From: Nannobrachium achirus
Taxonomy: Eukaryota > Chordata > Actinopteri > Myctophiformes > Myctophidae
NCBI GenBank assembly: GCA_963921795.1
Contig: OY997641.1
Location: 58,184,950-58,248,949 of the forward strand
DNA: 64,000 nt
Direction of reading: 5' to 3'
The notes under the pieces are model-generated. The model was not told the origin of the DNA and searched no databases. It saw nothing but the letters and a program-made list of their open reading frames with translations. Position numbers and translations under genes: made by a program. Within the stretch, counting starts at the first letter, position 1. Each line of letters starts with the position of its first letter. Below are positions 1 through 64,000 of this stretch, one piece after another.

Positions 1-290
1 ATTTATGATTCCAATAATGACTTGGCAAAACCAATATCAAGGTATATTGTATAATCCTGTTGCTTATTTACTTCATACTTCTTTCAAGTTTACCCATGTA
101 ATCCTCATTGAACACCATAATAGATACATGTAGATACTATGTAGGCCTACAGTACATGTGCATTTTATCTTCATTATGTGCACACCATTGTATGCAGCTG
201 TGTATAGCTTGTAATAAATGCAAAAAGTCACAATGACTAGAGGGCTTGCACATTCCCCTCACTGTGACCTTAACACTTTCAGTGCCAGGG

Positions 291-355
291 CGTCATATGA
301 CGTCCGACACGACCTTGGCAATGATGTCAGAAATTAATATTGGCGTCATATGACG
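291..355. repeat. Paired 12-bp perfect palindromes
   Basis: CGTCATATGACG occurs at 291-302 and again at 344-355, about 53 bp apart. The second is followed by bases that complete a TGACGTCA (CRE-type) site at 351-358. The flanks (AGTGCCAGGG before the first copy) resemble a decayed DNA-transposon end. The repetition is seen directly; any function is unknown. Confidence 0.5.
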
Positions 356-834
356 TCAGATGCTTTTTTTTCATATTACAGTAGCACACAGTCTGATCTT
401 GCCCTCAGCACAGACAGGGCCCTCTGGGCTATGGGATTGTGAAGTCACACGTCATGTGACCAAATTCGAGCACTCCGGTTGGCCGGTTCCCCCCAGAAAC
501 AAGGGTCTAGACTCTAGAGGCCCATTATATACACAACAAAGTCACTGGACACACAGCAATCAGAGGGAGAGATAGATATATTGAGAGAAAGAGCGAGAAT
601 CAGAAGCAGAGAATTTAGTTATAAAATCATTAGATTTAGTATTATTTAGAGAGATAGAGATAGAGAGAGAGATCGGAATGTAGAGGTTTTAGCAAGGAGG
701 AGTGGGGGAAGGGCTAGTTTCTTTGTTTAGGTTGGAGGGGGGGTCCATTTTGTAAAAAAAAAAAAGAACACATCGCCACCACGGGCCAGCCTAAAATCAC
801 GGAGGTACTCGGCTGCTACACCCACGGGCCACGG

Positions 835-1046
835 CCTCGATTTTGGTTCTGGCGGCCAGAAAAGCTCCTTCTACGGGCGATCGGTTCATCAGCGAAGGCC
901 TCGGCTGGAACATCCACGGCCTCGATTTTGGTTCTGGCGGCCAGAAGAGCTCCTTCTACGGGCGATCGGTTCATCAGCGAGGACCTCCGCTGGTACATCC
1001 ACAGCCTCGATTTTGGTTCTGGCGGCCAGAAGGGCTCCTTCTACGG
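835..1046. repeat. 85-bp minisatellite, about 2.5 copies
   Basis: A unit beginning CCTCGATTTTGGTTCTGG starts at 835, 920 and 1005, an exact 85-bp period; the third copy is partial. The period is not a multiple of 3, so open frames over it shift at each unit and are not evidence of a gene. Confidence 0.9.
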
Positions 1047-1254
1047 CGAGGCATGCATGCTGCCAGGGACAGACCACCGATTGCTACGGTTTCTCCCCGC
1101 GCCCTGTAGGATGCACTGCTGAGCTGTGCTGCGGTATATTCTCTACGTTTCACTTTGTTATACGTCTGTCTTTCAATGTTATATGAGATAAGTGCTGTAT
1201 AATGTATCAAAATGTATGAAATATATGGCCCATAAACCATAAAACTGTCTCCGC

Positions 1255-1920
1255 GACTCACAAATGGGTCCCGACCCAAACGAGAGAAGCATCCATTTCA
1301 TTGTAAAGTCGACATTCAGAAACGCTGATTTTAGGCTATATTCTTCACTGCATACTACGTGCCACTCACGTTAGAACATTGTTTATTTTGGCGATAATGA
1401 GCCAAGGACATCACATCACAGCCTAGTATAGAACAGTGATTCCCAAAAGGTTTGATCGCGAGCCCCGGGGTGGGGGCGCTCGCCCTGGAACCTCCAAAGC
1501 ACTAGCGACCACCCTCCACAACTCAAGCCCGATTTGGGAGACCCTCCTGGGCATGGCGCTGCTCGGCGTCGGCCTCTATACCTCCGTGACTCACAAATGG
1601 GTCCCGACCCAAACGAGAGAAGCATCCATTTCATTGTAAAGTCGACATTCAGAAACGCTGATTTTAGGCTATATTCTTCACTGCATACTATGTGCCACTC
1701 ACGTTAGAACATTGTTTATTTTGGCGATAATGAGCCAAGGACATCACATCACAGCCTAGTATAGAACAGTGGTTCCCAAAAGGTTTGATCTCGAGCCCCG
1801 GGGTGGGGGCGCTCGCCCTGGAACCTCCAAAGCACTAGCGACCACCCTCCACAACTCAAGCCCGATTTGGGAGACCCTCCTGGGCATGGCGCCGCTCGGC
1901 GTCGGCCTCTATACCTCCGT
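1255..1920. repeat. 333-bp tandem duplication, two copies
   Basis: Copy one is about 1255-1587 and copy two about 1588-1920, offset 333 bp, with only scattered substitutions (for example CAGTGATTCC versus CAGTGGTTCC). Each copy contains a GC-rich segment and a motif like a 'CAGTGGTTCCCAAA' hAT-type end. The near identity suggests recent duplication. No gene is recognised. Confidence 0.9.
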
Positions 1921-2144
1921 GATGGAGGGAGTGAAAACTTTTTATGTCCAAAACCGCTCGTTTTGCATTTATCATTTGAAATTATTTAAACTAGTGAAAA
2001 CAGCCGATCTACAACAACAGCCGATCTCCTTTTTAGGCACTAACTAGTAACTAACAATAAAATATGAGTCTAGAACACACCACTGTATGAGATGCATAAA
2101 GTGTGGTTCCTGTTGAAATGAGCCATGCATCTGTAGCCTACTTT

Positions 2145-2400
2145 GATTGATTGATTGAAGACTTTATTAGAAGTTTGCATAGGAAAAGGTACAGTTTCAT
2201 GACGGTACAGTTCACTGGTACAAGGTCTACTAAAAGGAGATCCATGAAAAGACTAAGCTTATTTCCACTGGAAAGTGGAAACCATTGAAGTATCTCATAT
2301 AACATTGAATGACAGACAGATAGAACACAGTACTATGCAGTAGATATGTAAAGAAAAACAAAAAAAGACAGTAAGTCTAAACAAACAGTATATACAAAGA
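2145..2400. repeat. Dispersed repeat A, copy 1
   Basis: A segment starting with a GATT-rich run and GAAGACTTTATTAGAAG matches 11030-11225 over nearly 200 bp, including the motif ACGGTACAGTTCACTGG. Two copies in one window show an interspersed repeat, plausibly a retroposon 3' end; the family is not identified. Confidence 0.75.
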
Positions 2401-2538
2401 AGGGGCAGGGGAGGGTAGGGTGGGGCTAGGTTCTTTTTTTTTACCACCTCTTTCTAATACATTCTTCAATCAATCAATAAGCCTGACCTGCTATTGTTTT
2501 TTTTTTTTTTGTGCATTTTTTTGGGTGCACATTATACA

Positions 2539-2740
2539 ATTCAATTCAATTCAAAGGAGCTTTATTGGCATGAGAAAACATATGTTTACATTGCCAAAGC
2601 AAGTATAACAAATACAATATAAAAACCAGTTGAAAATGGGGAACATATATACAGTTGGAGGGGGTACAGCATTGTTCATTTTACAGAGCTATGTCGCATT
2701 GTGACATTTTATATATATACAGGGTACACATAGCAGCATT
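2539..2740. repeat. Dispersed repeat B, copy 1
   Basis: The segment starts with ATTCAATTCAA, then AGGAGCTTTATTGGCATGA and TTACATTGCCAAAGCAAGT. It recurs at 46950-47140 and partly at 16015-16110. It resembles a common teleost interspersed repeat, probably a retroposon 3' part; this is from memory only. Confidence 0.75.
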
Positions 2741-2787
2741 ATTTTCCTACATAAAGGTATCAGCTCTGTTTCATACTGTATGTGCAA

Positions 2788-2849
2788 TCTACAGTAGCTA
2801 TGCCAGTCTATAGGCTCTGAGCCAATAGACTGGCATAGCTACTGTAGAT
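2788..2849. repeat. Perfect hairpin with ~25-bp arms
   Basis: The left arm (2788-2812, containing CAGTAGCTATGCCAGTC) and the right arm (2824-2849) are reverse complements around a short AGGCTCTGAGCC loop region. It lies just upstream of another palindrome at 2923 and is probably a small foldback element. Confidence 0.85.
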
Positions 2850-2922
2850 ATGTATCAAAGCAGAGCCTATAGAATTCAGTGGCCACGTATATATACATAT
2901 ATACATTTGAAATTATTTAGAC

Positions 2923-3004
2923 TAGTGAAAACAGCCGATCTACAAGCACACAACGCCTCGCACCGCGAGGCGTTATGTGCTTGTAGATCTGCTGTTTTCA
3001 CTAC
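2923..3004. repeat. ~80-bp palindromic hairpin element (family P)
   Basis: The element starts TAGTGAAAACAGCCGATC, runs through CTACAAGCACACAACGCCTCGC, and returns as the reverse complement to GCTGTTTTCACTA. It is almost all stem. The same design recurs at 14761, 27370, 32424, 39258, 39775, 54794 and 57557, with many half-copies, so this is a dispersed foldback family. Confidence 0.85.
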
Positions 3005-3089
3005 TTTTGTGCGACAGCCTTTGCTAAAGAACATACAAATTATACAGAAGCACGATCATTTAGTATTTTTTATTTATTTCTATCATATA

Positions 3090-3528
<439 letters not shown>

Positions 3529-3529
3529 T

Positions 3530-4600
3530 GAACAGTACCATCTTTGACCTTTATTTGTGGTGCCTTTGACTCCTGAATGTTGGCTTGTTGAATGCCTTTT
3601 TTTGAGAATACAGTACAGTACTGACTTTTATATTATTTTATTTATCTTTACTTGCTGCACATTTATTTTATTTTACTTTTATCCAGTTATATTTTATTTT
3701 TGTGAAGTCATATTTGTGATTTCTTTTTTTTTTTGGAAATATTTGTAAATATTGTTGAACATAAATATGTTCATGCTGGATGTGTGAGGTACTCACCAGG
3801 GTTAGGGTTCGATGTTGCCATAAAATAAAAGGTTGACATCGCTTTTCTGACTTTTTGTCTTCCTGACCTTCTAGACCAGGTAAAAACACAGTGAATTCAC
3901 AGTGCATAGTTCTATCAAAATGTAAGGCAATTTCTACCTTCTGAGTCATTTCATACTTTTTCACTTTGCCCCCTTGAAACTAGACGATGGTACAATATTT
4001 TTTTAACTTTTTTTGCACATAATGAAAGCAGGCATGTCATTCTTTATGTCAAGGGTACTTGTGTTCCGTTACCATTTACCAATTTGTTGCTATGGCTTCC
4101 TAAAGTTTTTTTTCTTTGAACTCAAATATCTCAGAATCTAGATTTCAGATTGCTCGTTTCTACAGCGTCGTCAGTTATTGTCCACGACATTGCAAGCGGC
4201 GCGAAGGCCAGCGGTTCTTGGTCCTGCTCTTCGCCCCCGAGCGCCGCAGGCGCGAGTGGCCGCGAAGAGCGGGCCAGGGCAGCGTTACGAAGCCGTGGTG
4301 AATGCAATCGTTCTATTTATGCCATGTTCGTTCTATAAACGCCATGATAATTGGGTTTTGGTGCACCTCGCGCAGTCCAAGTGACTACAATGGAGCGCTC
4401 CCTACCTCCGGTTCAGCCAATCACAAGCTTCAAAAATGAGTGCGGGGCGTGGTTTCCCTTAGAAAGCGTAGAGTCTCTAAACTCGCGGCCGGGAAATACT
4501 TTCTTGCAGAGCATTCTTGCAGAGTGTATTATTAGTGAAATAGAACAGTTTTAATTGGTACATGTCTATGATTTTCATGTTGCAATATTGTGACCGTTTT
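3530..4600. other. No recognised gene; AT-rich, with a CpG-rich patch
   Basis: AT-rich sequence with no supported coding region. A GC- and CpG-rich patch at about 4185-4300 gives open frames in all three plus frames, which is expected from composition. Confidence 0.5.
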
Positions 4601-4767
4601 AGAAAAGCAATAAGCCACGCGAGGCTTGTGGTCACTGGTTACCGGGGTATTATACACCGGCTGAGAGGGTCGGAAACACTCGGCTGCGCCTCGTGTTTCC
4701 CAACGCCTCTCAGCCGGTGTATACTACCAGGGTAACCACTCGCCTCTTGTGGCTTATTGCTTTAGTA
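4601..4767. mobile_element. Foldback/MITE-like inverted repeat
   Basis: The left part (AAGCAATAAGCCACGCGAGG, then GGTTACC and TATACACCGGCTGAGAG) returns inverted as CTCTCAGCCGGTGTATA, GGTAACCACTCGCC and TGTGGCTTATTGCTT. The arms are about 75 bp around a short GC-rich centre. This is the form of a non-autonomous foldback element; the superfamily is not assigned. Confidence 0.8.
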
Positions 4768-4769
4768 AA

Positions 4770-6341
4770 TCATGTGCTACTTACCAAGATTTGCAAACTC
4801 TCTCCAGGTCTCTTGTTGAGAAAGATGTGTGCTGCTGCTGTTTGTTGACAGAATGTTCCAGTAGAATTTTCCCATGAACCCTTTTTTTTTTAAATCGATC
4901 CATATAAGTACTCATATGTGGCGAGGTCTAAAATGTATTAAAAAATGTTAGTCGCCGACAACGCCACCTGGAGGCTGTGAGCCCAGGAACTCACTTAACC
5001 ACTTCTCTAGAGCACACAGGTTCTTATAATACAGGGTTGAGCAGAGAATAATCAAACAAAGGGGTGCAATAAAGCATATTTATTGCTACAAAGTACAAAA
5101 ACATTAAAACAGAATGAACCGGCTTTCTTTCGGTTTGGCTTCCTGTTAGTCCCATGTAGTCCTTTTGACAAGAAAACCAGTCCTTCAGTCCCTTTATTGG
5201 AAATGTCCTTCTCCTCCTTCAGGTCTCCTTTAAGGGTCAAACAAAACTCAGATCAATTGCTATGTCCATGATGGCCTATGGGCCATAACACTCAATTCAA
5301 AACACATGCACAACAATATAATCTCTAATAAAACAATTACAGTTTAAAGGAAATAAAAACATGCAATAGTTTATACAAAGCAGTGAGGACTAGCAAACAA
5401 TGAAATAGTTAAAATGACCCAAACGGAGCTTTCAGTGAGCGATGATACCAATAAAAGGAATAAAACTAAAATGACTAAAATAAGGGGGGTAAAACAACAC
5501 AACATTGGCAACGCAGGTATCATGAGTCGTAGAGGGGACTTAGCTTTAGAGAGGGGTAAGTCGCAACTTAGCCCCTCTGCTGCGTGTATGCGGCCTCCCC
5601 TCTGTCACTCTGGCCTTGTGTGGAAACGGCCCCACCACTGCCGTCTGGCCAGCGCGGCTGCTGCCTCCATTCCTTGGACCCGGCTGCACCGCTGTACTGC
5701 TGACCATTTCAGGACGTCTCATCAGTGTTTCGCTGTGGTTCCAGCTTCCCCGTTCTCGCCTTCATGCTCTGCGTCGCTGTGTGTGCTGGTTCAGGCCTCA
5801 TCTCAAATCGGGTCCTTCAGCACCCCACAGACGGGTCCGCTCATGGGTGACAGGGCCCCGGCACCCGTCCATGGCTGCTCTCCTTTGCTCCCAGTTTCAA
5901 ATGTGCAGCCAGTTCCTTCTCTCTGCACTGCAGCCTGCTTTTTAAAGGGCCACACCCAAATATGCAGGTGCAGGCCATTTCCCCAATCAGCTACACAAAA
6001 CCAACCCTGCAACACATACTCAAATATTATGAAGGAAATTTACCAAAACACATTGAGTATAATTCATGAATAAAATCAGTTAGTCAAATACTAATTTATT
6101 CTCACGAAATTAACTCAAATAATATATGTACATCTAAATCAAAACAAACAGTTGAATTTTTAGTTTTTTACGCATTTACTTTGGTGTGACCTACTCAAAC
6201 AATCACGTACATTATATTCAGTGATTTTATTGAGTTAATCTAACTTTTTCTAATAGTGCTATTTACTTGGCCACAGATCTATTTCTGAGAGCAGCGACCG
6301 TTCTCACATGTGCCCTTGAGCTTGCTAGTGAGTGAGTGAAA
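4770..6341. other. No recognised gene
   Basis: Mostly AT-rich sequence with a C-rich central part (about 5560-5960). The open frames there have no recognisable domain. I see nothing I can assign. Confidence 0.4.
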
Positions 6342-7474
6342 TAGTGGTGGGAATTTTTGTTCATTTCCGTGAACCAAATCATCGTTCGTTCGTTCACAAG
6401 ATAGATTCGGTCATTATCTTTCAATCGGTCGTTCACAACTTTCGGGAAGCGGGGGGGTATTGGAGCCGGTGTTGAGCCGGTCGTCACATCATTCTCGTTC
6501 AGAGCCGTGACCGATAATCAGTCGAGTTCAGTCAGTCAGTCAGTCAAGCACAAGCAGTCAAAAACACACGGCTTTTTCCTCTCTGCCTGACTGTTTCGGT
6601 CAGATGACAGACTCATGCCTGGCACGCCTGCTGCCTATAATGTGAACGTGATCTGACGAAGATGATGTATTGATTGACACACTCTATCATTATAAAACGG
6701 CCAACATAAAGCGCAAATTAACATTTCACCCGTTCAGAGAATGAACGATTATCCTTTACCATTAGCATTGCGTTCACACTTCATGAATTAACACGACACT
6801 GGCTCAATGGTCCATTGTATGAGATGAGATGTGTTACTATAGGCTACTTGTAGGATAGATTAATGCCATAGTGTTTTCTATGGCGTATCTTCTAGCATTC
6901 TTTTGTATAGAACTGTACCGCTTTTTTTGCAAACTTAATACAGTAGTCAGTCAGTCAGTCAGTCAGTCAGTCAGTCAGTCAGTCAGTCTGCAGTCTCGTA
7001 GGGTAGTCTAGTAATCAGGCTAGTAATTAGAACATCCCGTTCAAAGAATGAACGATAACACCCTTTTCACTCGCAGTCAGTCAGTCGGTCTCGGTCAATC
7101 AATCATCAGTCACAACTCTTCTCGCGGTCGGAGGCACTCTGCTGCTCCGTAACTGTAGGTCCCTGATTTCTGTTCCACACCCCCACGCACACACAGTCCT
7201 GCTTCTCAGTTCTCTGAGGGAGAGCCCGCCTCCAGCCCACTACAGTGTCTAAGGAAAGAGGAACGGTGGAAAGGATGGACGGAACGGTCGGTCGGGTCTG
7301 TCTTCTCTTGTGAGATACGTTGAATGACCCGTCTCTCTCTCTCTCTCTCATCGCATTTGCAACTCAACGCCGTGGACGGTTGAACGGGTCTTTTCCGGAT
7401 GGTGACCCGTTCGATCTCGTTCACCATAAAGATCTGTTCATTTGAACGGGTCATTCATGACCGACACATCACTA
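6342..7474. mobile_element. Complete non-autonomous hAT-type element with 8-bp TSD
   Basis: The left end begins TAGTGGTGGGAAT and the right end, inverted, begins TAGTGATGTGTCGG. The 8 bp before (6334-6341) and after (7475-7482) are both GAGTGAAA, a perfect 8-bp target duplication as made by hAT transposases. Sub-terminal regions carry many GTTCATTC/GAACG motifs in both orientations. A (CAGT)n run lies at 6944-6987. At 1133 bp it has no transposase frame. A relative occupies 13724-17374. Confidence 0.85.
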
Positions 7475-7998
7475 GAGTGAAAATCAGTGGCTTCCTCAAA
7501 GAAAAAGAAATGAGGAGAAAAAGTGGTGAAAACTAAGATTCGGGCCTCTGCACGTGCCGGACACATTTTAACTGATTGGCCGCCTACGTGAGCCAACCAC
7601 GTTCAGGAACGAGATAAGGTTTCCATGGTAACCCGCATCTCAGACGCTTGTTACGGGTACTGGTGAAAGAAAAAAACGCTTACGTCATAAAGCAGCGCAG
7701 CCAGGAGCGACCGCGAGCGGCCTATACCCATTGACTTCTATTCTATACTGAAACATAAAAACGGCTGTATCTCGAAATAAGGTGCAAATAATGCCAAGGA
7801 GGCCGAGATCAGCTTGTCTACACGGCTACACTACGCCGTGATGGTCGGCCCCCGTTAGGATTTTAGTTTTCGCGAGCGTTTGTAAACAACAGATCTCCTT
7901 CCTGGATCGTCAATGCGCACCCACATGCACACGCACGGAGCTTCCGGGGCTCTCCAAAATAAAGCGCAAGTGAACGGTGGCGGCCGTTGTGTTAATGA
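7475..7998. other. Short interval between hAT element and Kelch frame
   Basis: No gene recognised. It would hold the 3' flank of the minus-strand Kelch frame. I see no AATAAA on that strand and no poly(A) tract, so a retrocopy tail, if it existed, has been lost. Confidence 0.4.
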
Positions 7999-9045
7999 TT
8001 AATGCTCGGACATCGATTCGGGGCGGACAAAGAACTGTCGGAAACGTTTCGGAATGGACGGAATAAATGGGCCCGATCCCAGCTCTAGTCTGGAGTTTGT
8101 TCCCTTTTCTTGTTGCATGTTGTTGTTGTTGGTTGTCATGGCTGCCAGTTCCCACCTGATGTTGTGTGGGAGTCCAGACTGCTCCAGACCATACTGAATA
8201 ACTGCTAGCTTACATAACGTCTTCAAACTAGGATTCAATTCTAAGATGTAGAGTTCATTGTTCTTATTTGCTCGCATGAAGAGCAAAATACAATCTCCCA
8301 CCACGCAACAGTACGAGACGTGTTTCTCTAGACACTTGCCCGGACCTTTCCCCTTTATATGGGTACCTTTGCTACCAGCAAATCCGTACAGCTTTCCATT
8401 GTAGACATATTGAGTGTGTTGGAGTGTGTGAGGTATTTTCAGCCATAAGTTGGTCTCTGTGTCAAACCCAAAGTCTCCAAATACAAGAATCTTTGTCTTG
8501 ATGATCATGGCAGGGTAAGATTTTGAAAGATCTGAAACATTTGATGGGGTTCCTCTGCTGTTAATTATAGACCAGACCATTGTGCTGGTGTCCAACTTGT
8601 ACATGTCAATTACAATCGACTCTGTGAATCCTCCAAAGACATACATGACCTTCCCCAAGACACCAGCTGAGTGCCTGTGCCTCCCCTCCGGAACAGTCCC
8701 AGAAACCTCACACTTCAACCATCCATGGGTATCGACATCAAACGCATAAAGCCGGTTGCGGTAAGGGTATCCTCCCCAGATGTAGATGACATCTTCTACA
8801 AGCACAGCCGTGTATCCCCAACACATGGAAGGAACCTCAGGGGGACGTTTTCGTCCAGTCGCCACTGGAGGCAACTTTGTCCAGCACAAAGTCACCGTGT
8901 TGAAGACACAGACATTCATATGGTACTTGTTGGCCCTGTCGGACAGGCCTCCGAAGCAGTACACCTGGTGCTCCACCACAACAGCAGCATGGGCTGCCAT
9001 CGGCCCTCCTCTCTGATGAAATGTCAAGTGCAACATTCTGTACAA
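7999..9045 (-). CDS. KLHDC3-like Kelch protein, intronless (likely retrocopy)
   Basis: A 348-residue frame is uninterrupted. It resembles Kelch domain-containing protein 3, a substrate receptor of Cullin-2 ubiquitin ligases that reads C-terminal degrons. Kelch Gly-Gly doublets are intact at residues 32-33, 91-92 and 138-139, but later blades are eroded: FGD at 189-191, FAG at 222-224, FMR at 256-258. The C-terminal SLKTLCKLAVIQY (from 273) fits an Elongin-binding BC box and LPHNI (292-296) fits a Cul2 box. KLHDC3 is about 382 residues and its gene has many introns, so one exon and a shorter middle suggest a retrocopy. Translation may start at Met4 (9036), which aligns better with KLHDC3. It could be functional or a young pseudogene with no stop yet. 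Confidence 0.8.
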   Translation of the reverse strand: MYRMLHLTFHQRGGPMAAHAAVVVEHQVYCFGGLSDRANKYHMNVCVFNTVTLCWTKLPPVATGRKRPPEVPSMCWGYTAVLVEDVIYIWGGYPYRNRLYAFDVDTHGWLKCEVSGTVPEGRHRHSAGVLGKVMYVFGGFTESIVIDMYKLDTSTMVWSIINSRGTPSNVSDLSKSYPAMIIKTKILVFGDFGFDTETNLWLKIPHTLQHTQYVYNGKLYGFAGSKGTHIKGKGPGKCLEKHVSYCCVVGDCILLFMRANKNNELYILELNPSLKTLCKLAVIQYGLEQSGLPHNIRWELAAMTTNNNNMQQEKGTNSRLELGSGPFIPSIPKRFRQFFVRPESMSEH

Positions 9046-9390
9046 TGAAATGGATTCAGATCGATTGCTTCCCTAAGGCCCTACTACGATCAACACTCAG
9101 GGGAGTGTGTGGAGACAAAGGAATTCACGGTCCAGGGAATTCAATATAGTTGATATCTGTCTGTTAAAATACAGCTTTTGTTTTCTTTTAGCAGCTTGGT
9201 CATCCAGGTCTATTGATTGCTTCCTGATAGGTGTGAGTGCTATTTTACCTTCCTTTTATACTATTCATGTAGTGATGTAAATTTCCATATTTACATTGTC
9301 CATATATGTACACAATCAGTTGTGGCGAGTCTGGCGACTCAGAACTTTGTTTTTTGCGGAAACTCTTTCCCTGGAGAAACCTCATCTTCT

Positions 9391-9594
9391 GTGCAGTGTT
9401 ACAGCAGCCTGTATGTGATCATCACCCCACTGTGCAGTGTTACAGCAGCCTGTATGTGATCATCACCCCACCGTGCAGTGCTACAGCAGCCTGTATGTGA
9501 TCATCGCCCCACTGTGCAGTGTTACAGCAGCCTGTATGTGATCATCACCCCACCGTGCAGTGCTACAGCAGCCTGTATGTGATCATTGCCCCGC
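9391..9594. repeat. 41-bp minisatellite, five copies
   Basis: GTGCAGTG(T/C)TACAGCAGCC starts at 9391, 9432, 9473, 9514 and 9555, an exact 41-bp period. Copies alternate between two sequence variants (CACTGTGCAGTGTT and CACCGTGCAGTGCT), hinting at an 82-bp doublet unit. Confidence 0.95.
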
Positions 9595-11029
9595 CTGGCT
9601 AAATCCTTTTTCCTCTTCCTCAGAAGACATGTTTACCTAGTGGTTACCGCCTGATTAAACCAGCGCCCCACTTCCTGCCCAGCCCCCAGACCGGAAGTAT
9701 AACTACCAGTGTGGTGGAAATAGTCATAGACATAGAAATGTGCCTCCTTCGACTATGGGGCATAAGCATCGAGGGACCAAGGCAATCACGTGTGCATTGC
9801 TTCCACGTGCGTCACACATAGGGAAGTTGCTAGGCCAATCAGAGGTAGGTGGGGGCGGGTCTTTACGTACGCAGCCTGAAAGAACAGCTGAGCCGCGCAA
9901 CATCGGAACTGGCTCTAGTGAATTGAATTGTAGTCCTTGGATAAGTCCCGGAAAAGACATGCTGTGATTGGCCAGTAGTCTCTTTGACTGACAGCGATCC
10001 CTTGGTTTTTCCAGGAAGTCCGGACTACAATTGTTGTATGTTGCTCTAATGAACTGCAGAGGCGAACAAGTCATCTAGCTTTTTATATCTGTGGAAATAG
10101 TACTCACAAGTCAAAGTATCAATACTGCAATACAGAAATGCTTGGCTACAACAAGTAAAAGTCCTGAATTCAACATTTACCCGAGTTAAAAGTACAAAAG
10201 TTAGAATCAAAACGTACTAAGAAGTACAAATATCCTTCCTGGTATGCAGAAGCAGAAAAAGAAGCAAAAGCAGAAAAAGTCCCATTTCAAGTTTTCAAAT
10301 GTCAATTCACAATGCTTTGCCATGCTACAATTGTGAGCTTGTAGATTTGCTACTTTGATTTTTTTTTGGGTAGATCAGCTATTTTCAAATGGCCTAAATG
10401 TATAGGGCTGAAGTGGTTAATGTATGGTATGATTCGTAATAATAATACAAATCTATAAAGTAACTATAAGTTTTCAAATAATTGCTGTAAGTAAATGTAG
10501 TAGTGCAGTAAAAGCACAATATTAGAACATTGTAAATAATCCAACTTAAAATACAGTACTTGAGTAAATGTACTAAGTTACTTTACACCACTGGAATCCA
10601 TCATCATCATCAACCTTGGTCATAATTATAATGCATGCAGTAGAATGTAAAAGGGGGGAGGGGAGATGCTTTTATGTCAGGAATTTCATCTCATTCCATC
10701 GGTGCATAGCTGCTCCCAAAGCGTCCAAACGTACAGTAGCCTACAACTGAAGATAAGACTGGAGAAAATAGGGCTGAAGATTTCATTGGAAAAAAAGGGT
10801 CAAAATTAGACTAGGTTCTTAACTAGACATTCTATTGTTTTAGGTAATATTTGGATCCACAAATCCAATACAGTACAACAGGGGTAGGCAACATTGGGCA
10901 CTGCTGCCAACCTTGGCACAGGGGAGGGTGATCGCTGGCACACTGGCATACGTGTGAGGGGGAGGATTTTTCTTTGAAAATAAAATATTTAAAGAAAATA
11001 TCAATTCAATTAAAAGTCCCCTCATTGAT
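9595..11029. other. No recognised gene; scattered repeat pieces
   Basis: Contains a possible short inverted pair around GAATTGTAGTCC (about 9923) and GGACTACAATTG (about 10022), and one half-site of hairpin family P at about 10334-10385. Nothing coding is supported. Confidence 0.4.
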
Positions 11030-11225
11030 TGATTGATTGATTGATTGAAGACTTTATTAGAAGTTTGCATAGAAAAAGGTACAGTTTCATGACGGTACAG
11101 TTCACTGGTACAAGGTCTACTAAAAGGAGATCCTAGAAAAGAAAGCTTATTTCCACAGGAAATCTCATATAACATTGAATGACAGACGAATAGAACACAG
11201 TACTATGCAGTAGATATAATCAGTA
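11030..11225. repeat. Dispersed repeat A, copy 2
   Basis: Matches 2145-2400 in the same orientation, with a (GATT)n start and shared TACAGTTTCATGACGGTACA. A few indels separate the copies. Confidence 0.75.
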
Positions 11226-11409
11226 AAACAAATTATAAAAAAAAAAATGCACCAGTGCGAAGTGAGCGGTGCAAACATATTTAGGGAGTATGATATACAG
11301 TGGACTTCGATTTTCAAGTCTGTTTTTTTTTCTTTAAATAATCATATATGCTTTTCCCTTTTAAATCGAAGATATTAAATAATATAAGTTTTTTTTTCAA
11401 AGGCTGTTT

Positions 11410-12260
11410 AGTTGTATTTTAAACTTGTATTAGCTGCCTGTCATCTATAACCTGAAATTATCCACAGTCTGTCTAAAAGTGTGGTTATTTTCATCTAATA
11501 TTTTGCAATTCATATGTGGAATTTAATAAATTAATTCATCTGTTTATCTATATCTATATATACTACTATAATTGACCAAATCCTTTATCTGAGTTTGTCT
11601 CAAACATGATGTTATATATGAACGAGAGGAAACTGAGGAAAATGCTAAAGAAGCCCTTATAGCAGCCCCTGACTATAATCCAGTGTGTGAAAATGAAATG
11701 AGTGATCTCTGACGTTATGGTGGTGATGTCATAGTGATACATATGGAGGGAAAACAATATGTTACGTCAGACCAGAACCCCTGGTCAGTATATAATACCA
11801 TGACCGGTTTTGGAAGACACAGTTGGAGCTGTTACCCCCGTGACCTGATTCCGGATAAACGTTTGAAGATGGATGGATATTTAGATACTTTGAGCCATAC
11901 CTCTAGAGCTCAACACCAAGACCAAGGCGTAAGAGGTTTTTCAAAAGCTCTTTATTTGTATTTTAAACTTGTATTAGCTGCCTGTCATTTATAACCTGTG
12001 AAATTATCCACAGTCTGTCTAAAAGCTTGTGAGTGATATTCATCTAATACAATTTGGTCAATTTATAACATGACCGGTTTTGGAAGTCACAGTTGGAACT
12101 GTTACCCCCGCGACCTGATTCCGGATAAATGGTTAAAGATGGATGGATGGATATTTAGATACTTTGAGCCATACCTCTAGACACCAAAACCAAGACCAAC
12201 TTGTATTAGCTGTCTGTCATTTATAACCTGTGAAGTTATCTACAGTTATCTACAGTGTAT
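11410..12260. repeat. Locally repeated retroposon-like module
   Basis: Two motifs recur. ATAACCTG...AAATTATCCACAGTCTGTCTAAAAG appears near 11450, 11990 and 12227, and again at 19740. ATGACCGGTTTTGGAAG with GACCTGATTCCGGATAAA and GATGGATGGATATTTAG appears near 11802 and 12070. The 'GGATAAACGGTTGAAGATGGATGGA' style of ending is common at 3' ends of fish LINE/SINE copies. Probably a duplicated retroposon tail. Confidence 0.6.
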
Positions 12261-12759
12261 CTAAAAGTGTACTTATTTTAGTTTATGACACTATACTAAT
12301 TATTTCGGCAAAGCCGAAGTATTTGAAGGCAAAACCATTCGAGAACCAAAGAGGCCAGACAGAGGATGAATATATTAGTAATATTGCATCTACATTGAGA
12401 CCTTATAAGAGGTTTGGACCAACTCTGCTACCAGAGCCTGAGGACTCTGGTGGTCCCTGTCGTCAGTTAGACAACCAATCACAACAATATGTGACCTTAA
12501 TTGCCTTATTGGTCTAGCTAACTCATGTTATCATCATTAGTGACATCATAATTTTTTTTCAAAAGCTGTTTATTTGTATTTTAAACTACAACAAACTAGT
12601 TGCCTATCTTTATTATACAATTGAGCAAAAGCCGCATCCCACTTCCAAGCCCATTCACGCCCACTTTGCATCCACTCCAACTCAACGGTAGGGACAACGG
12701 TAGGTAGAACGTACAGAATAATACCGCCCATAACTCTATGCCGTCCGCTCATTCGCTAT

Positions 12760-12853
12760 GCGTGCGAGAGAGAAGGCAACAGGGGAGGGGGCAAGCGAGA
12801 GGGAGAGAGAGAGAGAAGGGGAGCTGAGCGTAGCCGTGTATCGAATTACAACA

Positions 12854-12888
<35 letters not shown>

Positions 12889-12915
12889 ACAGAGAGCTAG
12901 AGAGAGAGAAACAAA
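12760..12915. repeat. (GA)n-rich low-complexity tract
   Basis: Two runs of GAGAGA (about 12800-12820 and 12853-12912) separated by a short non-repeat segment. Open frames across it have no domain. Confidence 0.85.
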
Positions 12916-13364
12916 CATGAACTCATCCACAGCAGACACAGACGGAGGGAGGGCGAGTGCCAAGACGTTTTCCTTTTCCTACCTGTTTGCTGACAGATAA
13001 TATTCCATTGGCCATTATAATATGGAACAAAATAATCCTTTAGGGGTCCATTTGGTTTGCAGAGTCAATAGCACTACTCATTTGGTTTGCAGAGTCAATA
13101 GCACTACTGTCCACATTCCAGTACATTCCATCACTTAGGCACGAGTCCCGATCATATTATCCTAATCTTCATGTATGTACATCCCATTACAGCCACATAA
13201 TGTTAGGCTTTTTATTTAGGCGCAGTTTCTAACAGGGAGTGCGTCCGCCGGTAAAATATGTCCCACCAGAAACGTGCTGCGCCACAATAGTTCCGCCCAA
13301 CAATAGTTCCCCCCATAGAGAGGCACAGGTAGATGGATACGTCGATCATAGATGTATCTATCTA

Positions 13365-13369
13365 TCTGC

Positions 13370-13402
<33 letters not shown>
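13365..13402. repeat. (TAGA)n microsatellite
   Basis: TAGA/GATA repeats, with related tracts at 13542-13560 and an (ATA)n run near 13570-13590. Confidence 0.9.
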
Positions 13403-13403
<1 letters not shown>

Positions 13404-13637
13404 TACTATAGAGAATCAATTATAATAAAAACAATCATAATAATTAAAACATATATTATTAACAATAATAATATATGGAATTAATATAGCACATCTATCT
13501 ATACTGAGAGCCACAGAAAGATAGATTACATACACACATCTATAGATAGATAGATAGATATTATAATACAATAATAATAATAATAATAATACAAACATTA
13601 ATATCTGGATTTTATATAGTACTTTTACACTACAGTA

Positions 13638-13723
13638 CAGTACAGCACATTACAGTAGTACCATAAACTACAGTACAGTACGGTACGGTACGGTACGGTA
13701 CAGTACGGTACAGTACAGTACAG
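13638..13723. repeat. (GTACA)n satellite, left fragment
   Basis: Pentamers of CAGTA/CGGTA type run up to the left end of the hAT-type element at 13724. The same pentamer resumes right after that element at 17375, so this was probably one array. Confidence 0.85.
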
Positions 13724-14760
13724 TAGTGATGAGTCGTTCATGAGTGATTCGTTCATAAGATTCGAATCTTTAGACTGACCCGTGAACGATTCGTTCAAAT
13801 CCCTGAAATGTGTCGTTCATTCGTTCATTCTTTCGTTCACCCGCCCCGCCTCCCCGCTGATCGCTTACGAGTCCCAAATCCTCCACAAAGGAGAGGACGG
13901 CAGAGCGAAAGCAGAGCAGACAGCGATTCATTTCACATTTGAATTCCAAATGAATTTCCTTTGACGGTTAGAGACTCATTAGCACGTACGCCACGTCCTT
14001 TAACTCATTCCCCGCCTCCCCCGATAGTCCCGAGAAATTTTAAATGTCGTTCCCCGCCAGGCCCGATAGTCCCGAGAATTTGCTTTTATATAATGTAATG
14101 TTTAATTGGACTCTTAATTAGCCTGTGACAAAGTTTGGGGTTTCTCACTTAAAGGGAACCAAAGATATCACTCATCAAAGTAAGTGTGTTTGAAAACAAG
14201 AGTGTAATAATGTATAAATCTCAATAAAAATGAATAAAACTCTCAATAAACCACAGTGAATGCATTTAGAGTGGCAGCCTGCAGCCCGCAGAGTGAAATC
14301 AGCGACACACTGGGCACACGCATGTAGAGGGATGTGGGGCAGGGATGTGCAGAGAATATTTAGAGAGGCAGGGGCTGACATTTCTAAAGGGGCCTTTTGG
14401 TGGACAATTCTATTGAATGCAGCCCTCAGGGGCAGGGGCTCAAGCCCCCTTTGATGTCTATGTGTGTACATGCCTGGTGCAAGGGCTCGCAGAAGCGAAA
14501 CGGAGCAGCTGGATCTGAGACCATGCACAAATCAAACAAAATCCAGTAAAATGTTCACTTGGAAAGCCATAACCTGCCACATGGGCCAACAGAACACACA
14601 CCTTCATAACCCCCAAAGTCTCCACGACAAAATATTATGTCCCAGGCCCAGTCAGACAACAAGATCAGAGCAGGAGCGTCACAACTCACAAGGGAAAAGT
14701 GGGACTGAGTCTGAGTTACTAGGGCCCAAGGTGGAAGGGGCTTCATTATTTTATACTTTT

Positions 14761-14842
14761 GCTATTGAAAAATAGCAGATCTACAAGCTTGTAGCGCGAC
14801 ACTCGGTGCCATGCTGTGAGCTTGTATATATCTATTTTTGAA
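14761..14842. repeat. Hairpin family P element
   Basis: Starts ATTGAAAAATAGCAGATCTA and ends GAGCTTGTATATATCTATTTT. The arms pair imperfectly (TATATATC in place of TAGATC). Half-copies follow at about 15174-15206 and 15318-15346. Confidence 0.75.
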
Positions 14843-15693
14843 ATCACCCAAGAAAATTCATGGGGGGCCCGCAGTGAATCCTTGTACCCAGGGCCCATCA
14901 TTTGGTCCGACACCCAGTTGGAACAGATCCTCAGCCCACTACAAACACACATATATAAAGCCTGGTGAGGCGAGGTTACAAACAACACAATCACCTACTG
15001 GACAAGATGCAGCGCCGTTGGCCGGTCCAGTCGAGCACCAACCGATCTTCAAGCCCTGCTACGGGAGTGGAGAGGAGAAAATATCCCCCCTCCCCCGGCG
15101 GACTCCTCAAGTCAGGCAACCATTGAAGAAAAGCAACGCGTCGCGTCCATATAACTTCCATCGGTATGTAACAAAACTGCTGAAAATAGCAGATATGCAA
15201 GCACACAACGCCTTGCATCCAAGCGTGACCATGGAGGCTGATGAGGAGTATTATATTCCAGTTCTCACAAGAAGGTTGCGTCCAAACTACCAGCGGTGTA
15301 ACAAAAGAAAAGTAGTGAAAATAGCAGATCTACAACGCGTCGCGACCGAGTGGAATCCAACAGGAAGAAACTCAAACACGGCGATCGTCATTGTCAGTAA
15401 GTTTACTGTTGTGGTTTACATCCTAACCTAAACTATACTGTTGTTGTTCTGCAGCAGCAGCGTGCGTCCTCCCTATGGCGTGCACGCGCAATCGCGCATG
15501 TGCTCGTGTTTGAGGCGCGCCGCGCAACAACTGCTTGGAGTGCTTGCAGCTTGAAGGAGGGCGTGGGTGTCTGTGTGATCGCTGCAGTCTGTTCCGTTCT
15601 AAAGCCCGCCTACTGTATCCGGTTATGTAACATTCACATGCACGCAAGAAACGTCTCCGCATCCGGTACAGACCCAGGCCGGATCACCAACAA

Positions 15694-15974
15694 GCAGAGT
15701 AACTTTATTGCTATCAGTTCTCTAGTTGTCGGGTGGAAACCTTGTATGTCCAAAACCGTTCGTTTTGTATTTATCATCTATAAAATGTACTAAACTAGTG
15801 AAAACAGCAGATCTACAAGCACACAACGCCGGCGTTGTGTGCTTGTAGATCGGCTGTTTTCACTAGTTTAGTACATTTTATAGATGATAAATACAAAACG
15901 AACGGTTTTGGACATACAAGGTTTCCACCCAACAACGACATATAGAGAACTGATAGCAATGAAGTTACTCTGCT
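15694..15974. repeat. Near-perfect ~280-bp palindrome containing family P hairpin
   Basis: Arms of about 137-143 bp are reverse complements around ACGCC|GGCGT at 15830/15831. The inner ~80 bp is the family P hairpin (AAACTAGTGAAAACAGCAG); the outer parts pair ATGTCCAAAACCGTTCG with CGAACGGTTTTGGACAT and AGCAGAGTAACTTTATTGC with its complement. There is essentially no loop. Parts of the arm recur singly at 1945-2010 and 35030-35050. Confidence 0.9.
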
Positions 15975-16014
15975 ATTTTGTGCGACAGTCTTGTATGATG
16001 AAGCAGGGCTTTGC

Positions 16015-16110
16015 TTTGGCATGAGAAAACATAGGCTACGTTTACATCGCCAAAGCAAGTGCCACAAATAAATAAAAAAGTTGAATATGGGGAACATATT
16101 TACAGTTATA
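16015..16110. repeat. Dispersed repeat B, partial copy
   Basis: Shares GGCATGAGAAAACATA and CGCCAAAGCAAGTG with 2539-2740 and 46950-47140. Confidence 0.65.
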
Positions 16111-16130
16111 CACATAGGCCTTATATAAAG

Positions 16131-16258
<128 letters not shown>

Positions 16259-17001
16259 TCTGTGCAAAATAAAACACTTGAATGCTGAATAAAAGGTAAA
16301 AAGCTTATTTCTATTTGTGTGAAGTCAGTAAGACGCCCTAAGGGCAAGAGGTGACCTATTACAGCCCTATTACACTATTCCAGTTATTGCCCTATTACAC
16401 AATTACACTTATTACACTAGTACACTTATCTGATAAGTGCCTGACGCCATAAATACAAATATCAACAGAGTTATTCGCTCGAAAAGCCATCAATCACAAA
16501 AAGGTGAATAACTCCTGTTATTTCAAATATAGCTGGATTTTGGTCAAAAATGGCTATTTTGAGATGGCTACAACTATAGAAAAAAAAGCTTTTTATTCAA
16601 TTTCTTTATTTTTTGATGAGACTAGAGCTTGTCTTCTTTCATGTCAGGTACGGTATAACATTGTTGAAAAAACACAGAATTTAGGAAAAATGTCAATATA
16701 AAAAAAATATATCAATTTTTTCATTAAACAAAATGGCAGGGGAGCCATACAGTCAATGTTAAAATGGCGGCCAATGTGTTAAGCATGTGATTAAAGGACT
16801 CATGTATATGAGTCCAGCCTCATTTGGAGGTGCAAAATCATAGCATAAGAAAGGGTCGGAATAATGACGACAATAGACACACTAATGGTCGTCAAATCAT
16901 CACCATTCACCTGACGAATGAATAGGTCTATGCAAACAATGCATACGTCCACAGTCCACAGCCATACGCTGTCTGCCAGCCAGGTTACTTCAGTTCATTT
17001 C

Positions 17002-17006
<5 letters not shown>

Positions 17007-17062
<56 letters not shown>
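17007..17062. repeat. (CA)n microsatellite
   Basis: About 28 CA units inside the large hAT-type element. Confidence 0.95.
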
Positions 17063-17065
<3 letters not shown>

Positions 17066-17374
17066 CAGTCACACACAGCGAACATAAAGTTCGACTCGTC
17101 AGCTGTGAAAGGACCGTGTATTTGAGCAGTCATATGACAGTTTTCCATTTCTTTACAGTGCTTTGTTATTTAACTCTGCGAGATCTTTTACTAAGCTGCA
17201 GTAAGGGCACGAAGCAGTGCTCACTGCTCAGCCTGGAACTTCAGCGAAACTGCGGTCCGCTCTGAGACACGCGCTTGCATGCGCATGCGCGGAAAATGAA
17301 TGAATCTTTTGAACGGATCATTACCGTGAACGAAATGATCCGATCACTGAAATGAACGGGATTGCCCATCACTA

Positions 17375-18097
17375 CAGTACAGTACAGTATGGTACAGTAC
17401 AGTACAGTACACTATGGTACAGTACGGTACGGTACGGTACGGTACAGTACAGTACAGTATGGTACAGTACAGTACAGTTTGGTACAGTACAGTACAGTAT
17501 GGTACAGTACAGTACAGTACATGTAGTACAGTACAGTACAGTACAGTAGGCCTACAGTACAGTACAGAAGATACAGTACAGTACAGAAGATACAGTACAC
17601 TACAATACAGTATGGTACAGTACAATACAGTGCAGTAAGGTACAGCACAGTAAGGTACAGTATGGTACAGTACAGTACACTACACTACACTACACTACAG
17701 TACAGTACAGTATGGTACAGTACAGTACAGTACGGTACAGTACAGTACATGTAGTACACTACAGTACAATACAGTACAATACAGTACAGTACAGTACAGT
17801 ACAGTACAGTAGGCCTACAGTACAGTACAGAAGATACAGTACACTACAATACAGTAAGGTACAGTACAATACAGTGCAGTAAGGTACAGCACAGTAAGGT
17901 ACAGTAAGGTACAGTACAGTGCAGTAAGGTACAGCACAGTACAGCACAGTACCATACAATAAGGTACAGTACAATACAGTAAGGTACAGTACAGCACAGT
18001 TTGGTACAGTACAGTATGGTACAGTACAGTACATGTAGTACACTACAGTACAATACAGTACAGTACGGTACGGTACGGTACGGTACAGTACAGTATA
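17375..18097. repeat. (GTACA)n satellite, middle block
   Basis: Pentamer array with variants (GGTAC, TATGG, GCACAG) and repeated landmarks such as ACATGTAGTACACTAC and AGGCCTACAGTACAGTACAG, giving higher-order units. Open frames in both strands (VQYSTVQ / LYCTVLY) only reflect the pentamer and are not genes. Confidence 0.95.
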
Positions 18098-18652
18098 GGC
18101 GCTTTTCCACTGCAAGGTGGAACCAGAACTTTCAGGAACCAGAACCTATTTTTTTGGTTCTGGTTTTGTTTCCATTGCGAACGGCCCGGTTCCAGACAAG
18201 GTTCCTGGAACCTCCTGGAACCTTTTTTAGGTCCTGCTCCTGATGTAGAACTAAACTTGAGTTCTGGGAACCTATGGGCGGGGCTAGCAGCGCTCCTGCT
18301 CTCGATTGGTCGAGCGGAGGTAACGACACCGAGGAGAACGGGGAGAAATCTCTCACAACACAACAGCGTCATTTTTAAAATCCTATTCCGACAGACAGAA
18401 ACACAGAAACACTATGGACGCGACGCCATATCCAGAAGGAGCTAGAAGCATCCGTTCTAAATGAAAGGATTTTCAAACGAATTCCGTCGCCGTCGTCTTT
18501 CTGAAATGAGCGTCGAGTGCACAAGCAGACAGACACGGTGCCAAGCAAAAATAAAGAAAATGTACGTCGATAGACAGACAACAAACTACGGTGGAGATAC
18601 GCATTTCTACAGACTCCCGAGTCGCGAGGCAGCAGCCGAGCCGTGCTGTGAC

Positions 18653-18685
<33 letters not shown>

Positions 18686-19085
18686 CGCGCGTGCGTGCGC
18701 CGCATGTGTGTGTGTGTGTGTGTGAGAGAGAGGGAGACGCTTTTTTTCCTCCCTAGAGCAAAGGCAGCGTACCGACCAAACGCTCAGTCAGCAGCTTGTT
18801 TGAACGTTCTATTGTTTTTTTATATTCAGAAAGTAGTAATTAATAATATACGTATTTACATACAGCTGTTATTTTAGATTTTAGATTCCCGAATGTGCTG
18901 CTGTTAAAATGACCAGCTGTTTTGTCTCAGCCAAATCAGGCTGACCAGTGGAGCTTCCCAGTTGGGTCTGGTTATATGGAAACAAAAGCAGAACTTGGTT
19001 CTGGAACTTCACAGGTTCGTGAAAGTTCTTGGTTCTGGAAAGTTCTGGTTCTGGTTCTGGCTTGGCCCTGCAGTGGAAATGCGCC
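18098..19085. mobile_element. Non-autonomous DNA transposon (PIF/Harbinger- or ISL2EU-like) in satellite
   Basis: The left end begins GGCGCTTTTCCACTGCAAGG; the right end inverted begins GGCGCATTTCCACTGCAGGG. TA lies on both sides (18096-18097 and 19086-19087). Sub-termini are rich in GGTTCTGG/CCAGAACC. A GT-rich tract and (GA)n lie near 18650-18735. No transposase frame of convincing length is present. GTACA satellite continues on both sides, so the element inserted into the array. Confidence 0.8.
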
Positions 19086-19087
19086 TA

Positions 19088-19680
19088 AGGGTACAGTACA
19101 GTACAGTTTGGTACAGTACAGTACAGTATGGTACAGTACAGTACAGTACATGTAGTACACTACAGTACAATACAGTACAGTACAGTACAGTACAGTACAG
19201 TAGGCCTACAGTACAGTACAGAAGATACAGTACAGTACAGAAGATACAGTACACTACAATACAGTATGGTACAGTACAATACAGTGCAGTAAGGTACAGC
19301 ACAGTAAGGTACAGTATGGTACAGTACAGTACAGTACACTACACTACACTACACTACAGCACAGTATGGTACAGTACAGTACAGTACAGTACAGTACATG
19401 TAGTACACTACAGTACAATACAGTACAGTACAGTACAGTACAGTACAGTAGGCCTACAGTACAGTACAGAAGATACAGTACAGTACAGAAGATACAGTAC
19501 ACTACAATACAGTAAGGTACAGTACAATACAGTGCAGTAAGGTACAGCACAGTAAGGTACAGTAAGGTACAGTACAGTGCAGTAAGGTACAGCACAGTAC
19601 AGCACAGTACCATACAATAAGGTACAGTACAATACAGTAAGGTACAGTACAGCACAGTAAGGTACAGTACACTACAGTAA
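19088..19680. repeat. (GTACA)n satellite, right block
   Basis: Repeats the higher-order landmarks of 17375-18097 (ACATGTAGTACACTAC, AGGCCTACAG, GAAGATACAGTAC) in the same order and orientation. It ends at a unique GC-rich sequence. Confidence 0.95.
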
Positions 19681-19859
19681 AGAAGCGGGCGTGGACTCTA
19701 GATGTGAGCGGCCCGAAGGGCCGCGGACCTCTAGTCATTTATAACCTGTGAAATTATCCACAGTCTGTCTGTCTGTGGTTATTTTATCGCTTTCGGGAGG
19801 CCCAGCGTCTAGTCGGCGACCTGGCCAACTCGGAACAATGTAAATAGGGAATGAATGCC

Positions 19860-20695
19860 CCGCCCTTTAATGCAAACCCCATTATACCTGTTTTCATAGG
19901 ACCCGTTTTGACCATCTGTCTGCCTGTGTCCATTTATGCCCATATATGGAGATATCTGTCTGTCTGTCGGCGTCCATTTTATGTCCATATAGAGATCACT
20001 GCAGTTATAGTTCTGGGTCCCTTATATGCCCATATATGGAGATATCTGTCTATCTGCGTCCATTTTATGCCCATACATGGAGATCTCTGTATCTGTCTGT
20101 CTGTGTCCCTGTTATGCCCGTATATGGAGAACTTTGTGATTCTGAGTCCATTGTATGCCCATATATGCCATATATGGAGATATTTGTTTATCTGCGTCCA
20201 TTTTATGTCCATATATGAGATCTCTGTCGCTTTTTCAAACAGATGGTCAAAACGGGTCCTATGACAACAGGTATAATGGGGTTTGCATTAAAGGGGGAAC
20301 CGGCACTGTGTCTGCAACACAGTCGGAGGCACAGACAGATACAGAGATCTCCATAATGGGAATAAAGGGACACAGACAAACAGATGGAGGAGGAGACAAA
20401 CTTAATGCAAACCCCATTATACCTGTTGTCATAGGACCCGTTTTGACCATCTGTTTGCCTGTGTCCATTTATGCCCATATATGGAGATATCTGTATCTGT
20501 CTGTCTGCGTCCACTTTATGCCCATATATGGAGATCTTTGACCATCTGTTTGCCTGTGTCCATTTATGCCCATATATGGAGATATCTGTATCTGTCTGTC
20601 TGCATCCATTTTATGCCCCACCCTTTAATGCAAACCCCAATATACCTGTTGTCATAGGACCCGTTTTGACCATCTGTTTGTCTTTGTCCACTTAT
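19860..20695. repeat. Minisatellite with inverted modules
   Basis: A module with TGCAAACCCCATTATACCTG and CATAGGACCCGTTTTGACC is present in plus orientation near 19870, 20405 and 20630 and inverted near 20240-20295. Between them run variants of GCCCATATATGGAGATATC and CTGTCTGTCTGCGTCC. A related sequence (CATATATGGGCATAAAAGGG) is at 31631. The mixed orientation points to foldback-type rearrangement. Confidence 0.8.
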
Positions 20696-20699
20696 GCCC

Positions 20700-21960
20700 A
20701 TATAAGATCTCTGCACACACAGTACCGGTTGCGGAAAACTCTGATGTCAGACTTCAGCTCTGCATACGGGCATTCATTTTATTCCCAAATATGGAGAACG
20801 CGCGTGCCGCTGGGACGAACGGTTCTCGAGATATGCTGATTACATACATACATACACACTCACAGAGATTTTTTGTTGACTCATGTGGCATACGTGATGT
20901 CAGAGCCTTTTATGAGGTGATGTCACAAATCTCACAATGAGTCAGCGCTTGCGCCGATTTCCTCCGGAACAGCCTGATGTCAACAATCAGCCCCGCATAA
21001 GGAGATTCCGAACGTTTTGCGCCGGTTCGGGAAAACTGCGCGTCGGGTCGGGTCGAGGCCCGGCACTGCACTCTGTGCCGCGGCGGGGAACGCGCGTGCC
21101 GAATCTGAAGCCGGTGGGACGAACGGTTCTCGAGATACGCGGATTACAGACACACACGCAGAGACTTCTCGCATTTATAGATAGATAGATTCATCTAATA
21201 CAATTTTGAAATTCAAATTCAATGGCCTAAAGGGTGAACAAATCGGGTGCCTCCATGCATGACATAATTTTTTATGACGTGGCATGGATCGGGTCAACGG
21301 TTGCAGAGATATGAGCAGGGAAAAAGTGTGACGTGTGACATGTGACGGAGGGACGGACGGAGAGACAGACAGACAGACAGACAGCCGGTGGAGGTTTTGG
21401 TAGTAAATGCGACCTACGGTCGCAATAAGCATGCATGTACTTAAATGATTAGTTAACAAAAAAGAAAAGAAAAGAAAATGTCAAAATAAGTCATTTTAGG
21501 TTTTGACCAGTTTAGTACTATTTTTAACTGGTACTCTCCATCATTTCACCAGGCACAATTCTGGCATCAATAGTCCACCTGCATTCCCCTGAAGATGTGA
21601 TTACTGTCCACAATGGTACCACAGGCAGATGTGAGTACAGCAGCAAAGTTGCAAACACTGTAGGCTACTCAAGTGTTTGATAATTTATATGATGCTGATG
21701 TTGTCATTTTATCATTTCAGATCTAAAATATAACATTATAAATGCTTGTCCTATAGAAAATAACAATTCATGTGTTCAAATACGGCCTAAACAATATCAC
21801 CTTGAATAAGACAATACACAATAATTACCGGTAATTACATCTTTAGAGAAGATTAGGGGGTGAAAGAGTAAAAGTACAACATTATCATCACAACTACACT
21901 TGATTGAGAGTGTAAAGGCCTGCTATTTTCACTAATTTTGCATGACTCTTTTATGACAAA
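20700..21960. other. No recognised gene
   Basis: Two related segments near 20720-20840 and 20985-21140 share GGGACGAACGGTTCTCGAGATA, so a diverged repeat is present. A (GACA)n run lies near 21366-21385. Nothing coding is supported. Confidence 0.45.
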
Positions 21961-21963
21961 GGC

Positions 21964-22395
21964 TTAAAGAGGTGGTGCCATAGTTTTGTACTTTTTCTGT
22001 TTTGTATGTGTCTATGGAGTTGACATTACTCTAATAGACCCACAGGCGTGGTTATAATGTGAAGATTTGTCTTCCCTGTGTATTTTAGTTTCTTCCTGAA
22101 AGCTGAAAGACTGGGCCTCAAAAGGCCCAGTCGGAAAACACAGATTAAATGACATCATATAATCAACCCCTCCCCTTTTACCATTCACCCAACACTGTGG
22201 GGTGTGGCTAACTCAGCTGGGTCACCACCCACCATGACATCCATGCATACTTAATGAACTGGGGGTGTGGCCACATAAAAACCCAATTTAAACTCTTTCT
22301 GTATACTTTTTTGGAAAAAAATCTTCCTCCTTGTATAATCTTAATACCTGATAATCATGTTTTAGAGGGGGGAAATCATGGCACCACCTCTTTAA
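21964..22395. mobile_element. TTAA-flanked MITE (piggyBac-type)
   Basis: The left end is TTAAAGAGGTGGTGCCATAG and the right end inverted is TTAAAGAGGTGGTGCCATGA, so TTAA flanks both ends as in piggyBac insertions. About 430 bp, no transposase. A short hairpin ACTGGGCCT/AGGCCCAGT lies inside at 22110-22131. Confidence 0.85.
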
Positions 22396-22561
22396 AGGGC
22401 CACTTCACCTCTGGTACAACCAGATCTTATTTTATTGTTGTTTGAGACACAATCAACACAATCCTGAGTTATTCTTTGTGTTCAATCGGTGTTTTGAGAT
22501 ATTTTAGTATTTCAGCTGTGCTAGTGATGCGTTTTGCATCATATGATGCAGCATGATGATG

Positions 22562-22664
22562 CATGATGAGCAACTTCGACATGTAGACAGGAGAAGCTGG
22601 GATTTGAACCGCCGACCCATGGAACATTGGCCAACCCTCTACATCCTGAGCTACAGCCGCCCCG
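22562..22664 (-). mobile_element. tRNA-derived SINE fragment
   Basis: On the minus strand it reads GGGGCGGCTGTAGCTCAGGA, then GGTCGGCGGTTCAAATCCC. These match RNA polymerase III A-box and B-box (GGTTCAAATCC) positions and a tRNA-related head common in teleost SINEs. The 5' side borders a (CG)n/(CA)n tract. Not a functional tRNA: the cloverleaf is incomplete. Confidence 0.75.
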
Positions 22665-22668
22665 CGCG

Positions 22669-22732
<64 letters not shown>
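22665..22732. repeat. (GC)n-(CA)n microsatellite
   Basis: GCGCGC followed by about 27 CA units, next to the SINE head. Confidence 0.95.
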
Positions 22733-22734
<2 letters not shown>

Positions 22735-24517
22735 TGAGTGTGTGATTACGTCGTCATGGTAAGGCGGATCGGAACAAAAGGTAATAGAACACCATTCCCG
22801 GCAGAGCCGCACATTTTTATGTATATATTGCGCGAGTGGCGTAAATGGTGCGGCACTAGTTACGCGCCGAAGTTTAGGAAGTTCAGGCTACATACACGGA
22901 CGGACGGAGACAGACAGACAGACCCACACACACGGCCACGTATAGGAGCGTTGTGACCACCGCTCAAAAAAAAGATAAGAGCAAAATGAGAACAACATGG
23001 ATACAAAACCCCAAGCAACCTCCTACAACTCAACCAATTGGTGTTTTATTGTGTTAATTAATTGTGTGTGTGGGGGGAGACGGACAATGCTGCAGTCCCT
23101 ATGAGGCTCATAACAGTATTTTCAGGAAATCTCTCAACATCTTTTCAGTAAATCTAACCGTCTAATCCTGGGCCAGCACAACCTCCTCAAGAACAAATAT
23201 ACAACATCCAGAATATGAGAATTGGAAAGGTTGGTGATCTGTTTTATATGGCATATAATGTGTAGACACAACATTATTTTGTCACATTTGTTCTCCATGC
23301 ATTACTTGCATGTCATTTTGCAATCTTTTAATTCTTGAACATTTTGTTAACCGTGTTCCTGCATGGTTCCTGATCGGAGCATTTAATCAACTACACATTA
23401 AACTAATTAAATTTCCCTGATAGGTCTTAAATCACCCCAACTACAACCCCCAAACTCATGACTATGACATCGCACTGATCAAGCTGCAACGCCCTGCCCA
23501 GCTGGACAAGAATGTGTCCCCCGTGTGTGTGGCTGAGACTGGTGACAACTCTGACTTCTATGCTGGCACCAAGTGTGTGGCCACTGGCTGGGGCCTGACC
23601 CAATACGAACGTGAGTGCATAACAAAACACGCTCTTTCCATCAATCATCCACAACACAGTGATTGGACTATTTTACCAGCTAATAGACTCGGGCCGCTCT
23701 CCATTCATTCAGTCATGCATGGCGACACTTCCATAGAGATTAGGGTTAAGGTTAGGTACAGGGTTAGGGTCTGAATGGGGGATGTCTGAATGGCAGTATG
23801 CAGACACCCTCGTTTAGACGGCTGCAACTACATCAGGCATATAAAGTGACTCTTAGCAGCAGATGCCCAGCCATCACTTTGAACTGACCGATGTGTTTGC
23901 TTAAGTTGAACACTGGGAAATAAAGCACCTTGACTTGTCAGGAAGTTGACAAGCTGACACGGACCTGACGCTGGTTTGATTGTCATCTTTCAGTTTAATT
24001 TACAAAACAATCTTTTCATAGCATAACACCACAATGATCTGAATACAAATATTTCAGTCAATTATGTAATACGCACAACAACATACAGTACAGCATGGCA
24101 GATCTAGAGTACCAGCCATTGAGGAGGATTGTCTCCAAACCCTGAGTGCCGTCACAGACAAAATTCCTCCATTGTAAATAGTAGCCTACATTTTATTCTT
24201 CAGGTCAATGGTTAAATCATTAAGTTTGGTTAAATGTTACAGGCCTATGTATATAATTAAATTATTCAAATATTAATCCTTGCATTTGTTATTATCCAAT
24301 GAACCATCTAATATTTCCCCCCTATATGCATTTTTATAATGGAATGTATAATATATCTAGCCTCTTTCAGGGCTACACAGTAAAATAAACTGTAATTTTA
24401 GGTCAAGTATAGGTGTCTATCAGCTCAAAGGTCAAACTTAACCTTTGTGTCTTCTTTTTTTTTTTTTTTTTTTTATGGTTTTTGCAACCCATTTTTCTCA
24501 CCCAGTGACTACCTAAC

Positions 24518-24613
24518 CTGTAGTCCTGGTTTCCACTCTCCCCTGCAGCGCCAGGGGACATTGGGGAGCACCTGGCTGGCTAGGGAGAGGTAGTATGGAA
24601 ACCAGGACTACAG
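24518..24613. repeat. Inverted repeat beside SINE
   Basis: CTGTAGTCCTGGTTTCCA at 24518 pairs with TGGAAACCAGGACTACAG ending at 24613. The arms are about 18 bp, with CTCTCCCCTGCAG and GGGAGAGG pieces continuing. Possibly a small MITE in the protease intron. Confidence 0.7.
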
Positions 24614-24831
24614 CATGTTTTTGTGTGAGGGCCTATGCCCAAGGAGACACAGGGAGAACATGCAAACTCACCACAGAAAGGCCCTATCGCCAACCCCACC
24701 TAGGGTGTGCGCGCTGATGACGTGGGTGGAGGAACACGCCCCCAGCGCCCACAGCTTCCCCCGGCGGGAATCGAACCCAGGACCTTCTAGCTGTGAGGCG
24801 AAGTGCTAACCACTACACCACCGTGTCCGTG
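24614..24831 (-). mobile_element. tRNA-headed SINE with L2-like tail
   Basis: On the minus strand the head reads GGTGGTGTAGTGGTTAGCAC and GGTCCTGGGTTCGATTCCC (B box), followed by a segment with GAGTTTGCATGTTCTCCCTG, which resembles L2-type LINE tails. This composite is typical of teleost SINEs. It sits in an intron of the protease pseudogene. Confidence 0.75.
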
Positions 24832-25315
24832 CCCCCCACCTTTGTGTCTTCTTCCAGCTCCTCTGAGTCCTACCAATCTCCAGCAAGTGTGTCTGTCCAC
24901 CACCAGCTACAGGATGTGCCAGAGCAAGTACTGGGGTAAAATAACGAACAGGATGTTCTGCGCTGAAGCTGGTGGAGCTGACACCTGCCAGGTGAGTGAC
25001 AAAGTAAAAAAATAAAGCCTTGCTGCGACGAAGTTGACATGTGTTTGTGGCTGGCTTAATGAGTTTGTCAGAGCAGACACAGTGTTAGCTGCACTCTGGC
25101 TGGGGAGTGTTGGTCAAGTGGTTAACAACATAAAGCAATTGCTTGTTGTTTCAGGGTGACTGGTGGGCCCCTGGTGTGTATGAAGAATGGAGCCTGGACC
25201 CTGTTTGGTATTACTTCCTGGGGCGCTGCAGGCTGCGACAGCAACTATAAGCCTCCATCCAACCTCCATCCCCAACGTGCGCGCCTGGATGGACCGGACC
25301 ATGGCTAACAACTAA

Positions 25316-26270
25316 AGTGTAAACAGCTGGTAGTTGGCATCAACACAATCAATAGGGCATGGGTTACTGCTGCTACTGAAAAAAATCTGCCATTCATTTT
25401 TCCTATACACAAATATTTATATTAATTATTTTAAGAATCAAGCCATCCAGGATCCTGGTGAATCATGACCATAAAACCAAATTCTGTGATTAAAAAAGAA
25501 GAAGAAAAAAGACTAGAAAACCACCCCCACTGCTATGCCCGGCCTGCAGCCAATACAAATACCTGGGTGTATGATATGTGTCCTTGATGTGCAACATATT
25601 TGAATTTCAGTTGTGTAGTTATTCGCTGTAAATCGTGTTCTCATAGAGAGGATTAGCCCCATCTGTTAGCTTCCCTTTCAATGTTTCTCAGGGACCGAGA
25701 TTTCCATCCAGAATCAGGGTGCAGGCCAAAACAGTGCAATATTGTGTCAACAATGTAGACTGTCCAAAGTTCGCACATACTGTATAAAGAAGTTGTGGTA
25801 AACTTTCACTGTGAAACAACTGTATAATCTTTATGTTTAATTTAATGTTAATGTGTATTTTTTTTACAGCCTGCACAGCTGCAATTATAAAAAACATTAT
25901 ATCAAGTATAAAACTATAAAGTGTGCTCTGATCAACATCAGATCATGATCAGCTTCTTTATCAAATATGCGTATATAAAGGCTAAGATGCAATAGGAGTA
26001 AGAGTCCAAGTCTAGCTGAACACACACAACACAATATTGCCTTTTCATGTTAATCTTTCATCTCTGCCTTTATCTCTAAGTTAAGGCTAAATCCACCAGG
26101 ATATGTCATTGTTATAACACTGCAGTTAGTATGGTATCCTCTATCTTTAGACCAAAGATTTACTTGAACTAGATTTTAAGACCTGAAGCAGCACTATCAA
26201 CAACTATAGCATATTATGCCAGAAAATTACAAAGTTTCATGTTCAAGCATGTGTAATTTGTTTTTGATAG
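25316..26270. other. Interval between protease copies
   Basis: No His57 exon or signal-peptide exon can be read here. TATATAAAGG at about 25972 resembles a TATA box upstream of copy 2, but without a following leader exon it is weak evidence for a promoter. Confidence 0.4.
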
Positions 26271-27123
26271 GTCTTCAATCACCCAGACTACAGCCATACA
26301 ACTCTCGACTATGACATCGCACTGATCAAGCTGCAACGCCCTGCCCAGATGAACAAGCATGTGTCCCCCGTGTGTGTGGCTGAGACTGGTGACATCTTCT
26401 ATTCTGACACAAAGTGTGTGGTCTCTGGCTGGGGATGGACCCACTTCGAATGTGAGGGAATAACACAGGAAACATACTTTCCTTCCATCCACTTCAATGA
26501 CTTAGCAGAGACCTTTTACATTTAGCATCGGCCTGAGGCAGAGTCTACAAATATGCCTTCTGAACATTTTTCTGAAAGAAAATACGTTGCTAAAATCTAA
26601 AATAAAATGGATGCTTCCCTGGTTTTAATGGGATAGAGTAGCTTGATTGTAGCCTACAAGTGGCAAACACAGTAAGTTACTCCAGAGTAAACATATTCAC
26701 TTTCAAATGTTAGTCAGTTTGAAACTTTCAAATGTTAATCAGTTTGAAAATATAGCAGAGCTTCAAAATGGTTTAATGAAAAATAACAAAGTGAGAGCTA
26801 CTCCAAATAGTCATTATCACTTTTGCCTAATATACAAATGTATTTTCTTCTCAAAAAGGATCAAGACTATTACTATTTAATAACAATGTATCATTCCCAG
26901 TGAAACATAAGAGCTCGAAGCTCAAACCTAACCATTGAATTGTGTATATTTCTTCTCAGCTCGTGATGTACCTCTCAAGCTCCAGCAGGTTTGTCTGCCT
27001 CTCATCGGCTACGATCAGTGCAAGGAGATCTGGGGCAGTTTTCTCACCAGACGGATGTTCTGTGCTGGAGCTGCTGGATCTGTAACCTGCCATGTGAGTG
27101 ACATGACTCTCTCCCTAACCGGA

Positions 27124-27149
27124 ACCCTAAACCTAACCCTAACCCTAAT
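27124..27149. repeat. Short interstitial telomere-like repeat
   Basis: CCCTAA-type units (ACCCTAAACCTAACCCTAAC). A TTAGGG-like patch also occurs at 23738-23771. Both are short and degenerate and lie at the protease pseudogenes. Confidence 0.6.
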
Positions 27150-27369
27150 ATCAAGGACCCCTTAGTTGAGAGAGAGAGATGAAGCAGGGACCCCCACAAT
27201 CTGTTCATAGATTCCATATAGTTTCATTGTTTGACAGCACAATCATCAGTGCATTTTGTCAATTTGTGTGTTCAGATATTTAACCACTTGAACCGTCAAT
27301 AGTTAATAAACTTGACCTTTGTCTCTGTACTTAGTCTGCTCTTTTTCCCCTCTACACCAAAGCTCTTTG

Positions 27370-27447
27370 CCATAAATAGCCGATTAACAAGCTCACAACG
27401 CCTCGCAGCGCGAGGCGTTGTGAGCTTGTAGATCGACTATTTTTGGC
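27370..27447. repeat. Hairpin family P element
   Basis: CATAAATAGCCGATTAACAA, then GCTCACAACGCCTCGC and its near-perfect reverse complement GCGAGGCGTTGTGAGC, ending GTAGATCGACTATTTTTGGC. Lies in the last intron of protease copy 2. Confidence 0.85.
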
Positions 27448-27629
27448 TAAAATTCTCAGAATATGGACCCTAGAGTTCAAGTGGTTGCTATAAAAAAAGG
27501 AGAAAAGAAAAACGTTCTATCACTCAAAGATTTGGAGGCCCCCCTGTAGTAACTCTGAGGACCACCTAGGGGTCCCGGACCCCCTGCTGAAGACCCATGG
27601 GCTAGGCTATAGGATCTGCTGGCTAAACA

Positions 27630-27740
27630 GAATTTTGCAATCTTGCTCAAGGGCACTTCGATAGTAACCCAAGCCTGTGATGGAACTGGGAAACTGCCAG
27701 TTTCCAATTGGCCGCTCTTCCTCCTGAGCCACTGCCACAT
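27630..27740. mobile_element. Degenerate teleost SINE fragment
   Basis: CTTGCTCAAGGGCACTTCGA followed by GATGGAACTGGGAAACTGCC and CTCCTGAGCCACTGCCACA resembles the body and head of a tRNA-derived fish SINE in reverse. Diverged; boundaries approximate. Confidence 0.5.
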
Positions 27741-28230
27741 TTGATTTCCTTTCATGAAGGGAATTACATGTTTTATTACCCGGCCTGTTTCAATGCTTGA
27801 TTCTGATTGGTCGAGCGCTGAAATCAGAGGTCTGTTATTTCTGGATAGCAGACCGCTCAGCTCAATAACAGACCGATGGCTAATCAAAGACTCAGAACAC
27901 CTGCTGCAGTCAAGCTGCACTGCGTGAATCTTGTGCTGTATCCAACATGTCAGCCACGAAAAGAAACACACAGCGACATTTACAACTAAACGTTGCTCTG
28001 AAGAATGTTTTTAAAAACATTTTAAGTGAGAAATAGACGACGTAGTGTCAGAAAATGGACCTTATCTAATCAGCACTTCCTTGTTTTCCAAGGCGACCGT
28101 GTCGCGCTGGGAGGACGCCCAGCGCAACACTTGTGGAACACTTCCAGCCGTCTGTAAACAAGGAAATACTTTGTTTTGTTTTTAGTTTTTAGTCAAATTA
28201 TTAATTCGATTTAGTAGCCGGGTAATAAGC

Positions 28231-28372
28231 GGGATAATGAATGGCTCCTTGGTGAATGACGACAGATAACTTCCCTTGGGACTGATAACTCCCCTCGGCT
28301 AGCGCCTCGGGGAGTTATCAGTCCGTCGGTCAGTTATCTGTCGTCATTCACCGCGGAGCCATTCATTATCCC
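28231..28372. mobile_element. Foldback element with ~70-bp arms
   Basis: GGGATAATGAATGGCTCC at the left matches, inverted, GGAGCCATTCATTATCCC at the right. GTGAATGACGACAGATAACT and GGACTGATAACTCCCC also pair. The centre is CTCGGCTAGCGCCTCGGGG. A MITE-like or snapback element of unknown family. Confidence 0.85.
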
Positions 28373-28699
28373 TTACTTGTCACTTCGCTGCTTGGCTTCA
28401 TTACATTCATAACCACCTTTTTTTTTAAATTCTGAAACATATGTAGAGTAAATTAATAACACATTATCTTCCGACGTCAGCTCTGGTCATTATCGACATG
28501 AAACAGATTACAACACAACTGCATGTTGTTTCAGGTTGACTCTGGTGGCCCCCTGGTCTGTAAGAAGAATGGAGCCTGGACCCTGGTTGGTGTCACCTCG
28601 TGGGTTAAACCAGGCTGCATCACCACTGCACCTGCTGGGTTTGCTCGTGTCACTGCACTGCGTGCCTGGATGGACAAGACCATGGCTGATAACTAAACT

Positions 28700-30254
28700 G
28701 TAAACTGTTGTTACTCTAGCTGCCATCTTCCTCAGTGATTCTGTTTCTCTTGCTGTCATCTTCATCAGTGATTTTGTTACTCTAGCTGTTGTCGTCATCA
28801 GTGATTCTGTACGTAGCTGTCATCTTCATCAATGATTCTCAACCTTTTATGATCTTTGGACCATAGTGTAATTTCAAACAATCCTAAAGTGTGCAACAAT
28901 GAAATCAAGACCCTACTGTAGTTAACAATCTCTCTGAATCAGGGTCTGTTTTGCAATCACTATGCCTATTTAAAAATGTACTTAGGGAATGTTGGATAGG
29001 CTATAAATTGTTGAAATACTTAAAGGAGCTAGAGTCAACTTTTTTTGTCAGGCAAAGTTTAAAAACACATTTTATACATTTTAAAACTTTTTGTATGCCA
29101 TTGTGCACTAAAATGGTCCGTGGACGACTGTTTGAGAAACAGTGATCAATCATCAATCATTGGAGTGATCAATAAAATCATTGGTGTGCAGAATGTGTCC
29201 TTGAATTGCACATTGTTTTTCAGTGATAAATGCATATTACTTATTGCTGAATAAATCTTTGTATTGCAGTTGGTTATCAGTGTCTCAATCATTTCACCCG
29301 GAGATACAGTGCATGTGAGAAATGTAGATTTTCTGATTGTGTATTTATAGGGAGGATCCACCCCATCAGTGAACTTCCACTTCGCTGAAGCTTCAGGACA
29401 GTGGGAGCTCACAGATGAGGCTAAAGGACACTCCATACTGTCTCCGACCGCCAAGCTTTCCGTCTCATAGGTCCGGTTCAACTATACAAAATGATGTCAC
29501 TTGCAACTTCTGAAAAGCATTACCTCGAATTTGAGTTCGGAAAGCCGAATTCCCAGACGGTGTGACTCTCCAATGAAAAGTTTGTGGTCAGAGAGAGTAT
29601 GGACTACCCTTACATACTCTGCATGAGAGTGAGGTGGAGTGAGTATGTATGTATGTATGTTTGTTTTGCCTTGACACTTAATAGAAATACATTCAAATGA
29701 CCCACTCTGGGAAAACATGTTTTCCAGGGTACCTAAATGTCTTGTAAATCATTGGTGTGGATTGTGAGCAGCTTCTGGAACCGAAGCTGACCACAATGTC
29801 AGGGTACATGCAGTCAATTTGGTCCCTTCGCTTTGTCTATTCTATATACAAAAAGGTGTTAAAACCACCCTGCTCAAGTAAACCTCCCGCCTTTCACACG
29901 TACATCATGTCAACATGTTTACAGCAAACAGCTAACTTTCCTACAACCACAAAAAACATGTGTTGATGTTACTGTATGTAGAGAGATGTGAGTCACCATG
30001 ATATGAGGGCTGCCAACCTTTCCAAAAACGTTTGAGTGAGATTTGACCGTATAATCTCTCTCTCTCTCGCGTGCGCGCGCAAGCGCACGCATGCTCGTGC
30101 ACACGCACACGCACACAAAAAACAAAAACAAAAACTAAAAATCCTAAATGCCGGTAAGATCAAATAATGTGTAATTTGTAATGTGACTTATGGAGGCTGG
30201 TGTAAAGTCTGTTTTCTCTAGGGAGCCAGGGTCTGCGGGGGAACACACGCACGC

Positions 30255-30299
<45 letters not shown>

Positions 30300-30439
30300 C
30301 ACACACGTTTTACACCAAAACGCTTACTCTTGCTTTGTACAGAAGTGCCTCATTCCAGGACTATGAATAGTATCTGCTGGTTTTGGTGCGAAGCATCTTG
30401 ATGAGTTCAACACCCTCACCTCCCCACTGTGGAGCTGAG
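28700..30439. other. No recognised gene; microsatellites
   Basis: Imperfect repeats of GTCATCTTCATCAGTGATTCTG (three to four copies in about 28720-28840), a (TATG)n near 29643-29660, and a (GCAC)n-(CA)n tract at 30240-30307. No coding region supported. Confidence 0.5.
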
Positions 30440-30812
30440 GCCATGGCTACACGGAGCTGGATATTTCATATCCGGTTTTTCAAATATCCACATAGAAAAA
30501 TATCTAGGTCCACAGAGCTGGATATTTCATATATCCCGGTTTTTCAGATATCCACATAGAAAAATATCTAGGTCCACACAACAAAGATATCTAGGTCTAA
30601 CAAGCACGCACACAGTAAAGTCTTCAGAGATATCCGGGTTCCCTGTCTACACGGATCCAGTGAATCGGATAGTTTTCAATCTCTCCACTTATTTATCCGG
30701 TTTCAAAAATATCCAGCTTCGCAGCTGAAATATCCAGCTTCATGTGGCTGCAATCCCCAACAGCACAAAAAGAATTCTAGCTTCATAAATATCCAGCTCT
30801 GTGTAGCCATGG
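30440..30812. mobile_element. MITE with ~27-bp terminal inverted repeats
   Basis: The left end GCCATGGCTACACGGAGCTG and the right end inverted GCCATGGCTACACAGAGCTG differ by one base, and the match continues through GATATTT. Internally GATATTTCATAT..CCGGTTTTTC and AAAAATATCTAGGTCCACA repeat. No clear target duplication was seen and no transposase is present. Confidence 0.85.
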
Positions 30813-32423
30813 CGTGAATGTCTGAGTGACTGAGGGGATTCAAACCATTTGCATGCTGATCACAAATTGGTTTAGATTTAGATGTGTAGATCTAGATTCG
30901 TTCAACATGGCCTAGCTCCCTTTTTCGGGTAGGCCTATAGATTGTGTCAACAATGTACAAACATAGGTGATCTCTGCATGTCACACACTGTGTGTAACAA
31001 TCCCGGCCTCTGCCACTGTCCTGTGTGCACTTTTCTTGTCAGGTATGGCGTTTAGTTTTATTAGCACAAAGTTATAAAACAAGTAGAACACATCAAGGCA
31101 ACACAATACTGTGCAAGGAGAGGAATAAGCCTGCAGGATTATTTGGGATCCTTTCCAACGGTCATTAATTAAACAGACTAAACGTTCAATAATAATACAG
31201 AAATAAAAACAGAAACTGCACAAAATAGAGATAGAGAAAAAAAAACAAGACAACAACAAACACATTGGGTAAGATAACACATCAGTAGATGAAATCATGT
31301 GGACAATCATTGACGACAGTGAGGAAGAATTCCGGTATTGCTTAGATGTTTCTCAAATATTGGCAAGGATAGTGATACTTATACCCACCTCAAGCTCTGA
31401 ATCATTCACAATCACACACATTTAAATGTTTTGGTGTCAATTTAATCAACATGTCTATCATCAGTGGCTTCTCAAAGTGGATGTGCGTGTTTGAATGGGT
31501 CTACACCCTTTATTTTAAAAGGCAAAATGTAATTCAATTCAATACTTACTTGGTTCTTCAAAAGGATCTCGTCCAACCCACTTATATTATTATTGACGCC
31601 TCAGGGCGACATGCGACCTCAGGGATCTTCATATATGGGCATAAAAGGGATTCTGGGGAATAGTATGGACTTTTCATAGGCAATGTCACATGTGATATCA
31701 CCTGTGGTGTCACAGTGATGTGTAAAGGGAACCGTCCCATGTAGTGTAAAACATGTGTACACACAAGTCTACACGTGGTAAACTGTGACATTTCTCATGG
31801 TAACCTGCAAGCTTCGGTCGGCAAATTACATTTTGGTAACTACTATAGGAATAATAATCATGTCATCTAGTTACCCAAAAGTTGTTTCATTCAACAACTC
31901 TATTAGGTAGAGGACATCATTTAGGAGAGAATGTCTCAAATCTAGACTAATATGAGTAAATGCTTTTCCTTCACAAACTACTATGTGATTTGAATGCATT
32001 ATGTGCAAGCCAAGGTTTTCCATAAGCAGGCTGTGGCCTCTAGTGGTATAATAGTGAAATTACATTTTATTTTCACGATCTGAAAAATAAAGCAGAGTAT
32101 AATCATTCAGTATCTATAGCTCCATAACAGCAGAGTGATACTCAAAGTCAACATAATAAAGTCAGGCCTTAGTTAAACTCTGAAAGTGGACATGGTCATT
32201 CATACACTTTCAGAGAGACATTAAATAAGCTTTTACTCAAATGTAATGTAAAGTCTGGCCATGGTCCATCATGTTATTTAGTCTATGCCTACATGCTCGT
32301 GCATATATTTTACTCCACACCAAGTAGGAATTGTTGACACATATAACCTGTTTATTTAGTTAGAACAGTATATCAAACGTTTTAGCCCTTGACCCAAATT
32401 ATATTCATTCACCCAGGACCCAA
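30813..32423. other. No recognised gene
   Basis: AT-rich DNA. A short copy of the CATATATGGGCATAAAAGGG minisatellite motif lies at about 31631. Nothing else assigned. Confidence 0.45.
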
Positions 32424-32494
32424 ACTAGATCTGCAAGCTCACAATGCGTTGCTTCTCGCCGTCTTAAGAGCTTGTAGATCGTCTATTTTCACTA
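32424..32494. repeat. Hairpin family P element, diverged
   Basis: CTAGATCTGCAAGCTCACAA and GAGCTTGTAGATCGTCTATT form the arms around a diverged centre; the right end continues TTCACTACTT. Confidence 0.7.
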
Positions 32495-32825
32495 CTTCTT
32501 TATTATCATTATTATTACTACTGTGTATTTATGGAATTTAGATGTGTGTGTTTGTTTGTTTGAACATTTGTCAAATTCATATTTCTTTTTAATTTCTAAA
32601 AGTAAAATGATACATATTTCATATATTTTTACTAGGTTGTGACGCATAGATTCGTCCGTGATCCAGAAATGGGTCCCGAGTCTCCCGACCCAGTGTTTGG
32701 GAAACGGTGCTTTAGAAAATCCCAACCCGTCCCCCACCCTTACCTTTTTTTTTAAACTGCAAATAACTGCCCATTGCCTGTGACAAAGCCTATATGATTG
32801 GGCTATATGATTGATAATCTAATAC

Positions 32826-33360
32826 ATGGCTTTGTGTGTATGTCCATGCAAAATGGACAGATACTTACATAAGATGTCCAATGCAAAATCAACACCCCCG
32901 CAAATGCTTAGTTATTAATTACATCATTATCCATTCCATGATATTTCTAATTGGACAATATAACGATGAGACTTTATGTGGGCACAGCTTACTTCATTTG
33001 TTTAAATGGCATACAGCTCATGAAAACCAGAAATCCATATCTCAAAATATATTCCAGGACACCACACAAAACAAGGACTAATTATGTACGGTACAGTACG
33101 GTACAGTATGGCTTTGTGTGTATGTCCATGCAAAATGGACAGATACTTACATAAGATGTCCAATGCAAAATCAACACCCCCGCAAATGCTTAGTTATTAA
33201 TTACATCATTATCCATTCCATGATATTTCTAATTGGACAATATAACGATGAGACTTTATGTGGGCACAGCTTACTTCATTTTTTTAAATGGCATACAGCT
33301 CATGAAAACCAGAAATCCATATCTCAAAATATATTCCAGGACACCACACAAAACAAGGAT
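32826..33360. repeat. 282-bp tandem duplication
   Basis: The segment starting ATGGCTTTGTGTGTATGTCC at 32826 recurs at 33108 (offset 282) and is nearly identical to 33360. The only clear difference I see is TTCATTTGTTT versus TTCATTTTTTT. A short (GTACAG/GTACGG) run at 33087-33108 lies at the junction, so recombination at that pentamer repeat could have made the duplication. Confidence 0.93.
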
Positions 33361-33886
33361 TTATAATACAAAAATGTCAACCTTCTGAACTGGGAATTGA
33401 ATTGGGGTGCTACTGTATGGCGTCTGCTTCTTTACACACTATTTTTGAAGGATCTAGTATAAACTAGGGTTAATTATGTTGGTCAAACTGATGCTCAATT
33501 TTATGTGGACCCCGCCAAGGACCCCCTGGGATTCCCCAGACCCTACTTGAGAACCCCAAAAGGGGCGAGGCTCATGGCCTGCTTTTATCACCAGACAGTA
33601 GCTATCAACCTAATAGGCAGACAAGTTACAACTATTATGATAGAACAATCTTGCCACGTGCAGAAAGGAACAGAAATCCAAATTATGTGGTTGATCTGGA
33701 AAGATGTTATTCTGTAGTTGCCAACATGAAGAAACTCCATAAATTAGCTCATACGGTGACACGAAGGGACGCCCTTGTGACTGTAAGCTTGATGATGTAA
33801 TTTGACTGGTTTCCAGTAGGCATACTTTAATTAATCTTGAGTACAACACATGCACATGGAACCAACTCTTTGAAGAAAGTGTGGGC
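33361..33886. other. No recognised gene
   Basis: Sequence downstream of the minus-strand histone-type gene. On the minus strand, just past the stem-loop, TCAAAGAGTTGG resembles the purine-rich histone downstream element that pairs with U7 snRNA. Confidence 0.4.
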
Positions 33887-33902
33887 GGCTCTTAAAAGAG
33901 CC
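33887..33902 (-). terminator. Histone 3' stem-loop for minus-strand gene
   Basis: On the minus strand the sequence is GGCTCTTTTAAGAGCC followed by GCCCACA. It is identical in all 16 bases to the stem-loops after H1, H2A and H3 in this window (6-bp stem, TTTA loop). It lies about 92 bp past the stop at 33994, with T-runs and (TA)n on plus in between, which is longer than usual and looks like microsatellite expansion. Confidence 0.9.
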
Positions 33903-33923
33903 TTTTTTTTTTTTTTTTTTTTA

Positions 33924-33955
<32 letters not shown>

Positions 33956-33993
33956 CAGTCTTTTTTTTTTTTACTTAACCCATTCGTTTTTTT

Positions 33994-34650
33994 TTAAGGT
34001 GGGGCGGGGGTGGCAATAAGGCCGGCAGCAACGATGGGGCTGGAAGGACCGGGGCCGGGACCAGGAGGCAGGGCGGGAGCAGGTCCAGGAGCAGGAGGCA
34101 GGGCGGGACCGGGCGGCGGCGGCGGGATCGGGCCGGGCGGCGGCGGCAGAACCGGGCCGGGTGGCGGGACTGGGCCGGGCGGCGGCGGCAGGACTGGGCC
34201 GGGTGGTGGCGGCAGGACCGGGCCAGGCGGCGGCAGAACCGGGCCGGGTGGCGGGACTGGGCCGGGCGGCGGCGGCGGCGGCGGCGGCGGGACGACTGGG
34301 CCGGGTAGTGGCGGGGCGGCGGCGGCGATGGCGGCCGCGTTCCTTATCTTCATCAGTGCGTTGTGGTCAGCCCAGGCTTTGGATTTCAAGGTGTGTTTGA
34401 TTGGCGGAAGACTCTGCTTCCTCGTCTTCTTTGCTTTAGCTTTAACCTTTTTCACCTTCCCCTTGGGCGCCGCCTTCTGCTGCTTGAAATGCTGCATAGC
34501 CTGTTCTTTCTCTCTATAGACCTTTGTTTCATAGTAACGCCATCTGGCTCCATACCAATTCTCAATGAGTTCATTCAACCTTTCTATACGGTGATTCGCG
34601 GGCGGCCTCACTGGCAACGGCTTCGGCACAATCAACGGCTGGAACGCCAT
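33994..34650 (-). CDS. Histone-type gene for an unrecognised basic, proline-rich protein
   Basis: A 218-residue single-exon frame starts MAFQPLIVPKPLPVRPP. Residues 21-50 form an aromatic/charged segment (LNELIENWYGARWRYYETKV) likely helical; 59-92 are very basic (APKGKVKKVKAKAKKTRKQ); 93-112 include AWADHNALMKIRN and an Ala run; 113-218 are repetitive Pro/Gly (PPPGPVLPP). It has no histone fold or H1 winged helix that I can recognise. The frame opens at 34755, but a TATAAA at 34738-34733 lies inside that extension, so the Met at 34650 is preferred, with a leader of about 55 nt. Two CCAAT boxes lie upstream and a canonical histone stem-loop downstream. By architecture it is expressed like a replication-dependent histone; by content it might be a chromatin or sperm nuclear basic protein (inference only). 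Confidence 0.65.
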   Translation of the reverse strand: MAFQPLIVPKPLPVRPPANHRIERLNELIENWYGARWRYYETKVYREKEQAMQHFKQQKAAPKGKVKKVKAKAKKTRKQSLPPIKHTLKSKAWADHNALMKIRNAAAIAAAAPPLPGPVVPPPPPPPPPGPVPPPGPVLPPPGPVLPPPPGPVLPPPPGPVPPPGPVLPPPPGPIPPPPPGPALPPAPGPAPALPPGPGPGPSSPIVAAGLIATPAPP

Positions 34651-34732
34651 CTTCTGCTCTTCTCCGATCTCCGCTGCTGCTCCAAGAAGTGTAGACGCGA
34701 TATGAGGTACCAAGCCATGAACCTGCTGAGAG

Positions 34733-34832
34733 TTTATACACCTTTTGCGGACCATAACGAGAACATATCTCTCTACGCATGCAATGATTGGTGGAGAGCA
34801 CTATACATAACTGTTGCGAGTTCTCTGATTGG
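34733..34832 (-). promoter_or_regulatory. Histone-like promoter: TATA box and two CCACCAAT boxes
   Basis: On the minus strand: CCACCAATCAGAG (CCAAT at 34832-34828), CCACCAATCATTG (34791-34787), then GTATAAAC (TATAAA at 34738-34733). The spacing of ~50 bp from CCAAT to TATA and ~83 bp from TATA to the chosen ATG is typical of vertebrate histone genes. The ATTGGTGG motif also occurs in the H2A promoter here (47467). Confidence 0.75.
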
Positions 34833-35161
34833 TGGGGAGCCGTCAGAGTCATTCTCTCGAATAAACGGTTATGAAAATGCAGCCCCCCCCCGCCCCCCTC
34901 CGTCCACGAGTTTGCAACGCCGCCTGTCCTCCCTTACGTTGTCAGTAAGCGGAGGCGGAGCTCCAAGTTTCAAATGTGTACGTTTTTTGGTAAAGCAAAG
35001 CCCTGCTTCATCTTACAAGACTGTCCCACAAAACTAGTGAAAACAGCATATAGGCAAGCGTTTCCTGTACTTTTATTACACTTATTGTTTTATAGTCGGA
35101 ACCCGGGACGCCTGGATGCAGTCATAGCGCATCCTTCAATTTCCACCAGGGAAAGAACAAA

Positions 35162-35519
<358 letters not shown>

Positions 35520-35545
35520 ACTGTTCTGTCTGCTCTAAACACAAC

Positions 35546-35561
35546 GGTCCTTTTAAGGACC
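35546..35561 (+). terminator. Histone 3' stem-loop of H2B pseudogene
   Basis: GGTCCTTTTAAGGACC followed by ACCCA. Compared with GGCTCTTTTAAGAGCC at the other genes, both arms changed together (GGTCC/GGACC), so the stem still pairs. AAAAAAGAG 15 bp on resembles the histone downstream element. Confidence 0.85.
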
Positions 35562-36130
35562 ACCCATCTTTTCAAAAAAGAGTTTATCCGTGAATTTAAT
35601 GTCAACAGCTTTTTGTATGACGAACGACGGGGAATGCAGATTTGATTGAGCCTTTAAATGCAGTATCTGTTTATTAGCCTTTACACTTGCAAGATATAGG
35701 CCTATATTAGTTAAATTAATGTACACTGTCCAGTATTCTAGCCAAACTGGCTGCATTTCGTTCATATAGGTTACACGGAGTTTCTCCTGCTCTCTGGTTG
35801 TCCTGTACTTACACTGACATGCACTTTTGTGTTAATTGTTCGAAATGCTGATTCATATGCAACACACTTTGAAATGTAAATGAAGCAAAGGGCCTTTTGA
35901 TTGTTTACCTCAAATTGTCCTATGTGTCACCACAATATTAGAGTTGAATGGGTGTGATCATTTCATAATTATTACTGACAGTCAACAAGTATGAGCTAGC
36001 CTCTGATCTAACCTAAATAGTCTTTAGCTTGCAGTGAGGTCAAATCCATAATCACTGATCATGGCGTGTTTTATAAGATTCTCTATTTTGTGTCCATGAC
36101 AGCCAAACTGACAGGAGGGGGGAGGGGGAG
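35562..36130. other. No recognised gene
   Basis: AT-rich spacer after the H2B pseudogene. Confidence 0.4.

Positions 36131-36184
<54 letters not shown>
36131..36184. repeat. (CA)n microsatellite
   Basis: About 25 CA units. Confidence 0.95.
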
Positions 36185-36186
<2 letters not shown>

Positions 36187-38890
36187 CAAAGTAGATCAGC
36201 TATGTTTGAATAGTAAAAGTATATAAAGGTGATTCAAATAATTACTATATTAACTTATTTTGATGGGGAGTGGTCCGCACCCAGACGTCTCTTGACCACT
36301 TTGTGCAGTGTGAAACACAGCCTAGAGAAGGTACCTTGACATACAATCACATACAAATTAGTTTTACTAAATCCACAAACAACACTGCTATTGTAGTCCC
36401 TTACATATAACATGCACACGCATCATACAATTTGAGTATAAGCGTGGCACATACTATTTTAAATTGTGTCTTGTTTGACCTATGTATAGTTGTAAATGGT
36501 ACCATTGAAACAAATAATAATATAATAATAGTAAGTTTGCTCTCAATTGACCATTCTTGAATAATTGCAAGTGTGAAATGAGCAGGTTTCATACAATTAA
36601 TAAAAACTAAACAAAACACCCAGACAGCACAAAGGGGCGGAGCGACATAGCTATTACATAGCTTCGTAGCGTTTGTGTTGCTGCCTGTGTCACTTCATAG
36701 CTTTTAGATAGCTTTTAGGTCTCCAGAGCTACCCATTTTTCTTGCATAGCGCCTGCATCTATGCTCTGTCGCGTTACTCGCGTCACAGTGAGCTCTCTGG
36801 CGAGACCGCGCCATAACCATAGGGGCATAACGAGGACTCTATTTTCAGCTGCGTCACATGACTCACAGCTCAGCTGGCAACTCCCAAGCAGCACCGTTGG
36901 CTTGGCTCCCCTCGTTTCATCTGTTTCAAACAGGTTTGTATTATGTAAAACATCAGTTATGCACTAGAACTAGTTAGGATATTTTCTAAACTTCATAATT
37001 TCATTGATGACATGTCAAATAGGTTTTTATGTTTAATGTTATATCTGAAAACACCCTAATCTTTCTGCTGGTTTGACATGCTAGCTAGCTATGTTTACAT
37101 GTTGTCATTTACTGATGCTGCTAGCCGTGCCATGCTAAGTTACGTCAAGCTACGTTGACAAGGGAGGACTAATGAGCTGAAACCCTAGTTTTTGCTGTTT
37201 GTGTAAACCAGTTACAACATTGTTTACTTGAACTAGTATTAAAAACATTTAAATAAGGCTTTGTTTGACAATTTTAAGCCTTTAAAAAGTGTGATGTGGT
37301 TTTGTTAAAAACGTAATTATGTCATACTTAATTCATTAGGAGTTTTATTTTGTTTTAGTTTTAAAAGCAATGTTTTTCCTGTTATGTTAAGTTCTGTACC
37401 AGCATTTATGGGGCTAACTGCAGGGACAGCTTTGAGCGTAACACTGGCTGCCCAGAGGGGAGAGAGAGAGGCTACGGGATCGGAGAGAGGGAACACAACA
37501 GTGATTCAGAGGCGTTCTTTATATAAGTGTTTGCTGTGCACAAACAGTTGTAGTTTTCAGTCCTGTGAGTGTTTACACAACGTTCTGAGAGGAGGACAAG
37601 CTGCAAGTTTGCAAGACAAGAGGAATTACTTCACGAGGTTCAGAGACTGTTTGGTTGTGCTACCTGCTAACGCTAAGCTAACAAGCTCAGTGAGTATAGT
37701 CAGTTCATGAGCAGACGTTTTTCTAGACACAGTTTTAACTTCCACAGTTGGACTGATTAAGTGGTAGTCTGTTGTTTTCGACTGGAGGACACAAAGAAGA
37801 GGTTTTGGGGGTTAACTAATTACTTTAGGTAGTAGTTAATTTTGCCGGCTTTTAGGGACTGTGTGAGTGTGTGGGCCCACAAATTATTTAATTGGTTTCT
37901 AAGTGACTGAAGGGTGACAACTCAAGGGTCTTTATTTTGAATATTAACTTTGAGAAGGTAATATTATTTTTTGCACTTACAGTAGTGACAGTATTCCTGA
38001 AAGAAGAGGTTTATGGTTCACATTTCAGGTTTTCAATCTGCTAAACTGTTGTTTACATTTTCTATTTTATTATTTTCTATTCATATTCATATTTACTACT
38101 TTTGCACAGTCATTGCATAAAAGATCCTAACTAAATAATTGAGAATTATTGAGTTGTGTAGATTTATTGTGTACCCTTTTCTGGTATTTAAAGGGTCCAT
38201 TTGGTTACTAGATTAGAAGTCATGGTTACTGGTTATAATCTAAGCTCAGTAAATACTCATTTTATATAACTTTAATATAAAAGTACTTAAAAAGGTAATT
38301 CATTGATATTGTGACTTTAAAAAACTGCTTGTGTGTTTATTAGTTAAAAAGAGATCCAAGCTAATTAATACTGAGTTAATCGGAGTTAAGTTAAATATAT
38401 TTAAAAGAACACAAAAGCCCTCCCCTTAATACATGACCACAAGGGGACCGCTACATTTGTAACTAGTGGAACGTACTTTACAAACAGCAAAAACTAGCAT
38501 TTCAGCTTCAAGTCCTCCCTTGTCAAAGTTTTTCTGTGGCACTGCCGCACTGGTGACTTTCACGCGGACAAGAAAAAATACAACCGCGATGATCCGTGTC
38601 TAAGCTTTCTGTCTAGGTCGTCCTCAGACGAGCCTTTCATCGTCGCTTCCGGTCGTCCCGGTTCTCCATACATCTGGCCAGCTCGTTGTTGCTTTATGCT
38701 CCTGCGTCTTTCTTATATCCACATATAATATAAAATTCATCCAGCTAGGATGAATACAATGCAACAGGAGCCCAGCCTGAGCAGACAAGAGGAGGAGCAG
38801 TAGGTGGTGTTAGTGATGTCATGGTGTTTCCAGGCTGAACAGACAGAGGAGCAGCAGAAGGTGGTGTTATAGTGATGTCACAGTGATGTA
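36185..38890. other. No recognised gene
   Basis: No protein-like reading with splice sites could be identified. AT-rich from 37000 to 38450. A short duplicated motif GTGGTGTTAGTGATGTCATGG / GTGGTGTTATAGTGATGTCA occurs at 38804-38880. Confidence 0.35.
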
Positions 38891-38925
38891 ATAATGATGT
38901 GGTGTGTTTGCAGACAGAGGAGGCG

Positions 38926-39603
38926 CAGAAAGAGAACAGGGAGCAAGCAGAGGAAGAGGAGGATGAGGAAGGAGAGGAAGGGGAGGAGAAAAGGAGGAGG
39001 AGAAAGGAGGAGAGAAGAAGAGAAAGAAAGTAAGTGTTGGAACAAACCTACTGGAGGAAAAGCACAACCCTTTAATACCAGAGGTCCTTTCTATAATGTC
39101 TTCTTAAAAAAAAAATGTTTCTATAATCAGTGGTTCTGAAACTGTTTCATGTCAAGGACCCCCAGAATTCCATGTAGATCTGCTATTTTTGATTAGCTAA
39201 AGTATAAACCCATCTAGACCTGGAACGCATTACTTTAAACATCATTCTATGCTTTAACTATTGAAAAACAGCAGATCTACAAGCTCACAGTGCGGCACCA
39301 AGTCCAACGCTGTGAGCTTGTAGATCTGCTATTTTTGAAAAACCTTGAAATTCTTTGAATATTTCGACATTGTCTTCCAAATCCTTCGTTGTGAGCTTGT
39401 AGATCAGCAATTATTTGGCATATGTTCCGCCCCAGGATAATTGATGCTGGGGATAGTTTGATTATTGCTATAATGTCGTAAATCGTGATTTTTTTTTTTG
39501 GGTCACAATAATTGTGACATCTTCCCATCCCTACCAGGACAGGAAGAGGAAGCGCAGCGTGTCGGCGGACAGCGGGGATGACGGAGAGAAGGAGGAAGAG
39601 GAC
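38926..39603 (+). other. Two exon-like charged segments, unassigned
   Basis: After TGTTTGCAG, a segment from 38926 reads TEEAQKENREQAEEEEDEEG and further Glu/Arg-rich sequence to a donor-like GTAAGT near 39028. After CCCTACCAG, 39539-39601 reads DRKRKRSVSADSGDDGEKEE followed by GTATGT. Both are flanked by plausible splice signals and would suit an acidic/basic nuclear protein, but low-complexity GA-rich DNA can give the same impression. I do not recognise the protein. Confidence 0.3.
39258..39341. repeat. Hairpin family P element
   Basis: ATTGAAAAACAGCAGATCTA and TAGATCTGCTATTTTTGAAA form the outer arms; CAAGCTCACAGTGCGGC and AACGCTGTGAGCTTG pair inside. A half-site follows at 39388-39415. 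Confidence 0.85.
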
Positions 39604-39774
39604 GGTATGTCAATCAAAAAGTCATCTGTCAATGAATGAATGTCTGACTGACTGGTAGGGCTGTCACAATTATTACATCGTCAAATCACAATTATTTGAC
39701 ATAATCGCGATTATTTTTCATAATCGTCATTATCGTTTCCATGTTGAAAAATTGTCATATATTTAAGTAAAGAA

Positions 39775-39849
39775 TAGTGGAAATAGCAGATCTTCAAGCT
39801 TGCAACACGTCGCATCGCGACTCGTGAGCTTGTAGATCGGCTATTTCAA
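39775..39849. repeat. Hairpin family P element
   Basis: AGTGGAAATAGCAGATCTTC ... CACGTCGCATCGCGACTCG ... GAGCTTGTAGATCGGCTATTT. The centre pairs as GTCGC/GCGAC. Confidence 0.8.
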
Positions 39850-40209
39850 CCATCAGTGTTCTTTTTTAAGTATAAAGTTGTCAAATATGTCGTAATTTCT
39901 TTGTATATTTAGGTTAGGTGTCATATTTGCCATGTGCAACTTCAAAGCCTAAAAGCCAAAGAGTAATGTAATTGTCAATGACAAAAATACGATCGCCATT
40001 ATTTGAGTGACAATTAATCGTCATGTAAAATGTCATAATCGTGACAGCTTTAACTGTCTGGATGTCTGAAACCATCTATACAAATTGCACCGCTATGTGC
40101 AACAAATGCATGGAATTTCTGGTGTGTTGTTGAGTTTATGGTCAGACACACAGGCAGAGACATATTTAATATATAGAGAGATGATACGAATATGCATTAG
40201 TGAAATAGA

Positions 40210-40325
<116 letters not shown>

Positions 40326-40639
40326 AGGGAAGGAGCGAGGAAAGGAGAGAGAGGAGGAACCTCTGCATTCATGAGGAACATGTCCTGAGGTGTCTAAGGA
40401 CGTGAATATGCTATGAGTCTGAACACCAGGCACATAGACTTTTGATGTCCCCATACTCTTTTCTCGTTTTCAATGTATGTATTGTAATTTTAATTTATTT
40501 TTAGATTGCATTGTTATTTTGTAAAGCACTTTGAATTACCTCAATGTACCAAAGGTGCTCTATAAATAAAGTTGCCGGGCCTTGTCTGCTCTACCCCTGT
40601 ACTAGGACAGTGGTTCTCAACCTGTTTTTTTGTGTGCGT

Positions 40640-40756
40640 GTGCATAGCTGCGTGACTGTGAGCAACGGTCTGACGCACCACAAACCGGTACTCCACAACA
40701 ACATCAAGCTGTCTGCAAGACTCATCCATACCCTGGATACCAGAGGACTGCTGTGA
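40640..40756 (+). other. Short exon-like segment, unassigned
   Basis: The frame reads CVTVSNGLTHHKPVLHNNIK, then LSARLIHTLDTRGLL and a stop at 40754-40756. The amino-acid pattern looks protein-like, yet I do not recognise it and no clear acceptor precedes it. Confidence 0.25.
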
Positions 40757-41392
40757 GAGGGAGACAGACAGGCACACAGACAGGTAAACACTGTGGGAGG
40801 GGGACAGACAGACGGGTACACACCCTGGACCATAGACATAAGCTGCGTTTCCATAAAGCTTTTTTTGAAAATAGGAAGCAAATTATCAGAAATTATCAAA
40901 AAAAAGGCAAAGCTAATTTAGCCTGTTTCCATCCACTGATAAAATGGGATTTTTTGGGAGATATAGTTTATGAAATAAGCAGTCGTGGCGCTATTTTTCC
41001 AGTCAAGTGAGACACATCATTGAACATGCAACAAGCTCACAGCTTGTTGAAGATGCGATGTGTGCTTGGACTTGGAGGTCTGCTGTTAACCTGAAGTGTC
41101 CTACAGATAATGCTCGAGTATATTGTAGCGGAAACGGGTGGATATAATAATCAAGAAGAGCATTAGCTATCATATAAGAAGTAATTCAATTAAATAAAAC
41201 AAATGGCATCTATGCAACTAGAGAGGTGTGTGTGACTGTGTGAGAGGGAGACAATTAGCTTCAATAACAGTATATGCTGTGGATGCACACATCATGGTGT
41301 GATTATGTGTGATGTTCAATACTGTGTGTAATGTTTGACTGTGTCCAAGTCCCATTTTAAATCTAATTCGACCATTTCCTCTCTTCAACCAG

Positions 41393-43637
41393 GGTCTCCG
41401 CTGTACAACAACAAGCCCATTTCTGTCATGCCCTTTGGGATGGTCATCAAATTCTGTGTGGCGCCTTTGATGCCATTTCACAAATTGTAGATTAGGACTT
41501 TTCAGATGTGAGTTAATTTATCTTTAATCCATGAAAACCTCTCATTGCTCTTTCAGTTCACGCTGGAGGATTCGAGCAGCTCCAGGGCATCAAGGTGCGT
41601 AAGCTGGAGGCTTACGCATCAGGGTGGTGAGGAGCATGAGAGCTGCGTCTCCCCCTGCATCTGCTTCAGACTTCATAGAACAGCAGCAGAAACGGGCACA
41701 AGGTAAGTGTCACTCCTGCACCTCCTCCCTGGTCTCAAAACAAAGAACCGTACGGGAACAGCTTTGATGACATGTCGTCAGGCTGTTTTCAGTGCTCATC
41801 ACCTTGTACTCTGGAATTACAGTCCCTGATAAAGCAAGACAACCTGGACGCATTCAACGATAAAGACCCTTACAAGGCCGACGACCCCACGAGGATAAAG
41901 ATGACAACGGCAACTCCATAGAGGCAGAGCCATTCCCCCTGGAGAGGGACGAGGTCATGTCTCCACCCATCCCACACCCTCCGTCAGGCTGCCCTGGACT
42001 CCTAATTCAGACAGCTGGCGTAGCAGTCTGGGCACCTAGGCTGGTAAAGATCCTAACAAGCTTCTCTCTCCCCATGTCATATCAGTCTATTGTATACCAA
42101 TAAAAGCGGAAAAAGCCCCCCTAAATATATATTTAAAAAAAATACACAGACTGAGGTTCTGAGAGTTGGACCAATAACACTCCACTGCAAGTGTATTCCT
42201 AAGTTCTTTCTTTCCTACAGCTATAATACAGAAATACAAGATAATGATGTAATGTCAGCAACCACCTCTCCAACCAATGTTAAAATGAACCAGTAAAAAG
42301 ATGACTTAATCTTTGATTGATTCGTTTCACACCCACATTCCGCTTATCCAGAGTCGGGTCGGGGGGGGAGTCAACGGTTCCAGTAGAGAGCTCCTTGCAA
42401 TGTAATAATTAAAGCAATAATACACAAGAGGCCATGGCATTCAAGACATAGTTTTGGGTGTGATTTAAACGACGCGACCAAAGTACTCCAACAAATTGTT
42501 ATAACTTAAATACTCCATTGCTCAAAGATCTGAATATGTAAACACAAACTTGGCTGGACCTTTCCTTTAATTTCTGCTGCCTAATGTAGTTTTAACCTTT
42601 TCATGTCAAGGACCCCCAAGATTATATGTATTTTGCAGCTGACCCCCATCTCAAAATATGTTCCAGGGACCCCCAGATACAAGCTTGTAGATCTGCTATT
42701 TTTGAATACCAGTAGCCAAAAAATAATGGTTAAAGTGGTGACACAGTCTTTTATGGATTTAACCCATTATGGATGGGAACACATTGTTGTGTAGTACATG
42801 TACTGTACAGTATGTAGCAACATTTGTTTTTGTAAATTTGTAATACTATTTGTGGTTTCAGAAAACTTAGGTCAGGCTTTAGAAAGTGTTTTAGAATCAG
42901 CCTCAAGCCTAAATGGTTGTTAATATGCCTGTTGATAATGTGATGCACTCACAATCCCAGTGAAACTGTAGAACTTATGGGAACAGTATTTGTGGCTGCA
43001 GAACCACAGTGTTGCAGAGCATGAATTGTAAATGACCACCAACTAAAGGTTATTACTATTTGTGATTAATTACTGTTGATCTGATATCTGCAGTTTTGGT
43101 ATGTAGTGTTTTAAAAGGTCCACTAGGTGGCAGAGTACCCACATTTCTTCTGTGTTTTCACTCATTTACATTTATGCCATGTTAAATGAATCCAACTTGC
43201 ATGTTGTCTTTAGGGTTATGTTTGTTTACTTTCATGGTGAATTTCATATTAATATTGTTTTATTGTATTAAGAGGTCCAATTTGTACAGTTTAAAGTGCA
43301 TCTTGTCTGTTTGTTGTCAGGCCAAACTGTAGTTTATTTCTTTGGTCAACTGTTTGACAACCTTTTGTATTATTTATGTAACTAGACCCACTTTAATATG
43401 CATATTTCTTTTTGTCATATTTGTCTAGTTTCACGGTGCTACCAGGTGCTTCACCACAATAAAGCAGCATCTGTTTGGAACTCTACTGTCTCATCATTAA
43501 CGTCCACTATCAATCCGGGGGGCTGTTACATGAATCTCTGTGTTGATGTCAATCGCCACAAAGAGATCATTGTGAAGGCCATCTCTACCATCCTGCTGTT
43601 GCTTCTCAAACACTTCAAACTCAACCACATCTATCAG
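41393..43637 (+). pseudogene. STRIP1/STRIP2 (striatin-interacting protein) pseudogene fragments
   Basis: Four collinear pieces match STRIP, a scaffold of the STRIPAK phosphatase/kinase complex. 41393-41494, after TTCAACCAG: GSPLYNNKPISVMPFGMVIK, then stop. 41557-41702: AGGFEQLQGIK, a gap with frame change, then MRAASPPASASDFIEQQQKR and GTAAGT. 41823 to about 42040: LIKQDNLDAFNDKDPYKADD, a frameshift, then EAEPFPLERDEVMSPP. 43530-43637: CVDVNRHKEIIVKAIS...LLKHFKLNHIYQ and a donor. The internal stop, frameshifts and missing exons show decay; the retained exon borders show it came from a genomic duplication, not an mRNA copy. Confidence 0.82.
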
Positions 43638-43638
43638 G

Positions 43639-43671
<33 letters not shown>

Positions 43672-45830
43672 GCACACACACTTGATCTTGAATACTGTGC
43701 TACAATCCTTAAAGAAATACTCATTCTCCATCTCTTTGTCCTTAGGAGTAATGATCAAGTCCATCAATGCTCTCTGTATTAATGCCGATCAAAATAACTT
43801 TCACAATATAGAGCCATTTAACTTATTTTATCCAGATAATTAAATATCACTGTTCTCTCTGTGTGTGTGTGTGCATGCGTGCGTGTGTGCGTGCGTGGCG
43901 TGTGCGTTCCCCCAGATCTTCAGCAGCCTGCACACGGTCTGCACTTGTGTGCAGCTGGCCCTCAGCCCCTGGTTCTGCGACTGCTAGCGTTCTCGGTGAG
44001 ATCCAGCTTGTGCGCCCCATCAACACATGGACGACACCGCAGCATGGGGTGCTGCAAGTCCCCCTGCAGTCTTCCGGAGCCGGCCTCTGGCCCGCCATGG
44101 CTAGAAAGCTGTGTATGACCGGAGACACAGACTGGGCTGGCCCCACCATCGTAGCTACTGACCCAGGAACATGAATTTACCCTCATAATGATGGGCTCAC
44201 AGAAGGCTATATGTTGTAATTAACCAGCCACTGAACCCAAGCAGCACTTGGGTAAATACATAATTTAAATAAGGGAGGACAGAATACCGAAGGCAATTTG
44301 TGTGTCTATTATAGACATTATAGATATTTGATCATTTCATTTAGAACAGGCTGTATTCTTTATGTGAATATCGTAAGGAAGTGGTTCTCAAAATGTGCCT
44401 GGTGGTCCGGTGACATGCAGTGATCCTGGAGGGGTTTGTCAAGCGGCCCACAGCAAAATGAGGAACTGTTTAAAAAAAAACATTTTAAACACCTAATGAG
44501 CTACACAATATAAGCATAATTTTTCAGTTAATGTAATAATGTTACTAGGCCTGTTAAGTCTTACTGTCTGACTGGTGTTCTATTCTGCTCTGTGGGTTTT
44601 TTTGGGGCATCGTTCTCTTGTTGCTGCTGCTAAGTAAAGTTCATTGGGAAACTATGTGATGGCCTGATCATTTCACCAACATAAGGCCTACCTTTTCAGT
44701 GAATGTTTTTACTCTCAGTGAAGAGTTCTTGTTCCATTCAAATTTGATTGGAAATGGTTAAGTGCATTATATAATTATGGTATATAGCCTACATTTGTTC
44801 TGGTACATAAATGTTTGAATACTGATTTTCTTTTTAAACTTATATCAGGGGTCTTCAACAGGGGGTCCTCAGATTTACTACCGGGGGTCCTCCAAATGTT
44901 TGTGTGATAGGAACTTAAATAGGGCAATTTTAAATGTAGGCCTATCTGTTTTCTATCAATTGCTTGAAGGTTTATTGCTGCATATACAATAACAGTTAAA
45001 TAAATATGAAATATTGAATACTGCATCATGTCTCACTGTTATGTTTAGATCCTCCGTTCGATGTGTGCATCTGTTGACTAGCTTTGCCTGCCCTGTTGTG
45101 ATGCTCTGGGATCGATTGATGTACGTTTTCACACTACTGCTGTTGTTGGTGCTGCCCTGCACTTTTAAAGTTTATTAGGACGTACGTGATGGTCTGATTT
45201 TTCACAGACACAACAATGCCCCTTTTTATTAGGGTTTTTATGGTTGCGTTTTAACTGAACAGGAAAGTCTTCCATTACCAGGTGCAGCAGCCAGTAAGGA
45301 CAGCAGTTAGCAGGTAAGAATACAAACCATAGTAACATCATTTGCAAGTGTAGAATGGATGGGGTGAGAAGGGAGCGTGAGGGGAGGGGAGAAGGGGTGA
45401 CGGGAGGGAGAAGAGAGGGGGGAGGGAGAATAAGTGTCGAACCGTAGGCATTAATATCGCGCAGAGAGCGTAGATATGTCGTTGCCGCATCGCCAGCGAC
45501 GTAGCAAATGCATCTTCCCAATGAGCATCACACAGCGCTGCTGTACAGCGCGGACGTAGCGGACGTAGCGAGGTCCAATGAGGCCCATTGCGTCCAAGTC
45601 GCGCTGTCCGCCGAAGCTAAATAGGCGCGACGCCGCTGTGCTGTCTGGGCAAGAGCTTATTGAATGATCACAGTGTCCTAGTGAGGTCTAAACGTCCTAA
45701 AACAAAACTCAGGGGTCCCTAGGGCTCTACACGATCTGATTATGAAGTGAAACTACTCTGCTATCTGATCCACGTGTTGTTTCATCTTAAATAATATAAT
45801 TTGCCTGTGTTTTATTTGCTTTTAGTTGGG
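43638..45830. other. No assigned gene; one exon-like stretch
   Basis: After CCCCCAG at 43917 a segment reads IFSSLHTVCTCVQLALSPWF and ends in a stop (43985). It does not match STRIP and I cannot place it. The remainder is AT-rich; 45360-45425 is a GGGAGA-rich purine tract. Confidence 0.35.
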
Positions 45831-45834
45831 GAGA

Positions 45835-45841
45835 AAACACA
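45835..45841 (+). promoter_or_regulatory. H1 box of the H1 promoter
   Basis: AAACACA, the element shared by vertebrate H1 promoters, lies about 165 bp before the H1 start codon. A clear TATA box is not seen; CTTTAAG at 45911 is a weak candidate. Confidence 0.55.
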
Positions 45842-46000
45842 ACTGTGTCAGTATTCTGCAGCACACAGAGCACTGACCCAGTGGGTTGAGTCTACATGGT
45901 TCTCACACGTCCTTTAAGTTCCTCCCCCTGCTCTACATTCTCTATCAGTCTCACTCAGCCTTTTTTTCAGTGCGTTTGAAACTCCAACCAGAAGAGAATC

Positions 46001-46612
46001 ATGGCAGAAGTCGCCCCAGCTCCAGCCGCCGCCCCGGTCAAAGCAGCCAAGAAGAAGGCCGCCCCCCGACCCAAGAAGACCGGCCCCAGCGTCGCTGAGC
46101 TTGTCGTCAAGGCCGTGTCCGCCTCCAAGGAGCGGAGCGGTGTGTCCCTGGCTGCGGTCAAGAAAGCCCTGGCCGCCGGCGGCTACGATGTGGAGAAAAA
46201 CAAGGCCCGCGTCAAGATCGCTGTCAAGAGCCTGGTCGCTAAAGGCACTCTGGTTCAGCTCAAAGGCACCGGCGCGTCTGGCTCTTTCAAGATGAACAAG
46301 AATGCAGAAGCCGTGAAGGCGAAGAAGCCTGCTGCTAAGAAACCCGTCAAAGCAAAGAAGCCCGCTGCTGCCAAGAAACCCGAAGCGGCCAAGAAGCCCA
46401 AGAAGGCGGCAGCAAAGAAGCCCGCAGCCGCCAAGAAATCACCGAAGAAAGCCAAGAAGCCCGCTGCCAAGAAAGTAGTGGCTAAAAGCCCGAAGAAGGC
46501 CACCAAGAGCCCCAAGAAAGTGGCGAAGAAGCCCGCAGCAGACAAGAAATCTCCTGCCAAGAAGGTTGCCAAACCTAAGGCGGCAAAGAAGGCAGCCCCA
46601 AAAAAGAAGTAA
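46001..46612 (+). CDS. Linker histone H1
   Basis: 203 residues, one exon. A short Ala/Pro/Lys N-tail is followed by the winged-helix domain at about residues 26-100 ([52 protein letters not shown]) and a long Lys/Ala/Pro tail with SPKK motifs, sites of cyclin-dependent kinase phosphorylation. H1 binds linker DNA at the nucleosome entry/exit. The start is the first Met of the family-typical [10 protein letters not shown]. An H1 box upstream and a stem-loop 33 bp after the stop mark it as replication-dependent. Neighbours H2A and H3 lie on the same strand. Confidence 0.97.
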
Positions 46613-46644
46613 ACTGCTGTCGGTTCCATATTTATACCCACAAA

Positions 46645-46660
46645 GGCTCTTTTAAGAGCC
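46645..46660 (+). terminator. Histone 3' stem-loop of H1
   Basis: GGCTCTTTTAAGAGCC followed by AACCACA. It binds SLBP and directs cleavage without polyadenylation. Confidence 0.95.
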
Positions 46661-46949
46661 AACCACATTGTTTTATGAGAGTATCCTCAATTGTACTTAT
46701 GCACCACAGTCACACATGAGCACTGACTAAATACGTTTAGAACATGATGGAAATGGGGTCCCTGCTAAAATACATTTCATTTATTACAAGGTTGAACATT
46801 TTCGTAGCTGGCCTGGCTTCTAATCCAACCACTTCCTTGCCAAACCACCCATATTAGATATTTTGTTAAACTATAAGCGGCTGTTGTCCTGACGTTTTGA
46901 TTCAACTTGATAAAAAATAGCACCATTACACATTGTATAGTATAGGGAT

Positions 46950-47140
46950 TGTATATTCAATTCAAAGGAGCTTTATTGGCATGAGCAAACATACGTTTAC
47001 ATTGCCAAAGCAAGTGTAAAAAATATAAATAAATATGAAAATGTTGAACATATTTACAGTTGGAGGGGCTACAGCATTGTATAAACAGAGCTACTTGATG
47101 TTGCATTGTGGCATTTTATACAGGGTATAGATATTGTTTT
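46950..47140. repeat. Dispersed repeat B, copy 3
   Basis: Shares AGGAGCTTTATTGGCATGAG and ACATTGCCAAAGCAAGTG with 2539-2740, followed by the ACAGTTGGAGGGG segment. It lies between H1 and H2A. Confidence 0.75.
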
Positions 47141-47415
47141 CTCAATACAATTTAGATAGTATAGGAAAATAAATAAAACAAATACTCATATCATATATCA
47201 TATATCGAAAAGATTGGCAATATTACTGTAAACTGCTGTGACCAAAAACGAATAGGGGAGTGGGGGTGCTGGGGTGCTGCTGCAGTGCTTTGCCTGTCCT
47301 CCCTTACGTCCTCAGACTCAGAGGAACCTCCTTCTTTCGTTCTTTGGGGAGGAACCCAAAGCTTTTAGACAGGGGGCAGGGCTCTGGGAGGAACCATATG
47401 ACGTCGATGATGCTG

Positions 47416-47520
47416 ATTGGAGGGGAGCACAAACACACGCACCCCGCGCTCTCATCCTTTGTTGTGATTGGTGGGGCGCACCCAGGCACTACTTTCCTTT
47501 CTTTAGTCGAAGATATAAAA
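47416..47520 (+). promoter_or_regulatory. H2A promoter elements
   Basis: Inverted CCAAT boxes (ATTGG at 47416-47420 and 47467-47471, the latter as GATTGGTGGGGCG) and a TATA box TATAAAA at 47514-47520, about 65 bp before the start codon. Confidence 0.8.
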
Positions 47521-47569
47521 TGTCTCGCGCGCCTCTCAACCCGCACTTTTCTTCAAGCTACTGCTCTAG

Positions 47570-47968
<399 letters not shown>

Positions 47969-48000
47969 TTCCACTTCAATCGTTTGACAAACCCCAAAAA

Positions 48001-48016
48001 GGCTCTTTTAAGAGCC
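48001..48016 (+). terminator. Histone 3' stem-loop of H2A
   Basis: GGCTCTTTTAAGAGCC followed by ACCCAC, 32 bp after the stop. Confidence 0.95.
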
Positions 48017-48502
48017 ACCCACTTTTTCAATTTAAAGATTAATTCTATTCCCATTTCTTTAAAATGTGCTTAATTTATGTAAGCTCCTTTTTTTTTTCTT
48101 CTTTTCATTAGCTTATTGTCATGTTTATTGTTTAAGCAATGTGCCTTGTTAATTATATCCATAATGAAAGCTGATGCTTAATTGAAGGCTGATACACATC
48201 CGTGTTAAATATAATCTAAAGACAAGATATGCCCTCTTAGTCAACAATACAATATGATATTGTATTCATTGACTTTCTATAAGCATAATACATTGTCCAT
48301 GATATATTTGGACAAGTGTATATTATTTAATATGCATACATATTCTTTATACAACAGATCCAAGTGTTATTGTCACTCAAGTACAAATGTTTATTTCTTG
48401 TCAATATCTCATGACAAAGCATTTTCAGTTTGCTGGAAAGTGGAAACTATAGTATTCCATTGCGTTAGCAGCTCCAGTGTGAAATGTGTAAGTGTTCCCC
48501 GC

Positions 48503-49065
<563 letters not shown>

Positions 49066-49093
49066 ACCTTTGTCACTGTCCAAACCCCAAAAC

Positions 49094-49109
49094 GGCTCTT
49101 TTAAGAGCC
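49094..49109 (+). terminator. Histone 3' stem-loop of H3
   Basis: GGCTCTTTTAAGAGCC followed by ACCCACC; AAAGAGCG about 18 bp on resembles the histone downstream element. Confidence 0.95.
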
Positions 49110-49603
49110 ACCCACCAACTTATTTAAAGAGCGATTTTCTACTACGTGATAAGATTTAGATTATTCCTTTTCATGGTAAGGCTACATCAAATTGCATATA
49201 GAAACTATGCGTGTGCATAGACCTACACCAACTTGTCAGTATACTAGCTGCTTTTAAAAATGCATGGAGTGCTGCACAAAAGTTTGAACAGTGATTGTGC
49301 TTTTTTTTGTAGTTGTAAGGCAAATGAGATCTGTTCACGTGGTTAACATGCATAGGGCATAAAAATGACTAGACAATACATTTCAAAATTAATGCTAATG
49401 CCACTGGTTGTGTGGTGGAAATACTTGTTTCCAGAGTGAAATGCATGTGAATGGGCGCAACTGTCTCCGCCCACACATAATAAAATATGTATTTTTAGTA
49501 CATGCTTGCATTTAGGTGGACCAGTAGGAAGCTATGGTAAGCAATTTGTAATTCAACAAGGCCAACAGCCATAAACTTAAACTTAAAACATAGGAACAAT
49601 GGG

Positions 49604-49604
<1 letters not shown>

Positions 49605-49701
<97 letters not shown>

Positions 49702-49710
49702 TGTGTGTGA
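49605..49710. repeat. (GT)n-(GTGC)n microsatellite
   Basis: GT units followed by GTGC units, the same composite as at 16131-16258. Confidence 0.97.
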
Positions 49711-51399
49711 GAGACTGTTTGTGAAACTGACTGTGACTGTGTTGGGGACTTGCACACATCTGCTAGTAATTCAGTCCCACTTTTCTCCCCTTGTGATTGT
49801 GTGACACCCCTGACCTTGCCTAATTACTAAATACCAACAGTATGGACACATCAAGTTACATGATTAACTCAACATACAAAGATACGCAATGTTATTAAAG
49901 GTCTATGAATGCAAACACACTTTTCGAAGTAGACAAAGTAACATGGTCCAGATGTAATAGATTTTACTTGCACATTAACACGTTAGGACTTCATTCCCCC
50001 AGTCATTAGCTTTAATCTCAATACACAACTGAATTATATATTGAGAGGTTTGGTGATCCATTAAATTACTTCCATTGACTATTACATATTATTCCAAACA
50101 TTGAAATATGTAATAGTTACTAGTTGTATAAGCCATTGCACTGGTTTTGTTTGTTGTATTGTTGCTATTATTTTCATTATTATAGTATTTTCATTATTAT
50201 ATTTGTGATATTCAGTATTATTTGGCATTATTATTTGTAATCGTTTGATAGGTAATTTACTAGTTTGTACACCAAGGGCAGGCCTAATTGATTGACTGGT
50301 AGCAAGGGCATAAGTAGGCCTGCATGAGGGGAGGACATGCACCTGGGTGGACAAGTGTTTTTGCAGAACAGAGCTACCAGAGACGGAGCACAATGCCAAT
50401 AGGAGAAGCTGTTGTTTGTACGCACTCTGTGGAGCAAGATAAGTTAAATATGAAGCTGTGGACATTGCTTTCTAACTAAACTAAACTAAAGGCCTGGGTG
50501 CATCAGTGGGTTTGGAGGAGGTTTGTTTGGAGCCAACAAAACTGCACTTTCACTAGTAGTAGAAATATGATACGTCTAATGTTATTGCAGATCATGCAGA
50601 ACTTGTTGAAAGGGTTAAGTTGAATTATTTGGTACAAAGGTTAAATTCCTCCATACATTAAATTGTTCTGCTATGTGCTGTATCCTACTACCACCATCTG
50701 GACAACACATTACATGGGGTTGTATTTAAACCTAAATGGGAAGGATCGTAAAATGAGAATTACTGACCACCCAGTTACTATGAAATACAGCATAGTAGAT
50801 AGAGATACAGACCACCCTGAAATGATGCCAAGGATACCAAGTTCAATCAATCATAAGACAGTCAAGTTGAATTGGAAGTGATGAGACAAATAAATGCGAT
50901 TCTACATTTACCCACTAGGTGGGAGCATTTCATAACGAAGCACTGGGTGCCCATGTGGGTGCCCACTGCCTAGCCATGGCTGTCCTGATCATTTTGATAC
51001 ATGACCTGCAGGCTGAGGTTAATCACTGTGTGTATGGTAATGAGAGGGAGCAGGTTAGTAAAACAGGACAGGATGAGTGAGTGGATAACTCATTTGTGTG
51101 ATGGACTGTACAGACCCGTGATAGTGATGCTGAGCTGTTGATACCAAACAACACTGCTGGACAGGCAACAGCTGTAAGGTGGAATCACTGTATAACTTCA
51201 ACCACTTAAGTAATTTTTTGTATTTATTATTTTAGCCTATTTTAAAATTCATACAGTGGTGATGTGATAAAGTGGTGTTGTGAGCTTGTAATAACACCTT
51301 TATGTTGAACATTTGAAGGGCGATCTGCAGCAAAAGTAGTTTATAGCATCACAATCATTTTAGCCTTTATTTTTATTTTCCTTGTATATGTCGGCTTTT
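49711..51399. other. No recognised gene
   Basis: AT-rich DNA with no supported reading frame. Nothing assigned. Confidence 0.4.
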
Positions 51400-51450
51400 C
51401 AAAAATGAAGATCTACAAGCTCACACTTGCACAACTGCTATTTGTGCGAT
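51400..51450. repeat. Hairpin family P, half-site
   Basis: AAGATCTACAAGCTCACAC followed by CTGCTATTTGTGCGA. Another half-site lies at 52040-52085 (TTCACAATGCATTGGGAGC, TTGTAGATTTTCTGCTATTT). Confidence 0.6.
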
Positions 51451-51600
51451 ACTTTGAAAACAAGAAGTCAAATTAGTATATATTAAAGGGTAAATCTACT
51501 CTTCTGGGGGTCTCTATGGTCTGTCTGTCAGTCTGTCCATCATGTCACACTTTTCCCCTACTTATATCTCTGCCACTGTTACAGAAAAATGTTTTGCACA

Positions 51601-51825
<225 letters not shown>

Positions 51826-52171
51826 CCTTTATTATTAAAATCAGTTGCCCAGAGTCAGCACAGCAGTTTTAAGGTTACAAGTTACAGATAAGTAACAATA
51901 TATAACAGACAGACATACACACTTCTGGGTCTCTTTTGACAAACGATACAGGAGCAACATGTATTATGTAGATATGCCATATTTTATACAATTAAAGCCT
52001 CTCCTCTCATCTTAAATTATTTCAAGAATAGCGTCATAAACAAGTTCACAATGCATTGGGAGCTTGTAGATTTTCTGCTATTTGGAATTTTCCTCAAACA
52101 GACATTATAGCATTATATCAGGATGTAATAATGTGAATCATTCAATAACTGTGTCTCTCATCTGCAATAGC

Positions 52172-52961
52172 GGCCACCTCCACCAACGTTCAGCCCTCCA
52201 CCGACACCTACAACTTCAACTTCACCAAGCCAAACAGGGAGGACAGCGTTGTCACATTCTTCCAGCATCTATGAGTCCCTAGATGAGTATGATGATAGGG
52301 TGAGACACACACACACGTATACACACATGCATGAACGCACATACGCGCACACACACGCACATTGTGTCACAATGTGCCAATGTTTTACTATTTTAGCTGA
52401 ACATGTTCAGGCAAGTCATAAAAAAGTATATTACGTTTGTTCTCTGTAATAGGCTTCCAAAGTTAGTGGGGGCCTATTTTACAAACAAATGACAAATCAT
52501 AAATGAAACTTTGGATTGCTGTGAAAAAGTAATGAAAACATTGTGGCCCTTACGCATTAGAGGGACATTCTAATGTGTGAGGGTGCCGTGACTTCTCCAT
52601 TACGTTGCAAGTGAAATATCCCTTTGAATGTGGGATTACAAAGAAACCACTGTAAATGCATTGGCTGCAGCTAGTATGTTGTAATTTCTGACAATAAAAA
52701 ACCTCTTCTTCCCAGGACAATGAGGACATAGACGGTCTGTTGAGATGGCTGAAGACAATGCTTGGTAAATACAACATGTTTTGTGGGGCCTATGTATGTT
52801 TAGTTCTGTTTTGCGTTAGGTTTAGTTTTGGGTTGTGCTGTTATCCTTGGTGACCCAACACAGAACCAGTAAGTGCATTGCATCATCTAACTCATCTCTT
52901 GTTGTATTCTTGTAGACTCGAATAACATGTGGCTCCATCACTCTATGGCCTCAACATAGAA
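52172..52961 (+). CDS. Three candidate terminal exons of an unrecognised gene
   Basis: Three exons join in frame. 52172-52299 (acceptor CAATAG, donor GTGAGA): RPPPPTFSPPPTPTTSTSPS ... SSSIYESLDEYDDR. 52716-52764 (acceptor CTTCCCAG, donor GTAAAT): DNEDIDGLLRWLKTML. 52917-52961 (acceptor TTGTAG): the split codon gives DSNNMWLHHSMAST and stop. Phases agree across both introns. The segment is Pro/Thr/Ser-rich then acidic, with a Tyr motif (IYESLDEY) like a cytoplasmic tail. I do not recognise the protein and see no upstream exons; it may be a relic or spurious. Confidence 0.35.
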
Positions 52962-53145
52962 GATGAAACTAGGTAAGAGCTGACAAAGTACAAAGTTACA
53001 AAGTAACCTATATAGCAGGGGCTTGTTTCACTCAGGGCACCCCTGTAAATAAGCTTTTCATCCACAGCACCCATGAATTATTATTATTATTATTATTATT
53101 ATTACCCCTATCGTTAAATCGGTCCACGAAGCCGAGGTCCTAGGG

Positions 53146-53376
53146 CTGGTGTACACGACAAATTTCCAAACCCCGCTGTGTGTTCCCTGGGGGCGTGAAA
53201 AATAAGGGGGTGGGCTCTACATGTCCTCTGGGACCCCATCTACGTATGGACACCACTTGTTCGCCCATCCGTCTTACGGATGCTTTTTTATTCCATTTTA
53301 TTTGTTTTAGGGTCCTATCTTGCAGTTCAAGCCTATTTCCACAGGGTGGCAGGCTACTTTCCCAACCTACTGGAGG
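53146..53376. repeat. Direct repeat flanking the large inverted repeat, left copy
   Basis: Contains GTGTACACGACAAATTTCC, TGGACACCACTTGTTCGCCC and CCACAGGGTGGCAGGCTAC, matching 59398-59640 in the same orientation at about 80% by eye. A (TTA)n tract precedes both copies (53078-53103 and 59310-59357). Confidence 0.75.
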
Positions 53377-53384
53377 TGAACATG

Positions 53385-53561
53385 CAGGGGCGTCAATTGG
53401 GTATGGCAAGCTATGGCAGCTGCCATACCTTGGCTACAGGGGGGAAATAATTAAATGTACTTTTCATCGTGCCTGTTGCTAAGGTATGGCAACATGATTG
53501 GTGTCTTGCAAGACACCAGTCATGTTGCCATACCTTAGCCTTTCCTGAACTGACGCCGCTG
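53385..53561. mobile_element. 177-bp hAT-type MITE with 8-bp TSD
   Basis: The left end is CAGGGGCGTCAATTGGGTAT and the right end inverted is CAGCGGCGTCAGTTCAGGAA. TGAACATG lies on both sides (53377-53384 and 53562-53569), an 8-bp target duplication. The interior contains a hairpin centred on GGTGTCTTGCAAGACACC with GGTATGGCAACATGA arms. A truncated copy lies inverted at 58840-58987. Confidence 0.9.
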
Positions 53562-53748
53562 TGAACATGTGTACACAGCCAGCATATTACTCAATGCCAA
53601 ACTTTGCACACACACTCCTTGCCTGCCAATCCACAACCTCCACCCCTCCAGGGACCCCCAGGGCTTATCTCCCGATTAGGACACTTTCCAGCATAGTGAC
53701 ATGCAGAACAAACTGTCCATATAGTATGGTTTACATAAAAGTCAGTTG

Positions 53749-53904
<156 letters not shown>

Positions 53905-54447
53905 CATTTATTTATTTCATAAATATTTTTCATCACAATTGGGTTTGTGGAGAGCCATCCCTGCTTCAAGCTGTCACAGCACGGCACCAACACTTCAAAC
54001 TAGTTAAAAAACCCAATACAGCAGATCTACAAGCACCTCACAGATCTACAAGCACCTCGCACATGCCAGGGACAGAGTAGGTTGGCCTGCATAAGCCTTG
54101 CTGTCAACACACCAAGCCAGGTGTGGTCAATTAGTGCCTTCTTTTGATCAGTGGCTTCTGCTTGATGAGTGGCACCAGTCTGTCTTTGTTCCCTGGTCAG
54201 TCAAGTTCACTGGGAGAGAATGTTTCAGATCAGTGCAAGTGTATTTGTTTTCCATTTGGACTTACTGTGTTTTGTTGGTACAGTATGCGTGCGACTAACT
54301 AATATTTCTGATAATTCCAATTTGTTTGTTGTTTAATTAGCCGGATTGTGAATGCCCTGCATTTTTCTTTCATCTTTAGAACCACACGTGTGTAACAAAA
54401 CAGAGTGGTGATCATTTGGTGTGGGTGAAGAGAAGAAAAACATTTCA

Positions 54448-54560
54448 TTAAAGGAGTAGTTCACCCCCAAAGTGACTTTTTTTCTATTGAACTCAAGTCT
54501 CCATGGCGTGAGTAATACATTGAAAAAATAAGTCATTTTGGGGGTGAACTACTCCTTGAA
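54448..54560. mobile_element. Short TTAA MITE (Angel-like)
   Basis: TTAAAGGAGTAGTTCACCCC at the left and its inverted form (GGGGTGAACTACTCCTTGAA) at the right, about 113 bp. The motif resembles the short inverted-repeat 'Angel' elements of fish (from memory). Mirror copy at about 57853-57965. Confidence 0.75.
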
Positions 54561-54605
54561 TGTCAGTTTTGTGGTGTTTTGACTGGACACCCTGAGGATA
54601 TTGCC

Positions 54606-54607
<2 letters not shown>

Positions 54608-54664
<57 letters not shown>
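54608..54664. repeat. (CAGA)n microsatellite
   Basis: About 14 units; the mirror copy at 57764-57798 has fewer. Confidence 0.95.
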
Positions 54665-54793
54665 GAATTGTAGGCCTTGCATTTATTTGACTTGGTTCCA
54701 ACAGATGGCGAAAATAGCTAATCTTCAAGCTCACAATGCCTCACTGTTTGGACAAAGAGTTGAGGCGTTACATTTTGTAAAACACGGCCTTGT

Positions 54794-54868
54794 GAAAATA
54801 GCAGATCTACATGCTCACAAAACCTCACAACGCAGGGCGGCGTGAGCATGTAGATCTGATATTTTCAC
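54794..54868. repeat. Hairpin family P element
   Basis: GTGAAAATAGCAGATCTACA, TGCTCAC...CCTCACAACGC and GTGAGCATGTAGATCTGATA. A half-site precedes at 54712-54735. Mirror copies lie at 57557-57640 and 57690-57715 in the other arm. Confidence 0.85.
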
Positions 54869-55828
54869 AATTTCTGCCCCTAATATTTAATTTATAATTT
54901 TAAAAGTATTAAAAAGTCCTTAAATTGTCTCTTTAGAAATGTGCAGATAGCCTCTGTATACTGTTGAGTGGAAAAACAATGTTTCACATTAAGCTAAACA
55001 TTTGGGACCACCCAAGATCATTTGGAGACCCCTCTAGGGGTCCCATAGTTGAACCACTGACTTATAAGGGGAGTATGGAGACCCCTCTAGGGGTCCCATA
55101 GTTGAACCACTGACTTATAAGGGGAGTATATGAGGCTGGATCCGTCTGGAACACTGCACTAGGCTCTCGCCAGCTCTGTAGCTCTCCAAACTTGAACAGT
55201 TGTGTCCTTAAATTCAATTATAATAATTAACCCCTGTATATACGGGCAATAGTTTTACATGACTTTGTGTACACAGCCAATAGTTTTACATGAACATGTC
55301 TAGGCTTTAGTACTGTACTGCCTCGTATAGCCCAACAGAGCCCAGCACAGAACAGCACAGCCCACCAGAGCCCAATACAGCCCCCCAGAGCCCAACAGAG
55401 TCCAGCAAACCTAAGTCCAGCCCAGTCCTGCCGAGTAGGAGTATAGACCGGGGAAAGGGGGTAGTTAGATGACTCCACCAGGCCATTACTGTCCAGATCT
55501 GGCTTGAATAGGCCAGACCAGGGTAGACAGGACTGCACCAGACTCCACCAGGCTGCTCCAGCCAGCTCTGTAGATCCTTGCACATGCGATTAACCACTGT
55601 GTACACGGGCAATAGTTTTAAGTTTTACATGAACCCTCAGAGGGACACTGTGGGCTTATCAAGTGGTCCATGGCCGGTTCTCAAAGTGAGGTCGGGGGGC
55701 CCACAGTGTCCCTCTGAGGGGACACGGCACAGACCATGTACACGAAGGGCAGGAGCAAGTGTTCAAGTCCCATAGAATCTATGGGAAATGTACACAGGCG
55801 TGTACAAAGTCACCAGTAGTTTTACATG

Positions 55829-56019
55829 AACCCTCAGAGGGACACTGTGGGCTTATCAAGTGGTCCATGGTCGGTTCTCAAAGTGAGGTCGAGGGACCCT
55901 CAGAGGGACACCGTGGGCTTATCAAGTGGTCCATGGTCGGTTCTCAAAGTGAGATCGGGGGACCCTCAGAGGGACACTGTGGGCTTATCAAGTGGTCCAT
56001 GGTCGGTTCTCAAAGTGAG
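55829..56019. repeat. 65-66-bp minisatellite, left arm (3 units)
   Basis: Units of CCCTCAGAGGGACACTGTGG + CTTATCAAGTGGTCCATGG + TCGGTTCTCAAAGTGAGG. A single unit is also at about 55630. The right arm (56303-56600) has about five units, so copy number differs between the arms. Confidence 0.9.
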
Positions 56020-56302
56020 GCACATCCTCAAAGTCCCTCCTTCCCAAACAGACGAACCAACCAAGGGTGCACAAGGCAGCGGTGTGCGATGGACTAGAAA
56101 TATCCATTTAAAACTATTGGTCATGTACACACAAACTAAGGCTCCTGTACACAGTGTTTGGTCTCAATTGTGTGAGCAGCTAAAGGGCAGACAACGGCCT
56201 AGAACAACCTAATGGTGCCTATTAAGACTCTAGTACACCCTTTGGCCTCGACAAGCCTGATCATCCTACTATAGCTAGTACCCCCCTCACCAACTTTGTG
56301 CT
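56020..56302. other. Unique spacer at centre of inverted repeat
   Basis: About 280 bp not shared between arms, apart from a short TAAAACTATTGGTCATGTACAC motif akin to the array at 61426-64000. No gene seen. Confidence 0.6.
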
Positions 56303-58987
<2,685 letters not shown>

Positions 58988-59397
58988 ATAAGCCCACAGT
59001 GTCCCTCTGAGGGTCCCCCGACCTCACTTTGAGAACCACCACGGACCACTTGATAAGCCCACAGTGTCCCTCTGAGGGTTCATGTAAAACTACTGGTCGT
59101 GGACACCACCTAGGGCCTGTGTACATATGGCTCTCTGCTGCCCCCCATTAAGAAACTATAGATGGCACAGACCGTGTACACGAAGGGCAGGAGCAAGTGG
59201 TCAAGTCCCATAGAATCTATGGGAAATGTACGAAGTCGTGTACAAAGTCACCGGTTGGTCCACGAGCCATAGTTTTTTCCATTGTAGCTCCCTACAGTGT
59301 ACACGACTTTGATTATTATTATTATTATTATTACCCTTATTATTATTATTATTATTACCCCTATTGTTTTTGGTGTCTCTGAAGTCAATGAGCTATT
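58988..59397. repeat. Minisatellite units and (TTA)n beyond right arm
   Basis: Two more copies of the 65-bp unit (ATAAGCCCACAGTGTCCCTC), then a segment shared with 55735-55815 (ATGGGAAATGTAC...GTGTACAAAGTCACC), then (TTA)n. Confidence 0.8.
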
Positions 59398-59640
59398 GCC
59401 GGTGTACACAGCCAAATTTCCGGGCCCCACTGTGCGGACTGTGGGGGCGCGAAAATTCACCGGGTGGACTCAAAATGTCCTCCGGGGCCCCCTCTGCGTG
59501 TGGACACCACTTGCTCGCCCATCAGTCCCACGGATGATTTTTGTTTCTTTTTTTTTAATTTAGGGTCCTTTTCTGCAGTTCAAGCATAATTCCACAGGGC
59601 GGCAGGCTATTTTCCAAAACTATTGGAAGTGGACATGTGT
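59398..59640. repeat. Direct repeat flanking the large inverted repeat, right copy
   Basis: Matches 53146-53376 in order. It continues into GGACATGTGTACACAGCC without the MITE, so it represents the empty (pre-insertion) site. Confidence 0.75.
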
Positions 59641-59689
59641 ACACAGCCAGCATTACTGAATGGAAAAAATTACTGTCTAATTTGATAGA

Positions 59690-61425
59690 CTATCCCATCT
59701 CCGTGATTTGTAGATCTAACTTTACAGACAGTTCATTTCTATGATTTGTATATCTAATTCCAAAACCAGTCCCATCCCCATGATTTGTAGATCTAATTCC
59801 ATCAGCAGTTCCATACCATGATTTGTAGCTCTAAATCCATCACCTGTCACATCCACATGATTTGTAGATCTAATTCTAAAACCAGTCACATCCACATGAT
59901 TTGTAGATCTAATTCTAAAACCATTCACATCAACATGATTTGTAGATCTAATCCATACCATAATTTGTAGCTCTAAATCTATCACCTGTCACATCCACAT
60001 GATTTGTAGATCTAATTCTAAAACTAGTCGCATCCCCATGATTTGTAGATCTAATTCCATCGGCAGTTCCATACCATAATTTGTAGCTCTAAATCCATCA
60101 CCTGTCACATCCACATGATTTGTAGATCTAATTCTAAAACCAGTCACATCCACATGATTTGTAGATCTAATTCTAAAACCATTCACATCCCCATGATTTG
60201 TAGATCTAATTCCATCGGCAGTTCCATACCATAATTTGTAGCTCTAAATCCATCACCTGTCACATCCACATGATTTGTAGATCTAATTCTAAAACCAGTC
60301 ACATCCACATGATTTGTAGATCTAATTCTAAAACCATTCACATCCACATGATTTGTAGATCTAATCCATACCATAATTTGTAGCTCTAAATCTATCACCT
60401 GTCACATCCACATGATTTGTAGATCTAATTCTAAAACTAGTCGCATCCCCATGATTTGTAGATCTAATTCCATCGGCAGTTCCATAGCATAATTTGTAGC
60501 TCTAAATCTATCACCTGTCAAATCCACATGATTTGTAGATCTAATTCTAAAACTAGTCGCATCCCCATGATTTGTAGATCTAATTCCATCGGCAGTTCCA
60601 TACCATAATTTGTAGCTCTAAATCCATCACCTGTCACATCCACATGATTTGTAGATCTAATTCTAAAACCAGTCACATCCACATGATTTGTAGATCTAAT
60701 TCTAAAACCATTCACATCCCCATGATTTGTAGATCTAATTCCATCGGCAGTTCCATACCATAATTTGTAGCTCTAAATCCATCACCTGTCACATCCACAT
60801 GATTTGTAGATCTAATTCTAAAACCAGTCACATCCACATGATTTGTAGATCTAATTCTAAAACCATTCACATCCACATGATTTGTAGATCTAATCCATAC
60901 CATAATTTGTAGCTCTAAATCTATCACCTGTCACATCCACATGATTTGTAGATCTAATTCTAAAACTAGTCGCATCCCCATGATTTGTAGATCTAATTCC
61001 ATCGGCAGTTCCATAGCATAATTTGTAGCTCTAAATCTATCACCTGTCAAATCCACATTATTTGTAGATCTAATTCTAAAACCAGTCCCATCCCCATGAT
61101 TTGTAGATCTAAATCCAACGGCAGTTCCATACCATAATTTGTAGCCCTAAATCCATCACTTGTCACATCCACATTCTAGATCTAATTCTAAAATCAGTCA
61201 CATCCACATGATTTGTAGATCTAATTCTAAAACCATTCCAATCCCCATGATTTGTAGATCTAATCCATACCATAATTTGTAGCTCTAAATCTATCACCTG
61301 TCACATCCACATGATTTGTAGATCTAATTCTAAAACTAGTCGCATCCCCATGATTTGTAGATCTAATTCCATTGGCAGTTCCATACCATAATTTGTAGCT
61401 CTAAATCTATCACCTGTCACAAAGG
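59690..61425. repeat. ~39-bp satellite in a 529-bp higher-order repeat
   Basis: The monomer is ATGATTTGTAGATCTAATTC + TAAAACCAGTCACATCCAC (39 bp), with a variant carrying CCATCGGCAGTTCCATACC and another with ATAATTTGTAGCTCTAAATC. The pattern of variants repeats every 529 bp (for example 60183 to 60712, and 59989 to 60518). Minus-strand open frames are produced by the repeat. Confidence 0.95.
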
Positions 61426-64000
61426 CTCTGGTGGGCTGTTTTGGGCTCTGGTGGGCTGTGCTGGGCTCTGGTAGGCTATACAGGGCAGTACTGTACTAGC
61501 CTAGACATGTTCATGTAAAACTATTGGCCGTGTACACTAAGGAATGTAGAAACTATTGCCTGTGTACACAGTGGATAATCCCATCAACGAGGAGCTACAG
61601 GACTGGCGGGAGCCTTGAGCAGACTGCTGGAGTCTGGTGCAGTCCTGTGCACCCTGGTCTGGCCTATTCCAGCCGGATCCAGCCTAGTGTAGCCTAGTGA
61701 AGCCATCTAACCTCTCCACTTCCCTAATCTATTCTCCCACTGTGCTGGACTTGGATGTGCTGGGCTGTGCTGGACTCTATCAGGCTCTGGTGAGCTGTTT
61801 TGGGCTCTGGTGGGCTGTGCTGGGCTCTGGTAGGCAATACAGGGCAGTACTGTACTATAGCCTAGACATGTTCATGTAAAACTATTGGCCGTGTACACTA
61901 AGGCATGTAGAAACTATTGCCCGTGTACACAGTGGATAATCCCATCAACGAGGAGCTACAGGACTGGCGGGAGCCTTGAGCAGCCCGGTGGAGACTGCTG
62001 GAGTCTGGTGCAGTCCTGTGCACCCTGGTCTGGCCTATTCCAGCCGGATCCAGCCTACTGTAGCCTAGTGAAGCCATCTAACTTCTCCACTTCCCTAATC
62101 TATTCTCCCACTGTGCTGGACTTGGATGTGCTGGGCTGTGCTGGACTCTATCAGGCTCTGGTGGGCTGTTTTGGGCTCTGGTGGGCTGTGCTGGGCTCTG
62201 GTAGGCTATACAGGGCAGTAATCTACTATAGCCCAGGCATGTTCATGTAAAACTATTGGCCGTGTACACAAAGGCATGTAGAAACTATTGCCCGTGTACA
62301 CAGTGGATAATCCCATCAACGAGGAGGTAAGGGACTGGCGGGAGCCTTGAGCAGCCCGGTGGACACTGCTGGAGTCTGGTGCAGTCCTGTGCACCCTGGT
62401 CTGGCCTATTCCAGCCGGATCCAGCCTACTGTAGCCTAGTGAAGCCATCTAACTTCTCCACTTCCCTAATCTATTCTCCCACTGTGCTGGACTTGGATGT
62501 GCTGGGCTGTGCTGGACTCTATCAGGCTCTGGTGGGCTGTGCTGGGCTCTGGTAGGCTATACAGGGCAGTAATCTACTATAGCCTAGGCATGTTCATGTA
62601 AAACCATTGGCCGTGTACACAAAGGCATGTAGAAACTATTGCCCGTGTACACAGTGGATAATCCCATCAACGAGGAGCTAAGGGACTGGCGGGAGCCTTG
62701 AGCAGCCCGGTGGACACTGCTGGAGTCTGGTGCAGTCCTGTGCACCCTGGTCTGGCCTATTCCAGCCGGATCCAGCCTACTGTAGCCTAGTGAAGCTATC
62801 TAACTTCTCCACTTCCCTAATCTATTCTCCCACTGTGCTGGACTTGGATGTGCTGGGCTGTGCTGGACTCTATCAGGCTCTGGTGGGCTGTGCTGGGCTC
62901 TGGTAGGCTATACAGGGCAGTAATCTACTATAGCCTAGGCATGTTCATGTAAAACTATTGGCCGTGTACACAAAGGCATGTAGAAACTATTGCCCGTGTA
63001 CACAGTGGATAATCCCATCAACGAGGAGCTAAGGGACTGGCGGGAGCCTTGAGCAGCCCGGTGGACACTGCTGGAGTCTGGTGCAGTCCTGTGCACCCTG
63101 GTCTGGCCTATTCCAGCCGGATCCAGCCTACTGTAGCCTAGTGAAGCCATCTAACTTATCCACTTCCCTAATCTATTCTCCCACTGTGCTGGACTTGGAT
63201 GTGCTGGGCTGTGCTGGACTCTATCAGGCTCTGGTGGGCTGTTTTGGGCTCTGGTGGGCTGTGCTGGGCTCTGGTAGGCTATAGAGGGCAGTACTGTACT
63301 ATAGCCTAGGCATGTTCATGTAAAACTATTGGCCGTGTACACTAAGGCATGTAGAAACTATTGCCCGTGTACACAGTGGATAATCCCATCAACAAGGAGC
63401 TACAGGACTGGCGGGAGCCTTGAGCAGACTGCTGGTCTGGCCTATTCCAGCCGGATCCAGCCTAGTGTAGCCTAGTGAAGCCATCTAACCTCTCCACTTC
63501 CCTAATCTATTCTCCCACTGTGCTGGACTTGGATGTGCTGGGCTGTGCTGGACTATTGGGCTCTGGTGGGCTTTACTGGGCTCTGATATACAAGGCAGTA
63601 CTCTACTAAAGTCTAAACATGTTCATGTAAAACTATTGGCCGTGTACACAAAGTCATATAGAAACTATTGCCTTTGTACACAGTGGTTAATCCCATGAAC
63701 GAGGAGCTACAGTGCTGGTGGGAGCCTGCAGCAGCCTGATGGAGACTGGTGGAGTCTGGTGCAGTCTGGTGCACCCTGGTCTGGCCTATTCCAGCCTAGT
63801 GTAGCGTAGTGAAGTCACATAACTACCCCACTTCCCTAGGCTATTCTCCTGCTGGGCAGGAATAGGCTGGACTTAGGTGTGCTGCACTCTATTGGACTCT
63901 GGTGGGCTGTGCTGTGTTGTGCTGGGCTCTGTTGGGCTATATGAGGCAGTACAGTACTAAAGCCTAGACATGTTCATGTAAAACTATTGGCCGTGTACAC
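61426..64000. repeat. 351-371-bp tandem array, at least seven units, runs off window
   Basis: CATGTTCATGTAAAAC occurs at 61506, 61867, 62238, 62589, 62940, 63311, 63618 and 63969, giving spacings 361, 371, 351, 351, 371, 307 and 351. The 371/351 difference equals one extra GGGCTCTGGTGGGCTGTTTT block. Each unit holds TATTGGCCGTGTACAC and a CTGGGCT/GGTGGGCT-rich part. A diverged unit also lies inside both arms of the inverted repeat (about 55227-55620 and 56810-57200). Confidence 0.95.

Follow-up and report, generated by a model that had tools for sequence, protein, structure and literature searches.

A 64,000-nucleotide stretch of the Nannobrachium achirus genome (hereafter the window) carries, on its minus strand, an intronless ORF of 218 codons surrounded by the elements of a replication-dependent histone gene. 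Read from the sequence, the minus-strand order is two CCACCAAT boxes, TATAAA, a leader, the ORF, a stem-loop and CAAAGAG (Table 1). The original prediction had listed the boxes, the TATA element, a leader (~55 nt), one exon, the stem-loop and a downstream element, all of which are present on that strand. The ORF begins with ATG at 34650, in the strong context AAGATGG, and ends with TAA (33996-33994). Its stem-loop is covered by a match to Rfam RF00032 (Histone3; 33862-33907, 35.8 bits versus a gathering score of 34), and the predicted identity of the 16-mer with those after H1 (46645), H2A (48001) and H3 (49094) of the window was confirmed. CAAAGAG and an H4-like flank point to a purine-rich downstream element ~15-20 nt past the stem-loop, and no AATAAA occurs between the ORF and the stem-loop. 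On DNA alone, the orphan gene would be a single exon with a CCAAT/TATA promoter, and a histone-gene architecture around its ORF can be regarded as certain.

Table 1. Features of the orphan gene and of neighboring histone genes (window coordinates)
Feature	Position	Strand	Basis
CCACCAAT box, distal	34828..34835	-	Sequence
CCACCAAT box, proximal	34787..34794	-	Sequence
TATAAA box	34733..34738	-	Sequence
Putative 5' leader, ~57 nt	34651..34708	-	Start placed ~30 nt past TATA
Single-exon ORF, 218 aa, pI 10.6	33994..34650	-	ORF list, sequence
Non-repetitive part, residues 1-112	34315..34650	-	Sequence and single-sequence structure model
Pro/Gly-rich tail, residues 113-218	33997..34314	-	Sequence
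A/T-rich spacer, stop to stem-loop, 91 nt	33903..33993	-	Sequence
Histone stem-loop GGCTCTTTTAAGAGCC	33887..33902	-	Rfam and sequence
CAAAGAG, core of histone downstream element	33866..33872	-	Sequence
H4-type 3' flank, 85% over 80 nt versus H4 genes L073, L074	33830..33905	-	Alignment
H2A-promoter-like region, 80% identity over 106 nt versus L065 (opposite orientation)	34785..34890	-	Alignment
Dispersed repeat between orphan gene and H2B remnant	34961..35059		Repeat match
H2B pseudogene (GTG for ATG, frame shift, TGA)	35162..35519	+	Sequence comparison
Intact, perfect stem-loop of H2B pseudogene, 40.5 bits	35546..35561	+	Rfam and sequence
Histone H1, stem-loop at 46645	46001..46612	+	ORF list, Rfam
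Histone H2A, stem-loop at 48001	47585..47968	+	ORF list, Rfam
Histone H3, stem-loop at 49094	48655..49065	+	ORF list, Rfam

At 91 nt, the spacing from stop codon to stem-loop is long. In histone genes the stem-loop mostly lies ~27-38 nt past the end of the histone match, and families B-E, described below, have 26-49 nt; a long spacing is also found at one H4 gene (L081, 77 nt). The 3' UTR of the orphan gene carries A-rich and TA-repeat insertions, and an A-rich tract abuts the stem-loop at the start of the H4 homology.

The orphan gene faces a broken H2B gene, a neighbor absent from the original prediction, as are the H4-type 3' end and the further cassettes described below. Rfam locates four further stem-loops in the window, after this H2B remnant, H1, H2A and H3. 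All 13 of the other GCCCA-tailed stem-loops among the genome pattern matches listed, with upstream DNA fetched for each, follow an H4 ORF or remnant (13/13), and the case that the 3' end of the orphan gene is of H4 type appears strong. One alternative raised in the original prediction, replacement of the body of a histone gene, gains support from this 3' flank. An H4 chassis is seen in that flank but not in the TATA box and leader: the stretch 34785-34651 has no blastn match (E ≤ 0.01) to the fetched histone loci, H4 included. The H2A-promoter-like region also gives shorter matches to L042 and L067.

Elsewhere in the window, an inverted duplication (53423-58987; 2.6 kb, 96% identity) surrounds a tandem repeat, and long direct repeats, about 76-95% identical, fill the right end (59700-64000). 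An intronless Kelch-like ORF of 345 aa on the minus strand (7999-9036) is retrocopy-like; we take its parent to be a KLHDC3-like gene.

The non-repetitive part of the orphan protein is basic (pI 10.6, charge +18.8). A structure model from the single sequence, of low confidence (pLDDT 70, pTM 0.28), consists of helices only, with a predicted long helix at residues 18-59, a Lys-rich stretch at ~61-78 and a further predicted helix at 88-110. The tail comprises 61 Pro and 14 Gly residues, and every spacing between its repeat copies is a multiple of 3 nt. The product had been described as no recognizable histone, and neither Pfam nor hhalign against 14 H1s detected a histone fold or GH1 domain in it. 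Pfam and NCBIfam returned sub-threshold matches only, a PDB search by sequence nothing credible, and the public protein collection no match at E ≤ 1, in a search that relies on shared 5-residue words and that unannotated ORFs escape. The window H1 returned 1817 relatives from the same collection (E ≤ 1e-10), mostly named fish proteins among the 120 listed, and the absence of a public match for the orphan protein is therefore meaningful. A lack of orthologues had been named beforehand as telling against the original prediction, and it is what this collection gave, to the extent that such a word-based search can detect them. The 1.66 Gb genome contains no second copy of the coding part (protein E ≤ 0.001; DNA E ≤ 1).

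Of 2000 dinucleotide shuffles of the 336-nt non-repetitive part, 0.6% keep its own frame open and 2% have any frame open. GC content by codon position in this part (0.50/0.40/0.66) is graded like that of the window histones. One antisense frame of this part also lacks stops, and a 161-aa antisense ORF overlaps the orphan ORF. A perfect stem-loop alone is no proof of a gene, because the dead H2B and the H4 copies L076 and L077 keep theirs; in both H4 copies no ATG-started ORF precedes the stem-loop, and the tblastn H4 match begins only at residue 22 or 12. Two further stem-loops, L006 and L007, have no remaining ORF. We place the chances that the orphan ORF is a working gene at about even.

Since dead histone genes here retain perfect stem-loops, a neutral relic has to be taken seriously as an alternative to a histone-gene chassis carrying foreign cargo. 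The H4 body would have been lost at a decaying H4/H2B pair, leaving an ORF that is open by chance and by compositional bias (the GC-rich Pro/Gly repeat). Such decay would accommodate the partner H2B, dead yet with a 40.5-bit stem-loop, the 3' UTR insertions and the stem-loops without an ORF at L006 and L007, but it sits poorly with the low probability of an open frame in the shuffles (0.006, or 0.02 for any frame) and with GC values that are coding-like by codon position. The open antisense frame and the single copy without homologue again agree with a relic, against which stand a start codon in strong context, its distance from TATA being histone-like, and the repeat spacings that preserve the frame. 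On balance, we consider a relic possible, though its probability falls clearly below even. It is improbable that a retrocopy or foreign exon lies in an H4 gene and is expressed, if at all, from its own polyadenylated or spliced transcript: the position of the A-rich tract, right against the stem-loop where H4 homology begins, would be as expected, but no parent gene is found in the genome at the protein or DNA level, no AATAAA separates ORF and stem-loop, and there is no target-site duplication of more than 7 nt.

Searching the 1.66 Gb genome for the stem-loop pattern plus tail, GGCTCTTTTAAGAGCCRMCNA, yields 363 places, against none for the reversed control, a result that chance does not explain. 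The fetched DNA, a biased sample, contains 171 distinct stem-loops, 167 of them with at least 350 nt upstream, and the tallied DNA covers at most 143 of the 363 pattern places (overlaps counted twice). For 150 of the 167, tblastn (E ≤ 1e-3) places a histone match on the same strand no more than 700 nt upstream (H2A 61, H3 36, H2B 33, H4 16, H1 4). Another 14 are preceded by a non-histone ORF longer than 60 aa that ends within 100 nt, and three by neither; 14/167 is no unbiased rate, because some stem-loops (14 further ones) were chosen by eye from the pattern list for odd tails or spacing. The 14 non-histone cases are the orphan gene, B (L057, L058), C (L003, L004, L005, L008, L026), D (L096-L099), E (L102) and L101, and all 14 lie on contig C4, which holds 94 of the 171 stem-loops; contig C5, with 63 of the 171, has none.

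Besides the orphan gene, five kinds of short ORF that encode no histone (79-125 aa), B to F, stand directly before a perfect stem-loop on the same chromosome. Family B (C4:53865800 and 53876500; 79 aa) lies next to H4 in divergent orientation and has two CCAAT boxes, TATAAAA, 26 nt from stop to stem-loop and a histone 3' end; its protein has no match in the public protein collection at E ≤ 1. Family C (90-100 aa) includes L003, in which the family frame is disrupted, and L004, L008 and L026, whose mutual ties are shared flanks and 24-31% protein identity. Counting its own place, the DNA upstream of C has 40 scored genome matches, and the matches identified as H1 lie upstream of the window H1 (45679-45905) and of the H1 in L054; in two cassette kinds the upstream DNA resembles that of H1. 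Where matches to the C upstream DNA reach position 302 or beyond at unexplored places, a non-histone ORF and then a stem-loop follow in three of three: L103, of the C family (86 aa from the first ATG), and L104 and L105, of the new family F.

Family D consists of four copies (C4:55546200-55560300; 105-122 aa) with the stem-loop 32 nt past the stop; CCACCAAT and TATAAAA are seen in L096 and L097. The single E cassette (C4:58178610-58179500), ~5 kb to the left of the window, contains an 83-aa orphan ORF followed by two stem-loops in tandem, one imperfect and one perfect. Its 327 nt of upstream DNA is 84% identical (354 columns) to the upstream region of the H3 gene L045, and a 183-column piece, 87% identical to the promoter of the window H3, ends ~30 nt short of the E start codon; what this H3-like promoter and the stem-loop enclose is an ORF other than H3. 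Family F (L104-L108; C4:59293750-59499920) has 102-125-aa ORFs before stem-loops and five matches in the genome, three of them in tandem ~1.77 kb apart. Of two further tandem copies, L107 is intact and L106 lacks a stop and reads on across the stem-loop; L108 is broken, with no stem-loop within the fetched piece. At the sequence level, these arrangements give good support to a set of putative non-histone ORFs in the histone cassettes of this genome. At L101 (C4:57785440-57786300), an ORF with zinc-knuckle-like motifs precedes a stem-loop whose flank shows kinship with the one at L102; we regard this ORF as decayed, and it is perhaps a retroelement fragment.

Within family C, dN and dS values are 0.74 and 0.67 for L004/L008, 0.77 and 0.87 for L004/L026, 0.95 and 1.00 for L008/L026, and 0.23 and 0.23 for L026/L103; in family F, L104/L105 gives dN 0.35 and dS 0.25 (p 0.18). 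The resulting ratios for C and F, about 0.9-1.4, fit either fast adaptive change or weak constraint. Non-synonymous and synonymous changes number 5.5 and 0.5 in the D pair L096/L097, 1 and 0 in L004/L005, and 0 and 2 in L057/L058, the sole B pair. In simulations of substitution without selection, the probability that neither sequence of a pair acquired a stop was ~0.015 for L004/L008, 0.10 for L104/L105 and 0.16 for L026/L103, so that coding constraint is supported for L004/L008 only. Upstream identity (78-90% in C pairs, 93% in L104/L105) lies far above coding identity, which suggests that promoter DNA has been exchanged between cassettes. Among recent copies the pattern is inverted: L105 and L106 are identical in their coding part and 93% identical upstream, and L096/L097 are 92% identical upstream.

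We tested relatedness among the cassette proteins by leaving a family out of the profile and scoring it against 1000 shuffles of its sequence. The score was reached by 0/1000 shuffles for left-out B and E, by 1 and 2/1000 for F, by 0 and 0/1000 for L026 and L103 when these two C sequences were left out, and by 4 and 36/1000 for L004 and L008 when those two were. With all four C sequences left out, L026 and L103 remained at 0 and 0, and L004 and L008 rose to 71 and 206/1000. On these scores B, C, E and F look related to one another. Family D (34/1000) does not rise clearly above its shuffles, and the H1 globular domain is borderline against the family profile (9/1000; above 991/1000). Comparison of B-F with PDB profiles gave E values of 0.31 and worse, with helix-turn-helix proteins mixed with unrelated ones, and hhalign of B-F against H1 was not significant; a winged-helix fold for B-F, read by eye, is a guess. 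Membership of the orphan protein in B/C/E/F, thought possible by eye, was rejected, as its profile score of -0.2 is reached by 316/1000 shuffles. Least probable of all is that the orphan protein is a very diverged B/C/E/F member or linker histone H1, since the shared locus class and a by-eye likeness of LNELI..ARW to the ALLSK..MKW motif are set against that profile score (with B and E at 0/1000 when left out), hhalign comparisons with H1 and with the family profile, neither of which finds anything, and a single-sequence model predicting helices only.

We propose instead that foreign cargo occupies a histone-gene chassis at this locus. An H4/H2B pair would have lost its H4 body, and another ORF would have been brought under H4 control. 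The gene would be transcribed in S phase at the histone locus body, and its transcript would undergo U7/SLBP-type cleavage, bear no poly(A) tail and decay as S phase ends, so that a lysine-rich nuclear protein would be made in a pulse. Residues 1-112 may bind DNA or chromatin, with the Pro/Gly tail as an extended spacer. The orphan gene would then be one of a set on the chromosome, the others encoding small, mostly fast-changing proteins. The architecture, the H4-type 3' end, the openness of the ORF, its coding-like GC and the repeat spacings in threes argue for this proposal, as do the independent cases of the same arrangement: B next to H4, E in an H3 chassis, and C, D and F. The lack of a homologue or second copy, the open antisense frame, stem-loops on dead genes, the 91-nt spacing and a TATA/leader unmatched among the fetched histone loci argue against it. 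We judge the proposal in full to be evenly poised between true and false, and the interpretation given in the original prediction is, overall, partly supported.

The orphan gene shares with replication-dependent histone genes (RF00032 3' end, U7/SLBP) an intronless ORF, CCAAT/TATA elements, a stem-loop with downstream element and a histone locus. It differs from them in a product that is no recognizable histone and in its 91-nt stop-to-stem-loop spacing, and its comparison with them is made at the level of the genome sequence. Sperm nuclear basic proteins and H1-like spermatid proteins are basic and fast-changing; with these properties and plausible chromatin binding they may offer a likeness, although no sequence link of the orphan protein to either was found. 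Germline histone variants of mammals retain the histone fold, whereas none was detected in the orphan protein. Those fast-evolving variants (short H2A and H2B variants; PMC8857922) likewise represent histone-derived loci giving rise to rapidly changing proteins.

Human non-histone mRNAs without poly(A) exist, e.g. ZNF460 and SESN3, and the accessible part of the report mentions no histone stem-loop for them (PMC3188798). Replication-dependent histone genes are described as the only known source of tail-less mRNAs that terminate in the conserved hairpin (PMC1924863). A stem-loop gene carrying a different cargo is absent from the accessible portions of PMC3188798, PMC3156773 and PMC8212874, and no such non-histone cassette is reported in the titles and abstract beginnings returned by searches of the open literature, a scope outside which subscription papers fall. 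The further non-histone cassettes on the chromosome are new here.

If true, non-histone genes in histone cassettes would be natural cargo swaps with which to test where the system depends on a histone product, and such a gene set would show that new genes can arise from histone loci. More broadly, and with a likelihood that we set somewhat short of even, H1-, H3- and H4-type cassettes on one chromosome may repeatedly have been given mostly fast-changing non-histone cargo (six kinds, some in tandem). S-phase-limited, tail-less expression would then extend beyond histones, and the histone locus would be a nursery of orphan chromatin proteins, perhaps engaged in germline conflict.
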